Assembly (NCBI GenBank): GCA_017308575.1
Contig: JAFKEQ010000001.1
Location: 434,001-498,000, forward strand
Reading direction: 5' to 3'
DNA from: Afipia sp.
GTDB taxonomy: Bacteria; Pseudomonadota; Alphaproteobacteria; Rhizobiales; Xanthobacteraceae
DNA length: 64,000 nucleotides
Below are positions 1 through 64,000 of this stretch, one piece after another; position 1 is the first letter of the stretch, and the number at the start of each line of letters is the position of its first letter. The translations under genes and the position numbers were made by a program. The notes under the pieces are model-generated. The model was not told the origin of the DNA, did not search any database, and saw only the letters and a list, made by a program, of their open reading frames with translations.

Positions 1-417
1 GCGGAGATGGAAAACCTGCGCAAGCGCACCGCGAAGGAAGTCGCGGACGCGCGCACCTACGGCATTACCGCGTTCGCGCGGGACGTGCTCGACATCGCCG
101 ACAACCTGCAGCGCGCGCTGGATGCCGTGCCTGCGGAAGCGCGTGAAGCCGCCGATGCCGGTCTGAAGGCGCTGATCGAAGGCGTCGAGATCACCGAGAA
201 GTCGCTGCACAAGGCGCTGGAGAAGAACGGCGTCTCGAGGCTCGATCCGCAGGGTGAAAAGTTCAATCCGAACTTCCATCAGGCGATGTACGAGGTGCCC
301 GATGCGTCGGTGCCGTCGGGCACTGTCGTGCAGGTGGTGCAGGGCGGTTATACCATCGGCGAGCGCGTGCTGCGCCCGGCGCTGGTCGCGGTATCCAAGG
401 GCGGCGCGAAGGCCTGA
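1..417 (+). CDS. grpE: GrpE nucleotide exchange factor, C-terminal part (5' end outside window)
   Basis: GrpE releases ADP from DnaK and so drives the chaperone cycle in the cytoplasm. The frame is open at base 1, so the N-terminus lies upstream of the window; about 138 residues are visible. The start of the fragment is the end of a long charged helix ([16 protein letters not shown], then [16 protein letters not shown]), followed by the compact beta domain with [13 protein letters not shown] and the terminal [19 protein letters not shown], all typical of GrpE. dnaK and dnaJ follow 2.9 kb downstream, separated by two unrelated genes, so grpE is close to but not in one operon with them. Stop is TGA at 415-417. 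Confidence 0.96.
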
Positions 418-503
418 ACGCATAGACCTCCGCGTTTTTGAGGATTGCCGAAACAGGCCGTTAACGGCTCCGCACTAGCGTCGGCCCGCATTTGGGCTGA
501 CGC

Positions 504-2024
504 ATGGCGATCCTGCTTGATCATGAAACCCGCCGGACCGGAGCGCTGCGGCTTGGCCGCGGCGCTGCGGTCTGGCTGCTGCTGGCCGGCGTGCTCGCCA
601 CGGCGGTTCTGTTGCGTCATCTGGTTCCCGCCAACAACGATGTGAGCTGGCTGCTGACCGCGGCGGAGCAGGTTCTCGCGGGCAAGACGCTCTATCGCGA
701 TGTGATCGAAACCAATCCGCCGATTGCGGTCTTCGCCTATGTTCCGGCTATCGTGATCGCCCGCGCGCTCGGCGTCGCCGCCGAGCCGGTGGTCGATGCG
801 CTGATGTTTGCGGCGATGTTCGTTTCGCTTGGCTGCACCGCGTCGATCCTGCGGCGCTCGCAGCGGCTGCGCGACTTGCAAAATCCCCTGCTGCTGGCAC
901 CTGCGCTGGCGATCCTTGCGATGTTGCCGACGCAGGAGTTCGGCCAGCGCGAACATATCGCGCTGATCGCGAGCCTGCCGTTCTTTGCCGCCCTCATGCT
1001 GCGGGTCAACGGCGAGACGCCGGTGCGCTGGGAGATCGTGGCCGCCGGACTCGGTGCCGGCATCATGCTCGCCTTCAAGCCCTATTTCATTCTCGCATTC
1101 GTCTGCGCGGTGGTTGCGGCTGCGCTGCTGTGCCGGTCATGGCGCATCATGTTCGTTCCGGAAAACTGGATTGCGGGCGTTGCGGTGCTTGCCAATGTTG
1201 TCTGCATCGCCACGCTGTTCCCGGAATTTTTCACCGTGGTGTTGCCCGTCGCGCGCGATGTCTACGTGCCGGTGGGGCGCAAGTGGTCGTTCATGATCGA
1301 GACCAAGGGCGCGGCGTGCTGGTTCGGCGTGCTGCTTGCGATCCTTCTGCTGCAATACGATCGCCGCGATCGCGCCATCGCGGTGCTGGTCGCGGGCTCG
1401 GTCGGCTTTGCCGTGGCCTTCTTCGTCCAGCGCAAGGGCTGGCCGTATCATTCCTATCCGATGATCGCGCTGGCCTTTCTTGCGGCGCTGGCCGCGGTCG
1501 CCTCATACCGTTTCGAAGCGCGGCGGCTGGCGGGGATAAGCGCAGCCTCCGCGCTGATCGTTCTGTTCGGTATCGGAATGGCCTGGTTCACCGAAACATT
1601 CACCGGGCAAATCCTTGAGCCATCTATCGCCCGCCAGGGTGATCGGCCGGTGATTCTGGCGATCACAAGCGAGCCGGGCATCGGTCATCCGGCGGTGCGG
1701 GCGCTCAAGGGCACATGGGTGTCGCGGGAATCGAATCTCTGGATCACGGCGCATGTCGATTACATGAAGCGCCATGGCCTGATTCAGCCGGACATGGCCG
1801 AAACGCTCGGCAACTATGCGGCGCAGGAGCGGGCCTGGCTGATCGAGGACATCAAGCGACAGCCGCCCACGGTCGTTCTGGTCGACAACAAGAACGGCCG
1901 ATGGGGCGAATGGATCGCCGCCGACGCCGAACTGGCGGCGCTGTTGAAGCCTTACACGAAGGCCGACAACGTTCGCGGCGTCGATATTCTGGTCCGACCC
2001 GGCGCGGCGGCTACTTCCCGCTGA
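504..2024 (+). CDS. Polytopic inner-membrane protein, glycosyltransferase GT-C-like topology
   Basis: A 506-residue integral membrane protein with about ten hydrophobic segments. After the first segment (LLLAGVLATAVLLRHLV) comes a short periplasm-like stretch with NNDVSWLLTAAEQVLAGKTLYRD and the motif ETNPPIAVF. An early acidic/Asn-rich loop after TM1 and a 'PP' motif recall lipid-dependent GT-C transferases of the ArnT/PMT type, but I cannot identify catalytic residues with certainty. The C-terminal 110 residues form a soluble tail. Its 3' end overlaps the convergent gene on the minus strand by 14 bases. No function is assigned; a role in cell-surface glycan transfer is inference from topology only. 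Confidence 0.75.
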   Translation: MAILLDHETRRTGALRLGRGAAVWLLLAGVLATAVLLRHLVPANNDVSWLLTAAEQVLAGKTLYRDVIETNPPIAVFAYVPAIVIARALGVAAEPVVDALMFAAMFVSLGCTASILRRSQRLRDLQNPLLLAPALAILAMLPTQEFGQREHIALIASLPFFAALMLRVNGETPVRWEIVAAGLGAGIMLAFKPYFILAFVCAVVAAALLCRSWRIMFVPENWIAGVAVLANVVCIATLFPEFFTVVLPVARDVYVPVGRKWSFMIETKGAACWFGVLLAILLLQYDRRDRAIAVLVAGSVGFAVAFFVQRKGWPYHSYPMIALAFLAALAAVASYRFEARRLAGISAASALIVLFGIGMAWFTETFTGQILEPSIARQGDRPVILAITSEPGIGHPAVRALKGTWVSRESNLWITAHVDYMKRHGLIQPDMAETLGNYAAQERAWLIEDIKRQPPTVVLVDNKNGRWGEWIAADAELAALLKPYTKADNVRGVDILVRPGAAATSR

Positions 2025-2964
2025 TGCCGTCGCGGACCGCGCGGAAGCGCGGAAACGCCTTCGGCCAGTCGTCACGCGTCGAGCTGGCGATGATCCGCAT
2101 CGAAGAGCTGCCGCCGAACCGCAGCCACTGCACCACCGTCACCGGCGTGTCGTCCTTGCCCGCGACGCCTTCAAGGCGCGTCTCGTAACCGGGCGTGCCA
2201 TCGATCCGCATCGGCTCATTCCCCGTGAGGCGCATGTTACGGATACCCGGAATGGTGCGGGCGGCCTGTTCGGCGAAGCGTGCGCGGTCGTCCGGTTTGT
2301 CCGGTGCCGCGGTCACCAGGCCGATCACCATGTAGGGCGCGCCGTCGAGCGTGGTGTCTTCGGTGCCGTCGGTCAGCAGGATCGACGCGCGCGGCGCCAG
2401 CGTGCGCACCGTCTTGAAATCGGCGAGATCGCCGACCTTGAACGGCAGGAGGCCGAGCTGCTCCTCCACCGGCACCTCCGTGCGCACCGCGGCGGTGGCC
2501 AGCATCTTGCGCATCGCATCGTCGCTCAGCGGCTTGGCGGCATCGTCGCGCGACTGGGCGATGATGTAGCCGGTGAACTTGCCGCCGCCGGAGACGATCA
2601 CCGAATACATCCGCACGGCAACGGCGCCGTCCTTGCCGGAATCGGAGGTGATGAAGGCCTTGCCGGCGGCGGTCTCGAACGGCTCGGGCTTGCTGCCGGG
2701 TCCGGCGGGCTTGCCGTCCTTGAGCGCGGTCTCGACGGCCTCGAAAGCCGCGGTGGGAATTTCCGCGATGCCGACCTTGACCTTTCGGTCCTCGGATTCG
2801 AAGCCCTGGAATTCGGTGGCGACGGCCAGTCCCTCGGCGGGCACGAGGCCGACGCGGGCGCCGGGCGGAAACACCGGATCGGCGGCCAGGGCAGGACTGA
2901 TGGCGGGGCCGGTCGCGGTGGCGGCGAAGGCGGCGAGGGCGAGAATGCGGGCGATCGTTTTCAT
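2011..2964 (-). CDS. Secreted hypothetical protein
   Basis: A 317-residue protein with a clear signal peptide (MKTIARILALAAFAATATG, cleavage probably after SPALA). I chose the ATG at 2964, not the longer frame, because it starts exactly at the signal peptide and has an AGG-type ribosome site (CAGGTCTC) just upstream. The mature protein has no cysteines or motifs I recognise. The pattern of short beta strands and lysine/glycine-rich turns suggests a periplasmic beta-rich fold. It is convergent with the membrane protein on the left and divergent from dnaK on the right. Function unknown. Confidence 0.8.
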   Translation of the reverse strand: MKTIARILALAAFAATATGPAISPALAADPVFPPGARVGLVPAEGLAVATEFQGFESEDRKVKVGIAEIPTAAFEAVETALKDGKPAGPGSKPEPFETAAGKAFITSDSGKDGAVAVRMYSVIVSGGGKFTGYIIAQSRDDAAKPLSDDAMRKMLATAAVRTEVPVEEQLGLLPFKVGDLADFKTVRTLAPRASILLTDGTEDTTLDGAPYMVIGLVTAAPDKPDDRARFAEQAARTIPGIRNMRLTGNEPMRIDGTPGYETRLEGVAGKDDTPVTVVQWLRFGGSSSMRIIASSTRDDWPKAFPRFRAVRDGISGK

Positions 2965-3276
2965 GAGACCTGACTGATGCCCTATTGAGGCGGTTTGGTG
3001 GATACGGGCCGGACTGTTTCCGGTGCGGGGCGCGGGATCAACCCCCGATTCGTTGCAAATTGACGCATTCATCTTTGGCGGCCTTGCGGGCGTCCCGCGC
3101 GCCGTCCACGGAGTTCATTTTCCCGGCCATTTACAAGGGTTCAGTCCTTGCGGCCCCATGCCCCCCTCCTATATGAGGCGGAGCATCGCGACGTCGCGAA
3201 GTTTTGATACTGGGGGTTCGGATTGGTGCGCCGTCAGGGCCCAGCCAACCTGCCGCAAAAAGAAGGACTGCAGACC
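2965..3276. other. Intergenic region between secreted protein and dnaK
   Basis: About 310 bases with no gene. The right half carries the RpoH-type promoter and leader of dnaK, and the left end carries the promoter side of the minus-strand secreted protein. No repeat of the families described elsewhere is present. Confidence 0.6.
3147..3174 (+). promoter_or_regulatory. Candidate sigma-32 (RpoH) promoter of dnaK
   Basis: CTTG (3147-3150), a 17-base spacer, then CCTATAT (3168-3174). This matches the CTTG / CCTATAT pattern of alphaproteobacterial RpoH promoters and lies about 100 bases before the dnaK start. The match is by eye; no transcription start is known from the sequence. Confidence 0.65.
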
Positions 3277-5178
<1,902 letters not shown>

Positions 5179-5189
5179 CCGTGTACGGC

Positions 5190-5216
5190 AAGCCTCCTCC
5201 CGCGTGGAGGAGGCTT
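5190..5216 (+). terminator. Strong hairpin between dnaK and dnaJ
   Basis: A perfect 11-base-pair stem (AAGCCTCCTCC / GGAGGAGGCTT) with a 5-base loop (CGCGT). There is no T-run after it (CGTCACC follows). It therefore looks like an mRNA-processing, stabilising or partial-termination hairpin that may lower dnaJ expression relative to dnaK, not a full intrinsic terminator. Confidence 0.7.
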
Positions 5217-5268
5217 CGTCACCGCACCAGATCTCTCATAATTCAGACTCGCATGTCCCAGATCAGCC

Positions 5269-6405
5269 ATGTCTAAGGCCTGTTATTACGAGACGCTGGA
5301 AGTCGAACGCTCGGTCGATGAAGCCGGTTTGAAGTCGGCCTTCCGCAAACTCGCCATGAAGTGGCATCCGGACAAGAATCCGGGCGACCCGTCCTGCGAG
5401 CACAAGTTCAAGGAAATCTCCGAGGCTTACGAGATCCTCAAGGACGGCAACAAGCGCGCCGCCTACGATCGTTATGGCCATGCCGCGTTCGAGCAGGGCG
5501 GCGGCATGGGTGGCGGCCATGGCTTCGGCGCCGGCTTCGCCTCGTCCTTCTCCGACATTTTCGAAGACCTGTTCGGCATGGCCGGACAGCGCGGCGGCCG
5601 GGGCGGCCGCGAGCGCGGCGCGGACCTGCGCTACAACATGGAAATTTCGCTGGAGGAGGCTTTCTCCGGCAAGACCGCGCAGATCAACATTCCCGTCGCG
5701 GTGACCTGCGAAACCTGCTCCGGCACCGGCGCCAAGCCCGGCACCAAGCCCAAGACCTGCTCGATGTGCGGCGGCGCGGGCCGTGTCCGTCAGGCTCAGG
5801 GCTTCTTCACCCTCGAGCGCACCTGCCCGGGCTGTCAGGGCCGCGGCCAGATGATCGAGACGCCGTGCACCGCCTGCTCGGGTCAGGGCCGCGTCCAGAA
5901 GGAACGCACGCTGTCGGTCAACATTCCGGCGGGCGTCGAGGACGGCACCCGGATTCGTCTGGCCGGCGAGGGCGAAGCGGGCGTGCAGGGCGGCCCCGCG
6001 GGCGATCTCTATATTTTCCTCTCGGTCTCGGCCCACCAGTTCTTCCAGCGCGACGGCGCCGATCTGCACTGCCGCGTGCCGGTCTCCATGGTGACCGCGG
6101 CGATGGGCGGCGAGTTCGAAGTGCCGACCATCGACAAGGGCAAGACCAAGGTGAAGGTGCCGTCCGGCACCCAGTCGGGCCGCCGCTTCCGTGTCGGCGG
6201 AAAAGGCATGCCTGTGCTGCGTTCGCGGCAGGCGGGAGATATGTACGTCCAGGTTGTGGTCGAAACCCCGCAAAACCTGACCAAAAAGCAGAAAGAACTG
6301 CTGGCGGAGTTCGAGAAGCTGTCGAACGGCGATACCCAGCCGGAAGCCTCGGGCTTCTTCAAGACTGTCAAGGACTTCTTCGGAACCCGCGCCAATACGC
6401 CCTAG
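5269..6405 (+). CDS. dnaJ: Co-chaperone DnaJ (Hsp40)
   Basis: 378 residues, a full-length type I DnaJ that delivers substrates to DnaK and stimulates its ATPase. The J domain carries HPD at residues 33-35 inside [15 protein letters not shown] Gly/Phe-rich segment follows ([18 protein letters not shown]). Four zinc-binding CxxCxGxG repeats lie at residues 147-208 ([32 protein letters not shown]). The C-terminal substrate domains are intact and end in [12 protein letters not shown]. It lies 90 bases after dnaK, with a hairpin in the gap, and probably forms a heat-shock operon with it. Confidence 0.99.
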
Positions 6406-6562
6406 CGCAGTGGCGCGCCGGGGGCGGTTGCCTTGACGGTTTTTGCTTGCGTCTGTACCCCTTTGTGAAGGAAATTTGACCACCGGCCCCGCCGGTCTCC
6501 GCTGTCGCGGTCTTCCTCCGAAGACCGTCACTTCACTGGTTAGTACTTCAGTGGTTCGTACA

Positions 6563-7162
6563 ATGGCGCCTCAATCCTCCGCGCGTGCGTTGAAGAAGCC
6601 GCTTCGTCTCGATGACGAAGTCCGCTTCCTCCGCTCATGGATTGAAAAGCCGCTGCACATGGGCGCGGTGATGCCGTCCAGCAAGGTGCTGGCCCGCACC
6701 GTCGCCCGTTATGTCGATCCGCACTCCACAGGTCCCGTCATCGAACTCGGTCCCGGCACCGGCGCGCTCACCGATGCGCTGATCGCCCATGGCGTGGCCG
6801 AAAAGCGCCTCGTGCTGGTGGAATTCGATCCCGGCTTCTGTGCGCTGCTGCGCGAGCGCTATCCGCAGGCCACCGTGGTGCAGGGCGATGCCTACAATCT
6901 CGACCAGACGCTTTCGGAAATGAAGGAGCCCGCGGCTGCGGTCGTCTCCGGCCTGCCGCTGGTCACCAAGCCGATGATGATCCGCATGAAGCTAATGCGC
7001 GATTCCTTCCACAAGATGGAGCCGGGCGCGCCCTTCATCCAGTTCACCTATTCCGTCGCGCCGCCGATTCCCAAATCGCTGCCGGGCGTCCGCACCGAAG
7101 CCTCCGAGCGGATCTGGATGAACCTGCCGCCCGCCCGGGTCTGGGTGTATCGGAAGGGATAA
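6563..7162 (+). CDS. pmtA: Phospholipid N-methyltransferase (PE to PC methylation)
   Basis: A 199-residue class I SAM methyltransferase. The glycine-rich SAM motif is VIELGPGTGA at residues 59-68, followed by an acidic residue at the end of beta 2 (LVLVEFDPGF). The N-terminal RFLRSWIEKPLHMGAVMPSS segment and the late SGLPLVTKP motif are characteristic of Sinorhizobium-type PmtA enzymes that methylate phosphatidylethanolamine to phosphatidylcholine. I start it at ATG 6563; a longer frame from 6443 adds 40 residues that do not look like this family. From memory, pmtA of Bradyrhizobium also lies downstream of dnaKJ, which supports the call. The 157-base gap after dnaJ leaves room for its own promoter. 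Confidence 0.85.
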   Translation: MAPQSSARALKKPLRLDDEVRFLRSWIEKPLHMGAVMPSSKVLARTVARYVDPHSTGPVIELGPGTGALTDALIAHGVAEKRLVLVEFDPGFCALLRERYPQATVVQGDAYNLDQTLSEMKEPAAAVVSGLPLVTKPMMIRMKLMRDSFHKMEPGAPFIQFTYSVAPPIPKSLPGVRTEASERIWMNLPPARVWVYRKG

Positions 7163-7326
7163 ACCTCGTTGCAGCCCCGTCAGACGCTCGGGCCGATTGC
7201 AACACCAATTGTATCCCAAACGAATTCAGCCCGGTTATTTGCTGGCATTTTCCTCCATGGAGGCAGTAGAAGTACCCGGAGACGGACCACTGTATTTTAA
7301 ATCCGACACCGCGTGAGGATGCTTCG

Positions 7327-8118
7327 ATGCCGGAAGCTGCTGGACATGGATTTGTGTCGGACGCTTCTTTCGAAATACCGCAATACATTCCGAAAAGCGC
7401 ATGGCTCGGACATGGACCATTCGCGTTCTGGCTTGTCGAAAATCTAAAGCCTTCGACGTTTGTGGAGCTCGGAACCCATTACGGGTATTCCTATTTTTGC
7501 TTCTGCCAGCAAGTTCTCAAGCGCGGGCTTCCAACCCAATGTGCCGCCGTTGACCTGTGGATGGGCGACGAACATGCGGGCTTTTACGGCGAAGACGTAT
7601 TCAACACGGTCAAAAAAATAAACGAGCAGAACTACAGCGGGTTTTCCCGTCTTATACGTTCAACCTTTGCAGGTGCGGTCAGCAATTTCGAAGACGGGTC
7701 AATCGATCTTCTTCATGTCGACGGGCGTCATCGGTACGAGGACGTAAAGGAAGATTTTGAGACATGGCGTCCGAAGTTATCGGACCGGGCTGTTGTTTTA
7801 TTCCATGATACCCAGGTGAAAGCGGGTGATTTCGGAGTGTTTCGTTACTGGTCTGAGATTGCCAAAGGCAATCCGAGCTTTGAATTCATGCATCAATATG
7901 GCCTCGGCGTACTAGGTGTTGGGAAAAAGTTACCGGCGCCATTAAAGGCTTTGTTCGACGCGCCGGCTCAGACGGCCAACGCCATCAGAGCATCGTATGA
8001 AAGGCTTGGACTTGCTCTTGCCGGCAAACGGATGAGCCGCGTCGAAGCTTGTCCCTGTGGGTCGGGCAAGCGTTTCAAGCATTGTCATGGTCAGTTCATG
8101 ACCGCGTTACCGGCCTAA
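7327..8118 (+). CDS. Class I SAM methyltransferase with C-terminal SEC-C zinc motif
   Basis: 263 residues. The N-terminal two thirds resemble the Methyltransf_24 family: FVELGTHYGYSYFCF as the SAM loop, AAVDLWMGDEHAGFYG, then IDLLHVDGRHRYEDVKEDF and VVLFHDTQV. The last 22 residues hold ACPCGSGKRFKHCHG (C242, C244, C253, H254), the SEC-C zinc finger known from the SecA C-terminus. Base composition is distinctly lower in GC than the neighbours (28 of 60 in bases 7741-7800, against 46 of 60 in 8461-8520), with rare T/A-ending codons. This suggests acquired DNA. In other bacteria such methyltransferases sit in sugar or cephalosporin-hydroxylase-like clusters; the substrate here is unknown. Confidence 0.75.
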   Translation: MPEAAGHGFVSDASFEIPQYIPKSAWLGHGPFAFWLVENLKPSTFVELGTHYGYSYFCFCQQVLKRGLPTQCAAVDLWMGDEHAGFYGEDVFNTVKKINEQNYSGFSRLIRSTFAGAVSNFEDGSIDLLHVDGRHRYEDVKEDFETWRPKLSDRAVVLFHDTQVKAGDFGVFRYWSEIAKGNPSFEFMHQYGLGVLGVGKKLPAPLKALFDAPAQTANAIRASYERLGLALAGKRMSRVEACPCGSGKRFKHCHGQFMTALPA

Positions 8119-8123
8119 GCGCC

Positions 8124-8705
8124 ATGGCCGCGCTGAAAATCCTTGTCATTCCCGGCTCATTGCGAACCGGCTCGTTCAATGCGCGGCTTGCGGCGGTGGC
8201 TGCCAAGGAACTGGCGCTGCTCGACGTGCAGGTCACGCTGATCTCGCTCGCGGATTATCCGCTGCCGATCTACGACGGCGACCTTGAAGCGAGGTCCGGC
8301 CCGCCGGACGCGGCCTACGATCTCAAGCGCATGATCGCCTCGCATCACGGCGTGCTCATCGTCACGCCGGAATACAATTCATCGGTGCCGCCGCTGCTCA
8401 AGAACGCGATCGACTGGGCGACCCGTGCGCGCGACCGCAACGAAACGCTCGGCCAGGCATTCCGCGATCGCGCCTTCGCCATCGCCGCCGCGTCCGGCGG
8501 AAAGTTCGGCGGGCTGCGGGCGCTGATGGCGCTGCGCCAGATTCTGGCGCTCGGCTGCGGCGCGACGGTGATTCCGAAACAGATGGCGCTGTCCTTCGCC
8601 GATCAGGCCTTCGACGAGATGGACCGCCTGAAAGAGCCCGGCGATGCGGAGATGCTGCGTGGAACGCTCCGCCAGCTGATCGATGTCGCCCAACAGATGA
8701 TGTGA
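8124..8705 (+). CDS. NADPH-dependent FMN reductase family protein
   Basis: 193 residues with a flavodoxin-like fold. The phosphate loop [12 protein letters not shown] at the N-terminus and the flavin-contacting [17 protein letters not shown] are typical of the NADPH-dependent FMN reductase / chromate or quinone reductase group (YieF/ChrR-like). The ATG at 8124 is preferred to an upstream in-frame start because [12 protein letters not shown] begins directly with the first beta strand. The stop overlaps the region of the pyrF start, so the two are probably cotranscribed. The actual electron acceptor cannot be told from sequence. Confidence 0.88.
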
Positions 8706-8710
8706 GAGCC

Positions 8711-9418
8711 ATGAAGCCAGCCCCCATTCCGTCCCGCGACCGCCTGATCGTGGCGCTCGATCTCTCCAGTGTGGAAGCCGCCGAAGCGCTGATCGAGCGG
8801 ATCGGCGACAGCGTCACCTTCTACAAGATCGGCTACCAGCTCGGCTATGCCGGCGGCCTGTCGCTGGCCGCGAAGCTGGCTGACCGCGGCAAGAAGCTGT
8901 TCATCGATTTCAAGCTGCACGACATCGGCAACACCGTGTCGAAAGGCATCGAGAGCATCGCCAAGCTGGGCGCGACTTTCGCGACCGTGCATGCCTATCC
9001 GCAGACCATGAAGGCCGCGGTGGATGCGCGCGGACCGTCGCTCAAGATTCTCGCCGTGACGGTGCTGACCTCCTACGACGAGGACGATCTGCATGCGGCG
9101 GGCTATCGCCTCGGCATTTCGGAGATGGTCGAGGCGCGCGCGCTGCAGGCGCAGGCGCTCGGCGTCGACGGTCTTGTCTGCTCGGGCGAGGAAGTCGCCA
9201 CCGTGCGCGGCATTGTCGGCCCGCAGATGGCGCTGGTGACGCCGGGCATTCGCCCCGCGGGTTCTGCGGTGGGCGACCAGAAGCGCGTCATGACGCCGGG
9301 CCGCGCCATTGCGTCCGGCGCGGATTATCTCGTGGTCGGCAGGCCGGTGGTGGACGCCGTCGATCCGAAGGCTGCGGCGGAGATGATCGTCGCCGAGATT
9401 GTCGAAGCGGGCGGTTAG
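8711..9418 (+). CDS. pyrF: Orotidine 5'-phosphate decarboxylase
   Basis: 235 residues; converts OMP to UMP, the last step of de novo UMP synthesis. The TIM barrel shows LIVALDLSS at strand 1, the catalytic Lys-Asp array in [13 protein letters not shown], and the phosphate-binding VTPGIRP and VVGRPV motifs. The ATG at 8711 is chosen; a GTG at 8702 overlapping the preceding stop codon would add three residues and cannot be excluded. Tight spacing to the FMN reductase gene suggests one transcript. Confidence 0.97.
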
Positions 9419-9431
9419 TCGTGTAGTCCGT

Positions 9432-9550
9432 GTCCCGGGCGCGATGCAATGCGCAGCGTTGCTTCGCAGACCCGGGACCGTACAGATTGGTGTTTGCAAA
9501 GGCCCCGGCTCTGCGGAGCGGCACTTCGCGCCGCACCGCGTCCGGGGCAA
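9432..9550. repeat. Palindromic repeat family A, copy 1
   Basis: About 120 bases made of GC-rich inverted blocks: GTCCCGGGCGC at one end, CAGACCCGGGACCG in the middle, CCCCGGCTCTGCGG, and CGCGTCCGGGGC at the other end. The same blocks recur at 11707, 15121, 26530, 27635 and 59511, each time between genes. It lies between pyrF and the DUF1330 gene. Confidence 0.8.
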
Positions 9551-9565
9551 CAAGGAGAGACATCG

Positions 9566-9871
9566 ATGGCCAAGGGTTACTGGGTCGCGCGCATCGACGT
9601 GCATGATCTCGACGGCTACAAGCGCGATTACGTCGCGCATAACGGCGCGGTGTTCAAGAAATACGGCGCGAAGTTTCTGGTGCGCGGCGGCACCCACGAG
9701 GCGCATGAAGGCCCGGCGCGCTCGCGCAATGTGGTGATCGAGTTCAAGGACTACGCGACCGCGCTCGCCTGCTATCACTCGCCGGACTATCAGGCGCTGA
9801 TCAAGGCGCGCGGGCCGTACTCCAACGGCGAGATCATCATCATCGAGGGCTATGACGGCGAGCAGCCGTAA
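9566..9871 (+). CDS. DUF1330 family protein
   Basis: 101 residues in a dimeric alpha/beta-barrel (ferredoxin-like) fold of the DUF1330 family: AKGYWVARIDVHD, YKRDYVAHNG, KYGAKFLVRGG, then VVIEFKDYATALACYHSPDYQ and the terminal GEIIIIEGYDG. The start at 9566 has a strong ribosome site (AAGGAGAG, 9552-9559) just after repeat A. The family is widespread in Alphaproteobacteria and has no established reaction. The upstream repeat separates it from pyrF, so coupling to pyrimidine synthesis is doubtful. Confidence 0.88.
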   Translation: MAKGYWVARIDVHDLDGYKRDYVAHNGAVFKKYGAKFLVRGGTHEAHEGPARSRNVVIEFKDYATALACYHSPDYQALIKARGPYSNGEIIIIEGYDGEQP

Positions 9872-9910
9872 GAACCTCAAGGCCAGCCGGGCCTGAAGAT
9901 GCTCTCCCCG

Positions 9911-9978
9911 CTCGTCCCCGCGAAAGCGGGGACCCAGCCTTCAAAGAACTGGATTCCCGCTTACGCGGGAATGAGCGG
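9911..9978. repeat. Palindromic repeat family B, copy 1
   Basis: Two short palindromes, CCCCGCGAAAGCGGGG and TTCCCGCTTACGCGGGAA, linked by ACCCAGCCTTCAAAGAACTGGA. A second copy in the opposite order lies at 41611-41697. It is intergenic between the DUF1330 gene and dapB. Confidence 0.8.
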
Positions 9979-10102
9979 TGCAGAACGCAGCCTTCCGCCT
10001 CTCTTCTTGCATGAGCCTCGATAGCCTGCATCAGGTTGCCGCCGTAGCCCTCCGCCGCTATACCGCCAGAACGAACCGAAACACCGATTTTGAGGGCTGG
10101 AT

Positions 10103-10915
10103 ATGGCCGATATGCGCCTGATCGTTGCCGGAGCCGGAGGAAAGATGGGGCGGGCGCTGATCCGCGCCATCGCCGAGACCCCCGGCGCCGTGCTCACCGG
10201 CGCGCTGGAAGCGCCGGGTTCCGAACTGCTGGGACAGGATTCCGGTCTTCTGGCCGGACTGCCCGCCAACGGCGTCGCGTTGTCGGCGGACCTGTGGGCG
10301 CTGTCGAAAGATGCCGACGGCATCCTCGATTTCACCGTGCCGGCCGCCACCATCGCCAATGTCGCCATCGCCGCCCAGCGCGGCATCGTGCATGTGATCG
10401 GCACCACCGGCCTGTCGGCGTCGGACAACGCGGTGATCCGCAGCGTCGCCTCGCAGGCGGTGGTCGTGCAGTCCGGCAACATGAGTCTCGGCGTCAATCT
10501 GCTCGCCGCGCTGGTGAAGCAGGTGGCGAAATCGCTGGACGAGGATTTCGACATCGAGATCGTCGAGATGCATCATCGCCAGAAGATCGATGCGCCGTCG
10601 GGCACCGCCTATCTGCTCGGGCAGGCGGCGGCGGAAGGACGCGGCATCGATCTGGCGGACAATTCGGTGCGTTCGCGCGACGGCTACACCGGCGCGCGCG
10701 GCCGCGGCGATATCGGCTTTGCCACCCTGCGCGGCGGCACCGCCACCGGCGATCACACCGTGATCTTCGCCGGTCCCTATGAGCGCATCGAACTGGCGCA
10801 CAAGTCGGAAGACCGGATGATCTTCGCGCGCGGCGCGCTGAAAGCGGCGCTTTGGGCGCAGGGCAAGAAGCCGGGCTTCTACACCATGGCCGATGTGCTG
10901 GGCATCGGCGCGTAA
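10103..10915 (+). CDS. dapB: 4-Hydroxy-tetrahydrodipicolinate reductase
   Basis: 270 residues; the NAD(P)H-dependent second committed step of lysine/diaminopimelate synthesis. The Rossmann motif is [13 protein letters not shown] (residues 8-20). The signature [15 protein letters not shown] contains the catalytic His and Lys. [11 protein letters not shown] and the C-terminal [14 protein letters not shown] complete the family pattern at the usual length. It is flanked by repeat B upstream and repeat C downstream, so it is probably expressed alone. Confidence 0.98.
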
Positions 10916-10935
10916 TGGTCGCCAGAAAATAAGAT

Positions 10936-11010
10936 GTCATCGCCGGACTTGATCCGGCGATCCATCTTCTCAAAAGGATGGATGCCCGGGTCAAGCCCGG
11001 GCATGACGAT
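10936..11010. repeat. Palindromic repeat family C, copy 1
   Basis: GTCATCGCCGGACTTGATCC.. at the left and GCCCGGGTCAAGCCCGGGC ATGAC at the right form two short palindromes bounded by GTCAT and ATGAC, joined by an A/T-richer linker. Related copies lie at 21693, 25593 and 49326. It is located between dapB and gpmA. Confidence 0.8.
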
Positions 11011-11057
11011 AGAGCAAGTGTTAGAGCTTCCGGATATCATCAAGGTTGGAATTTAAA

Positions 11058-11681
11058 ATGAGCGACCGTCTTCTTGTGCTGGTGCGTCACGGCCAGAGCG
11101 AATGGAATCTGAAGAATCTTTTCACCGGCTGGAAGGACCCGGACCTCACCGAGCTTGGCGTCAAGGAAGCCGTCGCCGCCGGCCGCAAGCTCAAGGATGA
11201 AGGCCTGTCGTTCGATGTCGCGTTCACGTCGGCGCTGACCCGCGCGCAGAAGACGCTCGATCTCGCGCTCAAGGAAATGGGCCAGAGCGGCATTCCGATC
11301 ACGCGCAATCTGGCGCTGAACGAGCGCGACTACGGCGATCTCTCCGGCCTCAACAAGGACGACGCCCGCGCCAAGTGGGGCGAGGAGCAGGTGCTGATCT
11401 GGCGGCGGTCGTATGACGTGCCGCCTCCGGGTGGCGAAAGCCTCAAGGACACGCTGGCGCGCACGCTGCCGTATTATGTGCAGGAGATTTTGCCCTGCGT
11501 GCTGCGCGGCCAGCGCACGCTGGTGGCGGCGCACGGCAACTCGCTGCGTGCGCTGATCATGGTGCTGGAAAAGCTGACGCCGGAGCAGATCCTCAAGCGC
11601 GAACTCGGCACTGGCGCGCCAGTGGTCTATCGCCTCAACGCTGATGCGACCGTGGCGTCGGTGAAGGATCTGGCGGGGTAG
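11058..11681 (+). CDS. gpmA: 2,3-Bisphosphoglycerate-dependent phosphoglycerate mutase
   Basis: 207 residues; interconverts 3- and 2-phosphoglycerate in glycolysis and gluconeogenesis. The phosphohistidine site [12 protein letters not shown], the [13 protein letters not shown] loop, [13 protein letters not shown] and the second catalytic histidine in [12 protein letters not shown] are all present. The ATG at 11058 follows AAGG at 11042-11045; an upstream TTG at 11046 would add four residues. It is a short-type dPGM, as is common in Alphaproteobacteria. Confidence 0.97.
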
Positions 11682-11706
11682 GTTTCTTCGTCATGGCTCA
11701 GTCCGT

Positions 11707-11828
11707 GTCCCGGGCGCTGCGCAGCACTCTTGTGATGCGCAGCTGAACCGGGACCGTCGCAAGCGCTGAGTCTGTTGCGGTCCCGGCTCTGCGGAGCAGC
11801 GCAAGGCGCCGCACCGCGTCCGGGACAA
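11707..11828. repeat. Palindromic repeat family A, copy 2
   Basis: Begins GTCCCGGGCGCTGCGCAGC and ends CCGCGTCCGGGACA, with the central CCGGGACCG and GTCCCGGCTCTGCGGAGC blocks of family A. It occupies the convergent gap between gpmA and the minus-strand methyltransferase gene, where it could act as a two-way terminator. Confidence 0.8.
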
Positions 11829-11869
11829 CGGTTCTTTTTCCTTCCGAGGGGAGAGGGGAAAAAGGGACT

Positions 11870-12781
11870 TTACTCCCCCGCCGCCTGTCCGCTTTCCCAG
11901 CCGAGCATCGCGCGCTTGCGCGTGATGCCCCAGTGATAGCCGGTGAGCGCGCCGCTCTTGCCGAGCACGCGATGGCACGGCACCACGAACGAGATCGGGT
12001 TGCGTCCCACCGCGGCGCCGACGGCGCGCGAGGCCTTCGGCGAATTGATCTTGCACGCGACATCCGAATAGGTCGAAGCGCGGCCCATCGGAATCCTGAG
12101 CAGCGTCTCCCACACCCGCACCTCGAAATCGGTGCCGATCAAGACCACGCGCAGCGGCTGGTCCGCGCGCCATTGCGTGGAATCGAAAATGCGTTTGGCG
12201 AACGGCGCGGTCTCCGCGAACGATTCGATGTAAGTCGCCAGCGGCCAGCGCCGCTGCATGTCGGCCAGCGCGGGGATTTCCTCGCCCTCGTCGGCAAATG
12301 CCAGTCCCGCAAGGCCGCGCTCGCTGGCGATGACGACGGCCATGCCGAACGGCGAGGGATGAAAGCCGTAGCGCAGCACCATGCCTTCACCGCCCTTCTT
12401 CCATTCGCCCGGCGACATTGCTTCATGGGTGACAAATAAATCATGGAGACGGCCGGGTCCTGACAGACCGGAATCATAAGCGGCATCGAGCACGCTGGCG
12501 GAATCGCGCAGGAGCCGCTTGGCATGATCCAGCGTCAGCGCCTGCATGAAATCCTTCGGCGTCAGGCCTGCCCAGCGCCGGAACAGATGATGCAGTTCGT
12601 CGGGTGTCAGATGCGCGGCGTCTGCCATCGCCTCGATGGTCGGCTGCGTGCGCCAGTTCTCGGAAATGAATCCGATCGCGCGCCGCACCGAGTCGTAGTC
12701 GCGCAGCGCCGCGCCCTGTTTGGAAGGGCGCGCCAGATGCAGATCGTCGAGGGAGAAGTCTTTCATCGCGTTGGTCATCAT
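11870..12781 (-). CDS. AraC-type HTH / methylated-DNA-protein-cysteine methyltransferase fusion
   Basis: 303 residues. The N-terminal part (about 30-125) is an AraC-family helix-turn-helix domain (MADAAHLTPDELHHLFRRW, then LTLDHAKRLLRDS). The C-terminal part is an O6-alkylguanine-DNA alkyltransferase with the active-site motif VPCHRV, acceptor Cys269, and the asparagine-hinge-like RAVGAAVGRNP. It resembles Ada but lacks the N-terminal zinc domain with the phosphotriester-accepting cysteines. It may therefore repair O6-methylguanine while its regulatory input differs from classical Ada. It is expressed alone, convergent with gpmA. Confidence 0.93.
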   Translation of the reverse strand: MMTNAMKDFSLDDLHLARPSKQGAALRDYDSVRRAIGFISENWRTQPTIEAMADAAHLTPDELHHLFRRWAGLTPKDFMQALTLDHAKRLLRDSASVLDAAYDSGLSGPGRLHDLFVTHEAMSPGEWKKGGEGMVLRYGFHPSPFGMAVVIASERGLAGLAFADEGEEIPALADMQRRWPLATYIESFAETAPFAKRIFDSTQWRADQPLRVVLIGTDFEVRVWETLLRIPMGRASTYSDVACKINSPKASRAVGAAVGRNPISFVVPCHRVLGKSGALTGYHWGITRKRAMLGWESGQAAGE

Positions 12782-12858
12782 GGCGGTGTCCGTGGTCCGG
12801 TGTCCATCATGATCCGGATTTAGATCGCCGATCCAGCCGCAACCACCCGATTTCCGCT

Positions 12859-13386
12859 TCAGGTAATGGGGTTCAGCGTCGGGCCGCGCTTGGCGGCGTT
12901 CAGCGCCGCCTGCAGGGCGGCGGCGAAACTCGCCTTTTCATCGGGACCGAGGAAACTGCCGACGGAGACATGCCGCCCGCGCGAGACGAGATAGAGCCGC
13001 TCGATGCCGAACTCCTCGTGCTCCTCGCGCGCAAGCCGGACCCACATCGGATTGAGCGTCCATTCCATCACCTGTCCGCGATGGCTGACGCGCCGCACAC
13101 GGATTTCATACGGCGTCACCACGATGTCCTCGGTGGCCTTGGCGCTGCGGAAGTTCTGTTTGAAGGCCCAGTAGACGATCAGCACGTCGAGCCCGAAGAA
13201 GCCGAACACCGGCCACGCGCCCATCATCAGGAAGGCGATGCCCGCGGCGAAGCTGACCACGGTGAGAAATCCCATCAGCGCGAGAAATCCGCCATGGCTC
13301 AGCGAGCGGTGCGGGGTCAGACGCGCGGAAAACAGCGGTGCATCCGCGGCAGTCTCGGAATCAAAGGCGTTGCGATCATCCATCAC
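12859..13386 (-). CDS. DUF2244 membrane protein
   Basis: 175 residues matching the DUF2244 family of Alphaproteobacteria. The N-terminus is soluble (FSARLTPHRSLSHGGF), followed by two adjacent transmembrane segments (FLALMGFLTVVSFAAGIAF and VFGFFGLDVLIVYWAF). A cytoplasmic PH-like beta domain contains TPYEIRVRRVSHRG and WVRLAREEHEEFGIERLYL. The family has no proven function; from memory it is often near nth or cytochrome oxidase genes. It is divergent from nth with a short gap that contains repeat G. Confidence 0.88.
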   Translation of the reverse strand: MMDDRNAFDSETAADAPLFSARLTPHRSLSHGGFLALMGFLTVVSFAAGIAFLMMGAWPVFGFFGLDVLIVYWAFKQNFRSAKATEDIVVTPYEIRVRRVSHRGQVMEWTLNPMWVRLAREEHEEFGIERLYLVSRGRHVSVGSFLGPDEKASFAAALQAALNAAKRGPTLNPIT

Positions 13387-13404
13387 AGGACTTTATCAGC
13401 TTTT

Positions 13405-13451
13405 GGCATGATCTCATCCGAAAACCGGTTCCCACGTTTCGGGATCATGCC
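13405..13451. repeat. Palindromic repeat family G, copy 1
   Basis: GGCATGATCTCATCCGAAAA and CGGTTCCCACGTTTCGGGATCATGCC form a palindrome whose ends are GGCATGATC / GATCATGCC. The second copy lies at 25032-25079. It sits in the divergent gap between DUF2244 and nth, directly before the nth start. Confidence 0.8.
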
Positions 13452-13463
13452 TATACCCGTATC

Positions 13464-14198
13464 ATGGCGAAAAAGGCGACCCCGTCCCAGTCCAAAAAAC
13501 CGGCTCCGAAAGCGCGCGTGACCAAAGCGCTCAAGCCGGCGGCGAAGAAGATAAAAACCAAGCCATGGACTCACGCCGAGGTGGTCGAGGCCTTCACCCG
13601 TTTCCGCAAGGCCAATCCGGAGCCGAAGGGCGAACTCGAACATCTCAATCCCTACACGCTGCTGGTGGCGGTGGCGCTGTCGGCGCAGGCGACCGACGTC
13701 GGAGTCAACAAGGCGACGCGGCACCTCTTCCCGGTGGCCGATACGCCGGAAAAGATGGTGGCGCTCGGCGAAGAGAAACTCCGCGACTACATCAAGACCA
13801 TCGGTCTCTATCGCACCAAGGCCAAGAACGTCATCGCGCTCTCCGAGCAGTTGATTGAGCGGCATCACAGCCAAGTGCCGCGCTCGCGCGAGGCGCTGGA
13901 AGCGCTGCCCGGCGTCGGCCGCAAGACGGCGAACGTGGTGCTCAACATCGCGTTCGGCGAGCCGACCATCGCGGTGGACACCCATCTGTTTCGTGTCGGC
14001 AACCGCACGGGCCTCGCGCCGGGCAAAACGCCGCTGGAGGTGGAGCTTGGTCTTGAGAAGATCATTCCCGCCGAGTTCAAGCGCCATGCGCATCACTGGC
14101 TGATCCTGCACGGGCGCTACACCTGCGTCGCGCGCAAGCCGCGCTGCGAGGTTTGCATTATCAACGATCTGTGCCGCTGGCCGGAAAAGACGGTGTGA
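13464..14198 (+). CDS. nth: Endonuclease III (DNA glycosylase/AP lyase)
   Basis: 244 residues; removes oxidised pyrimidines in base excision repair. The helix-hairpin-helix GVGRKTANVVL carries the catalytic lysine, and the catalytic aspartate follows in AVDTHLFRVGNR. The C-terminal iron-sulphur ligands are C-x6-C-x2-C-x5-C (CVARKPRCEVCIINDLC). The N-terminus has a Lys/Ala/Pro-rich extension of about 30 residues (MAKKATPSQSKKPAPKA), which may aid DNA binding. The start at 13464 is the first ATG after repeat G; the longer frame from 13338 would translate the repeat. Confidence 0.97.
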   Translation: MAKKATPSQSKKPAPKARVTKALKPAAKKIKTKPWTHAEVVEAFTRFRKANPEPKGELEHLNPYTLLVAVALSAQATDVGVNKATRHLFPVADTPEKMVALGEEKLRDYIKTIGLYRTKAKNVIALSEQLIERHHSQVPRSREALEALPGVGRKTANVVLNIAFGEPTIAVDTHLFRVGNRTGLAPGKTPLEVELGLEKIIPAEFKRHAHHWLILHGRYTCVARKPRCEVCIINDLCRWPEKTV

Positions 14199-14207
14199 TC
14201 TTTTTCA

Positions 14208-14231
14208 CCTCTCCCCGCCCGCGGGGAGAGG
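14208..14231. repeat. Short hairpin, half copy of repeat family E
   Basis: CCTCTCCCC, a 6-base loop (GCCCGC), then GGGGAGAGG, a perfect 9-pair stem lying in the 44-base convergent gap between nth and the EI24 gene. The block is the same as the arms of family E at 18025 and 23294. It may terminate transcription in both directions. Confidence 0.7.
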
Positions 14232-14242
14232 GAGAAGAAGTC

Positions 14243-14995
14243 CTACACCGTCGGCACGCTGGTGCGCTTCATCGGCTCCAGCAGTTCGGGCCGCGGGCCC
14301 GACAGGCGCTTGTGCATGTGGACCATGAAGGCCATGCCGAACAGCGGCGTCGCGAGATTGACCACGGGGATCGACACGAAAGCCGCGATGAACAGGCCCG
14401 CGGTGAAGATGGTTGCGCTGTTTTGTTTGCGCATCAGCTTGGCTTCTTCCGGGTCACGGAAGCGCATGGCGGCCAGCTCGAAATATTCACGGCCGAGCAG
14501 CCAGGCTGTGGCGATGAAGAACACGATGAAGCCCGCGCCCGCGATGAACACGAACGGCAGCGCGATCAGATAGACCAGCACGGTGAGCAGCGCGGTCTTG
14601 CTGCCCTCGACAATGGCGAGGCCAACCGGCAGCGCTTTGCCGGGCATTTCCGCCGGATAGTGCTGGCGCTCGACAATGTCGGCGACATCGTCGACGAACA
14701 CGCTGGCGACCAGTGAGGTGATCGCGGGCATCAGGAACACCGCGCCCACCACGATACCGAGGCCCGCGGCGATCGAGACGATCCACGCCAGAATGTTGAT
14801 GAGGGTGTGATAGTCGGAGCCGACCATGGTCTCCGCCCACACTTCGCCCGATCCGGCAAGCCAGCTTAAGCCTCGCTGGAGCACGATGGCGGCGACCACG
14901 ATCATCGCCAGCGCGAGCCCGACCGACTTCCACAGGATGGAGCGCATCGGCGGCGACAGGATCTGGGACAGCGCCTTGGTGGCGGCGTCGAGCAT
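14243..14995 (-). CDS. EI24 domain (CysZ-like) integral membrane protein
   Basis: 250 residues with four to six transmembrane helices (ALAMIVVAAIVLQRGLSWL, IVSIAAGLGIVVGAVFLMPAI, LLTVLVYLIALPFVFIAGAG). The motif FVDDVADIVERQHYPAEMPG and the late WLLGREYFELAAMR are typical of the EI24/CysZ family. CysZ proteins take up sulphate, but no cysteine-synthesis gene is nearby, so substrate is not assigned. The ATG at 14995 has a perfect GGAGGAA site upstream and was chosen over a longer frame. Confidence 0.88.
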   Translation of the reverse strand: MLDAATKALSQILSPPMRSILWKSVGLALAMIVVAAIVLQRGLSWLAGSGEVWAETMVGSDYHTLINILAWIVSIAAGLGIVVGAVFLMPAITSLVASVFVDDVADIVERQHYPAEMPGKALPVGLAIVEGSKTALLTVLVYLIALPFVFIAGAGFIVFFIATAWLLGREYFELAAMRFRDPEEAKLMRKQNSATIFTAGLFIAAFVSIPVVNLATPLFGMAFMVHMHKRLSGPRPELLEPMKRTSVPTV

Positions 14996-15299
14996 GGGGC
15001 TTCCTCCGGAGACAAACTCACGGAGACTTAGATATGGAAGAGGGTTCCAGCAAGTGGCTGGGCTTCCATGGACGCATGGAAGACGCAATCGCGCTGATGG
15101 ACGGAGAAAGAAGGTCCCTTGTCCCGGACGCGGTGCAGCGCCCTAAGCACGTTCACGCGCGTCTTCGACGCGCTATGGCGCTGCTCCGCAGAGCCGGGAC
15201 CGCAACAAACTTTGCGCTTGCGACGGTCCCGGTTCAGCAGCGCACCACAAGAGTGCTGCGCTGCGCCCGGGACACAGGCTGTGCAATGACGATGGCGGT
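14996..15299. other. Intergenic region with repeat A copy 3
   Basis: About 300 bases between two minus-strand genes. Besides the family A repeat at 15121-15275 and the promoter side of the EI24 gene I see no gene here. Confidence 0.6.
15121..15275. repeat. Palindromic repeat family A, copy 3 (longest)
   Basis: Starts GTCCCGGACGCGGTGCAGCG, contains CGCAGAGCCGGGACCG and GGTCCCGGTTCAGCAGCGC, and ends GCGCTGCGCCCGGGACAC. This copy carries an extra 30-base segment (GCACGTTCACGCGCGTCTTC..) that the other copies lack. It lies between the NlpC/P60-like and EI24 genes. Confidence 0.8.
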
Positions 15300-16184
15300 C
15301 TACGCCACTAGCTCCCGGCCGGCATCCTGCGCAGGCGCTTCTGTTGCCGCCGCATCATCCGGCGCGAGCGGCGCGTCTTCCGTTTCGAAGATTCCCGCTG
15401 GAAAGGGATCGGCTTCGTCCGCCACCTCCGCGGACGGCTTCGTCGTATCGGCCCAGTGCAGCGCCGTGTAGTCGAAACCGAGGACGATGGTCGGCTTGAC
15501 GATTTCAAAATAGGGCGAGATGTCGAAGTCGCGCGGCATGTAGAGCGACGAGTCGCGGATGTGCAGGATTTCCCTGCGCGCCTGCCGGCTGGCGGCCCGC
15601 GTGATCTTCGGCAGGATCGGATAGCGCACCGCGCCGAACGCCTGCGCGATCAGCGCCGAGCAGATGATCTTGGTCGGATCGCCCGAGCCCAGCGAAATCA
15701 TCCGCCGCCGCCAGCGCTGCGGAATCGGCAGCGGGATCAGGTAGCGCATCAGGTCCAGAATATTTTTCGTGTCGTAGCCGAAGCCGATGCGGTTGATGGC
15801 ATAGCGGCAGACCGTGGTGCGGTCCTCGAACGACAGGCCGACGGGGCGGCACAGCCGCGTGTGATACGGATAATATTTCGAGAGCGGCGCGGAGGTGACG
15901 CCTTCGCCGATATTCGCCTCGATCAGCACATGCGGTTCGCCGTCGGGTTCCGATGCGCCATCGATCGGGCCGACATAAAGCGCGGCATGCGACCATGTCG
16001 ATTGCGTGAGATACTTGATGATGCCGGAGACGCGGTTGTTGCCTTCCACTAGCAGCACGTCGCCGGGCTGGATCAGCCCGCGCAGCCGTTCCGGATCGCT
16101 TGGCGTGAAAGGCTCATAGCCCGGCACCTCTTTCTGGAGGTAGCCGGCGATGATCTTGCCGACGGTATCGAGCATGAAGCCCAT
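15300..16184 (-). CDS. YiiX-like NlpC/P60 (permuted papain-fold) hydrolase
   Basis: 294 residues. The circularly permuted papain-like pattern shows the histidine early, in STWSHAALYVG, and the nucleophile cysteine late, in KIICSALIAQAFGAV, as in the YiiX/YebB group. The N-terminus LIQPGDVLLVEGNNRVSGII is typical of that group. The enzymes are predicted to act on peptide or acyl bonds, possibly at the cell envelope. There is no clear signal peptide here. The last 45 residues are acidic and alanine-rich (low complexity). An alternative start is ATG at 16175, three residues further in. Substrate unknown. Confidence 0.83.
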   Translation of the reverse strand: MGFMLDTVGKIIAGYLQKEVPGYEPFTPSDPERLRGLIQPGDVLLVEGNNRVSGIIKYLTQSTWSHAALYVGPIDGASEPDGEPHVLIEANIGEGVTSAPLSKYYPYHTRLCRPVGLSFEDRTTVCRYAINRIGFGYDTKNILDLMRYLIPLPIPQRWRRRMISLGSGDPTKIICSALIAQAFGAVRYPILPKITRAASRQARREILHIRDSSLYMPRDFDISPYFEIVKPTIVLGFDYTALHWADTTKPSAEVADEADPFPAGIFETEDAPLAPDDAAATEAPAQDAGRELVA

Positions 16185-16533
16185 GAGAAGACCCCGAGCG
16201 GCATGGTCCAGCCGCTTTCTTGTTGATTTATGGTGGTCGAAAGCAATTTCAATTTAGTTCATGGGTCAAGGCCGATGCTCATCAAAGATTCACCATGACC
16301 GCCGCTGCATGCGATACAATGCATCAGGTTCGCAGTGTCTCGAATCCGAAGTTCGCTGTATGGGCGGCGTATCCGGTGCGAACTTCGGATTCGAAAGACA
16401 CTATCAAATATATGATTCCAGTGTGGTTTTGGTTCGCGCGCCCGCATTGGTGCATGCTGCGGCTGTCGTGCGGGCACGCGAACCACCACACTGGTATGTT
16501 CTCGTTTTTCGCTCAGCTTCCGGAAACCATGAC
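16185..16533. other. Intergenic region with repeat F copy 1
   Basis: About 350 bases of relatively low GC between two divergently transcribed genes. The central 160 bases are a family F compound element. The remainder must carry the promoters of the hydrolase (minus) and the amine oxidase (plus); I could not identify convincing promoter boxes. Confidence 0.6.
16333..16494. repeat. MITE-like compound repeat family F, copy 1
   Basis: Two long inverted repeats in a row. First, CGAATCCGAAGTTCGC pairs with GCGAACTTCGGATTCG across an 18-base loop region, and the flanks AGTGTCT / AGACACT extend the stem. Second, AGTGTGGTTTTGGTTCGCG pairs with CGCGAACCACCACACT. Copies with the same plan lie at 31791 and, partly deleted, at 33121. 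Confidence 0.8.
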
Positions 16534-17988
16534 ATGACAATTACCCGGCGTGATCTTCTGGCCGGCTCGGCGGCAGGTTCGGTTGCATGGGCGCTTTCGC
16601 AGATCGGCTCGCGCGCGATCGCGGCTCCGTTGCCGCGCGAGGTGGAGGTCGCGGTGATCGGCGCCGGCGCGGCGGGCATCGCTGCGGCCCGCAGAATCGC
16701 CGCAGCAGGGCGCAAGGTCGTGGTCATCGAAGCGTCATCTGCGATCGGCGGACGCTGCGTCACCGATACGGCCGCGTTCGACATGCCGTTCGATCGCGGC
16801 GCGCGCTGGCTTTACAACACCGACAGCAGCGCGATCGCCAAGCTGGCGCAGGGCGCGGGCATGGATATGTATCCGGCGCCGCGCGGCCAGCGCATCCGCA
16901 TCGGCCGCCGCAACGCGCGCGCCGGCGAAGCGGAGGATTTTCTCGCCACTCTTGTGCGCGCCAACCGCGCGATGGGCGACGCCGTGCGCGGCAAGGCGGA
17001 CATGGCGGCGGCCAGCGGACTGCCGAAGGATCTCGGCGTCTGGGCCGGCACCACGGATTTTCTGCTCGGGGCCTATGCGACCGGCAAGGATCTGAACGAC
17101 ATTTCCGCGCTCGAACTCGTCACCATGGCGCAGCACGACAATCCCTCGGCCTGCCGCCAGGGGCTCGGTGCGCTGATCGCGAAACTCGGCGAAGGTCTGC
17201 CGCTCGTTCTGTCGACGCCGGTGACGCGCATTGCGTGGAGCGCACGCGATGCGCAGATCGAAACCGCGGCGGGCACGCTCACGGCCAAAGCCGTCATCAT
17301 GACGGCGTCCACCAATGCATTGCTGTCGGGCAAGGTGAAGTTCACGCCGGACCTGCCCAAGCGCCAGCAGGACGCGGCGTCGAAGCTCACGCTTGGCAGC
17401 TACGATCACATCGCGCTCGAACTGCCGGGCAATCCGCTCGGCCTGTCGCGCGACGATGTGGTGATCGAACAGAGCAGCGACCGCGCGACCGGCTTCCTGC
17501 TCGCCAATCTCGGCGGCTCATCGCTGTGTCAGGTCGATGTCGCGGGTTCGTTCGGCGCGGAGCTTTCCGCACGCGGCGAAGCGGCCATGGTGGCGTTCGC
17601 GATGGAGTGGCTGACAAAATTGTTCGGCGCGGATGTGAAGAGCGTTGTCAAACGCACCACGGCGACGCGCTGGAACGACATGCCTTATGTCTACGGCGCG
17701 ATGTCGGCGGCGGTGCCCGGCGGGCTCGGTGCGCGCAAGGCGCTGATGGAGCCGCTCGGCAGTCTGTTTTTTGCGGGCGAAGCCGCGCATGAAACGCAAT
17801 GGGGCACGGTGGGCGGCGCGTGGGAGAGCGGCGAGCGCGCCGCGGAGGCGGCGCTGCGCAAGATCGGCGCGCTGAAGCCGGAAGCCAGCGCTCAGGCAAA
17901 ACCTGCGAAGACAAGGCGCAAGAGCGCGCCGCGTGCGGAAGCCGAGCCGGTGACACGGGGTGGACGTGGATTGTTCTGGCCGCGGTGA
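16534..17988 (+). CDS. FAD-dependent amine oxidase, predicted Tat export
   Basis: 484 residues of the flavin amine oxidase family. The N-terminus MTITRRDLLAGSAAGSVAW has a twin-arginine motif and a hydrophobic stretch ending AIAAPLP, so export by Tat is likely, with the cofactor loaded in the cytoplasm. The FAD dinucleotide loop is VIGAGAAGIAAARRI, followed by VVIEASSAIGGRC and RGARWLY. The C-terminal flavin motif is FFAGEAAHETQWGTVGGAWESG. Start 16534 is chosen because it begins at the Tat signal; the open frame further left runs through repeat F. The substrate (polyamine, amino acid or other) is not predictable. The last 40 residues are Lys/Ala-rich. Confidence 0.9.
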   Translation: MTITRRDLLAGSAAGSVAWALSQIGSRAIAAPLPREVEVAVIGAGAAGIAAARRIAAAGRKVVVIEASSAIGGRCVTDTAAFDMPFDRGARWLYNTDSSAIAKLAQGAGMDMYPAPRGQRIRIGRRNARAGEAEDFLATLVRANRAMGDAVRGKADMAAASGLPKDLGVWAGTTDFLLGAYATGKDLNDISALELVTMAQHDNPSACRQGLGALIAKLGEGLPLVLSTPVTRIAWSARDAQIETAAGTLTAKAVIMTASTNALLSGKVKFTPDLPKRQQDAASKLTLGSYDHIALELPGNPLGLSRDDVVIEQSSDRATGFLLANLGGSSLCQVDVAGSFGAELSARGEAAMVAFAMEWLTKLFGADVKSVVKRTTATRWNDMPYVYGAMSAAVPGGLGARKALMEPLGSLFFAGEAAHETQWGTVGGAWESGERAAEAALRKIGALKPEASAQAKPAKTRRKSAPRAEAEPVTRGGRGLFWPR

Positions 17989-18024
17989 GCCATGAATGTC
18001 AGGGCTCGCGCCGAGCACCATGTG

Positions 18025-18138
18025 CTCCCTCTCCCCGGCGGGGAGAGGGTTGGGGTGAGGGGGGTCGGTACACCGAGAGATTCTACGCCCTCACCCGCCC
18101 TCACTTCGTTCGGGCACCCTCTCCCCACGGGAGAGGGA
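18025..18138. repeat. Palindromic repeat family E, copy 1
   Basis: CTCCCTCTCCCCGGCGGGGA and GAGGGTTGGGGTGAGG at the left, GAGAGATTCTACGCCCTCACC in the centre and CTCTCCCCACGGGAGAGGGAAG at the right. Nearly the same arrangement occurs at 23294-23406. It lies in the convergent gap between the amine oxidase gene and pheT. Confidence 0.8.
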
Positions 18139-18157
18139 AGACAGCGACGGCTTTTTC

Positions 18158-20578
18158 TTACCCCCGCAACACGCCGCCGGTCTTCTTCGTCACATCGGCG
18201 ACGATCTTCGCCGCGACCGCGTCGATCTCCTGATCGGTCAGCGTCTTCTCGCGCGGCTGCAGGGTGACGGCGATGGCGACGGACTTCTTGTCGTCGTCGA
18301 TGCCCTTGCCCTCATAAACGTCGAATACCGTCACGCCGGTGATCAGCTTCTTGTCCACCGCCTGCGCGGTGCGGACGATGTCGCCCGCCTTCACCGCGCG
18401 ATCGACGATGAACGCGAAGTCGCGCGACACCGGCTGGAACGGCGACAGGTCGAGCAGCGGCTTGGCGCGGGTCGGCTTCGCCTTGGCGTCGGGAATCCGC
18501 TCCAGAATGATCTCGAACGCCACCAGCGGCCCATCGGCCTTCAGCGCTTCAAGCGCACGCGGATGCAGTTCGCCGAAATAGCCGAGCACGTTCTGCGGGC
18601 CGATCTGGATCGCGCCGGAGCGGCCGGGATGCAGCCAGACCGGGAAGTTTTTCGAGTCCTTGGCGCTTGCGATCTGCAGCCCCTGCATCGGCGCGCCTGC
18701 GGCGGCCAGCACCGCCAGCGCATCGGCCTTGGCGTCGAGCGCATCGACGCTTGCCGAACCCGACCAGAAGCGGCCGGTGCCTTTGCTCGACGCCAGCGCG
18801 CGGCGCACGCCGCTCGCCGCCATGAACTGTTGCTCGGGCTTGTCGCCCTTGAACACCTGTCCGACCTCGAACAGCGCGACGTCCGGGAAGCCGCGATCCG
18901 CATTGGCCTGTGCCGCCGCCACAAGGCCCGCGATCAGCGAGGGCCGCATGTCGGACAGATCGGCCGCGATTGGATTGGCGAGTGCGAGATCGGCCTGTCC
19001 GCCGCCGAACAGTTCGGCCTGCGCTTTCGAGACGAACGACCATGTCACCGCTTCTACCATGCCGCGCGCGGCGAGCGCGCGCTTGGCGCGGCGGGTGCGG
19101 AGCTGCAACTGGGTCAATACGGGTTTACGCGGCGCGTCGCCGCGTTCGAACGGCGTCAGCGGCACGCTGTCGACGCCGACGATGCGCACGATCTCTTCCA
19201 CGATGTCGGCCTTGCCGTGCACGTCGCTGCGCCATGACGGCACCGCGACCTTCAGCACCGGGCCCGTGCCCGCCACCATGAAGCCGAGCCGGTTGAGGAT
19301 CAGTTTCATTTCCGGCAGCGGCACGTCGATGCCGGCGAGGCGCTTCACTTCGGACACCGGGAAATCGATCACGCGGTCGTCGCCATGGCTCGCGCCCGCG
19401 ACCACGATTTCCGATGGCGTGCCGCCGCACAGATCCATCACGAGTTTGGTCGCCATCTCAAGGCCCGGCACCATGAAGGCCGGATCGACGCCGCGTTCGA
19501 AGCGATAGCGCGCGTCCGAATTGATGCTGAGCTTGCGGCCGGTCTGCGCGACGTTGATCTCGTTCCACAGCGCCGATTCGATCAGCACGTCGGTGGTGGT
19601 CTCATCGCAGCCCGAGGCTTCGCCGCCCATGATGCCCGCGAGCGATTCGACACCGTTGTCGTCGGCGATCACGCACATCGAATCGTCGAGCGTGTAGGTC
19701 TTGCCGTCGAGCGCCAGCAGCGTCTCGCCGCTTTTCGCGCGGCGGACAGTGAGGCTGCCTTTCACCTTCCTGGCGTCGAACACGTGCAGCGGCCGCGCGC
19801 GATCGAAGGTCATGAAGTTGGTGATGTCCACCAGCGCATTGATCGGACGCAGGCCGATCGAGGTGAGGCGCTTCTGCAGCCAGTCGGGCGAAGGGCCGTT
19901 CTTCACCCCGCGCACAAGGCGCAGCGCGAAGCCGGGGCACAGCGCCGCGTCTTCGATTTTCACCTGAACCGGCGAGGGGAATTCGCCCTTGATCTGCTTC
20001 GGCGCGATGTCCTTGAACTTGCCCATGTCGGCGGCGGCGAGATCGCGCGCGATGCCGTGCACGCCGGTGCAGTCCTGCCGGTTCGGTGTGAGATTGATCT
20101 CGATCACCGGATCGCCGAGCGCGGCCCATTCCACATAAGATTTACCGATGGGCGCATCGGCGGGCAGTTCGATGATGCCGTCGTGATCCTCGGAGAGTTC
20201 AAGCTCGGCGGCCGAGCACAGCATACCGTGGCTTTCGACGCCGCGGATGTTGCCGACGGAGAGTGTGATGTTCTTGCCGGGAATGTAGGTGCCGGGCGGC
20301 GAGAACACGCTGACAAGGTCCGCGCGCGCGTTCGGCGCGCCGCACACCACCTGCAAGGGCGCGCCGTTGCCGGTATCGACCATGCACACGCGCAGCCGGT
20401 CCGCGTTCGGATGCTGCACGGCGGAGATCACCTTGGCGATCACGAACGGCGCCAGCGCCTTCGCCTTGTCCTCAATGTGCTCGACCTCGAGCCCGATCAT
20501 GGTCAGCTTGTCGGCAAGCTTTTCCAGCGGCTCGTCGGTGTCGAGATGATCTTTCAGCCAGGAGAGAGTGAATTTCAC
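18158..20578 (-). CDS. pheT: Phenylalanyl-tRNA synthetase beta subunit
   Basis: 806 residues, normal for bacterial PheT. In order: N-terminal [19 protein letters not shown], the EMAPII-like tRNA-binding domain ([19 protein letters not shown]), the B3/B4 editing domain, B5, the catalytic-like core, and the C-terminal FDX-ACB anticodon-binding domain ([16 protein letters not shown]). Start is GTG; the bases GTGA overlap the pheS stop, so the subunits are translationally coupled and form the alpha2-beta2 enzyme. Confidence 0.99.
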
Positions 20579-21657
20579 GACGACAGCCCTCCGGCGAGAG
20601 TCGGCACTTCAAGCGGCTTGAACCCGTAGTGGTTGATCCAGCGCACGTCGCTTTCGAACATCTGGCGCAGGTCATTGATGCCGTATTTCAGCATCGCGAT
20701 GCGGTCGATGCCCATGCCCCAGGCGAAGCCCTGATAGACGTCGGGATCGATGCCGCAGGCGCGCAGCACGTTCGGATGCACCATGCCGCAGCCAAGAATC
20801 TCCAGCCAGTCCTCGCCCTCGCCGAAGCGGATCTCGCCCTTGTCGCGGCGGCACTGGATGTCGACTTCCAGCGACGGCTCGGTGAACGGGAAGAACGACG
20901 GACGGAATTTCATGTTGACGTTGTCGACCTCGAAGAACGCCTTGCAGAATTCCGCGAGAATCCATTTCAGGTGGCCGAGATGCGAGCCCTTGTCGATGAC
21001 AAGGCCTTCGACCTGATGGAATTGCGGCGTGTGGGTCGCGTCGCTGTCGATGCGATAGGTGCGGCCCGGGCAGATCACGCGGATCGGCGGCTTCTGGCTC
21101 AGCATGGTGCGCACCTGCACCGGCGACGTATGCGTGCGCAGCAGCGGGCGTTCGCCGTCTTCCTTCCGATTGAAGAAGAACGTGTCGTGCATTTCCCGCG
21201 CCGGATGGCCCTCGGGGAAATTCAGCTTGGTGAAGTTGTAATCGTCGGTCTCGATGTCCGGACCTTCCGCGATCGAGAAGCCCATGTCGGCGAAGATCGC
21301 GGTGAGTTCGTCCATCACCTGGGAGAGCGGATGGATGCGGCCCTGCTCGGCGGGCGTCTCGCGGGTCGGCAGCGAAACGTCGATGGTCTCGGAGGCGAGG
21401 CGCGCGTCGAGCGCCGCGTTCTTGAGAATGTCGCGGCGCGCGGTGAGCGCTTCGGTCACCTTGTCCTTGGCGAGATTGATCTTCGCGCCTTCGGTCTTGC
21501 GCTCGTCCGGCGACATCTTGCCGAGCGTTGCGAGCAGCGCGGAGATCGAGCCCTTCTTGCCCAGCGCGCCCACGCGCACGGCTTCCAGCGCGGCCTCGTC
21601 GGAGGCCGCGGCGATGGCATCGAGAATTTCGGATTCAAGTCGGGCGAGGTCAGACAT
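20575..21657 (-). CDS. pheS: Phenylalanyl-tRNA synthetase alpha subunit
   Basis: 360 residues; the catalytic subunit that charges tRNA-Phe. An N-terminal coiled-coil ([21 protein letters not shown]) is followed by the class II core with motif 2 ([23 protein letters not shown] region) and motif 3 ([18 protein letters not shown]). It overlaps pheT by 4 bases. The 211-base gap from rplT contains repeat C, so pheST may have its own promoter, though rplT readthrough is possible. Confidence 0.99.
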
Positions 21658-21692
21658 GGCAAGCCTGTCGGGTTCGGATGAATGATTTATCC

Positions 21693-21820
21693 GTCATGGC
21701 CGGATTTAGTCCGGCCATCCCGATCAAGCTTTGCGCGATCGTGCCCAGCTTATCGAGATGCCCGGGACATAGGCGCTCTCTAGAACGCCGTTCTTCGAAC
21801 GGCTACGCCCGGGCATGACA
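21693..21820. repeat. Palindromic repeat family C, copy 2 (extended)
   Basis: Begins GTCATGGCCGGATTTAGTCC GGCCAT and ends CGCCCGGGCATGACA. The middle is longer than in other copies and includes an extra palindrome (AACGCCGTTCTTCGAACGGC). It lies between rplT and pheS. Confidence 0.75.
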
Positions 21821-21868
21821 AGAATAGGCCTCGTGGCAAGCGGGCTTGGCGCAAGCGCCAAACAGACC

Positions 21869-22228
21869 TTACGCCGCGAGAGCGGCCTTGGCCTTTTCAG
21901 CGATCGCCTGGAACGCCGCCGGCTCGTGGATGGCGAGATCCGACAGCACCTTGCGGTCCACAACGACGCCCGACTTGGCGAGGCCGTTGATAAATCGGCT
22001 GTAGGTCATGCCGAACGGGCGGACGGCAGCGTTGATGCGCTGGATCCAGAGCGCGCGGAAGTTGCGCTTCTTCAGCTTGCGGCCGATGAAGGCATACTGG
22101 CCGGCCTTGTCGACGGCGGCCTTGGCGGCGCGGATGGTGTTCTTGCGGCGGCCGCGGAAACCCTTGGCGGCGTCGTAGACTTTCTTGTGCTTGGCGTGAG
22201 CTGTCACACCGCGTTTGACGCGAGACAT
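21869..22228 (-). CDS. rplT: 50S ribosomal protein L20
   Basis: 119 residues, typical length. [20 protein letters not shown] at the N-terminus, then [41 protein letters not shown] and a C-terminal lysine/alanine-rich end. L20 binds 23S rRNA early in 50S assembly and in several bacteria also represses its own operon. Placed 78 bases after rpmI on the same strand. Confidence 0.99.
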
Positions 22229-22306
22229 GACCGATCTCCTTGATCAGAATAGATGTGGATCTTGAAAGGTGGAAAACAGACGGCCGCGCAAGGCGCGGCT
22301 GAACGG

Positions 22307-22507
22307 TCAGTCGTTCGGCAAGAAATACTTCTTGATGTTGTCGCCGTCGGTCTTGAACAGGATTCGCGTGCCACGGAGCTGGCGAATCTGCTTCTTGGTC
22401 CGCTTGATCATGCCGTGGCGCTTGCCTGCATGGGCGGACACCACCTTCCCGGTGCCGGTCACTTTGAAGCGCTTTTTGGCGCCCGATTTGGTCTTCAGCT
22501 TGGGCAT
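22307..22507 (-). CDS. rpmI: 50S ribosomal protein L35
   Basis: 66 residues: [41 protein letters not shown], ending KKYFLPND. The ribosome site TAGGAGAG lies just upstream. A terminator-like hairpin precedes this site by about 15 bases (see separate entry), suggesting leader control of rpmI-rplT. Confidence 0.99.
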
Positions 22508-22837
22508 TTGGCTCTCCTAAAGGCCACGGAAAAAAGCGCCCGAGGGGCGCTTTCGCGGCTGAAATGCTCGTTAGAGCGTTGATGATGCTCAACTTTCTCC
22601 CGTATGGAGGAAATCGGCACCGACGTCGCCACGGCAGCCCTTGATCAGCCGGGCGGCGAAGGCTCGGCTTATGGCAGAGGAACGGCGGATTGGCAACGAT
22701 TAACGGCGGTTTTCTTGATCCCGGGCGGGCGATTCGCTCCGGCTGCCGGACCGTGCAGGCCCATTATGCTGCATTGCACTAGGCAGCCCGCGCCATCGCG
22801 TTTATACCCGTCCCATCAACCACCTGCGAGGAGACCG
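22508..22837. other. Divergent gap between rpmI and a secreted protein gene
   Basis: 330 bases holding the leader of rpmI on the minus strand and the promoter side of the plus-strand secreted protein. The recognisable element is the hairpin at 22533-22553. I could not fix promoter boxes on either strand. Confidence 0.6.
22533..22553 (-). promoter_or_regulatory. Terminator-like hairpin in the rpmI-rplT leader (possible attenuator)
   Basis: On the minus strand: AAAGCGCCC, loop CTC, GGGCGCTTT, followed by further T residues (six T in a row in total) and then the rpmI ribosome site. This is the form of an intrinsic terminator placed inside the leader rather than after a gene. In other phyla L20 controls infC-rpmI-rplT through its leader RNA; such a role here is inference. 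Confidence 0.6.
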
Positions 22838-23248
22838 ATGGCTATGGGCGCCAAGATGACCGCTTTTTCCCTCAATCCGGCGCTGCGCCTGTTCGCGCTG
22901 GCGACGGCCGTGACGGCAGGCCTTGTCGCCGCCGGCAATGTGAAGGCGGGCGGCTCGTTCGACGGCGCCTGGCGGGTGACCATCATCACCCAGTCCGGCA
23001 ACTGCGATCCGGCCTATAGCTATCCGGTGAAGGTCGAGGGCGGGCGCGTCAGCTATTCCGGCGACGGCAGCTTCGATATTTCCGGCCATGTCGGCGACGC
23101 CGGTGCGGTCAGCGTCACCATCGCCCGCGGCGACCAGAAGGCCAGCGGCAGCGGCAGGCTCTCGGCCAATTCCGGTTCGGGCCAGTGGAGCGGCAAGTCG
23201 TCGAGCACGTCGTGCTCCGGCCGCTGGGAAGCCATCCGCAATTCGTAA
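22838..23248 (+). CDS. Small secreted protein, unknown function
   Basis: 136 residues. Signal peptide: PALRLFALATAVTAGLVAAG, cleavage probably after VKAGG or ANVKA. The mature part is a small beta-rich domain (GAWRVTIITQSGNCDPAYSYPVKVEGGRVSYSG) with glycine/serine-rich repeats and two cysteines (NCDPAY, TSCSGRW) that could form a disulphide. Its ATG at 22838 follows GAGGAG at the right distance. It lies on the opposite strand between rpmI and infC and splits that normally compact group. I recognise it only as a conserved Bradyrhizobium-type hypothetical. Confidence 0.8.
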   Translation: MAMGAKMTAFSLNPALRLFALATAVTAGLVAAGNVKAGGSFDGAWRVTIITQSGNCDPAYSYPVKVEGGRVSYSGDGSFDISGHVGDAGAVSVTIARGDQKASGSGRLSANSGSGQWSGKSSSTSCSGRWEAIRNS

Positions 23249-23293
23249 GCGGACGGCACCGTTTTCGGACTGTGTCGAAACCGACGCGATCTA

Positions 23294-23406
23294 CTCCCTC
23301 TCCCCTGCGGGGAGAGGGTTGGGGTGAGGGGATCTCAATCTATCGAGAGATTCTACGCCCTCACCCGGATTGCTTCGCAATCCGACCTCTCCCCACGGGA
23401 GAGGTG
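23294..23406. repeat. Palindromic repeat family E, copy 2
   Basis: CTCCCTCTCCCCTGCGGGGA, GAGGGTTGGGGTGAGG, then TCGAGAGATTCTACGCCCTC, and CCTCTCCCCACGGGAGAGGTG. Same order and spacing as copy 1. It lies between the secreted protein gene and the infC terminator. Confidence 0.8.
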
Positions 23407-23433
23407 AAGAAAATCGAGAGTTACCCAATAAAA

Positions 23434-23460
23434 CAGCCCGCCAGACGATCTGACGGGCTG
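23434..23460 (-). terminator. Intrinsic terminator of infC
   Basis: On the minus strand CAGCCCGTCAGA, loop TCG, TCTGGCGGGCTG pair over 12 positions (one G-U) and are followed by TTTTATT. It lies 24 bases after the infC stop codon. Confidence 0.85.
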
Positions 23461-23483
23461 CGATAACTTGCTTCGTGCGATAT

Positions 23484-24023
23484 TTAGCGCGGCGCCAGCA
23501 CCATGACGACCTGACGGCCCTCGAACTTGGCGTCCTGCTCCACCTTGGCGACGTCGGCGACGGCGGCTTTCACCTTGTCCAGCAGCTTGGTGCCGATTTC
23601 CTGGTGCGCCATTTCGCGGCCACGGTAGCGCAGGGTGATCTTCACCTTGTCGCCTTCCTCGAAGAACCGCAGCATCGCCCGCATCTTCACGTCATAGTCG
23701 TGATCGTCGATCATCGGGCGGAGCTTGACCTCCTTGATTTCGACGACCTTCTGCTTCTTGCGGGCTTCGGAAGCCTTCTTCTGCGCCTGAAACTTGTACT
23801 TCCCGTAGTCCATGATCTTGCAGACGGGAGGATTGTTGTTCGGCGAGATCTCGACGAGATCCATCCCCGCTTCCATGGCCATCTTCACCGCCGAGGCCGT
23901 CTCGACCACGCCGACATTGGTGCCGCTCGCGTCGATCAGCTGGACCTGGAGATTGCGGATTTCATCATTGATGCGCGGGCCATCTTTGGCGGCGACGGCC
24001 GGGGCTCTGTTGGGACGGCGAAT
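23484..24023 (-). CDS. infC: Translation initiation factor IF-3 (ATT start)
   Basis: 179 residues. Reading from ATT at 24023 gives [20 protein letters not shown], the typical start of alphaproteobacterial IF-3, then the N-domain with [20 protein letters not shown] and the C-domain with [23 protein letters not shown] ribosome site lies 7 bases before the ATT. An internal GTG (23909) begins a shorter open frame, but it would cut off the conserved INDEIR region. Use of ATT/ATC/ATA at infC is known to allow IF-3 to repress its own translation. The gene is followed by its own terminator, so rpmI-rplT are transcribed separately. Confidence 0.95.
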
Positions 24024-24225
24024 GGGATAGTCTCCGATGTTGTGAACGAAGGGCGGATTTTGCAGGATTCAGGCCTGCCGGGCAAGCGCAACCGGGTTGC
24101 AGCGCGCGTTTTCCGCCAGCCCGCTCCAAATAGAGACGCCGCGCATTCTTCGCAAGCGTCCCGGAGCCCGCCGCGTTGACGAGGTGGGAATTCCGTCCAT
24201 AACTGCGGGAGGCGGGGCAGGTTTC

Positions 24226-25038
24226 ATGACAAATTCATCAGGCAATTCCACGGGAGCGGAGCCCGATTTCATCGACGTCGGAGAGGGCGGCGGGGCGCGC
24301 CGCATTGCCGTGCGCAAGCGGCCGGGTTCGCTGCCCGGCGTGTTCTGGCTCGGGGGCTTCAACTCCGACATGAGCGGAACCAAGGCGCAGGCGCTGGACG
24401 GCTGGGCGGCGGAGCAGGGCCGCGCCTGCGTGCGGTTCGATTATTCGGGCCACGGCGAGTCGTCCGGCAAATTTGCAGACGGCACCATCGGCAAATGGCA
24501 CGAGGAAAGCCTCGCGGTGTTCGATGCGGTCTGCGACGGTCCGCAGGTGGTGGTCGGCTCCAGCATGGGCGGCTGGATGGCGCTGCTGCTGGCGCGGAAG
24601 CTGGCGAAGCGCCGCGGCATCGATGGCCGCGCCTCGCTCAAGGGTCTGGTGCTAATCGCGCCCGCGCCGGACTTCACCGAGGAACTGATGTGGAAAGGTT
24701 TTGCGCCGGACGTGCGCGACGAGATCATGACCAAGGGCGTCTGGCACCGTCCGTCCGAATATAGCGAGCAGGCCTATCCGATCACCCGCGCGCTGATCGA
24801 GGACGGCCGCAACCACCTGCTGCTCGGCGGCACCATCGATGTTGGCTGCCCGGTGCGGATTCTGCAGGGCGCGCAGGACCCGGACGTGCCGTGGCAGCAC
24901 GCCTTCGCGCTGACACACTGCCTGCCGAGCGACGACGTGGTGCTGACGCTGGTGCAGGACGGCGATCATCGGCTGTCGCGTCCGCAGGACATCGCGCGGA
25001 TGCTCGGCGCGGTGAACGAACTGGCGAGCGGGGCATGA
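24226..25038 (+). CDS. Alpha/beta hydrolase
   Basis: 270 residues. The nucleophile elbow is GSSMGG with Ser113; the oxyanion region is FWLGGFNSDMSGTKAQAL; GHGESSG follows strand 4. The acid is probably the Asp in GAQDPDVPW, and the histidine is in DGDHRLSRP. The family resembles the serine aminopeptidase/palmitoyl thioesterase-like hydrolases (ABHD10-like). Start ATG 24226 is chosen. The TGA stop (25036-25038) lies inside a family G repeat, so the 3' end is formed by the repeat. It is divergent from infC. Substrate unknown. Confidence 0.88.
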   Translation: MTNSSGNSTGAEPDFIDVGEGGGARRIAVRKRPGSLPGVFWLGGFNSDMSGTKAQALDGWAAEQGRACVRFDYSGHGESSGKFADGTIGKWHEESLAVFDAVCDGPQVVVGSSMGGWMALLLARKLAKRRGIDGRASLKGLVLIAPAPDFTEELMWKGFAPDVRDEIMTKGVWHRPSEYSEQAYPITRALIEDGRNHLLLGGTIDVGCPVRILQGAQDPDVPWQHAFALTHCLPSDDVVLTLVQDGDHRLSRPQDIARMLGAVNELASGA

Positions 25039-25079
25039 TCCCGAAAAGTGGGAACCGGTTTTCGGACCAGATCATGCCC
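25032..25079. repeat. Palindromic repeat family G, copy 2
   Basis: GGCATGATCCCGAAAAGTGG ... TTTTCGGACCAGATCATGCC, a palindrome with the same GGCATGATC ends as copy 1. Its left end overlaps the last codons and stop of the alpha/beta hydrolase gene. Confidence 0.85.
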
Positions 25080-25115
25080 AAATAAAACATCGATCGGTCA
25101 CCAGGGAGAAACGTC

Positions 25116-25586
25116 ATGCCGGTTGACAAGCTGCTTCACGATTTCTGCCGCTCGGTCGAACGGCGCGACGGCGCGGCCTTCGCGGCGCTGTTCACCGAGG
25201 ACGGCGTCTATCACGACGTGTTCTACGGCGCGTTCACCGGCCGCGCGAAGATCGCAGAGATGATAACGGACTGGTTCTACCGGACCGCGACGGATTTCCG
25301 CTGGGACATGCACGATCCGGTCAGCGACGGGCGGATTCTCTACGCGCGCTATACGTTCAGCTACAGGTCGCTGCTGCCGGAAGCGAACGGCGCGCGGGCG
25401 ATGTTCGAGGGCGTCGCGATCATGACGCTGCGCGATGGTTTGATCGTCACGTATCACGAGGTCGCCAACACCGCGCCGGCCTTCGTCGATCTCAATTTTG
25501 CGCCGGAGCGTATCGTGAAAATTTTTGCGAAGCAGGGCGCGGCGCTCAAGGCGCGTCCGGAGATGCAAAGGCATATCGCGAACTAA
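25116..25586 (+). CDS. NTF2-like (SnoaL/ketosteroid isomerase fold) protein
   Basis: 156 residues with the pattern of the NTF2-like superfamily: an N-terminal helix (LLHDFCRSVERRDGAAFAALF), then TEDGVYHDVFYGAFTGRAKI, a curved beta sheet (RWDMHDPVSDGRILYARYTFSY) and MFEGVAIMTLRDGLIVTYHE. Members are small-molecule-binding proteins or isomerases, and the active residues here are not conserved enough to name a reaction. The preceding repeat separates it from the hydrolase, but both are on the plus strand. Confidence 0.78.
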   Translation: MPVDKLLHDFCRSVERRDGAAFAALFTEDGVYHDVFYGAFTGRAKIAEMITDWFYRTATDFRWDMHDPVSDGRILYARYTFSYRSLLPEANGARAMFEGVAIMTLRDGLIVTYHEVANTAPAFVDLNFAPERIVKIFAKQGAALKARPEMQRHIAN

Positions 25587-25592
25587 GAGATT

Positions 25593-25677
25593 GTCATGCC
25601 CGGGCTTGTCCCGGGCATCCACGTCTTATGAAAGAAGCCAGGAAGACGTGGATGGCCGGAATAAATCCGGCCATGAC
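25593..25677. repeat. Palindromic repeat family C, copy 3
   Basis: GTCATGCCCGGGCTTGTCCC GGGCAT on the left, GGCCGGAATAAATCCGGCC ATGAC on the right, with an inner palindrome ACGTCTT / AAGACGT. It sits in the convergent gap before the GST gene. Confidence 0.85.
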
Positions 25678-25742
25678 GAACTCCAGCTACATTTTCAGTC
25701 AGACTCTCAGGATGAGCTTTGAGCGCCGACCGCTCGGCTGGA

Positions 25743-26435
25743 TCAGAAATCCAGATCGACGTAATGCGCCGACGCCGGCACGCCCGACATCCATTCCGCC
25801 AGCAGCGGACGGAACGAGGGGCGCGACTTGATCCGCGCGTACCACGCCTTCGCGGCGTCGTCCTCGCTCCACGGCACATCGCCGAGATAGTCCAGCGTCG
25901 ACAGATGGGCGGCGGCGGCAAGGTCGGCGAAGGTGAGCTGGTCGCCGGCGAGGAAATTCCGCGTCCGCGCCAGCCAGCCGATATAGGCCAGATGATAGCG
26001 CACGTTGGCCTTGGCGGCACGCAGGACGTCGGTGGACGGCGCACCGCCGCCCTGCTCCGGTTTCATGAAGCGCTTGTAGACCTTCTCGGTGACCAGCGGC
26101 TCCGAGGCCTCCTCGAAGAACTTGTCGTTGAACCACGACATCAGGCGGCGCACTTCGATGCGCTCGTTCATGGCGCGCGGCAGCAGGCGGTGGTCGCCCA
26201 GCGGCGCGCCGTGAATTTCGTCGAGGAATTCAGCGGCGAGGCCGGGGCCCGGCATCGGCGGCGTGCCTTCGGCGATCAGTACCGGCGTGTCGCCCGCCGG
26301 GTTCAGTGTCAGAAAAGCCTCGCGCCGGTCCCAGACCAGTTCTTCCACCAGCCGCGTGTCGAGCCCGTGCTCGCCGAGCGCCAGACGCACGAAGCGCGAT
26401 CGCGGACAGAAGGGATGATGAAACAGCGTGAACAT
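25743..26435 (-). CDS. Glutathione S-transferase family protein
   Basis: 230 residues. The thioredoxin-like N-terminal domain starts FTLFHHPFCPRSRFVRLAL, with a cis-proline/glutathione-contact segment GDTPVLI, and the all-alpha C-terminal domain contains NFLAGDQLTFADLAAAAHLSTLDYL (the N-capping box typical of GSTs). The motif FCPRSR puts a cysteine where beta/omega-class enzymes have one. Start ATG 26435 begins exactly at the fold, so the longer open frame (through repeat A) is rejected. Substrate unknown. Confidence 0.9.
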   Translation of the reverse strand: MFTLFHHPFCPRSRFVRLALGEHGLDTRLVEELVWDRREAFLTLNPAGDTPVLIAEGTPPMPGPGLAAEFLDEIHGAPLGDHRLLPRAMNERIEVRRLMSWFNDKFFEEASEPLVTEKVYKRFMKPEQGGGAPSTDVLRAAKANVRYHLAYIGWLARTRNFLAGDQLTFADLAAAAHLSTLDYLGDVPWSEDDAAKAWYARIKSRPSFRPLLAEWMSGVPASAHYVDLDF

Positions 26436-26816
26436 GGAGTTTCTGATAGCCGGTCCAAGTTTAACAAAAGGTCTCGAAGGGCGGTTAACAGGTCGCTGAA
26501 TAACCCGCCCCGTTTGGTGGTGGACTCGTGTCCCGGGCGCAATGCAGCGCGCAAGCGGTGCATCGCTGAACCGGGACCGCAAAAGGCTCCGTCACCGTAA
26601 CGGCCCCGGCTCTGCGGAGCGGCATGAGGGATGCCGCGCCGCGTCCGGGGCACGAAACAATTTCAATCTCCCGTTAACGCGGGCGATGGAACTTTGATCG
26701 CGGCGGTACGGGCCGCCAGCCCGCCTCCCATTTCACGGATTTGCCGTTGCGGCAACACGGCGAATGGGCGACAAGGCGCGAGTTGCGGAACCTTCCACCA
26801 CACCGGACCTCCCAAG
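26436..26816. other. Divergent gap between GST gene and uppP
   Basis: 380 bases. It contains repeat A copy 4 (26530-26652); the rest carries the promoters of the two divergent genes. I see no additional coding sequence. Confidence 0.6.
26530..26652. repeat. Palindromic repeat family A, copy 4
   Basis: GTCCCGGGCGCAATGCAGCG, CTGAACCGGGACCGC, GGCCCCGGCTCTGCGGAGC, and GCCGCGTCCGGGGC. It is intergenic between the GST gene and uppP. Confidence 0.8.
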
Positions 26817-27623
26817 ATGCTAGCTGATCTTTTGAAGGCGCTCGTTCTCGGCATCGTCGAGGGCGTCACCGAATTCTTGCCTGTGTCCTCCACCGGCCAC
26901 CTGCTGCTGGTGGAACGGTTCATGGACCTCGATCGCGACAATTTCTGGAAGACCTTCGCGGTGATGATCCAGCTCGGCGCGATCCTCGCCATTCTGGTGA
27001 TCTATTTCGGCAGGCTGTGGCGCATCGCGCTCGGCATGTTCACCGATCCCGCCGCACGGCGCTTCGTCATCGGCGTGCTGCTGGCGTTTCTGCCTGCAGT
27101 GATTCTCGGACTGCTGTTCGGAAGTTTCATCAAGAACGTGCTGTTCAATCCGTGGGTGGTCTGCTTCTCGCTGATCGCGGGCGGCGCGGTGCTGCTCTGG
27201 GTCGATCAGCAGGACCTCAATCCGCGCTATCACGATGCCACGGCGTTTTCGCTGCCGATGTATCTCGGCATCGGCGTGGCGCAATGCGCGGCGATGATTC
27301 CGGGCGTGTCGCGCTCGGGCGCGTCGATCGTGGCGGCGATGCTGTTCGGCGCGGACAAGCGCGCCGCCGCCGAGTTCTCGTTCTTTCTCGCGATCCCGAC
27401 CATGGTCGGCGCGTTCGCTTACGACTTCTATAAAAACCGCGCCGACATGACGATGGATCACTCGCTGGTGATCGCGGTCGGCTTCGTGGTGTCGTTCATC
27501 ACCGCGATCATCGTGGTGAAGACATTTCTGGATTTCGTCACGCGGCGCGGCTTCGCGCTGTTCGCATGGTGGCGCGTGATCGTCGGCTCGCTCGGCCTGA
27601 TCGCGCTGGCGCTGGGGATGTAA
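26817..27623 (+). CDS. uppP: Undecaprenyl-diphosphatase
   Basis: 268 residues, multi-spanning BacA-family membrane protein that dephosphorylates undecaprenyl diphosphate so the lipid carrier can be reused in peptidoglycan and O-antigen synthesis; overexpression gives bacitracin resistance. The conserved LGIVEGVTEFLPVSSTGHLL (residues about 11-30) and the second motif PGVSRSGASIVAAML carry the active-site residues. ATG 26817 is chosen; the upstream open frame is not family-like. Confidence 0.96.
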   Translation: MLADLLKALVLGIVEGVTEFLPVSSTGHLLLVERFMDLDRDNFWKTFAVMIQLGAILAILVIYFGRLWRIALGMFTDPAARRFVIGVLLAFLPAVILGLLFGSFIKNVLFNPWVVCFSLIAGGAVLLWVDQQDLNPRYHDATAFSLPMYLGIGVAQCAAMIPGVSRSGASIVAAMLFGADKRAAAEFSFFLAIPTMVGAFAYDFYKNRADMTMDHSLVIAVGFVVSFITAIIVVKTFLDFVTRRGFALFAWWRVIVGSLGLIALALGM

Positions 27624-27634
27624 AAGGTCTTCTT

Positions 27635-27763
27635 GTCCCGGACGCGGTGCAGCGCCCTTGCGCTGCTCTGCAGAGCCGGGACCTTTACGGAATGTGACGG
27701 CTGTGTCCGTTACGGTCCCGGTTCAGCAGCGCATCACAAGTGCTGCGCTGCGCCCGGGACACG
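27635..27763. repeat. Palindromic repeat family A, copy 5
   Basis: GTCCCGGACGCGGTGCAGCG, CAGAGCCGGGACC, GGTCCCGGTTCAGCAGCGC and CGCTGCGCCCGGGACAC. Located in the convergent gap between uppP and the NDUFA9-like gene. Confidence 0.85.
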
Positions 27764-27776
27764 GGCCGATGGCGCG

Positions 27777-28742
27777 TCACGCGCCCTTGTGCGCGAACTG
27801 TCCGGTCTTGCGGAAGCGCCAGAGATAGGACGGGGTCACCGCCTCCAGCGAATCCGGCGTGATGCCGAGGCCTTCCAGCGTCAGTCCCGCGGACTTGGCC
27901 GCGTCCGACACCACGTTGTCGGCGCGCAGCAGCTCGACCTGATCCGGCGTCAGCTTGAAATCCCCCGGCGCGAACTGCAGGAACGCCGCCTTGAGCTTGG
28001 CGAGGCCGAACGGCAGCGGCACCAGCGCGCTGTCGCGCTCGGAGACGCGCAGGATGACTTCGAGAATCTCCCGCATGGTCATCACTTCCGGTCCGCCGAG
28101 TTCGTAAGTCGTGCCCGGCGTCGTCTTGCCGTCCACGGCATCGGCGATCGCGGCGGCGACATCGCCGGCATAGACCGGCTGCATCCGCGTCTCTCCGCCG
28201 ATCAGCGGCAGCACCGGCGACATCCGCGCCAGGCCGGCGAACCGGTTGGTGAAATTGTCTTCGGGGCCGAATACCACCGAGGGGCGGAAGATGGTGGCCG
28301 ACGGCATCGCTTCCAGCACCGCGGCTTCGCCGGCGGCCTTGGAGCGGGCATAGCGCGAGGTGGACTCGGCGTTGGCGCCCAGCGCCGAAACATGAACCAG
28401 CCGCGCGCCGGTGTCGCGCGCGACTTTGGCGAGGGTTGCGGCGCCTTCGGCCTGAACCGCATCGAAGCTCTGCGCGCCGCTTTCGGTGAGGATGCCCACC
28501 AGATTGACGATCACGCTGGCGCCCCGCGCGGCGGCGGCGATCGACTCGGGATAGCGCACATTGGCCTGAACCGGGCTGATCTGTCCGACCTTGCCCAGCG
28601 GCTGCAGATGACCGGCGAGATCGGGACGGCGCACGCCGACCCGGATGCGGTAATCCCGCTTGCAGAGGGCCCGGATCACATGGCGGCCCAGAAAACCCGA
28701 TCCTCCGAAGACGGTGACGAGCGTATCGATACGGGCGGACAT
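27777..28742 (-). CDS. NAD(P)-binding SDR-type protein, complex I NDUFA9-like
   Basis: 321 residues of the atypical short-chain dehydrogenase group to which the NDUFA9 assembly/accessory subunit of complex I belongs. The Rossmann loop is VTVFGGSGFLGRHVIRAL; then NVRYPESIAAAARGASVIVNLVGI, HVSALGANAESTSRYARSKAAGE and the ending FRPSVVFGPEDNF. The classical Tyr-x3-Lys pair appears as YARSK. Bacterial members are often annotated as complex I NDUFA9-subunit-family proteins. The nuo genes themselves are not in this window, so a complex I role is inference. ATG 28742 gives a natural N-terminus. Confidence 0.85.
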   Translation of the reverse strand: MSARIDTLVTVFGGSGFLGRHVIRALCKRDYRIRVGVRRPDLAGHLQPLGKVGQISPVQANVRYPESIAAAARGASVIVNLVGILTESGAQSFDAVQAEGAATLAKVARDTGARLVHVSALGANAESTSRYARSKAAGEAAVLEAMPSATIFRPSVVFGPEDNFTNRFAGLARMSPVLPLIGGETRMQPVYAGDVAAAIADAVDGKTTPGTTYELGGPEVMTMREILEVILRVSERDSALVPLPFGLAKLKAAFLQFAPGDFKLTPDQVELLRADNVVSDAAKSAGLTLEGLGITPDSLEAVTPSYLWRFRKTGQFAHKGA

Positions 28743-28851
28743 GGGCGGATTCCTGCGCGATTGGAACGAAACGGGACGGCCGCGGGGCCGGTTTCCGCGA
28801 TACGCCATCGGGCTTGTATTGTATAGGTTATTCCGCAGCCATATAGCCAAT

Positions 28852-28880
28852 TTGACAAGCGCGCGACGTGTCCTTACTAA
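28852..28880 (+). promoter_or_regulatory. Consensus sigma-70 promoter of tRNA-Leu
   Basis: TTGACA (28852-28857), a 17-base spacer and TACTAA (28875-28880), ending 10 bases before the mature tRNA 5' end. The -35 box is perfect. Transcription would begin within a few bases of the tRNA, so the 5' leader is very short. Confidence 0.85.
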
Positions 28881-28890
28881 CCGCCCCACT

Positions 28891-28975
28891 GCCCAGGTGG
28901 TGGAATTGGTAGACACGCAGGTTTCAGGTACCTGTGCTGCAAGGCGTGAAGGTTCGAGTCCTTTCCTGGGCACCA
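28891..28975 (+). tRNA. tRNA-Leu (anticodon CAG)
   Basis: 85 bases, a class II tRNA with a long variable arm, beginning GCCCAGGTGGTGGAATTGG and ending CCTGGGCACCA with CCA encoded. The anticodon stem is CAGGT/ACCTG with loop TTCAGGT, so anticodon CAG. The T arm GGTTCGAGTCC and the acceptor GCCCAGG / CCTGGGC pair fully. Confidence 0.97.
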
Positions 28976-29054
28976 TTCCTCTGAATGCGGGTCTCCTCCC
29001 GGAGGCCCAAAATCCCGGTCCAGCGCCACCGGTCATGCTTCTTCGGGTGCCCTC

Positions 29055-29459
29055 ATGAAAACATCAGCCGCTGTTCTTGCCGTCGCGTTGCTGGCCGCTG
29101 CGCCCGCAACGGCCGAATCTTCTAAGGTTATGGACCCGCGCTTTGCCGCCAGCCTGAAGAAGCTCGATCCCGACACCCGGCTGGAGCAGGTCTGTGATCT
29201 CGAGGCCATGAACCGGATTGCCCGCGATCCCAATCCGTATCGCCCCGACCGTGCCAAGACCGATGTGATCTCCCATCCCTCGCACAGGGGTGACACCGTC
29301 ACCGGCAAGGGCGGCGCGTTCCGCAGCAAGGGCCGCTGGTATTCGTTCTCCTTCACCTGCAAGGGGTCGCCGGACCACATGTCGGTGCAGGCTTTCAGCT
29401 ACAAGATCGGCGACCCGATTCCGGAATCGAAATGGGCGGCGCTGGGGCTGTGGCGCTAG
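29055..29459 (+). CDS. DUF930 domain secreted protein
   Basis: 134 residues. Signal peptide: MKTSAAVLAVALLAAAPATA, cleavage before ESSKVM. The mature protein carries the DUF930 signature: LKKLDPDTRLEQVCDLEAM, NPYRPDRAKTDVI, KGGAFRSKGRWYSFSFTCKG. Two cysteines (VCDLEAM, FTCKG) probably form a disulphide in the periplasm. Function unknown; the family is alphaproteobacterial. It follows tRNA-Leu on the same strand and could share its transcript. Confidence 0.88.
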   Translation: MKTSAAVLAVALLAAAPATAESSKVMDPRFAASLKKLDPDTRLEQVCDLEAMNRIARDPNPYRPDRAKTDVISHPSHRGDTVTGKGGAFRSKGRWYSFSFTCKGSPDHMSVQAFSYKIGDPIPESKWAALGLWR

Positions 29460-29554
29460 GATAGTGAGCCGTCCGCCCTCGTCGCGGACGGATTTGGGCG
29501 ATAGTTTAGGCCCATCGATTCGACCGTGATCTGACAACGAGAGTTTTGCCAACC

Positions 29555-30169
29555 ATGACCATCCGCCTGCATCGCGGCGACCTGCCGGATCTTTCGCGCT
29601 ACACGCAGTCGGTCGCGATCGACACCGAAACGCTCGGCCTCAATCCGCACCGCGACCGGCTCTGCGTGGTCCAGTTGTCCAACGGCGACGGCACTGCGGA
29701 CGTGGTGCAGATTCCCGCCGGTCACACCGACGCGCCGAACCTGAAGAAGCTGCTCGGCGATCCGAACGTCACCAAGATCTTCCACTTCGCGCGGTTCGAT
29801 CTCGCCGTTCTGTTTCACGCCTTCGGCGTGATGCCCGAGCCGGTCTACTGCACCAAGATCGTTTCGCGTCTTGTGCGCACCTATACCGACCGCCATGGCC
29901 TGAAGGACCTCGTGCGCGAAGTGCTCGGCGTCGATCTGTCGAAGCAGCAGCAGTCGAGCGACTGGGGCGCAGCGACGCTGACCGACGCGCAGCTCACCTA
30001 CGCGGCCTCCGATGTGCTGCACCTGCATGCGCTGCGCGAAAAGCTCGACGTCATGCTGGCGCGCGAGAATCGCGAGGAGCTGGCGGCGGCCTGCTTCCGG
30101 TTCCTGCCGACCCGCGCCAGGCTCGACCTCTCGGGCTGGGAAAACGACGATATTTTCGCCCACTCATAA
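29555..30169 (+). CDS. rnd: Ribonuclease D (short form)
   Basis: 204 residues with only the DEDDy 3'-5' exonuclease domain: Exo I AIDTETLGL, Exo II KIFHFARFDLAVL, Exo III YAASDVLHLHAL with the tyrosine variant. The HRDC domains of E. coli RNase D (about 375 residues) are absent, as is usual in Alphaproteobacteria. The predicted role is tRNA and small-RNA 3' maturation. ATG 29555 is preferred to a TTG at 29546. Confidence 0.93.
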   Translation: MTIRLHRGDLPDLSRYTQSVAIDTETLGLNPHRDRLCVVQLSNGDGTADVVQIPAGHTDAPNLKKLLGDPNVTKIFHFARFDLAVLFHAFGVMPEPVYCTKIVSRLVRTYTDRHGLKDLVREVLGVDLSKQQQSSDWGAATLTDAQLTYAASDVLHLHALREKLDVMLARENREELAAACFRFLPTRARLDLSGWENDDIFAHS

Positions 30170-30324
30170 TCTCGCCCTTTGCAGCCAGGTTTGCCCGGTT
30201 TCCGTCACTTTTCTGCTCTTTCCCACGTGTCTCAATAAGTCCCTGATCGGGCGTGACAAACGGGCGGGCTGCCAAAAGCGGCCTGATCGCGTAAGATCGG
30301 GTCTTTCACGCCTCGGAGCGGACG

Positions 30325-31005
30325 TTGTCTTCCATTCAGGGCCAGAGCTATCAGGCTGCCGCGGATGCGCGCTTCGCCCGTGCGAAGCGGCACAGCCGCC
30401 GCGTGCGCCAGTTGCGTCTGGCCGTGCCGCTGCTGGTGGCCGCGTCGCTGCTCACCATCGTCGGCGTGTCGCTGTTCAATCCGTTCCGGCTGCTGTCGGC
30501 GCTGCCGATCGACATCGGCAAGCTCGGCGTGTCCGGCACCAGGATCACGATGGACTCGCCGCATCTCGCAGGCTTCACGCCGGATCAGCGGCCTTACGAA
30601 TTGTGGGCGCAGTCCGCGGTGCAGGACGTGACGCGCCCGAACAATGTCGAATTGCATGAGCTGCGCGCGAAGGTGCAGATGGAAGACAAAACCAATCTCA
30701 GCATGGACGCGCGCACCGGACTGTTCGACACCAAGACCCAGATTCTTGACCTGAAGGAAAACATCTTCCTGCAATCCAGCACGGGCTACGAGGCGCGGCT
30801 GACGCAGGCGGCCGTCGATATGGCGGCAGGCACGGTATCGTCGGATGAGCCGGTGGCGGTGAAGCTGCTCAACGGCACGCTCGATGCCAATGCACTCAGA
30901 ATCACTGAAAACGGCGCGCTGGTGCGCTTTGAAGGCGGAGTATCGATGGTGCTGATTCCGGAAAACGCGAACGCCGCTCCGGCACAGGACGCAGCCACAC
31001 GATGA
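30325..31005 (+). CDS. lptC: LPS export periplasmic-bridge component LptC
   Basis: 226 residues, bitopic inner-membrane protein: a cytoplasmic basic N-terminus, one transmembrane helix (LAVPLLVAASLLTIVGVSLF), then a periplasmic beta-jellyroll (GFTPDQRPYELWAQSAVQD, DKTNLSMDARTGLFDTKTQ, LNGTLDANALRI). It passes LPS from the LptBFG transporter to LptA. The start is TTG at 30325 with GGAG 7 bases upstream. ATGA overlaps the lptA start, so the two are translationally coupled. Confidence 0.93.
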   Translation: MSSIQGQSYQAAADARFARAKRHSRRVRQLRLAVPLLVAASLLTIVGVSLFNPFRLLSALPIDIGKLGVSGTRITMDSPHLAGFTPDQRPYELWAQSAVQDVTRPNNVELHELRAKVQMEDKTNLSMDARTGLFDTKTQILDLKENIFLQSSTGYEARLTQAAVDMAAGTVSSDEPVAVKLLNGTLDANALRITENGALVRFEGGVSMVLIPENANAAPAQDAATR

Positions 31006-31715
31006 TCCGTAACATCATGAAGATCGATTCTTTCAAGACGCGGGCGGCTGTGCGCGGCGCTGTCATTGCCGTGGTGGCGATGATCGTCTGCGCGGCAGGC
31101 GACGCGCGCGCGCAAAGCACCGCGACCGGCGTGCCCAATGCGATGCAGGGATTCTCGCAGAACCGCGACAAGCCGATCCAGATCAACGCGGCGACGCTGG
31201 AGATGCGCGACAAGGACAAGGCCGCGACCTTCAGCGGCAATGTGAAAGTCGTGCAGGGCGACACCACCATGCTCTGCAAGACGCTGGTCGTGTTCTACGA
31301 CAACGATCAGAGCGATCCGAAGAAGCCCGCGATGAAATCCTCGACGCCGGGGCCGGGCGGCAGTTCGTCGATCCGCAAGCTCGAAGCCAAGGGCGGCGTC
31401 ACGGTCACGCAGAAGGATTCGACGGTGACCGGCGATCGCGGCGTCTTCGACATGCGCGCCAACACCGTGACCATGTTCGGCAACGTGCTGCTGACCAAGG
31501 AAAAGAACGTGCTGCGCGGCGATCGCCTTGTGGTCGATCTCACCACCGGCGTGTCCCGTGTCGAATCGGATGGCCAGCGCGGCGTGTCGGGAATCTTCCA
31601 GGCGTCGCCCAGCAAGCAGGGCGGCGGTTCGGACGGCGCGCCATCGTCATCGAACGCGCCCGGAAAGCCGCTCAAGCTCAATGGTTTGCCGAAGGGATCG
31701 AAGCGCAGTGGTTGA
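31002..31715 (+). CDS. lptA: LPS transport periplasmic protein LptA
   Basis: 237 residues: a signal peptide (AVIAVVAMIVCAAGDARAQ, cleaved near ARAQ), then the OstA/LptA jellyroll (DKPIQINAATLEMRDKDKAA, FSGNVKVVQGDTTMLCKTLV, GNVLLTKEKNVLRGDRLVVDL). LptA forms the periplasmic bridge between LptC and the outer-membrane LptD. A 25-residue insertion rich in Pro/Ser/Gly (DPKKPAMKSSTPGPGGSSS) interrupts the fold around residue 105, and the tail is Ser/Gly/Pro-rich. Four-base overlap with lptC. Confidence 0.94.
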   Translation: MIRNIMKIDSFKTRAAVRGAVIAVVAMIVCAAGDARAQSTATGVPNAMQGFSQNRDKPIQINAATLEMRDKDKAATFSGNVKVVQGDTTMLCKTLVVFYDNDQSDPKKPAMKSSTPGPGGSSSIRKLEAKGGVTVTQKDSTVTGDRGVFDMRANTVTMFGNVLLTKEKNVLRGDRLVVDLTTGVSRVESDGQRGVSGIFQASPSKQGGGSDGAPSSSNAPGKPLKLNGLPKGSKRSG

Positions 31716-32007
31716 ACCGGCTGCTGTGAGCCTGTATCACCCGGCCCCCGGACATTTTGGGATGGGCAAGCGGCCCATGCTGCATCATGCTAGTGTCCTG
31801 AATCCGAAGTTCGCTTCATTTCGCAGCGCGCTCCGCAGCGAACTTCGGATTCAAAGGGACACTAGAAGTTATGATTCGAGTGTGGTTTTGGTTCGCAAGC
31901 CCGCAAAAGAATGAGCCGCAGACATGGTGCGGACTTGCGAACCACCACACTCGGGTCACCACCCGGGCTGATTTGAACAGACTGACCCCAAGGCTGATCT
32001 GAACACC
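31716..32007. other. Gap between lptA and lptB
   Basis: Nearly 300 bases that contain repeat F copy 2 and then a short stretch with no coding potential. It breaks up a group that is compact in most relatives, so lptB may need its own promoter. Confidence 0.6.
31791..31953. repeat. MITE-like compound repeat family F, copy 2 (complete)
   Basis: First inverted repeat: TAGTGTCC TGAATCCGAAGTTCGC pairs with GCGAACTTCGGATTC..GGACACTA (31791-31865). Second: GAGTGTGGTTTTGGTTCGCA pairs with TTGCGAACCACCACACTC (31877-31951). The outer ends of the first stem are TAGTGTCC / GGACACTA. No open frame inside. It is the best-preserved copy in the window. Confidence 0.85.
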
Positions 32008-33123
32008 ATGGTCGATCTCCTGCGCATCTTTCGTCGTCAAGGCCCGGCGCGGGGACGGCAGGGATTCGCGCGCTCGCAGCAGGAGCAGCCGCGCCGGGAC
32101 ATCACCTCGCTGGCCGGGCGCATGGGCGACATCTTTCGATCGGCGGTCGGTGAAAAGCCGTTGGCAAAACAGGATGCGCCGCGTGAGGCCGCGCCTGCGC
32201 CGGTGCGGCGTGAAGCCGCCGTGATGACGGTGCCGCGTGATCCGCCTGCGCTTGCGCCCGAAGTGGCGTCCGCCTTCACCCACGACGCGCCGCCGATCCC
32301 GCGCAACCTGCCGCGCGATCCGTCGACACGGACGCCGCCGCGCGAGAGCGCGCCGCGTCAGCGCATCGCGAATGGCGCGCAGGCTCCGCGTGTGCAGCCT
32401 GCCGGCTATCTCGCCATTCACGGCGTCGAGAAAAGTTTCGGCACGCGCAAGATCGTGCACGGCGTCAGTCTTTACGTGCGGCGCGGCGAGGCCGTCGGCA
32501 TTCTCGGACCGAATGGCGCGGGCAAGACCACCTGCTTCTACATGATCACCGGGTTGATCAAGCCGGACCGTGGCCGGGTCGAACTCGACGGCCACGACGT
32601 CACGCAGCTTCCGATGTATCAGCGCGCGCGGCTTGGCATCGGCTATCTGCCGCAGGAAGCCTCGATCTTTCGCGGGCTGAGCGTGGAGGACAATATCCGC
32701 GCCGTGCTTGAAGTCGCGGAGCCCGACAAGCGCAAGCGCGAGCGCGAACTGGATTCGCTGCTCGAGGAATTCAACATCACGCGGCTGCGCAAGTCGCCGT
32801 CCATCGCGCTGTCCGGCGGCGAGCGGCGTCGCGTCGAAATCGCGCGCGCGCTGGCCTCGCGCCCGAGCTACATGCTGCTCGACGAGCCGTTCGCGGGCAT
32901 CGATCCGATCGCGGTGGGCGATATTCAGCAGCTCGTGCGGCATCTCACCGGCCGCGGCATCGGCGTGCTGATCACCGACCACAATGTTCGCGAAACGCTC
33001 GGTCTCACCGATCGCGCCTACATCGTCTATGCGGGCGAGGTCCTGACCGAAGGTAGCCCGGAAGAGATCGTCAACGATCCGGATGTCCGCCGTCTCTATC
33101 TCGGCGAAGAGTTCAGGCTCTAG
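32008..33123 (+). CDS. lptB: LPS export ABC transporter ATP-binding protein LptB with long N-terminal extension
   Basis: 371 residues; the ATPase that powers LPS extraction with LptF/LptG. The ATPase domain begins near residue 133 (YLAIHGVEKSFGTRKIVHGV) and is complete: Walker A GPNGAGKTT (167-175), Q-loop YLPQEASIFRGLSV, signature LSGGERRRVEIARAL, Walker B YMLLDEPF, and the H-loop ITDHNVRETL. The first 130 residues are a Pro/Arg/Ala-rich low-complexity extension (QEQPRRDITSLAGRMGD, PRDPPALAPEVASAF) absent from typical LptB (about 240 residues). No good internal start and ribosome site is evident. The stop codon TAG is the first three bases of repeat F copy 3. Confidence 0.95.
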   Translation: MVDLLRIFRRQGPARGRQGFARSQQEQPRRDITSLAGRMGDIFRSAVGEKPLAKQDAPREAAPAPVRREAAVMTVPRDPPALAPEVASAFTHDAPPIPRNLPRDPSTRTPPRESAPRQRIANGAQAPRVQPAGYLAIHGVEKSFGTRKIVHGVSLYVRRGEAVGILGPNGAGKTTCFYMITGLIKPDRGRVELDGHDVTQLPMYQRARLGIGYLPQEASIFRGLSVEDNIRAVLEVAEPDKRKRERELDSLLEEFNITRLRKSPSIALSGGERRRVEIARALASRPSYMLLDEPFAGIDPIAVGDIQQLVRHLTGRGIGVLITDHNVRETLGLTDRAYIVYAGEVLTEGSPEEIVNDPDVRRLYLGEEFRL

Positions 33124-33191
33124 TGTCCTGAATTCGAAGTTCGCTTCATTTCGCAGTGCGCTCCATAGCGGACTTGCGAACTACCACACTA
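33121..33191. repeat. Repeat family F, copy 3 (internally deleted)
   Basis: TAGTGTCCTGAATTCGAAGT TCGCTTCATTTCGCAG matches the left arm of copy 2; GGACTTGCGAACTACCACACTA matches the right end of its second palindrome. The middle (about 90 bases) is missing. The leading TAG is the stop codon of lptB. Confidence 0.8.
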
Positions 33192-33306
33192 GCCTGCGGC
33201 CGCGGCGATGCTGCACTCCTGAATTTTCAAAACGTCAAGACGTGTACAAGCTCTCCGGAAAGAGCTAAGCAAGAAACGGACCATTTTTGGTGCCGGAGCC
33301 GTCTTT

Positions 33307-34935
33307 ATGGCGCTAACGCAGAGACTTGAATTTCGCCAGACGCAGTCGCTGGTAATGACGCCGCAGCTGATGCAGGCGATCAAGCTGCTGCAACTGTCGA
33401 ATCTCGATCTGGTGGCGTTCGTCGAGGACGAACTTGAGCGCAATCCTCTGCTGGAGCGCGCGGATCAGGACGGCAGCCCGGACCGCGAGCGGGAACCTGC
33501 AGCCTCGGCGGATTACGCCGAGGGTGATGATGCGGGATTTTCTGGCGGCGAGGGTGAGGCGGCCGCCGGGGCGTTCGAGCCCGGCGCCGAGGAATGGATG
33601 GCGCCCGATCTCGGCAGCCGCGCCGAAATCGAGCAGACCCTCGACACCGGCATGGAGAACGTCTTTCCCGAAGAGCCGGCCGATGCTGCTGCGCGCGCGG
33701 CGCAGGATGCCGCGCCGACTGCTTACACGGAATGGGGCGGCGGGGCTTCCAACGACGACGACTACAATCTCGAAGCCTTCGTCGCAGCCGAGACCACGCT
33801 GAGCGGTCATCTTGCCGAGCAGCTAGCCGTCGCCTTTCCAGATCCCGCGCGCCGCATGATCGGGCAGTACCTGATCGATCTTGTCGATGACGCGGGCTAT
33901 GTCCCTGCCGACCTCGGCGACGCCCATGAGAAGCTCGGGACCTCGCGTGAGGACGTCGAAGCCGTGCTCGCGGTGCTGCAGACTTTCGATCCGCCCGGCG
34001 TGTGCGCGCGAAATCTGAGCGAGTGCCTTGCCATCCAGTTGCGCGAACGCGATCGCTACGATCCGGCGATGCAAGCGCTGGTCGAGAATCTCGATCTCCT
34101 GGCGAAGCGTGACATCGCGGCGCTGCGCAAGATCTGCGGCGTCGATGACGAAGACATCGCCGACATGATCAGCGAGATTCGTCATCTCGATCCGAAACCC
34201 GGCTTGCGATTCGGATCGGCGCGGACGCAGAGCGTTGTGCCGGATGTTTATGTTCGTCCCGGCCCGGACGGCGGATGGCATGTGGAGCTGAACAGCGACA
34301 CGCTGCCGAAGGTACTGGTCAATCAGACCTACTATTCGCAACTGTCCAAGACCATCCGCAAGGACGGCGACAAATCCTATTTCACCGATTGCCTGCAGAA
34401 TGCGACCTGGCTGGTGCGCGCGCTGGATCAACGCGCCCGGACGATCCTGAAAGTCGCGACCGAAATCGTGCGCCAGCAGGACGGTTTCTTCACGCAGGGC
34501 GTGGCGCATCTGCGGCCGCTGAATCTCAAGACCGTCGCCGACGCAATCCAGATGCACGAATCGACAGTGTCCCGCGTCACCGCCAACAAATACATGGCGA
34601 CGAATCGCGGCACGTTCGAACTGAAATATTTCTTCACCGCCTCCATCGCGTCGGCGGATGGCGGCGATGCGCATTCCGCCGAAGCCGTGCGGCACCGCAT
34701 CAAACTGCTGATCGATGCCGAAAGCCCGAATGCCATTCTCTCGGACGACACCATCGTGGAACGTTTGCGTGCCGATGGCATTGACATCGCGCGTCGCACG
34801 GTCGCGAAATACCGTGAGGCCATGCGTATTCCCTCGTCCGTGCAGCGCCGCCGCGACAAGCAGAGCATGCTTGGCACCGCGCTGACGTCGTCGTCTTCGA
34901 CTACGGATCGGTCCCGCGACACAGCAACCGCTTGA
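33307..34935 (+). CDS. rpoN: RNA polymerase sigma-54 factor
   Basis: 542 residues. The glutamine/leucine-rich activator-contact region I is QRLEFRQTQSLVMTPQLMQA and IKLLQLSNLDLVAFVEDEL. An acidic region II of about 120 residues follows. The core-binding domain (PARRMIGQYLIDLVDDAGYV) comes next, then the helix-turn-helix (NLKTVADAIQMHESTVSRVT) and the RpoN box ARRTVAKYREAMRIPSS at the C-terminus. It directs nitrogen and other enhancer-dependent genes. hpf and ptsN follow, the classical rpoN neighbourhood. Confidence 0.99.
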   Translation: MALTQRLEFRQTQSLVMTPQLMQAIKLLQLSNLDLVAFVEDELERNPLLERADQDGSPDREREPAASADYAEGDDAGFSGGEGEAAAGAFEPGAEEWMAPDLGSRAEIEQTLDTGMENVFPEEPADAAARAAQDAAPTAYTEWGGGASNDDDYNLEAFVAAETTLSGHLAEQLAVAFPDPARRMIGQYLIDLVDDAGYVPADLGDAHEKLGTSREDVEAVLAVLQTFDPPGVCARNLSECLAIQLRERDRYDPAMQALVENLDLLAKRDIAALRKICGVDDEDIADMISEIRHLDPKPGLRFGSARTQSVVPDVYVRPGPDGGWHVELNSDTLPKVLVNQTYYSQLSKTIRKDGDKSYFTDCLQNATWLVRALDQRARTILKVATEIVRQQDGFFTQGVAHLRPLNLKTVADAIQMHESTVSRVTANKYMATNRGTFELKYFFTASIASADGGDAHSAEAVRHRIKLLIDAESPNAILSDDTIVERLRADGIDIARRTVAKYREAMRIPSSVQRRRDKQSMLGTALTSSSSTTDRSRDTATA

Positions 34936-35003
34936 CGGCGCGCTCAAGAAGCGGAACGCTCCTATCTCCGAACTGCAATTTGACGAAGCAAGTGAGGAAA
35001 GAC

Positions 35004-35618
35004 ATGACCCTGCGGATTTCAGGAAAAAGTATCAGCATTGGCGAAGCCATCCGTGATCGCGTCAGCGAGCGCACGGACGAAGTGCTGCGCAAGTATTTCG
35101 ACGGCAACTATTCCGGTCACATCACACTCAGCAAGGATGGCTTCGGTTTCCGTACCGACTGCGCGCTTCATCTCGATTCGGGAATCACGCTGGAGGCCGA
35201 CGCCATGGCGGCGGACGCCTATGCAAGCGCCGACCAGGCGCTGCTGATGATCGAGAAGCGACTGCGCCGCTACAAGAGCCGGCTGAAGGATCGCTCCGCG
35301 CGCAAGGCCTATGCGGCGAACGCCGCGCTGGCGGACATCAACGGCGCGGCGCTCGATGCGCCCAGCTATGTCATCGAGGCGCCCTCGCATGAGGATGAAG
35401 ACACCAGCGAGTTCAACCCGGTCATCATCGCCGAGGCCACGACCTCGCTGCGGCGCTTTTCCGTAAGCGAAGCGGTGATGGAACTGGACCTTACCGGCGC
35501 GCCGGTCGTTGTCTTCCAGCACGGCTCGAGCGGCCGGGTGAACGTGATTTACCGGCGGCCGGACGGTAATGTGGGCTGGGTCGATCCCCCGGCGATCTCC
35601 GATCCGGTTCGCCACTGA
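35004..35618 (+). CDS. hpf: Ribosome hibernation promoting factor, long form
   Basis: 204 residues: an N-terminal RaiA/HPF domain (LRISGKSISIGEAIRDRVSE, YFDGNYSGHITLSKDGFGF, EADAMAADAYASADQALLMI) and a C-terminal dimerisation domain (LRRFSVSEAVMELDLTGAPV, VNVIYRRPDGNVGWVDPP), so it is the long type that dimerises 70S ribosomes to 100S. ATG 35004 has AGGAAA upstream. It is placed between rpoN and ptsN, as in many Proteobacteria. Confidence 0.96.
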   Translation: MTLRISGKSISIGEAIRDRVSERTDEVLRKYFDGNYSGHITLSKDGFGFRTDCALHLDSGITLEADAMAADAYASADQALLMIEKRLRRYKSRLKDRSARKAYAANAALADINGAALDAPSYVIEAPSHEDEDTSEFNPVIIAEATTSLRRFSVSEAVMELDLTGAPVVVFQHGSSGRVNVIYRRPDGNVGWVDPPAISDPVRH

Positions 35619-35630
35619 GAGAGGCGGCCA

Positions 35631-35659
35631 TTGACGCCTTCGGCGTGTCTAACTATGGT
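35631..35659 (+). promoter_or_regulatory. Candidate sigma-70 promoter before ptsN
   Basis: TTGACG (35631-35636), 17-base spacer, TATGGT (35654-35659), followed by a short hairpin (GTCCGCAG / CTGCGGGC) in the leader. The match is moderate. It would give ptsN a transcript of its own in addition to readthrough from hpf. Confidence 0.4.
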
Positions 35660-35768
35660 CCGCAGCCTTTCGGGACTGCGGGCCAGATTAGCCTCCCGAA
35701 GCCCTTGACGATGCACGGTCTGAGACCGGGTTTCTAAGATTCACCAACGGCTTAACTTACCCCTCGGC

Positions 35769-36236
35769 ATGTTCATGACGATTACCGACCTTGTCGCACC
35801 CGAGGCGATCATTCCTGCGTTGAAAGTCAACAGCAAGAAGCAGGCGCTTCAGGAACTCGCCGCGCGTGCCGCCGTTCTCACCGGACAGAACGAGCGATCG
35901 ATCTTCGAAGTGCTGCTGCAGCGGGAAAAGCTGGGCACCACGGCGGTGGGCTATGGCGTTGCGATTCCGCACGGCAAGCTGCCGAAGCTTGAGAAGCTGT
36001 CGGGCCTGTTTGCGCGTCTGGAACGTCCGATCGATTTCGAGGCAATGGACGGGCAGCCGGTGGATCTCGTGTTCCTGCTGCTGGCGCCGGAAGGCGCAGG
36101 CGCGGATCATCTGAAGGCGCTGGCGCGCATTGCGCGCCTGCTGCGCGATCAGGACATCGCCAAGAAGCTGCGCGCCTCGCGCGATGCAGAGGCGCTGTAT
36201 TCGGTGCTGGCGCTGCCGCCGGCGACCGCTGCTTAA
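35769..36236 (+). CDS. ptsN: PTS-Ntr EIIA nitrogen regulatory protein
   Basis: 155 residues (153 if started at the second ATG, 35775). A phosphotransferase EIIA domain of the fructose/mannitol type with the phosphorylated histidine in YGVAIPHGKLPKL (His66 counted from 35775). It receives phosphate from PtsP/NPr and regulates carbon-nitrogen balance and potassium transport rather than sugar uptake. ptsO (NPr) is not in this window. Its end is followed by a two-way terminator. Confidence 0.96.
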   Translation: MFMTITDLVAPEAIIPALKVNSKKQALQELAARAAVLTGQNERSIFEVLLQREKLGTTAVGYGVAIPHGKLPKLEKLSGLFARLERPIDFEAMDGQPVDLVFLLLAPEGAGADHLKALARIARLLRDQDIAKKLRASRDAEALYSVLALPPATAA

Positions 36237-36265
36237 GTCCTTCCGTTAACTATCCCGCAAACAAA

Positions 36266-36290
36266 AACGGCAGCGCGGGGCGCTGCCGTT
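36266..36290. terminator. Bidirectional terminator between ptsN and DUF1150 gene
   Basis: A perfect 11-pair stem, AACGGCAGCGC / GCGCTGCCGTT, with loop GGG. On the minus strand it runs into TTTTTGTTT, a good intrinsic terminator for the DUF1150 gene; on the plus strand it closes ptsN. Confidence 0.9.
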
Positions 36291-36321
36291 CGTTCAGTGC
36301 GCGTCGTGCGTGGACCGCGCG

Positions 36322-36585
36322 TCAGTGGACGCTGACGGTCTCCAGCTCGTTGCTCCATGCATTCGCGATCGCCGCTTCGCGGCTGTCGGTGAGCATGATC
36401 GGCGTGCCGTCGGCGGCGTGAAGCGCGAACAGCTTCAGGCCGGGCGCGATCTGCGGCGCCTGCGGGAAAAGCCCCGGCACGTCTTCCGAGCGAATCTGTT
36501 TGACGTAGGCGATGTGGCCTTCGCCGAGGGTTGCCAGCGTCTCAAGCGAGACGGCCGGTTCGAAGATGACGGTACCTTCAGTCAT
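36322..36585 (-). CDS. DUF1150 family protein
   Basis: 87 residues of the DUF1150 family: LETLATLGEGHIAYVKQIRS, IAPGLKLFALHAADGTPIML and DSREAAIANAWSNEL. It is small, soluble and restricted to Alphaproteobacteria. It lies 50 bases downstream of the small heat-shock gene on the same strand, so it is probably part of the same heat-induced transcript; this pairing is common in the group. No biochemical function known. Confidence 0.88.
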   Translation of the reverse strand: MTEGTVIFEPAVSLETLATLGEGHIAYVKQIRSEDVPGLFPQAPQIAPGLKLFALHAADGTPIMLTDSREAAIANAWSNELETVSVH

Positions 36586-36635
36586 GGTCTCGACTCCTTG
36601 CAGTTGTTAAGCGGTCGAGTCCGCTACTCGTTCCA

Positions 36636-37061
36636 TTATTCGTGTTCTTTGATGGCTATCGTCTTAACGACCCGTTCAGGCTCGGGACGAGCCAGATCGA
36701 TCGACAGCAAACCGTTCTTCAGGTCGGCGCCGATGACATACATCCCGTCCGCCAGCACGAAGGTGCGCTGGAAATGACGTGCGGCGATGCCGCGATGGAT
36801 GTACTGCCGGGTCTTGTCGTCCTGCTGGCGGCCCCGGATCACGAGCTGGTTTTCCTCGGTGGTGACATCGAGTTGGTCGCGCGTAAATCCTGCGACCGCC
36901 AGCGTGATCCGCAGGCGTTCGGGCTGGCCCTCTTCACGGCCGCACCGCTCGATGTTGTAAGGAGGATAACCGTCTGCGCCTTTCACGACGCGATCGAGCG
37001 CACGCTCGATTTCGTCGAATCCCAAAAGGAACGGTGACGATAACGAAGGAACACGAGACAT
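36636..37061 (-). CDS. Small heat-shock protein (Hsp20 / IbpA family)
   Basis: 141 residues; an ATP-independent holdase chaperone. The alpha-crystallin domain includes GYPPYNIERCGREEG, LRITLAVAGFTRDQLDVTTE, NQLVIRGRQQDDKTRQYIHR, and the terminal ISL-type contact motif appears as LLSIDLARPEPERV. ATG 37061 (MSRVPSLSSPFLLGFDEI) is chosen; its AGAGGA ribosome site is buried in a predicted ROSE-like hairpin and an RpoH-type promoter lies about 95 to 120 bases upstream. It is cotranscribed with the DUF1150 gene. Confidence 0.95.
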   Translation of the reverse strand: MSRVPSLSSPFLLGFDEIERALDRVVKGADGYPPYNIERCGREEGQPERLRITLAVAGFTRDQLDVTTEENQLVIRGRQQDDKTRQYIHRGIAARHFQRTFVLADGMYVIGADLKNGLLSIDLARPEPERVVKTIAIKEHE

Positions 37062-37150
37062 TCTCAAAGTCCTCTCGAAGCGACTTTGGGTCGGAGCCCT
37101 TTCGGCGCCCCTTCCTGGATTCCCGGTGCCCTTGCGGCACACCGGTTAAA
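37062..37150 (-). promoter_or_regulatory. ROSE-like RNA thermometer in the hsp20 leader
   Basis: On the minus strand the last hairpin before the start (37065-37088) is CAAAGUC-G-CU, loop, AG-GACUUUG. The ribosome site AGAGGA is paired with UCGCU, leaving one bulged G. This is the UYGCU / SD pairing with a bulged G that defines ROSE elements. Two further hairpins lie upstream: GUGCC/GGCAC with a GCAAG loop, and GGGGC-CC with a GAAA loop closed by GG-GCUCC. Total leader about 85 bases. ROSE elements were first described for rhizobial small heat-shock genes. Structure drawn by eye. Confidence 0.75.
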
Positions 37151-37154
37151 TTCA

Positions 37155-37182
37155 ATATGGCGATTTCGCGGTTCCGTTCAAG
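37155..37182 (-). promoter_or_regulatory. Candidate sigma-32 (RpoH) promoter of hsp20
   Basis: On the minus strand: CTTGAA, a 16-base spacer, CCATAT(TGA). The spacing and boxes fit RpoH promoters and put the transcript start about 85 bases before the hsp20 ATG, exactly the span of the ROSE-like leader. Confidence 0.65.
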
Positions 37183-37218
37183 AACCACCTAACTATTTTT
37201 AAACACAGAACAATTCGT

Positions 37219-38319
37219 TCAGCCGTCCAGCCGGCTGCGGCCATCGGCGGCGAACAGATGGAGCTTGTCCCGCGCGGCCGTGACCCTGATCCGCTCGCCG
37301 ATCGCGGGCGCAGTGTCGCCCGGCAGGCGCACGATGATCTCGCCGGGCGGCAGTTCGCCCGGCTTCGCGCTGACGGCGGGCGTGCCTTCGGCCTGCGCGC
37401 GCTTGCCATAGACGAACGTCTCCGCGCCGACCCGCTCGATGGCATCGACTGTCAGTTCGAGCGCGAGGCCGGCGGGCGTCGATGGACCGGTCAGCGCGAA
37501 GTCTTCCGGCCGCACGCCGAGAATGGCATCGCCGGGGACATCGATCCGCAGATCGCCGAGTAGCGGACCGAGGCCATTGGAGTTGACGGGGAGCAGGTTC
37601 ATTGGCGGTGCGCCAATGAACGACGCGACGAATGTGGTGGCGGGCTTGCTGTAGATGTCGAGCGGCTTGCCGATCTGCTCCACCACGCCGCCGTTCATCA
37701 CCACCAGAATGTCGGCCAGCGTCATCGCCTCGAGCTGGTCGTGGGTGACGTAGATCGAAGTGGTCTTGAGGCGGCGCTGCAGCTTGCGGATTTCGACGCG
37801 CATGGCGATGCGCAGCTTGGCGTCGAGATTCGACAGCGGTTCGTCGAACAGGAACACTTTCGGCTGCCGCACGATGGCGCGGCCCATGGCGACGCGCTGG
37901 CGCTGGCCGCCGGAAAGCTGGCGCGGCTTGCGCTCCAGCATCGGCGCGATTTCGAGAATCTGCGCGGCTTCGCGCACGCGCGCGTCGATCTCAGGCTTGG
38001 GCACGCCGCGATTGCGCAGGCCATAGGCCATGTTGTTGTAGACGCTCATGTGCGGATAGAGCGCGTAGTTCTGAAACACCATGGCGATGTCGCGGTCGGC
38101 GGGCTCGATCTCGTTGACCACGCGGCCGCCGATATCGATGGTCCCGCTGGTGATGGTCTCGAGGCCCGCCACCATGCGCAGCAGCGTGGACTTGCCGCAG
38201 CCCGACGGTCCGACCAGCACGCAGAACTGTCCATCGCCGACCTCGAAGTCGATGCCCTTGATGGCCTCGACTCCGCCCGCATAGGTCTTCCTGACATCGC
38301 GCAGAACGACGTTCGCCAT
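37219..38319 (-). CDS. ugpC: sn-Glycerol-3-phosphate ABC transporter ATP-binding protein
   Basis: 366 residues, a MalK/UgpC-type ATPase with a C-terminal regulatory OB/TOBE domain. Walker [13 protein letters not shown]-loop [14 protein letters not shown], signature [19 protein letters not shown], Walker [17 protein letters not shown], switch [12 protein letters not shown]. It energises the UgpA/UgpE permease. Last gene of ugpB-A-E-C; 9-base gap after ugpE. Assignment to glycerol-3-phosphate rests on the operon, since MalK-type ATPases are alike. Confidence 0.93.
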
Positions 38320-38328
38320 ACTTGCTTC

Positions 38329-39177
38329 CTACTTCTCGGTCTCGACCAGGCCGCGCACGAACAGCCGCTGCATCAGGATCACCACGGCCACCGGCGGCAG
38401 CATCGCCAGCACGGCGGTCGCCATCGCAAGCTGCCATTCGGCGAGTTCGTCGGTGGTGGTCAGCATTTTCTTGATGCCGGTGACGATGGTCTGCATCGAA
38501 TCCTGCGTCGTGATCAGCAGCGGCCACAGATACTGATTCCAGCCGTAAATGAACTGGATCACGAACAGCGCCGCGATGGTGGTGACCGACAGCGGCAGCA
38601 GCGTATCCTTGAAGAAGCGGAACGGGCCCGCGCCGTCGATCTTCGACGCTTCCAGCAATTCCTCCGGCACGGTCATGAAGAACTGCCGGAACAGCAGCGT
38701 GCCGGTCGCGGAGGCGATCAGCGGCAGGATCAGGCCCGCATAGGTGTCGAGCAGATGCAGGTCCGCCACCACCTTGTAGGTCGGATAGATGCGCACCTCG
38801 ACCGGCAGCATCAGCGTAATGAAGATGATCCAGAACGCGGTCTTGCGGAAAGGGAAGCGGAAGTAGACCACCGCGAACGCCGACAGGATCGAGATAATGA
38901 TCTTGCCGACCGCAATGCCGGTGGCGGAGATGAAGGAATTCATCAGCATGTGGCCGACCGGCTCGCGGCTGGCGCGTGAGCCGCCGACAAAGATCGCGCG
39001 ATAGTAATTCTCCAGCGTATGCGTGCCGGGCGAGAGCGGCATGTTGCCGGTGACCACCGTCGCGGCGTCGTGAGTCGAGGCGATCACCGCGAGATAGACC
39101 GGAAACGCGACGATGAAGACGCCGAAGATCAGGATGGCGTAGGCGAGAAAATCGCGCAGCGGGCGGTGCTCGACCAT
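38329..39177 (-). CDS. ugpE: sn-Glycerol-3-phosphate ABC transporter permease UgpE
   Basis: 282 residues with six membrane helices and the EAA loop for ATPase contact (PEELLEASKIDGAGPFRFFK). An N-terminal [16 protein letters not shown] segment and the long periplasmic loop YLAVIASTHDAATVVTGNMP are family-typical for UgpE. One-base stop/start overlap (TGATG) with ugpA, so translation is coupled. Confidence 0.94.
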   Translation of the reverse strand: MVEHRPLRDFLAYAILIFGVFIVAFPVYLAVIASTHDAATVVTGNMPLSPGTHTLENYYRAIFVGGSRASREPVGHMLMNSFISATGIAVGKIIISILSAFAVVYFRFPFRKTAFWIIFITLMLPVEVRIYPTYKVVADLHLLDTYAGLILPLIASATGTLLFRQFFMTVPEELLEASKIDGAGPFRFFKDTLLPLSVTTIAALFVIQFIYGWNQYLWPLLITTQDSMQTIVTGIKKMLTTTDELAEWQLAMATAVLAMLPPVAVVILMQRLFVRGLVETEK

Positions 39178-40058
39178 CAGTATTGCACCTTGCGCTCGAC
39201 ATAGCGGAACTGGATCGCGGTGAGCGCGATCACGATCACCATCAGGATCACCGACTGCGCGGCGGAGCCGCCGAGATCGCCGCCGAGGCGGCCGTCGGCA
39301 AACACCTTGTAGACCATGGTGGTGGTCGCGCCCGCCGGGCCGCCGCCGGTCACCGCATCGATGATGCCGAAGGTGTCAAAGAATACGTAGACGACATTGA
39401 CCACCAGCAGGAAGAACAGTGTCGGCGACAGCAGCGGGAAGGTCACGGTCCAGAACCGGCGCAGCGGTTTCGCGCCGTCGATGGCGGCGGCCTCGAGCAC
39501 GCTTTTCGGAATCGCCTGAAGCCCGGCGAGAAAGAACAGGAAATTATAGGCGATCTGTTTCCAGACCGCGGCCATCACCACCAGCGTGAGGGCGTGGTGG
39601 CCGTTCAGCATCGGATTCCAGTCGAAGCCGAGCACGCGCAGCGGCCGCGCCAGCGTGCCGAGCGAGGGATGAAACATGAAGATCCACAGCACGCCCGCGA
39701 TCGCGGGCGCCACCGCATAAGGCCACATCATCATCGTCTTGAAGACGGGCGCGGCTTTCAGCTCCTTGTCCGCCTGTGTCGCGAACAGCAGCGCAATGCT
39801 CAGCGAGGCCAGCGCGACGAGCGTGGAGAACACGGCGGTGGTGACGATCGCCTTGTAGTATTCGGGCTGGGCGAGCAGCGTCTGATAATTTTCCAGTCCG
39901 ACGAATTCGGTGTTCAGGCCGAACGCATCCTCGCGCAGGAAGGACTGCCACACCGCCTGGCTGGCTGGCCAGTAGAAGAACACGAACGTGATGATGAGCT
40001 GCGGAATCAGCAGCAGATAGGGCAGCAACTTGTTGTGGAAGACAGCGGATTTTTCCAT
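39177..40058 (-). CDS. ugpA: sn-Glycerol-3-phosphate ABC transporter permease UgpA
   Basis: 293 residues, six membrane helices, EAA motif [20 protein letters not shown]. The N-terminus [20 protein letters not shown] and the periplasmic [20 protein letters not shown] are typical of UgpA. It forms the membrane channel with UgpE. Confidence 0.94.
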
Positions 40059-40108
40059 TCAGTCGACTCTCCCTTCCCCCTGCTTGCGCAGGGGGAAGGT
40101 ATTAGACG

Positions 40109-41434
40109 TTACTTCACGGTCTTTTCGAACGTGCGCAGCATCGCGTTGCCACGGGCCACGGCGGAATCGAGCGCGTCCTTGGCGCTCTTCTGTCCCGCGA
40201 GCGCGGCTTCCAGTTCTTCCGCCCAGATGTCGCGCATCTGCACCATGTTGCCGAACCGCAGGCCGCGCGAATTTTCCGTCGGCTCCTTGTTGGTCAGTTC
40301 CTTCAGCGGCGTTTCCAGCGTCGGGTTCTTCTCATAGAAGCCGCTGGCCTTGGTCTTCTCGTAGGCCGCCTTGGTGATCGGCAGATAGCCGGATTCCTGA
40401 TGCAGCTTGGCCTGCCGGTCGGTGTCGGAGAGGAAGGCGAAGAACTTGGCGACGCCCTTGTATTCTTCGGGCTTCTTGCCGCCCATCACCCACAGCGATG
40501 CGCCGCCGATGATGGAGTTCTGCGGTGCGCCCGCGACGTCCGGATAGTACGGCATCGGTGCGGAGGTGAAGGCGAACTTCGCGGTGCCCTTGGCGGTGGC
40601 GTAATAGCCCGACGAGGTCAGGAAGATCGGGCATTCGCCGGAGCCGAAGCGGCTTTCGCTGGCATTGGCGCGGCCGGAATAATCGTAGGTCTTGTCCTTC
40701 TGCAGGTCGATCAGGTTCTGCAGGTGCTTGATGTGCAGCGGCGAGTTGAACTTCAGCACGGTGTCGAAACCGTCGAGGCCGTTGGCCTTGGTGCCGATCG
40801 GCACGTTATGCCACGCCGAGAACTGCTCGATGTGCGCCCAGGTGGCCCAGGCGTTGGAGAAGCCGCAGGTGGTGTAGCCCGCCGCCTTCAGCTTCTTCGC
40901 GTCTTCGAACACCTGCGGCCAGGTCTTCGGAATCTCCGCGATGTTGGCCTTCTTCAGCGCGTCGAGATTGATCCACATCACCATCGACGACGAGTTGAAA
41001 GGGAACGACAGCATGTCGCCCTTGGCGGTGGAATAATAGCCGGTGATCGCTGGCAGATAGGCCTTCGGATCGAACGGCTCGCCCGCGTCCTTCATGAGCT
41101 GGTAGACCGGCTTGATCGCGCCCGTCGCGCTCATCATGGTCGCGGTGCCGACCTCGAACACCTGCAGGATGTGCGGCGCGGTGCCGGCGCGGAACGCGGC
41201 AATGCCCGCGTTCATGGTGTCGGGATAGCTGCCCTTGAACGTCGGGACCACCTTGTAGTCGCTCTGCGAGGCGTTGAAGTCTGCGGCGAGCTTGTTGACG
41301 ATGTCGTTGTTGCCGCCGGTCATGGCGTGCCACCACTGGATTTCGGTGACGGCCTGCGCAGGCGTCGCGCAGGCGACAATTGCCGAGGCGGCGAGGCCCA
41401 GCACGGCGTGAAAGGCGGTGGTGCGAACGGTCAT
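40109..41434 (-). CDS. ugpB: sn-Glycerol-3-phosphate-binding periplasmic protein UgpB
   Basis: 441 residues, cluster-type extracellular solute-binding protein. Signal peptide: AFHAVLGLAASAIVACATPAQ, cleaved near AQA. The mature start VTEIQWWHAMTGGNNDIVNK and the later SYPDTMNAGIAAFRAGTAPH, NSSSMVMWINLDALKKA and SIIGGASLWVMGGKKPEEYKG match UgpB closely. First gene of the operon. ATG 41434 has GGGAGAA upstream. Uptake of glycerol-3-phosphate supplies both phosphate and carbon, and such operons are often under PhoB control, but I found no clear Pho box. Confidence 0.94.
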   Translation of the reverse strand: MTVRTTAFHAVLGLAASAIVACATPAQAVTEIQWWHAMTGGNNDIVNKLAADFNASQSDYKVVPTFKGSYPDTMNAGIAAFRAGTAPHILQVFEVGTATMMSATGAIKPVYQLMKDAGEPFDPKAYLPAITGYYSTAKGDMLSFPFNSSSMVMWINLDALKKANIAEIPKTWPQVFEDAKKLKAAGYTTCGFSNAWATWAHIEQFSAWHNVPIGTKANGLDGFDTVLKFNSPLHIKHLQNLIDLQKDKTYDYSGRANASESRFGSGECPIFLTSSGYYATAKGTAKFAFTSAPMPYYPDVAGAPQNSIIGGASLWVMGGKKPEEYKGVAKFFAFLSDTDRQAKLHQESGYLPITKAAYEKTKASGFYEKNPTLETPLKELTNKEPTENSRGLRFGNMVQMRDIWAEELEAALAGQKSAKDALDSAVARGNAMLRTFEKTVK

Positions 41435-41752
41435 CGATGGTTTCTCCCGGAAAGCCGTCATCATCGTTCGCGCCGTAACAGCGCCGGATGACGTGCAGGT
41501 GACGGGCCGGATGGTAGTCGGGGAGGGTTGCCGGAGGGAAGCCCTAAATGCCTTGGATCTTCGGTGGAGACGATCAATGGCCGCCCCGGTGCGATTAGCG
41601 CACCATTGCTCCGCTCATTCCCGCGCAAGCGGGAATCCAGCCCTTCAAAGGCTTTGATTCAAAAATCTGGGTCCCCGCGTACGCGGGGACGAGCGGAAGA
41701 GAGTCTGTGCCCCGGACGCAACATGATATGTCGCGCCCGGTATATGCGGAAG
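41435..41752. other. Gap upstream of ugpB with repeats
   Basis: About 320 bases between ugpB and the CoA-transferase gene, both on the minus strand. It carries repeat B copy 2 and a 35-base fragment of repeat A (about 41707-41740, CCCCGGACGC ... GCGCCCGG). The ugp promoter must lie in the left part. Confidence 0.6.
41611..41697. repeat. Palindromic repeat family B, copy 2
   Basis: TTCCCGCGCAAGCGGGAA then GTCCCCGCGTACGCGGGGAC, joined by TCCAGCCCTTCAAAGGC and a short A/T-rich linker. Order of the two palindromes is the reverse of copy 1, so it is inverted relative to it. Confidence 0.85.
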
Positions 41753-42949
41753 TCAGCGCTTGCGCTGGTCCATCACCACGCCGGATGCCTTGAGATCGGC
41801 GATCTCCTTGGCCGAATAGCCGAACTCGCCGAGGATCTCGTCGGAGTGCTGGGCGTATTTCGGCGGCACATGGCGCAGGCTGGCCTTGGTCCGGTCGAAC
41901 CGGATCGGCGAGGCGACGCCCTTGTACCAGTCCTTTTCGACGATATCGCCGCGCTGCCTGGTGTGCTCGTTGGACAGAGCCTTGTCGATCGACTGCACCG
42001 GACCGGCGGGAAGACCGGCGGCGAGAAGACGGCGGCACAGCGGTTCGCTGTCGAAGTCCTTGAGGATATCGACAAGAATCGCGCGCAGTTCGTCACGGTT
42101 GGCGATGCGGTCGCGGTTGCGCGCGAACCGCGGATCGGTGCCGAATTCAGGCCGCCCCAGTTCCTTCATCAGCTTGCGGAAGGTGCCGTCGTTGCCGACG
42201 CCCATGAAGATGTTGCCGTCGCGTGCCGGGAACACCGCATAGGGAACGAGGTTCGGGTGCTCGTTGCCGGTCAGCGCCGGCGGCTTGCCATGCAGGAAGT
42301 AGTTGGCCGTGTGCGGATGCATGATCGAGAGGCCGACTTCGTAAAGCGTCGTCTCGAGGAACTGCCCCTTGCCGGACCGCGCACGCTCCGCCAGCGCCAT
42401 CAGGATGCCGGTCGCTGCATAAAGCCCGGTGCTCATGTCCACCAGCGCGACGCCGATGCGCGTCGGGCCGCTTTCAGGCGAACCCGTCGCAGCCATCAAC
42501 CCGACCATGGACTGGATGATCGCGTCGTAGCCGGGATGGCCGCCGTGCGGGCCGTCCGCGCCGAAGCCGGAGATGCGGCAATGAATCAGGCGCGGAAATT
42601 TTCCGCGCAGGAAATCGTTGCCGATGCCCCACTTGTCCAGCGTGCCGGGCTTGAAGTTCTCGATCAGCACGTCGGCGGTCTCGAGCATCTTCATCAGCAC
42701 GGTGCGTCCGCCCTCGGACGCAAGGTCGAGGCCGACCGAGCGCTTGTTGCGGTTGGTGCCGATGAAATAGGCCGCGTCGTCGTCGTGGAACGGAGGACCC
42801 CAGTCGCGCGTCTCGTCGCCTGCGGGAGGTTCGACCTTCACGACATCCGCGCCGTGATCGGCGAGAATCTGTGTGCAGTAAGGACCGCCGAGCACGCGCG
42901 TCAGATCGATCACGCGCAGTCCGGCCATCGCTCCGGTTTGGGATGTCAT
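41753..42949 (-). CDS. CaiB/BaiF (family III) CoA-transferase
   Basis: 398 residues. Family III CoA-transferases move CoA between acyl groups through an aspartyl-CoA intermediate. The start LRVIDLTRVLGGPYCTQILA, DVVKVEPPAGDETRDWGPPF and NRNKRSVGLDLASEGG are typical, and the catalytic aspartate is the one in VALVDMSTGLYAA. The substrate (for example succinate, carnitine, formate, benzylsuccinate or another acid) cannot be told because no pathway gene is adjacent. Closest in feel to succinyl-CoA:acid transferases. Confidence 0.9.
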   Translation of the reverse strand: MTSQTGAMAGLRVIDLTRVLGGPYCTQILADHGADVVKVEPPAGDETRDWGPPFHDDDAAYFIGTNRNKRSVGLDLASEGGRTVLMKMLETADVLIENFKPGTLDKWGIGNDFLRGKFPRLIHCRISGFGADGPHGGHPGYDAIIQSMVGLMAATGSPESGPTRIGVALVDMSTGLYAATGILMALAERARSGKGQFLETTLYEVGLSIMHPHTANYFLHGKPPALTGNEHPNLVPYAVFPARDGNIFMGVGNDGTFRKLMKELGRPEFGTDPRFARNRDRIANRDELRAILVDILKDFDSEPLCRRLLAAGLPAGPVQSIDKALSNEHTRQRGDIVEKDWYKGVASPIRFDRTKASLRHVPPKYAQHSDEILGEFGYSAKEIADLKASGVVMDQRKR

Positions 42950-43147
42950 CAGGTCAACCTTCGATCAACGGAAAACAGAAGACGACGCTGCGGGGATGCA
43001 GCATGCGTCACATTGAAAGAATTCGGAGAGCGCCGTCAATATCGGCGGGGATTGGCTTCCATGCGTGCGCGTATGCTGCGCTGCATTCGTTCAGCAAGCG
43101 AACATTATGATTGCGATAGCTTGATGGCGAGGCGAGGATGCCGAACC

Positions 43148-43402
43148 TCACTCTGCGGGCTTCAATAAACGCTTCTTCGCAAATGCGCGCCCCGAGTGCG
43201 ATTTTAAATAGGTCTCGAATGCGAGGGCAGGAAGTTTGTCAGGAAAGCCGCAGTACCAGACAAGCCGCCATGGCCTGAATTTCGCGGTATGCGTTGATTT
43301 TCCGGCGTTGTGATCGGCAAGCCTCTGCTTCAGATCCGCCGTGGCGCCTGTGTATTCCTGGTCCGGAGAGCTAAGGCTGCGGAGGATATAAACGTACCAC
43401 AT
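43148..43402 (-). CDS. GIY-YIG domain protein (UPF0213-type)
   Basis: 84 residues: WYVYILRSLSSPDQEYTGAT, ADLKQRLADHNAGKSTHTAK, FRPWRLVWYCGFPDKLPALA and FETYLKSHSGRAFAKKRL, a complete single-domain GIY-YIG endonuclease-like protein. The second half of the motif appears as EYTG rather than the usual YIG/YVG, and the catalytic Arg (LKQRL) and Glu (FETYL) remain. The surrounding 400 bases are lower in GC than the neighbours (28 of 60 in 43201-43260), so the gene may be a recent arrival. Start ATG 43402 is chosen over a longer frame. Confidence 0.83.
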   Translation of the reverse strand: MWYVYILRSLSSPDQEYTGATADLKQRLADHNAGKSTHTAKFRPWRLVWYCGFPDKLPALAFETYLKSHSGRAFAKKRLLKPAE

Positions 43403-43440
43403 GGCACGCATCTTCAATCGCACGAGTGTTGGCCGTCAAT

Positions 43441-43682
43441 GCGCCACGCGTAGCTGTAGGATTCAGCATATTCTGGATTTTGAAGATTGGATCAGCTCGT
43501 CGCCGCCCTTCGGGCTTTGCCGGGCACGCTTCGCCATCGGCTACGTGGCTGCGCCACGCGTAGCCGTCGGTTTCAGCATAATCTGGATTTGAAGATTGGA
43601 TCAGCCCGTCGCCGCCCTTCGGGCTGTGCCGGGCACGCTTCGCCTTCGGCTACGTGGCTGCGCCACGCGTAGCCGAAGGCGA
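43441..43682. repeat. Tandem repeat of a 109-110 base unit next to tRNA-Ala
   Basis: Unit 1 is 43441-43550 (110 bases), unit 2 is 43551-43659 (109 bases) and a third begins at 43660 and ends after about 22 bases. Each begins GCGCCACGCGTAGC and contains TTCAGCATA, TCTGGATTT, GAAGATTGGATCAG and CGTCGCCGCCCTTCGGGCT. The last junction forms a long hairpin (GCCTTCGGCTACGTGGC / GCCACGCGTAGCCGAAGGC) directly beside the tRNA 3' end. Confidence 0.9.
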
Positions 43683-43686
43683 GGCG

Positions 43687-43762
<76 letters not shown>

Positions 43763-43825
43763 GAACACCTCGCTGCACGTTGGGGCGCGCAGCGCCTTAA
43801 ATCTATCAAACCTGTTGGGCTTGAG

Positions 43826-43849
43826 CGCGAAGCGGGTGACCGCTTCGCG
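43826..43849. terminator. Hairpin between TIGR02300 gene and tRNA-Ala
   Basis: CGCGAAGCGG, loop GTGA, CCGCTTCGCG, a perfect 10-pair stem. No T-run follows on either strand, so it may be a processing or pause hairpin after the TIGR02300 stop codon (minus strand). Confidence 0.55.
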
Positions 43850-43883
43850 AATAAGCGCCAAAAATCACACTTGAGAACTTATC

Positions 43884-44288
43884 TCAAGTCTCTTCGTCAC
43901 CGGAAACATCACCAATGATGTCGGTGACGTCCTCGTCGTCTTCCTCGTCCTCGGCGATGAAGGTCGAATCGTCGTCATCGTCGTCGCCGAGGCTGTCGTC
44001 GACTTCGATATCGTCTTCGCTCTCCGGCATCGCAGCCTTGACCTTGCCGGTCTTTTCCTCGGCATCGGCCTCTTCCAGCGAGACCAATTCTTCCTGCTCG
44101 GCCGGCTCCGGCACGATCGAGGTGTTGGCGGCGCTGGCGGCGTTGGAGCGGGTGCGCGCCACAGGAACCGGCGCAATCGGCACGACCTCGCCGGTATAGG
44201 GCGAAATCACCGGATTCTTGTTGAGGTCGTAGAACTTCTTGCCCGTGGTCGGGCAAATGCGCTTGGTTCCGAGATCGGCTTTGGCCAC
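43884..44288 (-). CDS. TIGR02300 family protein (FYDLN acidic protein)
   Basis: 134 residues. The N-terminus AKADLGTKRICPTTGKKFYD and LNKNPVISPYTGEVVPIAP define the TIGR02300 family, and the C-terminal half is extremely acidic (DIEVDDSLGDDDDDDSTFIA). The N-terminal part resembles a degenerate zinc ribbon with only one cysteine. Start is GTG at 44288 with AGGA 9 bases upstream; a longer open frame to 44399 is not family-like. Function unknown. Divergent from aroA. Confidence 0.9.
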   Translation of the reverse strand: MAKADLGTKRICPTTGKKFYDLNKNPVISPYTGEVVPIAPVPVARTRSNAASAANTSIVPEPAEQEELVSLEEADAEEKTGKVKAAMPESEDDIEVDDSLGDDDDDDSTFIAEDEEDDEDVTDIIGDVSGDEET

Positions 44289-44440
44289 GGCTTTTAGTCC
44301 TGAGGATGTCTTGAAAAAGCGGTGCTTCACTTGGGCGGTTGCGCCGCCGCTGTCAATAGCGGTTTGAACGATAAATGACCGCCCCGTGACGCGGCGCAAG
44401 GGGCGTGGTAGGAGCCGCCCACATCAAAGGACATGCCGTC

Positions 44441-45778
44441 TTGACCCATTCCGCCACCCCCACACCGCTCGAATCACGTGCCGCAGGCGCGCTCAGCGGC
44501 CGCGTCCGTGTTCCGGGCGACAAGTCGATCTCCCACCGGGCCCTGATTCTGGGGGCTCTGGCGGTGGGAGAAACCCGTATTTCCGGGCTTCTGGAGGGGG
44601 AGGACGTTCTCAACACCGCCAAGGCCATGGCGGCGCTGGGGGCGAAGGTGGAACGGACCGGCGAGGGGGCCTGGTCGGTCCACGGGGTCGGGGTGGGCGG
44701 TTTTGTCTCCCCAAACGCGCCGCTCGATTTCGGCAACAGCGGCACCGGCTGCCGCCTGGCCATGGGCGCGGTGGCCGGATGCCCGGTGACGGCGACCTTT
44801 GACGGCGACGCCTCGCTGCGCAGCCGCCCGATGCGCCGGATTCTGGATCCGCTGGAGCAGATGGGCGCCAGGGTGACATCGAGCGGCGATGGCGGCCGCC
44901 TGCCGATGACGCTGCAGGGCGCGCGCGATCCGCTGCCGATCGAATACCGCACGCCGGTGGCCTCCGCGCAGATCAAGTCGGCGGTGCTGCTGGCGGGCCT
45001 GTCGGCACCGGGCGTCACCACGGTGATCGAGAAGGAAGCCAGCCGCGATCACACCGAACTCATGCTCAGTCATTTCGGCGCGCATGTCGTCACCACGGCG
45101 GAAGGCGCGCATGGCCGCAGGATAGCGCTCACCGGCCAGCCCGAACTGCGCGGCGCGCCCGTGGTCGTCCCTGCCGATCCGTCTTCGGCAGCGTTCCCCA
45201 TTGTCGCGGCGCTGATCGTGCCGGGCTCCGATGTCACGCTCACCGACATCATGACCAATCCCCTGCGCACGGGACTCTTCACGACGTTGCGCGAAATGGG
45301 CGCGTCGATCGAGGAAAGTCACCAGCGCGGCGATGCGGGCGAACCGATGGCGCAATTCCGTGTGCGCGCATCGAAGCTGCGCGGCGTCACCGTGCCGCCG
45401 GAGCGCGCGCCATCGATGATCGACGAATATCTCGTGCTCGCGGTCGCCGCCGCGTTCGCAGAAGGCGTCACCACCATGCGTGGATTGCAGGAACTGCGCG
45501 TCAAGGAATCCGACCGCCTCGAAGCGACCGTCGACATGCTGCGCGTCAACGGCGTTGAGGTGGAGATTTCCGGCGACGACATGATCGTCAACGGCAAAGG
45601 CTATGTGCCGGGCGGCGGCCTTGTCGCCACCCACATGGATCACCGCATCGCCATGTCGGCGCTGGTGATGGGCGCGGCCTCCGATACGCCGGTGAAAATC
45701 GACGACACCGGCTTCATCGCCACCAGCTTTCCGGATTTCATTCCGATGATGCGCGGCCTCGGCGCTGATTTTTCCTAA
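44441..45778 (+). CDS. aroA: 3-Phosphoshikimate 1-carboxyvinyltransferase (EPSP synthase), class II-like
   Basis: 445 residues; sixth step of the shikimate pathway and the target of glyphosate. [49 protein letters not shown] and [17 protein letters not shown] match the class II (CP4-like) group. The phosphoenolpyruvate loop reads [15 protein letters not shown]: it keeps Gly where CP4 has Ala. I start at TTG 44441, which gives the family N-terminus and has AAAGGA nine bases upstream; a GTG at 44405 would add 12 residues. Directly followed by an acyltransferase gene on the other strand. Confidence 0.96.
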
Positions 45779-45781
45779 AAA

Positions 45782-46468
45782 TCAGCCTGCGGGAAGCTCG
45801 GCCGGTTCGATCAGGGGACGGCCCGCAAGGGTATCGGCCTCGTTCTGAACCGCGTTCAGTGCGGCATCGAGCCGCGCGGCAGCTTCCGCCTTGTCGTCGC
45901 CCGCCTTGATATAGATCGGCTCGCCCCAGCGGATCACGACCCTGTTGAAGAACCACGGGATCAGGAAGCGGTCCCAGTTCTGCAGGCTGGTGCCGCGTCC
46001 GGCGCTCATGGTCGCGGGCAGGATCGGCAAGCCGGTGAGGCGCGCCAGATCGAGAATGCCTTCGCTGCTGCGCATGCGGGGGCCGCGCGGTCCGTCGGGC
46101 GTCACGAACAGGCTGTGGCCGTCGCGCGCGAAGCGCATCAGTTCGCGCACCGCGCGCATGCCGCCCTTCGACGTCGATCCGACCACGGTCTTGATGCCGA
46201 ACAGCGATGCGACCTTGCTGATGATCTGTCCGTCGCGATGGCCGCTGATCAGCGCGATCAGCGGCTTCTTGCCGTTGCGGAACATCGGCAGCATCACCAG
46301 CCGGCCGTGCCACATCGCGAGGATATAGGGCTCCGGAATCGGGAAGGGCGGCCGGTCGACGATGTTGGTGCGGTTGACCAGATGAAAGTAGATCGCGATC
46401 GGAACGCTGATGATCCACTGCACAGTGTTGGTGCGCAGCACGCGTTTGACGATAGCGGGGGTGGCCAT
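45782..46468 (-). CDS. DUF374 lysophospholipid acyltransferase family protein
   Basis: 228 residues of the DUF374 branch of the LPLAT superfamily. MWHGRLVMLPMFRNGKKPLIALI and the acidic/His pair in SGHRDGQIIS form the catalytic HxxxxD-type motif. VTPDGPRGPR is the second family motif (substrate binding). An N-terminal hydrophobic helix (WIISVPIAIYFHLV) anchors it to the membrane. Homologues acylate lipid A precursors or phospholipids; which one here is not determined. ATG 46468 is chosen. Divergent from cmk. Confidence 0.87.
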   Translation of the reverse strand: MATPAIVKRVLRTNTVQWIISVPIAIYFHLVNRTNIVDRPPFPIPEPYILAMWHGRLVMLPMFRNGKKPLIALISGHRDGQIISKVASLFGIKTVVGSTSKGGMRAVRELMRFARDGHSLFVTPDGPRGPRMRSSEGILDLARLTGLPILPATMSAGRGTSLQNWDRFLIPWFFNRVVIRWGEPIYIKAGDDKAEAAARLDAALNAVQNEADTLAGRPLIEPAELPAG

Positions 46469-46676
46469 GAGGATTCTACCGGACGGATTGCCAGCGGCGC
46501 CGGAGATGACGCGAATTCCTGCCTGCCTGGATTCGGCGCCGTTATAGACGAGCGCGGACGGAATGCCATCGAGAATCGCTTGAAAGTTGTGCGACAGCGG
46601 TCTTGAACGGGCCGGGCCGCGGCTGGTAAGCCGCTGCGCAACGCATTTGCCGCACAGAACGGGGTCTGGACCACGC

Positions 46677-47315
46677 ATGATCATTGCCATCGACGGCCCC
46701 GCCGCATCCGGAAAAGGCACGCTCGGCAAGCGCCTGGCCCATCATTACGGCTACCGTCATCTCGATACCGGCGTGATCTACCGCGCGGTCGCCCATGCCC
46801 TGCTGGAGGCGGGCGCAGACCTGACCGATGAGGCGCGGGCGGTGGCGGTGGCCATGGAACTGGACCCGGAGAAATTCGGCAATCCGGTCCTCAAGACCCA
46901 GAAGGTCGGCGATGCGGCCTCCGTCGTGTCGGCGATTCCCAAGGTCCGCGAGGCACTTGTCAGCTTTCAGCGGCAGTTTGCGGGCGATCCGCCGGGCGCT
47001 GTGCTGGACGGCCGGGACATCGGGACGGTGATTTGCCCCCATGCCGATGTGAAGATTTTCGTGGTGGCGGACCCCCACGTCCGGGCCCGGCGGCGGACCC
47101 TCGAGGCTCGCGCCCGGGGCGAAGAGGCCGATGAAGCCGCCGTTCTGGCCGACATCCTCAAGCGCGACGAACGCGACCGGAACAGGGCCACGGCGCCTTT
47201 AAAAGCCGCTCCGGATGCATACTTGCTGGATAACTCTCAGTTGGATATAGAGAGCGGCGTCCGGGCCGCCATCGACATTGTCGAGGCCGTCCGAGCGGGC
47301 CGGCCTAGGGACTAA
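46677..47315 (+). CDS. cmk: Cytidylate kinase
   Basis: 212 residues; phosphorylates CMP and dCMP. P-loop [19 protein letters not shown] at the N-terminus, [19 protein letters not shown], the CMP-binding region with [20 protein letters not shown], and the lid [23 protein letters not shown] 46677 is at the P-loop strand, so the longer frame is rejected. rpsA follows, the classical cmk-rpsA pair of Proteobacteria. Confidence 0.97.
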
Positions 47316-47436
47316 CCGATCTCCCTGCCGTCATTGGAGGAATGCCCGCTCCCGGTCTTTGAGAATTTATGCACCGTATCGCTCGTGCAGGCACAAGCCG
47401 GCCCGCTGTCGCAATCCTCTTTGCGGACGCGGTCGT

Positions 47437-47455
47437 CAAAGGTTGCGGACCTTTG
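47437..47455 (+). promoter_or_regulatory. Hairpin in the rpsA leader
   Basis: CAAAGGT, loop TGCGG, ACCTTTG, a perfect 7-pair stem 60 bases before the rpsA start. Since S1 is autoregulated in E. coli through leader structures, this could take part in such control; that is inference. Confidence 0.35.
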
Positions 47456-47514
47456 GCACTGGATGCGCGATACGCCCTTAACCCCGCTGCCGGCATTCCG
47501 CATCTGGAGATCAA

Positions 47515-49215
47515 ATGGCTTCGACTGCTACTTCGTATAATCCTTCCCGCGACGATTTCGCCGCGATGCTCGACGAGTCCTTTGCAGGCGGCAACCTGCA
47601 GGAAAGCTCCGTCATCAAGGGCAAGGTTGTTGCAATTGAGAAAGACATGGCCGTCATCGACGTCGGCCTGAAGACCGAGGGCCGCGTGGCTCTCCGCGAA
47701 TTCAACGGCCCCGGCCGTGAGAACGACCTCAAGGTCGGCGACGAAGTCGAGGTGTTCCTCGACCGGATCGAAAACGCACTCGGCGAAGCCGTGCTGTCGC
47801 GCGACAAGGCGCGCCGCGAAGAAAGCTGGGGCAAGCTCGAGAAGGCGTTCAACGCCAACGAGAAGGTCACGGGCGTCATCTTCAACCAGGTCAAGGGTGG
47901 CTTCACCGTCGATCTCGACGGCGCCGTCGCCTTCCTGCCGCGCTCGCAGGTGGACATCCGTCCGATCCGCGACGTCGCGCCGCTGATGAACAACGCGCAG
48001 CCGTTCCAGATTCTGAAGATGGATCGCCGCCGCGGCAACATCGTCGTGTCGCGCCGCACGGTTCTCGAAGAGACCCGCGCCGAACAGCGTCAGGAACTGG
48101 TGCAGAACCTCGAAGAAGGTCAGGTGATCGACGGCGTGGTCAAGAACATCACCGATTACGGTGCGTTCGTTGATCTCGGCGGCATCGACGGCCTGCTGCA
48201 CGTCACCGACATCGCGTGGCGCCGCGTCAACCATCCGACCGAGGTGCTTGCCATCGGCCAGACGGTGAAGGTCAAGATCATCAAGATCAACCACGACACC
48301 CACCGCATCTCGCTCGGCATGAAGCAGCTGCTGGACGATCCGTGGCAGGGCATCGAGGCGAAGTATCCGCTGAACTCGCGCTTCACCGGACGCGTCACTA
48401 ACATCACCGACTACGGCGCATTCGTCGAACTGGAGCCGGGCATCGAAGGCCTGATCCACGTTTCCGAAATGTCGTGGACCAAGAAGAACATGCACCCCGG
48501 CAAGATCGTTTCGACCTCGCAGGAAGTCGAAGTGCAGGTGCTCGAAGTGGATTCGGCCAAGCGCCGCATCTCGCTCGGTCTCAAGCAGACCATGCGCAAT
48601 CCGTGGGAAGTGTTCGTCGAGAAGTTCCCGGTTGGCGCGACCGTGGAAGGCGAAGTCAAGAACAAGACCGAGTTCGGTCTGTTCCTGGGTCTCGAAGGCG
48701 ACGTGGACGGCATGGTCCATCTCTCCGACCTCGACTGGAAGCTTCCGGGCGAGCAGGTGATCGACAACTTCAAGAAGGGCGACATGGTCAAGGCCGTGGT
48801 GCTCGACGTGGATGTCGAGAAGGAGCGTATCTCTCTCGGCGTCAAGCAGCTTGAGGGCGACCCGTTCGCCGAGCCGGGCGACGTCAAGAAGGGCGCTGTC
48901 GTGACCTGCGACATCCTCGAAGTGAAGGAATCCGGTATCGAGGTTCAGATCTCCGGCACCGACTTCACCACCTTCATCAAGCGCTCCGAACTGGCCCGCG
49001 ATCGCGGCGACCAGCGCGCCGAGCGTTTCGCTGTCGGTGAAAAGGTCGACGCCCGCGTCATCCAGTTCGACAAGAAGGCCCGCAAGGTCCAGGTGTCGAT
49101 CAAGGCGCTGGAAGTGGCCGAAGAGAAGGAAGCCATCGCGCAGTACGGCTCGTCCGACTCGGGCGCGACGCTCGGCGACATTCTCGGCACCGCGCTCAAG
49201 AACCGCGACAAGTAA
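47515..49215 (+). CDS. rpsA: 30S ribosomal protein S1
   Basis: 566 residues with six S1 RNA-binding repeats, clear from the recurring core GAFVDLGGIDGLLHVTDIAW, GAFVELEPGIEGLIHVSEMS, GLFLGLEGDVDGMVHLSDLD and the variants at the ends. S1 unwinds mRNA and is needed for initiation on most mRNAs. The N-terminal domain (VAIEKDMAVIDVGLKTEGRV) binds the ribosome. Length and order are normal. Start ATG 47515 follows CTGGAGATC. It ends with a good terminator. Confidence 0.98.
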   Translation: MASTATSYNPSRDDFAAMLDESFAGGNLQESSVIKGKVVAIEKDMAVIDVGLKTEGRVALREFNGPGRENDLKVGDEVEVFLDRIENALGEAVLSRDKARREESWGKLEKAFNANEKVTGVIFNQVKGGFTVDLDGAVAFLPRSQVDIRPIRDVAPLMNNAQPFQILKMDRRRGNIVVSRRTVLEETRAEQRQELVQNLEEGQVIDGVVKNITDYGAFVDLGGIDGLLHVTDIAWRRVNHPTEVLAIGQTVKVKIIKINHDTHRISLGMKQLLDDPWQGIEAKYPLNSRFTGRVTNITDYGAFVELEPGIEGLIHVSEMSWTKKNMHPGKIVSTSQEVEVQVLEVDSAKRRISLGLKQTMRNPWEVFVEKFPVGATVEGEVKNKTEFGLFLGLEGDVDGMVHLSDLDWKLPGEQVIDNFKKGDMVKAVVLDVDVEKERISLGVKQLEGDPFAEPGDVKKGAVVTCDILEVKESGIEVQISGTDFTTFIKRSELARDRGDQRAERFAVGEKVDARVIQFDKKARKVQVSIKALEVAEEKEAIAQYGSSDSGATLGDILGTALKNRDK

Positions 49216-49252
49216 GATCGCCGCCGCGTCACGCGGCTGCTGAAACGACGAA

Positions 49253-49281
49253 GGGCTCCGGAGTTTTCCGGGGCCCTTTTT
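49253..49281 (+). terminator. Intrinsic terminator of rpsA
   Basis: GGGCTCCGGA, loop GTTT, TCCGGGGCCC, 10 pairs (one G-U), followed by TTTTTGTTT. Textbook form. Confidence 0.95.
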
Positions 49282-49325
49282 GTTTGGTGTGAGGTGGCGC
49301 ACCGTAGCGACTACAAACACTGTCC

Positions 49326-49410
49326 GTCATGCGCGGGCTTGACCCGCGCATCCATCTAAAGAGAAGTTTCTCAAGGCGATGGATTGCCGGGTCAAGCCCG
49401 GCAATGACGA
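49326..49410. repeat. Palindromic repeat family C, copy 4
   Basis: GTCATGCGCGGGCTTGACCC GCGCAT on the left and TGCCGGGTCAAGCCCGGCA ATGAC on the right, joined by an A/T-rich linker. Lies directly after the rpsA terminator. Confidence 0.85.
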
Positions 49411-49421
49411 TCATGTCAATT

Positions 49422-49503
49422 CGTCATTGCGAGGAGCGCTTGCGACGAAGCAATCCAGCTTTTTACCCAAGAGTGGATTGCGTCGCTTCGCTCGCAATGA
49501 CGG
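49422..49503. repeat. Palindromic repeat family D, copy 1
   Basis: CGTCATTGCGAGGAGCGCTT GCGACGAAGCAATCCA on the left, TGGATTGCGTCGCTTCGCTC GCAATGACGG on the right, an almost complete inverted repeat with a central linker. It overlaps the last 13 codons of the RluA-type gene (minus strand). Confidence 0.9.
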
Positions 49504-50230
49504 GGGCAGCTTCAGTGTCTTCGCCATTCCATCCGCACGCTTTCAATCGCTCATGCAGATGCGCCGGCGCCGGCGCGACCACACGCACCGGCGGTTTGTT
49601 TCGCGACAAGGGAATCACGATCTCGCGCGCATGCAGATGCAGTGACGGCTCGCCGAAGCGCGGGCCGTTGCCGTAGATGTTGTCGCCGACGATCGGCCAG
49701 CCGCTCGCCGAACTATGCACGCGCAGTTGATGGGTGCGGCCTGTGATCGGTTCCATCGCGAGCCATGTCAGCTTCGCGCCGTTCGCATCCGTGCCGCGCC
49801 CGAGAACCTTCCACTCGGTTTTCGAGGGCAGGCCGTTCGGGTCCGGCTTCTGCCACCAGCCGCGCTCTGCGTCCAAACGTCCCAGCGGAATATCGATGGT
49901 GCCCTGATCGGCTTCGGGTCCGCCTTCGACCACGGCCCAATAGGTCTTGTCGATCTTGCCGTGCTTGAACAGCAGGCCGAGCGAGGCGGTGGCCTTGCGA
50001 TGCCGTCCCAGCACCAGACAGCCGGAGGTGTCGCGGTCGAGCCGGTGAGCGAGCACCGGCGGGCGCGGCAGGCCGTAGCGCAGCGCGTCGAACGAGGCTT
50101 CGAGATTGGGTCCGCCTTTCGGCCCCTTGTGCACGGCGATGCCGGCCGGCTTGTCGATCACCAGCATCAGCCCGTCGCGATGAAGCACGCGGGCCTGCAT
50201 TTCCTCGGGTGTCGGTTGCGGCGTATCCAT
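49463..50230 (-). CDS. RluA-family pseudouridine synthase
   Basis: 255 residues. VLHRDGLMLVIDKPAGIAVH, the catalytic motif HRLDRDTSGCLVLGRH with the active Asp, GLLFKHGKIDKTYWAVVEG and ITGRTHQLRVHSSASGWPIV define the RluA family, which converts uridine to pseudouridine in rRNA or tRNA. No N-terminal S4 domain, so it is closer to RluA/RluE-like short enzymes. The last residues (PVIASEATQSTLG) are read from repeat D and are probably not functional. Start ATG 50230 gives MDTPQPTPEEMQ; an upstream frame to 50284 overlaps ftsY. Confidence 0.92.
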   Translation of the reverse strand: MDTPQPTPEEMQARVLHRDGLMLVIDKPAGIAVHKGPKGGPNLEASFDALRYGLPRPPVLAHRLDRDTSGCLVLGRHRKATASLGLLFKHGKIDKTYWAVVEGGPEADQGTIDIPLGRLDAERGWWQKPDPNGLPSKTEWKVLGRGTDANGAKLTWLAMEPITGRTHQLRVHSSASGWPIVGDNIYGNGPRFGEPSLHLHAREIVIPLSRNKPPVRVVAPAPAHLHERLKACGWNGEDTEAAPVIASEATQSTLG

Positions 50231-50282
50231 GAGCCAATGGTGACTTTCGTTTAGAGCCTGAACCGGGTAACACACCCCCCGC

Positions 50283-51230
50283 ATGAGTGACAGTCCGCAG
50301 GATCAACCGAAACAAAGCTGGTGGCGCAGGCTTTCCGCCGGCCTCAAGCGCACGTCGAGTTCGCTGGGCACGGCGGTGGCGGATCTCGTCACGAAGCGCA
50401 AGCTCGACCGCGCCATGCTCGAGGACATCGAGGATGTGCTGCTGCGCGCCGACCTTGGAACCGAGGTGGCGGCGCGCATCGCGGAGGCTGTCGGCAAGGG
50501 GCGCTACGACAAGGACGTGTCGGCGGACGACGTGACCACCATCGTCGCCACCGAAGTCGAGAAGGTGCTTATCCCGGTGGCGCAGCCGCTGGTGATCGAC
50601 ACCACGCACAAGCCGTTCGTCATTCTCGTGGTCGGCGTCAACGGCTCGGGCAAGACCACCACTATCGGCAAGCTCGCTGCGAAGTTCGGCGCGGAGGGCC
50701 GCAAGGTGATGCTGGCCGCGGGCGACACGTTCCGCGCCGCCGCCATCGAGCAGCTCAAGGTCTGGGGCGAGCGCAACAGGGTGCCGGTGGTCGCGAAGGC
50801 GCAGGGCTCCGACGCCGCCAGCCTCGCCTATGACGCGGTGGAAGCCGCGAAGGCGCAGGCTATCGACGTGCTGCTGATCGACACCGCGGGCCGCCTGCAG
50901 AACAAGGCCGAGCTGATGGTCGAACTTGAGAAAGTCCGCCGCGTGATCGGCAAGGTGGATGCGAGCGCGCCGCATGCGGTGCTGCTGGTGCTCGACGCCA
51001 CGGTCGGACAGAACGCGCTGTCGCAGGTCGATGCATTCCAGAAGACTGCGGGCGTCACCGGCCTCGTCATGACCAAGCTCGACGGCACCGCGCGCGGCGG
51101 CATCCTTGTGGCGCTGTCGGAGAAATACAAACTGCCGGTGCATTTCATCGGTGTCGGCGAAGGGATCGACGATCTTTCGCCGTTTGCCGCGCAGGATTTC
51201 GCGCGCGCCATTGCAGGACAGGACGCCTGA
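50283..51230 (+). CDS. ftsY: Signal recognition particle receptor FtsY
   Basis: 315 residues; the GTPase that receives the SRP-ribosome complex at the inner membrane. N-domain ([20 protein letters not shown]), then G1 [38 protein letters not shown]3 [16 protein letters not shown]4 [12 protein letters not shown], and the closing [13 protein letters not shown]. The long acidic A-domain of E. coli FtsY is absent; only a short amphipathic N-terminus remains, as in other Alphaproteobacteria. The stop overlaps the next start (TGATG). Confidence 0.98.
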
Positions 51231-51841
51231 TGACCGCTCAAGACAAACCCGCGCCGCATCCCTTGTTCAAGCTCGCGACCGAACTCGGCCCGCTGGTGAT
51301 CTTCTTCGCGGCGAACGCGAAGTTCGGATTGTTCACCGCGACCGCCGCGTTCATGGTCGCCATCGTCGCGGCGATCGTCGTGTCCTACGTGGTCACGAAG
51401 CATGTGCCGCTGATGGCCATCGTCACCGCGGTGATCGTGCTGGTGTTCGGCGGCCTCACGCTGTTCTTCCACGACGAGACCTTCATCAAGGTCAAGCCGA
51501 CCATCATCTATGCGCTGTTTGCGCTGACGCTCGGCATCGGCCTGCTGCTCGGCCGTTCCTTCATCGCGATCATGTTCGATCAGATGTTCAACCTCACGCC
51601 GCAAGGCTGGCGATTGCTGACCATCCGCTGGATGATCTTCTTCGCTTGCATGGCGGTGCTGAACGAAATCATCTGGCGCACCCAGAGCACGGACTTCTGG
51701 GTATCGTTCAAGGCGTTTGGCGTGATTCCGATCACGGCGGTGTTCGCGATGCTGCAGACACCGCTGATCAAGCGCTTCAGCATTGAGCCCGCCACCGATG
51801 AAGCGGGCGACACCGAGCGCGGCGACATCACGAAGGGCTAG
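51230..51841 (+). CDS. Septation protein A (YciB/IspZ family)
   Basis: 203 residues with five to six membrane helices ([80 protein letters not shown]). The [12 protein letters not shown] motif and the FAANAKFG segment mark the inner-membrane septation protein A family, needed for normal division in some bacteria. One-base overlap with ftsY suggests coupling. The stop shares bases CTAG with the stop of ccmG on the other strand. Confidence 0.9.
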
Positions 51842-52437
51842 GGCGCCCGCAGCGCCTTCTCGATCTCGGCCTTCAGCACGCCGTCGATGTTCTCCGGCGT
51901 GATCGCGCCGATCAGCTTGTAGGCGATGGCGCCGTCGCGGCCGATCACGAAGGTTTCCGGCACGCCATAGACGCCCCATTCGATCGAGGCGCGGCCGTTG
52001 ACGTCGGCGCCCACCGCGGCGAACGGGTTGCCGTAACGGCCGAGAAAGCGCCGAGCGTTGTCGGTGCTGTCCTTGTAGTTGATGCCGACAATGCGGATGC
52101 GCTTGTCCTGCGCCAGCTTGAGCAGCAGCGGGGCTTCCTCATGACAGGGCACGCACCACGACGCCCAGACATTCACCACGCTGACCTGACCCTTGAACGC
52201 TGCCGGATCGAGCCCCGGCACTTGCGCGCCGTTTGCCAGCAGGCCATCGAGCGGCGGCAGTTGGGTCTGCGGCGCGGGACGTCCGATCAGCGCCGAGGGA
52301 ATCCGCGCCGGATCGCCGGTGCCGAGGCGAAACCAGAACAGTCCGGCGAGAGCGATGAAAGCGATCAACGGCAGCGCGACGAGCCAGGATCTGTTTGACG
52401 GGCGGCGCTGCGGCTGGGCCGCGTTGCTGTCGCTCAT
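51838..52437 (-). CDS. ccmG: Thiol:disulfide interchange protein CcmG/DsbE
   Basis: 199 residues; a periplasmic thioredoxin tethered by an N-terminal helix ([19 protein letters not shown]). The active site is [16 protein letters not shown], and the cis-proline is in [10 protein letters not shown]. It reduces the heme-binding cysteines of apocytochrome c for the Ccm system. Last gene of the ccm cluster; start overlaps the ccmD stop by four bases (ATGA). Confidence 0.95.
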
Positions 52438-52613
52438 GACGATGACCCGGATGTCTGCGCCGAGCGTCGGGTGATGCCGCTGGCCTCGAGGTCGCGCAGG
52501 ATCTGCTTCTGCCGGCGATAGTCGAGCGCGATCCACACGATCAGCGCGGCGACGACGGCGGCGACCAGCGCGTAGGACGTGACGATAAAGGACGTGTAAG
52601 GACCGAGCGACAT
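52434..52613 (-). CDS. ccmD: Heme exporter protein CcmD
   Basis: 59 residues, a single-span membrane peptide: [20 protein letters not shown], then [20 protein letters not shown] and a short cytoplasmic tail. CcmD holds the CcmABC complex with CcmE. Too short for most gene finders; here it is defined by one-base overlap with ccmC upstream and four-base overlap with ccmG downstream. Confidence 0.95.
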
Positions 52614-53344
52614 CACACGCCCTGCCTGCTGGCCTGCATCATCTGCAGGGTGCGGATTCGCCGTCGCAGAATCTCGTTGCGCATCGCCGCCAGATGCAGC
52701 GTGACGAACAGCAGCGAAAAAGCGATCGCCATCACCAAGAGCGGAATCAGGAACGCGCGGTCCATGGTCGGCCCGCCCGCGCGGATCACCGATGCGCCCT
52801 GATGCAGTGTGTTCCACCACTCCACCGAGAACTTGATGATCGGAATGTTGATCGCGCCGACAAGCGTGAGCACCGCGGCGGCCCGCGCCGCGCGCGAGGG
52901 ATCGTCCACCGCGCGCCACAGCGCCATCAGGCCGAGATACATCAGGAACAGGATCAGCACCGAGGTGAGCCGCGCGTCCCATTCCCAATAGGTGCCCCAC
53001 ATCGGGCGGCCCCACAGCGATCCGGTGACCAGCGCGAGAAAGGTGAAGGCGGCGCCGATCGGTGCGGCGGCCTTCGCAGCCACATCGGCGAGCGGATGCC
53101 GCCACACCAGCGTGCCGAGCGCCGCGATGCTCATCACGCCCCACACGAACATCGACAGCCACGCATTGGGCACGTGGATGAACATGATCTTCACGGTCGC
53201 GCCCTGCTGATAGTCGTCCGGCGCCAGCGCGGAGAGATAAAGGCCAACGGCAAGCAGGATCGCGGTCGCTGCCGCGAGCCATGGCAGCACGCGGGTCGCG
53301 AGGGCAAGGAACCGTGTCGGATTGGCAAGATCGATAAGGCTCAT
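52613..53344 (-). CDS. ccmC: Heme exporter protein CcmC
   Basis: 243 residues, six membrane helices with the tryptophan-rich heme-handling motif [20 protein letters not shown] and surrounding histidines ([21 protein letters not shown]-type NTLHQGASV). It passes heme to CcmE. Start ATG 53344 ([20 protein letters not shown]) is chosen over the longer frame. Confidence 0.96.
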
Positions 53345-53438
53345 GATGGTCCTGATAATCGCCGCACGGGCAGGAGGCAATGCGCGCGATCCTTACAACG
53401 GCGCGATTTGGCGAGAGTTGATCGGGCGCAATGTCGCA

Positions 53439-54107
53439 TCAGTCGAGCCCTTGCCGCAGGCTGGCGGCCGCCGCGAACGGGCCGATCACGAAGCTGACCA
53501 AAGACAGCGCACAAAGAATTGAAAACGGCGTGCCGAACGCATCCGGCTTGAGGACGGCGGCGTTCGAGGCGGCGACGCCGAAGATCAGCACCGGGATCGA
53601 TAGCGGCAGCACCACCACCGCGAGCAGCAGGCCGCCGCGCCGCAGGGTGACGGCCAGCGCCGCGCCGATCATGCCGGTGAAGGTCAGCGCCGGCGTTCCC
53701 ACGAGCAGCGTAAGGGCGACCGCGAATGTCGCGTCGGCGTCGAGATTGAGCAGAATGCCGACAATCGGCGTCGCCACGATCAGCGGCACGCCCGCCGCCA
53801 GCCAGTGCGCCAGCGCTTTCGCCGCGCAGGCGAGTTCCAGCGGCGTGCGGCTCATGACGATCAGGTCCAGCGAGCCGTCGTCCTGATCGGCGGTGAACAG
53901 CCGGTCCAGCGTCAGGAGGCTGGCGAGCAGCGCGCCGAGCCAGAGGATCGCGGGGCCAATGCGTTTCAGCAGCGCGAGATCGGGGCCGAGCGCGAACGGC
54001 ATCACCACCACGACCGAGAGGAAGAACAGCACGCCGATCATGGCGCCGCCGCCGGCGCGCAGCGCGATGCGGATATCGCGGCGGATGATCGCGGCAAGGG
54101 CGGTCAT
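53439..54107 (-). CDS. ccmB: Heme exporter protein CcmB
   Basis: 222 residues with six membrane helices: [40 protein letters not shown]-type helices and [20 protein letters not shown]. The conserved [20 protein letters not shown] segment is typical. It is the permease part with CcmA. Four-base overlap with ccmA (ATGA). Confidence 0.95.
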
Positions 54108-54841
54108 GCTGCGCCCCCGATCCGCAGTTCGTTTGCGGAAATCCCCAGCGGTCCATGCGTCGCGGCAAGAATGATTCCGCCGCCGCGCAGATGATCCGCC
54201 ATCAATCCGGCAATCAGCTCCTGACCGCTGGTGTCCAGCGCCGAGGTCGGCTCGTCCAATAGCCAGACCGGACGTCTGACCGTGAGCAGCCGCGCGATCG
54301 AAAGACGGCGGCGCTGGCCGGCGGACAGAAACGCGGCGGGCAGTTGCGCGGCATGGCCGAGGCCCACCCTGTCGAGACTGGCGGCCACGTCATCTGCAAT
54401 GGACCTCTTGAAAACCTCATCCTGAGGAGCCGTTTCGTCAGAAACGGCGTCTCGAAGGGTGAGGTTTTCAGGGAAAGGTCCTCGATCCTTCGAGACGGCG
54501 CTACGCGCCTCCTCAGGATGAGGACTTTTCAAAGGGCCGCCCAGAAAATTCCGCCAGAATTCAAGGTTCTCCCGCACCGTGAGCGCGGGTTTCATGGCGT
54601 CGCGATGGCCGAGATAATGCGCCTGTTCCGGCAGGGTCAGATCGTCCTCGCCGCCCTCGAGCCGCAGCGTGCCGCCCGCCAGCGGCAGCAGCCCGGCGAT
54701 CATCCGCAGCAGGGAGGATTTTCCCGCACCGTTGATGCCGGTGACGGCGAGGGCGTGGCCCGCCGCCACCTCCACGTCGAGGCCCGCGAATATATCGCGG
54801 CCGCCCCGCACGCATTTCAGACCGCGACCCGAAAGCCTCAT
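54104..54841 (-). CDS. ccmA: Cytochrome c biogenesis ATPase CcmA carrying an in-frame repeat insertion
   Basis: 245 residues, about 40 longer than usual CcmA (200-210). Walker [21 protein letters not shown], signature [15 protein letters not shown], Walker [13 protein letters not shown] and the final [13 protein letters not shown] are intact. Residues about 104-144 (from [16 protein letters not shown] to APQDEVFKR) are read from an inverted pair of palindromic repeats at 54410-54530. They interrupt the helical subdomain just before the signature. The frame stays open, so the protein may still fold with an extra loop. Confidence 0.93.
54410..54530. repeat. Palindromic repeat family H: inverted pair inside ccmA
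   Basis: Unit 1 (54410-54469): GAAAACCTCATCCTGAGGAG, hairpin CCGTTTC/GAAACGG, then CGTCTCGAAGGGTGAGGTTTTC. Unit 2 (54473-54530) is the same element reversed: CCTCGATCCTTCGAGAC, hairpin GGCGC/GCGCC, CCTCCTCAGGATGAGGAC. Together 121 bases in phase with the ccmA codons. No other copy is in this window, but the sequence type is common in the genus by memory. Confidence 0.85.
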
Positions 54842-55082
54842 ATTCGTTCGACCAATGACCTTCGGTTGCAGGGCGGCCTGTTCCAGTTGAGGCCATGATG
54901 ATTAGCAGGCAATCCATAGCGGGTGTGGTGGACAGACTGGAAAGATTCTATAAAACCGGAACTTGGTGCAGCACACAATCCAGCCACCGGAAGCCGCACG
55001 GCCCGCCCGTTTTTCCGCCTTCGGTGGTGTTTTGATACCTCTTACGGGGTGTCGTCCACTTTTCTGAATCGGGATCGTTCAC

Positions 55083-57803
<2,721 letters not shown>

Positions 57804-57854
57804 AAACGCATCCGTGAACAGGCTCACCGCGACGTGAGTGGCATACCATCAGGG

Positions 57855-57876
57855 GGCGGCCTATCAATGGGCCGCC
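57855..57876 (+). terminator. Terminator-like hairpin after acnA
   Basis: GGCGGCC, loop TATCAATG, GGCCGCC, followed by TTCTTC; outer G-T and G-C pairs extend the stem. The tail is only partly T-rich, so termination is likely but perhaps incomplete. Confidence 0.7.
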
Positions 57877-57933
57877 TTCTTCATGACGAGGGCATCTTGC
57901 AACGGAAGACCGTGCATCTTGGGGACATCCGAC

Positions 57934-58716
57934 GTGCCTGATCTGCGAAACACCAAGGCGGCAACACCCGGCGCGCTCGCGTGGCTGTCTTGTGCGCTTG
58001 GTGTATATGCGCTCGTCACGTCCGTATCGTCGGCCGCTGCGGCGGAGCCGCGTGCGGTGGTCGAACTCTTCACATCGCAGGGCTGCTCATCGTGCCCGCC
58101 GGCGGACAAGGTGCTCGGCGATCTCGCCAGCGATCCGTCTGTGATCGCGCTCAGCCTCCCGATCGATTACTGGGACTATCTCGGCTGGAAGGACACGCTG
58201 GCGGATTCGCGTTTCAGCGCGCGGCAGAAAGCCTATTCGCACATGCGCGGCGATCGCGCGGTCTATACGCCGCAGGCGGTGGTCAACGGCACCGCGAACG
58301 TGCTCGGCAGCGATCGTGCAGGGATCGAAAATGCGGCGGTGCGCACGCAGAAGGCCGATGGCGTGATGTCCGTGCCGGTGACGGTCACGCAGTCCGGCCG
58401 TCAGATCAAGGTTTCGGTGGCGGAAGCCAGCGGCAGGAGCGGCGAAGTGTGGATCTGCGCCGTGTCGAAGCAGGTGCCGATCACCATCGCGCGCGGTGAA
58501 AACCGCGGGCAGCGGATCACGTATCACAACGTGGTGCGCAACATGCTGAAGGTCGCCGACTGGAACGGCCGCGCTGGAAGCTGGACGGTGCCGCTGGAGA
58601 ACATCAGCCGCGACGGCGTCGATGCCACGGCGGTCTATGTACAGGACGGCAGCCGCGACAAGCCCGGCGTGATGCTGGGCGCGGCGTTCAACTCGCTAAA
58701 CGCGCCGCTGAACTGA
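57934..58716 (+). CDS. DUF1223 family thioredoxin-like secreted protein
   Basis: 260 residues from GTG 57934. Signal peptide: ALAWLSCALGVYALVTSVSS, cleaved near AAAA. The mature protein has a CxxC in TSQGCSSCPPADKVLGDLA and a cis-Pro region (VYTPQAVVNG), so a thioredoxin-like fold with redox potential, as in the DUF1223 family. An ATG at 57883 would add 17 residues that do not look like a signal peptide; I prefer the GTG but this is uncertain. Role and partner unknown. Confidence 0.85.
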   Translation: MPDLRNTKAATPGALAWLSCALGVYALVTSVSSAAAAEPRAVVELFTSQGCSSCPPADKVLGDLASDPSVIALSLPIDYWDYLGWKDTLADSRFSARQKAYSHMRGDRAVYTPQAVVNGTANVLGSDRAGIENAAVRTQKADGVMSVPVTVTQSGRQIKVSVAEASGRSGEVWICAVSKQVPITIARGENRGQRITYHNVVRNMLKVADWNGRAGSWTVPLENISRDGVDATAVYVQDGSRDKPGVMLGAAFNSLNAPLN

Positions 58717-59104
58717 TTTCCATCATTTGAGTTGTGTTGCGCCGCGCGATCATCGTCTGCGCGCGCGTCATGCATGGAAGAATGCGTGAGCACAAACAAA
58801 AACGGCCAGCTTGCGCTGACCGGAAGGCTTGGGGATCTATAGACCGCGAACAGACCCGATCCTGACGACCCCGGGGGGCTGGGGGCTGAGGAATCCGGTG
58901 CCGAAAGGACCGGGTCAACGCAGTGAGGAGATCATTGCGGTCCAGCACGGCGGTCGATTGACCGAATTCAGGCGGTATTATGATTTGTCTAACGTCCGCG
59001 TGATGATCGATATGCCGCGTCACGCGGCAGGACGCCGCTCCAAAACAGGCTTGCAGCCTTCGCCGGACGGGTGGATCATGTCGTTGAGATGACAGGAGGC
59101 GCCG
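58717..59104. other. Intergenic region, possible small ORF or RNA
   Basis: 388 bases between the DUF1223 and DUF2794 genes. It contains a weak hairpin (GGCCAGC / GCTGACC) near 58802, then an open frame of 87 codons at 58829-59092 with no recognisable domain and no clear ribosome site. GTGCCGAAAGGACCGGGTC and similar runs could be structured RNA. I leave it unassigned. Confidence 0.5.
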
Positions 59105-59473
59105 ATGAGCTTTGTATCGGGCGAGAGTGACCCCAGCGAGAGCCGGGGGCCGGAACGCGGCACGGGGCCGCTCCCGCCCCAGAGCGTCAGCTTCAACCGC
59201 GCCGAGCTGAGCCGCATCCTCAATCTGTACGGACGCATGGTGGCCGACGGCGAATGGCGCGACTACGCCATCGACTTCATGAGAGACCGCGCGGTGTTCT
59301 CGATCTTCCGCCGCGCCTCGGAAGTGCCGATCTATCGCATCGAGAAGGACCCGCGGCTGGCGCGCAAGCAGGGCGCCTACAGCGTGATCGCCGCCAGCGG
59401 ACAGATCCTGCGCCGCGGCCATGATCTCGACCGCGTGCTGCTGGCGATCGACCGCAAGCTCGCGCTGGTGTGA
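59105..59473 (+). CDS. DUF2794 family protein
   Basis: 122 residues of the DUF2794 family: VSFNRAELSRILNLYGRMVA, DGEWRDYAIDFMRDRAVFSI, FRRASEVPIYRIEKDPRLA and VIAASGQILRRGHDLDRVL. Soluble, beta-rich, alphaproteobacterial. A GGAGG ribosome site lies 8 bases before the ATG. Function unknown. Confidence 0.92.
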   Translation: MSFVSGESDPSESRGPERGTGPLPPQSVSFNRAELSRILNLYGRMVADGEWRDYAIDFMRDRAVFSIFRRASEVPIYRIEKDPRLARKQGAYSVIAASGQILRRGHDLDRVLLAIDRKLALV

Positions 59474-59510
59474 GGATGATTGAGAGTATTTTTGGATTGA
59501 GTTGAATTCT

Positions 59511-59633
59511 GTCCCGGACGCGCTGCAGCGTTCTTACGCTGCTGCGCAGAGCCGGGACCGCTACGAATTGCGGTGCCTGAAACGGTCCCGGCTCTGCGAA
59601 GCGATGCTTTCGCATCGCATCGCGTCCGGGACA
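59511..59633. repeat. Palindromic repeat family A, copy 6
   Basis: GTCCCGGACGCGCTGCAGCG, CGCAGAGCCGGGACCGC, GGTCCCGGCTCTGCGAAGCG and CATCGCGTCCGGGACAC. Located in the convergent gap between the DUF2794 gene and the chemoreceptor gene. Confidence 0.85.
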
Positions 59634-59659
59634 CGGCTCCATCTGTAAAGGCGCGGCGC

Positions 59660-61357
59660 TTACGCCGCGCGCACCTGTCCCAGGAACTGCGCGACCGCCG
59701 TGCGCAGTGCGCCGGCCTGCTGATCGAGATCGCGAGCGCCGGTCAGCACGTCGCCCGCCGCCGTGCCGGTGGCGACCGCAGCCTTGCTGACATTGTCGAT
59801 CTGGCCTGCGACTTCGCCCGATCCGGTCGCGGCGGACTGGATGTTGCGCGCGATCTCCCGCGTGGCCGCGCCCTGTTCCTCGACCGCGGCGGAAATCGTG
59901 GCGGCGATCTCGCTCATCTGGCCGATGGTCAGGGCGATCCCGCTGATCGCGGTGACGGCGCTGGTGGTGGCGTCCTGCATGCTGACCACCTGGCCGGAAA
60001 TTTCCTCGGTGGCCCGCGCAGTCTGGGTCGCCAGCGCCTTCACTTCGGAGGCGACCACGGCAAATCCGCGGCCCGCATCGCCGGCGCGCGCCGCCTCGAT
60101 GGTGGCGTTGAGGGCGAGCAGGTTGGTCTGTTCGGCGATGGTCTGAATGAGCTGGACCACTTCGCCGATCTTCTCGGCGCCGCCGGACAGCGCCTTGATC
60201 GTCGCGTTGCTCTGCTCGGCTTCCGTCACCGCCTTGCGCGCGACTTCGGCGGACTGACTGACCTGCCGCGAGATTTCCGTCACCGAGGTGGACAGCTCTT
60301 CGGCGGCGGCGGCGACGGCCTGAACGTCGGCCAATGACTGAGTGGAGACGTTGTTGACGATGCCGACGCGTTCGCCGGTGTCCTTCGCGGTGGCGCTCAT
60401 GGACTCGGCGGTGGTCTGCAGGGTTGCGGCGGACGAGGCCACCGAATTGACGATGCCGTTGACGCTGGTCTCGAAATCCTGCGCCAGCGAATTCATCGCG
60501 GCGCGGCGTTCTGTTTCCGCGCGCTTCGCCGTCTCGGCTTCCTGCTGCTCCAGTCCCTGAATCCGGATGGCGTTGTCCTTGAAGACCTGGACCGTCGCGG
60601 CCATCTCGCCGATTTCGTCGCGGCGGCTGACCTCATCGATGCCGACGGTCAGGTCACCCGCGACAAGGGCTTCCATCTTCTTCTTGAGGCTGTTGAGCGC
60701 GCGGCTGATGTCGCGGTTCACCATGAAGATGAGCGCGGCGCCGATCGCCAGAATGAGTGCGCTGAATCCCGCCAGCTTGAACAGCACGGCGTGGTAATCC
60801 TGCTCGAGGTCGTCGGTCCACACGCCGGTGGTCACCACGAGATTCCACGGCGCGAACTTCTTGATGAAAGTGAGCTTGGGCAGCGGCTGCTTCTCGCCGG
60901 GCTTCGGATAGTCGTAGGCGAGGAGGCCTTCGTCGCTGCTGCGGACCGCATCGACGAATCCCTCGAGGATGTATCGCCCGTCCGGCATCTTGTTGCCGCG
61001 CGTGCCTTCGACCTTCGGCACCGATGCGTTCATGAACCAGACGCCGTCGAGGCCGCCGATCGCGACATAGGAGCGGTGATCGTCGAACCACATCGAGCGG
61101 CTGGTGGTCTTGAACTGCGCGAGCGCCTGCTCCTGCGACAGCTTCCCGGCCTTCACCTCGGCATCGAGCGCCTTGGCCTGTTCGATGGCGACTTCGACCA
61201 CGGCGCGGAGCTTGGCGATCCGGTCCTGAAGCATGCGCTGGTGCTGCAGCGAACTTGCAATGCCGCCGGCGATGACCAGCGACAGGGCGAACAGCCCCAG
61301 GACCAGGATAAGTTTCGTGCGGATCTTGATTCTGCCAAGCATAGCGTTCTGCCCCAT
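59660..61357 (-). CDS. Methyl-accepting chemotaxis protein with Cache sensor
   Basis: 565 residues. TM1 is near residues 14-36 ([20 protein letters not shown]). A periplasmic single-Cache domain follows ([40 protein letters not shown]), then TM2 ([19 protein letters not shown]). A HAMP domain comes next. The signalling hairpin tip [18 protein letters not shown] is complete and ends in [20 protein letters not shown]. The C-terminus lacks a CheR-binding pentapeptide (ends LGQVRAA). Ligand unknown; single-Cache receptors often sense small organic acids. Alternative start at the second Met. Confidence 0.95.
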
Positions 61358-61454
61358 TTTTCCCTGCCTCGCACTAGCAGGCGGTTTCTAAGGCAGCGTT
61401 AACGATGGCCGGATTGCATGCGCCGCATGCGCGATCGCGGGAGCCTGGCGCGGA

Positions 61455-61985
61455 TCAGGCTTCCGGAATGGAGGCGCCGCCTGCGCCGAGCGCGCGCTGC
61501 ATCATCACCGTATCGAGCCATCGTCCGAACTTGAGGCCGACATTCGGATGGGTGCCGATCATCGCAAAGCCGGTGCGGGCATGGAGAGCGACCGAGGCGG
61601 CGTTGGCGGAATCGCCGATCACCGCGATCATCTGGCGATAGCCGCGTGCTTCGCAGGCGGCGATCAGGTCCTGCATCAGCCGCGTGCCGATCCGCCGTCC
61701 CTGCGCGGCCGGATCGAGATACACCGAGTTCTCGACCGTAAAACGATAGGCCGGGCGCGGCCGGTAGGGCCCGGCATAGGCATAGCCGACCACGATGTCT
61801 TCCATCACCGCCACCAGATAAGGGAAGCCGTTTCCGGTGAGCGTTTCATAGCGCCGCGTCATTTCCGCAAGGTCGGGCGGCACCAGTTCGAAGGTCGCGG
61901 TGCCGTGCAGCACCGCCTCCCGGTAGATCGCGGTGATGGCGGGAAGATCGGCGGGGGCCGTGGGCCGGATGAGGACTTGAGGCAT
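61455..61985 (-). CDS. GNAT acetyltransferase, phosphinothricin acetyltransferase-like
   Basis: 176 residues of the GNAT fold: VLIRPTAPADLPAITAIYRE, GTATFELVPPDLAEMTRRYE, AYAGPYRPRPAYRFTVENSV and the acetyl-CoA loop DPAAQGRRIGTRLMQDLIAA. The EAVLHGTATFE motif is typical of the PAT/BAR and MnaT-like family that acetylates L-methionine sulphone, phosphinothricin or amino-acid analogues. Start ATG 61985 excludes the longer frame through repeat D. It is upstream of, and in the same direction as, the chemoreceptor gene, 97 bases apart. Confidence 0.9.
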   Translation of the reverse strand: MPQVLIRPTAPADLPAITAIYREAVLHGTATFELVPPDLAEMTRRYETLTGNGFPYLVAVMEDIVVGYAYAGPYRPRPAYRFTVENSVYLDPAAQGRRIGTRLMQDLIAACEARGYRQMIAVIGDSANAASVALHARTGFAMIGTHPNVGLKFGRWLDTVMMQRALGAGGASIPEA

Positions 61986-62002
61986 GTATTGTCTTCTCGT
62001 GA

Positions 62003-62087
62003 CCGTCATTGCGAGCGAAGCGAAGCAATCCAGAAAGCATAAGGCAAGACTGGATTGCTTCGTCGCAAGTGCTCCTCGCAATGACGG
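62003..62087. repeat. Palindromic repeat family D, copy 2
   Basis: CCGTCATTGCGAGCGAAGCG AAGCAATCCAG on the left, CTGGATTGCTTCGTCGCAAG TGCTCCTCGCAATGACGG on the right. Reverse orientation of copy 1 at 49422. It lies between the GNAT and BI-1 genes. Confidence 0.9.
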
Positions 62088-62119
62088 CGCGGCTTTATTT
62101 GGTCTTCAGGCAAAAACAA

Positions 62120-62144
62120 AAGCCCCGGCTTTTGGCCGGGGCTT
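62120..62144 (-). terminator. Intrinsic terminator of the BI-1 family gene
   Basis: AAGCCCCGGC / GCCGGGGCTT, a perfect 10-pair stem with a 5-base loop; on the minus strand it is followed by TTGTTTTTG. It lies 21 bases after the stop codon at 62166. Confidence 0.92.
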
Positions 62145-62165
62145 CGTATCAGTCATGCAGAACCG

Positions 62166-62957
62166 TCAGTCGCGCTGTCCGAGAAGCTGCAGCAGCAGCG
62201 TGAACAGGTTGATGAAGTTCAGGTAGAGCGAGAGCGCGCCGGTGATGGCGGCCTTCTCTGCCACCTCGCCGCCCTGGGCGGCGTAGCCGTAGATGTAGTC
62301 GTTCTTCAGGCGCTGGGTGTCCCAGGCGGTGAGGCCCGCGAAGATCAGCACGCCGACCACCGAGACGACGAACTGCAGCATCGAAGACGCGATGAAGATG
62401 TTCACCAGGCTGGCGATGATGATGCCGAACAGGCCCATCATCAGGAACGAACCCATCCCGGTCATGTCACGCTTGGTGGTGTAGCCGTAAAGGCTCAACG
62501 CACCGAACGAGGCGGCGGTGATGAAGAACACCCGCACGATCGAGGAGTGCGTGTAAACCAGGAAGATCGACGACAGCGACACGCCCATCAGCGCGGCGAA
62601 CACCCAGAACAGCATCTGGGCGGTGGCCGGCCGCAGGCGGTTGATGCCGAACGAAATGGCGAACACCATCACCAGCGGCGCCAGGATGAACACCCACTTC
62701 AGCGGGCTGACGAACATCGCCACGCCGAAGGCGGTCAGATACTGGCTGCCGATGCGGCCCGCGGCGGCGGACTGGTCGGGGGTCACCGCGGCCATGTAGA
62801 CGCCGAGCGCCGCGAGGCCGGTGATCGCCAGGCCGATCGCCATGTAGTTGTAGATCTTGAGCATGTACGAGCGCAGACCGGCATCGACGGTCGCAGCGTC
62901 CGCACGGCTGGCTGCCCGGCCGAAAGGAGAGGCGTAGTTGCGGTCCAAGTCCGACAT
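62166..62957 (-). CDS. Bax inhibitor-1 / YccA-YbhL family membrane protein
   Basis: 263 residues, seven membrane helices. YNYMAIGLAITGLAALGVYM at TM1, then FVSPLKWVFILAPLVMVFAI, GVSLSSIFLVYTHSSIVRVF, and the C-terminal family pattern DTQRLKNDYIYGYA with the conserved Asp pair region. BI-1 proteins form calcium-leak channels or modulate membrane proteases (FtsH) in bacteria. Its own terminator follows. The gap upstream of its start carries its promoter. Confidence 0.93.
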   Translation of the reverse strand: MSDLDRNYASPFGRAASRADAATVDAGLRSYMLKIYNYMAIGLAITGLAALGVYMAAVTPDQSAAAGRIGSQYLTAFGVAMFVSPLKWVFILAPLVMVFAISFGINRLRPATAQMLFWVFAALMGVSLSSIFLVYTHSSIVRVFFITAASFGALSLYGYTTKRDMTGMGSFLMMGLFGIIIASLVNIFIASSMLQFVVSVVGVLIFAGLTAWDTQRLKNDYIYGYAAQGGEVAEKAAITGALSLYLNFINLFTLLLQLLGQRD

Positions 62958-63163
62958 TGTCGAAACCTCGTGTTTGTCTGGCGAGACGAAGGGTCAGCGC
63001 CGCCAGCTATAATCTGTCCCAGAGGACCGGATTGATAGACCATCCTGCGATGGCATCAAGCCGGATTCTGAACCCGCTCGGTATGTGGGAAACTAACACA
63101 CGGGACGCAACATCGCCCGCGCGGCTGAATGTCGCAAAACCCGTTATTTACTGCTACAAATTG

Positions 63164-64000
63164 TCATAAGTCGCGCAGCACGCTAGCCGGTTTTTGGTTA
63201 AGCGCAAGTAATGTTCCCGCGAGCCCGAGGCCGGTCGTCACCGCCAGCGCGGCGAGCACGACAATGGCGGCGCTGCCGCCCTGCCAGACAAAGCTCAGGG
63301 TCATCAGCCGGGTGACGATCTGCCAAGCGGCGATCGATCCCGCCGCCACCCCGAACACGGCGGTGGCGAGGCCGATCAGCAGGTATTCGAGGGCGTAGGC
63401 GCCGAGCAGGCGGGCACGGGTGGCGCCGAGGGTTTTCAGGATCACGGCGTCATAGACACGGTGGCGGTGACCGGCGGCCAGCGCGCCGCCCAGCACCAGA
63501 AGCGCCGAGATCAGCGTGACGGAACTTGCGCCGCGGATCGCCAGCACGAGATTGGTCACCACGGTGCCGATCGAATCCAGCGCCTCGCGCACCCGCACGC
63601 TGGTCACCATCGGGAACGCCGCCGCGACGTCCTTGATCAGCTTGGCGTCGCCCGCCACGCTGGCGCCGGTTTCGGTGAGGGTGGCGATGCCGGTATGCGG
63701 CGCGCCCGCGAAGGTCTTCGGCGTGAACACCAGCACGAAATTGATGCCCAGACTCTGCCAGTCCACCGTGCGCAGGTTGGCGATTTTGGCAGTGAGGTCG
63801 CGGCCGAGCACGTTCACGGTGATGTCGTCGCCGATCCTGAGACCGAGGCCGTCGGCGATTTTCTTTTCCATCGAGACCAGCGGCGGGCCGTCATAGGTTT
63901 CGCCCCACCATGTGCCTTCGACGACTTTCGAGCCGCGCGGCACCTCGCCGGTATAGGTCAGGCCGCGGTCGCTCTGCAGCACCCAGGCGGCGTCCTGCGA
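63164..64000 (-). CDS. ABC transporter permease, FtsX-type, C-terminal part (5' end outside window)
   Basis: About 278 residues are visible and the frame is still open at the window edge. A periplasmic MacB-like segment (ADGLGLRIGDDITVNVLGRD, VDWQSLGINFVLVFTPKTFA) is followed by three membrane helices with the FtsX core (RHRVYDAVILKTLGATRARL, LLGAYALEYLLIGLATAVFG) and a short tail (LLALNQKPASVLRDL). It looks like the end of an approximately 850-residue YbbP-type permease. The partner ATPase (YbbA/LolD-like) is not visible here. Predicted role: export or lipoprotein/envelope transport. Confidence 0.9.
   Translation of the reverse strand, partial: SQDAAWVLQSDRGLTYTGEVPRGSKVVEGTWWGETYDGPPLVSMEKKIADGLGLRIGDDITVNVLGRDLTAKIANLRTVDWQSLGINFVLVFTPKTFAGAPHTGIATLTETGASVAGDAKLIKDVAAAFPMVTSVRVREALDSIGTVVTNLVLAIRGASSVTLISALLVLGGALAAGHRHRVYDAVILKTLGATRARLLGAYALEYLLIGLATAVFGVAAGSIAAWQIVTRLMTLSFVWQGGSAAIVVLAALAVTTGLGLAGTLLALNQKPASVLRDL

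Follow-up and report, generated by a model that had tools for sequence, protein, structure and literature searches.

More than 40 ROSE elements have been predicted in alpha- and gammaproteobacteria, and in M. loti every class A small heat-shock protein (sHSP) gene was reported to carry one (PMC3989490). In ROSE-G (PMC12857270) and in the ROSE-like elements of ABC-transporter genes (PMC11342760), a bulged G in the strand that faces the ribosome site (SD) weakens the helix and is needed for the heat response. Dual control by sigma32 and a ROSE element has already been demonstrated for ibpA of Pseudomonas (PMC3669281). Another described system is the shsp2-larA operon of Caulobacter, which is sigma32-dependent and induced by proteotoxic stress. 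Its product LarA activates Lon via the C-terminal five residues, of which V86, V88 and H89 are critical, and a V-x-V-H ending is required (PMC10665427). The paper on this operon does not mention a thermometer or leader control for shsp2-larA.

Here we describe the leader of an hsp20-larA gene pair in Afipia sp., within a stretch of 64,000 nucleotides (contig JAFKEQ010000001.1, positions 434,001 to 498,000) that we call the window. We give a probability of roughly 0.85 to the reading that the 5' leader of this sigma32-transcribed operon is a ROSE-type RNA thermometer, which would melt and control translation with temperature. We read it this way because sequence, predicted structure, covariation, conservation and the promoter match all point to it. 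The features are, with bulged bases in brackets:

36322 to 36585, minus strand: DUF1150 gene, the presumed second gene of the operon, coding for a LarA homologue of 87 aa with the C-terminus VSVH (Pfam: PF06620, E 7.5e-33; NCBIfam: NF052376, above cut-off)
36636 to 37061, minus strand: hsp20, coding for an IbpA-like class A small heat-shock protein of 141 aa (Pfam: PF00011, E 3.5e-17)
37065 to 37088, minus strand: hairpin III, the SD hairpin of ROSE type, CAAAGUC[G]CUUCGAGAGGACUUUG, bulged G at 37081
37093 to 37111, minus strand: hairpin II, GGGGC[G]CC gaaa GGGCUCC, bulged G at 37106, from the RNAalifold consensus of 41 leaders
37123 to 37145, minus strand: hairpin I, CCGGUGU[G]CC gcaa GGGCACCGG, bulged G at 37138, from the minimum free energy and centroid folds, with its core found by script
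37155 to 37182, minus strand: RpoH (sigma32)-type promoter CTTGAA-N16-CCATAT, with CTTGAA at 37182-37177 and CCATAT at 37160-37155

The start codon of hsp20 lies at 37061 on the minus strand. The NCBIfam IbpA/IbpB models score the protein at about 94 bits, which is under their cut-offs. We call the DUF1150 protein LarA because PMC10665427 gives that identity, and its function is assigned by homology. It has the DUF1150 domain, a C-terminal hydrophobic degron ending in V-x-V-H (here TVSVH) and an adjacent sHSP gene; VSVH is the C-terminal tail in 126 of the 194 homologues counted. The two genes are separated by 50 nt and are probably cotranscribed. Heat control of the DUF1150 gene, as proposed in the initial annotation, fits the findings in Caulobacter, where the shsp2-larA operon depends on sigma32 (PMC10665427). 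larA has an SD of its own some 50 nt further on, and the ROSE control may reach it too.

Around this larA ribosome site (36622-36591, minus strand) there is a repeat, GGACTCGACC ... AGGAGTCGAG / AAGGAGTCGAG, which is strongly conserved in Afipia, Bradyrhizobium and Xanthobacteraceae relatives and allows two pairing registers. RNAalifold on the intergenic alignment predicted no pairs and no consensus structure despite the conserved repeat, and a second thermometer over the larA SD was dropped.

Among the neighbouring genes, a ribosome hibernation factor (HPF) and PtsN are encoded convergently to the operon (34932-36236, plus strand). Upstream of the promoter are a UgpC-type ABC ATPase and permease-like ORFs (37219-40058, minus strand); the -35 box follows about 37 bases after the end of the ATPase gene, and transcription may read through into the leader. 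The window also contains the Bradyrhizobiaceae sRNA BjrC174 (58799-59004, minus strand; 156.9 bits).

The initial annotation had placed an RpoH-type promoter just where the leader begins, and it is indeed present and conserved among relatives. It has CTTGAA and CCATAT exactly, with a spacer of 16 inside the 13-18 range, and matches the sigma32 consensus NNCTTGAA-N13-18-CNCCATAT quoted in PMC3669281. It is the sole such site in the 64 kb window, where shuffles expect 0.00. CTTGAA-N14-18-CCATAT was found in 89 of 104 distinct ortholog leaders and in 0-1 shuffled ones. A looser form of the promoter occurs in 103 of 104 close leaders, i.e. distinct leaders with at least 70% Hsp20 identity, and in 31 of 120 distant leaders (shuffles at most 3). 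The transcript is predicted to start at about 37148.

From this predicted start, the 90-nt leader folds into three hairpins with -38.5 kcal/mol, versus a mean of -28.5 for dinucleotide shuffles (z = -3.2), none of the 200 shuffles being as stable. The predicted fold bears out the earlier description of the ribosome site in a hairpin at 37065-37088 with UCGCU, one bulged G opposite the SD as the ROSE signature, and two further hairpins 5' of it (37145-37123 and 37111-37093). The anti-SD UCGCU (37083-37079) faces the SD AGAGGA (37075-37070) and pairs with its AGGA (37073-37070), leaving G37081 unpaired. As in ROSE elements generally, a U(U/C)GCU anti-SD with a bulged G is imperfectly paired with the SD in the 3'-proximal hairpin, there are further 5' hairpins (three hairpins here, where two to four in all are usual) and an sHSP gene, the PF00011 Hsp20, follows immediately downstream.

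Orthologous leaders were gathered from the genus, family, order and class. In 41 Rhizobiales leaders, RNAalifold returned the same two bulged-G hairpins unguided and with compensatory changes. In this consensus 97.4% of cells are paired and seven pairs have two-sided changes; none of 500 shuffles reached either value and none of the slid alignments equalled the pairing and covariation values. Four of the seven pairs of hairpin II show two-sided changes. The bulged position G37081 is invariant in 41 of 41 leaders (Rhizobiales alignment A2) and conserved in relatives. In the sequence-anchored set of 111 leaders, which was selected on [CT]GC[CT], 100 have GCU and 11 have GCC. A hairpin with a G bulge over the SD was found in 92 of 94 distinct leaders of the close group and in 103 of 120 of the distant group; after shuffling of the sequence 5' of the SD, the means were 27 and 44. 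Furthermore, the third outer pair of the SD hairpin switches between C-G and G-C. With arms anchored by sequence only, it is paired in a fraction of 0.84 versus a permuted maximum of 0.66, and 0 of 2000 permutations were as high. Shuffles and permutations leave shared ancestry in place; the C-G/G-C switches occur between distant families.

The sequence of the SD helix varies across the class while the unpaired G is constant: Rhizobiales have AAAGUC/GACUUU, and in many other families the same UCGCU is flanked by CUC/GAG. A MAFFT alignment of the class-wide 48-mers was set aside because loop length varies and the 3' arm is placed wrongly; sequence-anchored counting and the Rhizobiales alignment were used instead. 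In relatives the ROSE-type architecture is conserved together with the G bulge facing the SD and the RpoH-type promoter before the leader. In five leaders of Chelatococcus, Beijerinckiaceae and other Hyphomicrobiales (L142, L143, L144, L146, L147), UGCC replaces UCGCU (CGAAGU[G]CC/GGGCUUCG), and the SD hairpin has apparently been converted to the core otherwise found in the upstream hairpin.

We built a covariance model from the 41 Rhizobiales hsp20-larA leaders. It has one strong site in its own genome, which is this leader (E = 1e-12), and, in a search of 150 genomes of the order, a single match in each of 42. All 30 significant matches that were fetched lie directly 5' of hsp20 followed by DUF1150. 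A second match in the own genome (C2:796684, E = 1.4), with no Hsp20 or DUF1150 match, was treated as chance.

The Rfam ROSE model, which the initial annotation had put forward as a check, failed to call the leader. RF00435 gives 20.3 bits (E 0.42) with a cut-off of 45, and a scan of the window at the gathering threshold had no ROSE match. Searching the own genome with RF00435 gave no match either, with the built-in controls likewise silent. As positive controls we used the hspA-type leaders of seven paralogous hsp20 genes in related genomes (L055, L056, L058-L062), which RF00435 finds at 49.7-81.9 bits. None of the hsp20-larA leaders tried reaches gathering, the best sub-threshold score being 35.5 bits (L041). 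For this leader type the test has no power, because the model recognises hspA-type leaders but did not call a single hsp20-larA leader among those tried. The miss thus reflects how the model sees this leader type and not a fault of the search. The own genome also has another class A hsp20 (C4:196731-197084), whose ribosome site is covered by a bulged-G hairpin with UCGCU/GGAGGA; its leader is not called by RF00435.

One feature was missed in the initial annotation: hairpins I and II repeat the same core, YGCC/GGG, each with one bulged G (37138 in I, 37106 in II). With the SD hairpin included, the common core is Y-G-C-Y / R-G-G, its G being unpaired in all three. Such a hairpin lies 5' of the SD hairpin in 102 of 103 leaders of the close group and in 91 of 120 of the distant group, where the null gives 5-7. 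When every kind of single-base bulge is counted, a G in the 5' arm is enriched, with 88 of 103 and 98 of 119 leaders (20 and 28 in the null). No enrichment was seen for C or T or for any bulge in the 3' arm, and a 5'-arm A bulge is mildly enriched in the close group only. Outside the core, the sequence of the upstream stems is free to change. A G is likewise bulged in the first helix of the RF00435 consensus, which makes the upstream bulged G common to classical ROSE elements. We found no discussion of it in the literature searched, which excluded the original ROSE descriptions. A tentative idea, which we hold to be possible rather than probable, is that, within the ROSE type, the hsp20-larA leaders form a separate RNA family that extends across the class and is built from repeated bulged-G modules. 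Only the last module would cover the SD and the others would have an unrecognised role, such as a second sensor, a folding guide or a binding site, and the Lon activator LarA would be under both thermometer and sigma32.

When the leader was folded at 25 and 42 °C, as had been suggested, the cost of opening the SD fell from 7.4 to 5.6 kcal/mol and the SD stayed mostly paired. In the nearest-neighbour model the SD is mostly paired even at 42-50 °C, which is also true for the RF00435-positive leaders. Their opening costs are 2.1-5.9 (25 °C) and 1.5-4.3 kcal/mol (42 °C), which puts this leader on the stable side, with a similar fall with temperature. According to the energy model, deletion of the bulged G stabilises the isolated SD hairpin by 3.8 kcal/mol at 37 °C. 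The MiniROSE structure persists at 45 °C until it is ribosome-bound (PMC4288164). The M. loti gene mlr3192/hspH, an sHSP gene with a ROSE element, was not heat-induced (PMC3989490), and published work does not count A. tumefaciens hspC among the sHSP genes that heat induces. If mlr3192 or hspC is the ortholog of this hsp20, ROSE leaders need not give strong induction. A heat function of this leader, modelled here by folding, is probable.

We propose that under heat or protein-folding stress RpoH would transcribe the operon from CTTGAA-N16-CCATAT, and the leader would form two or three hairpins, the last of which at low temperature would pair the hsp20 SD with UCGCU, in a helix that the unpaired G37081 is expected to weaken. 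Warming, probably with the help of the ribosome, would open the helix and Hsp20 would be translated. LarA from the same transcript may then activate Lon, and holding and degrading of damaged proteins would be induced together.

That the sigma32 promoter alone regulates the operon is improbable in our view. In this reading the hairpins would be passive elements that stabilise or insulate the mRNA, and translation would run at a constant rate set by the SD hairpin. The strong conservation of the promoter fits such regulation, as does the barely shifting predicted SD accessibility, and for Caulobacter, sigma32 and turnover by Lon were given as the whole explanation of LarA accumulation, leader control being unmentioned (PMC10665427). 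However, the anti-SD keeps an unpaired G while its flanking pairs covary, and in other tested ROSE elements removal or pairing of this G reduces or abolishes heat induction (PMC11342760, PMC12857270). Less probable again, with only a slight chance, is a translational switch that responds to a protein or small RNA and not to temperature itself. The identical bulged-G core that the upstream hairpins conserve away from the SD could be a protein-binding site, but apart from this core the stem sequences are free to vary. The short ROSE leaders of Pseudomonas ibpA work in E. coli (PMC3669281), so that this kind of element needs no lineage-specific factor.

The hairpin over the ribosome site might also be a chance fold in a GC-rich leader. 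The bare motif TYGCT-N3-12-AGGA, with 383 occurrences in the genome, is no commoner than its reversed control (542). This motif is not rare and the significance therefore comes from position and conservation. A chance hairpin is contradicted by the fold z-score, the class-wide recurrence with covariation, the consensus fold and the matches of the covariance model; we reject it, its probability being close to nil. We retain the ROSE-type thermometer behind a sigma32 promoter as the best explanation.

Compared with the rhizobial hspA-type leaders of RF00435, this leader has in common an upstream bulged-G hairpin, an SD hairpin with U(U/C)GCU and a bulged G, and a class A sHSP gene. The SD helix is of the AUGUU/AUAU type there, whereas here it is AAAGUC/GACUUU in a shorter leader of an hsp20-larA operon. 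With the ROSE-like thermometers of Pseudomonas ibpA (PMC3669281) it shares a short leader, the U(U/C)GCU anti-SD and a sigma32 promoter of the same consensus. These are monocistronic, gammaproteobacterial and have two hairpins, in contrast to three hairpins and a downstream larA here. ROSE-G has CUGCU, and its SD strand bulges a second G; this leader has UCGCU, and its SD strand is free of bulges. The ROSE-like elements of PMC11342760 control ABC-transporter genes, whereas the ABC-transporter gene here is upstream of the leader and not under it. The Caulobacter shsp2-larA operon (PMC10665427) has the same gene pair, a likeness seen in genes and published regulation.

ROSE elements on small heat-shock genes, and sigma32 together with ROSE in Pseudomonas, are already known. 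Our analysis adds a conserved leader type that is uncalled by Rfam and specific to the operon with the newly described Lon activator LarA, as well as a class-wide and specific enrichment of a 5'-arm bulged G in hairpins away from the ribosome site. This repeated G raises a testable question on the role of the upstream ROSE hairpins, and the tie to LarA leads to a concrete prediction: temperature would set not only transcription but also translation.
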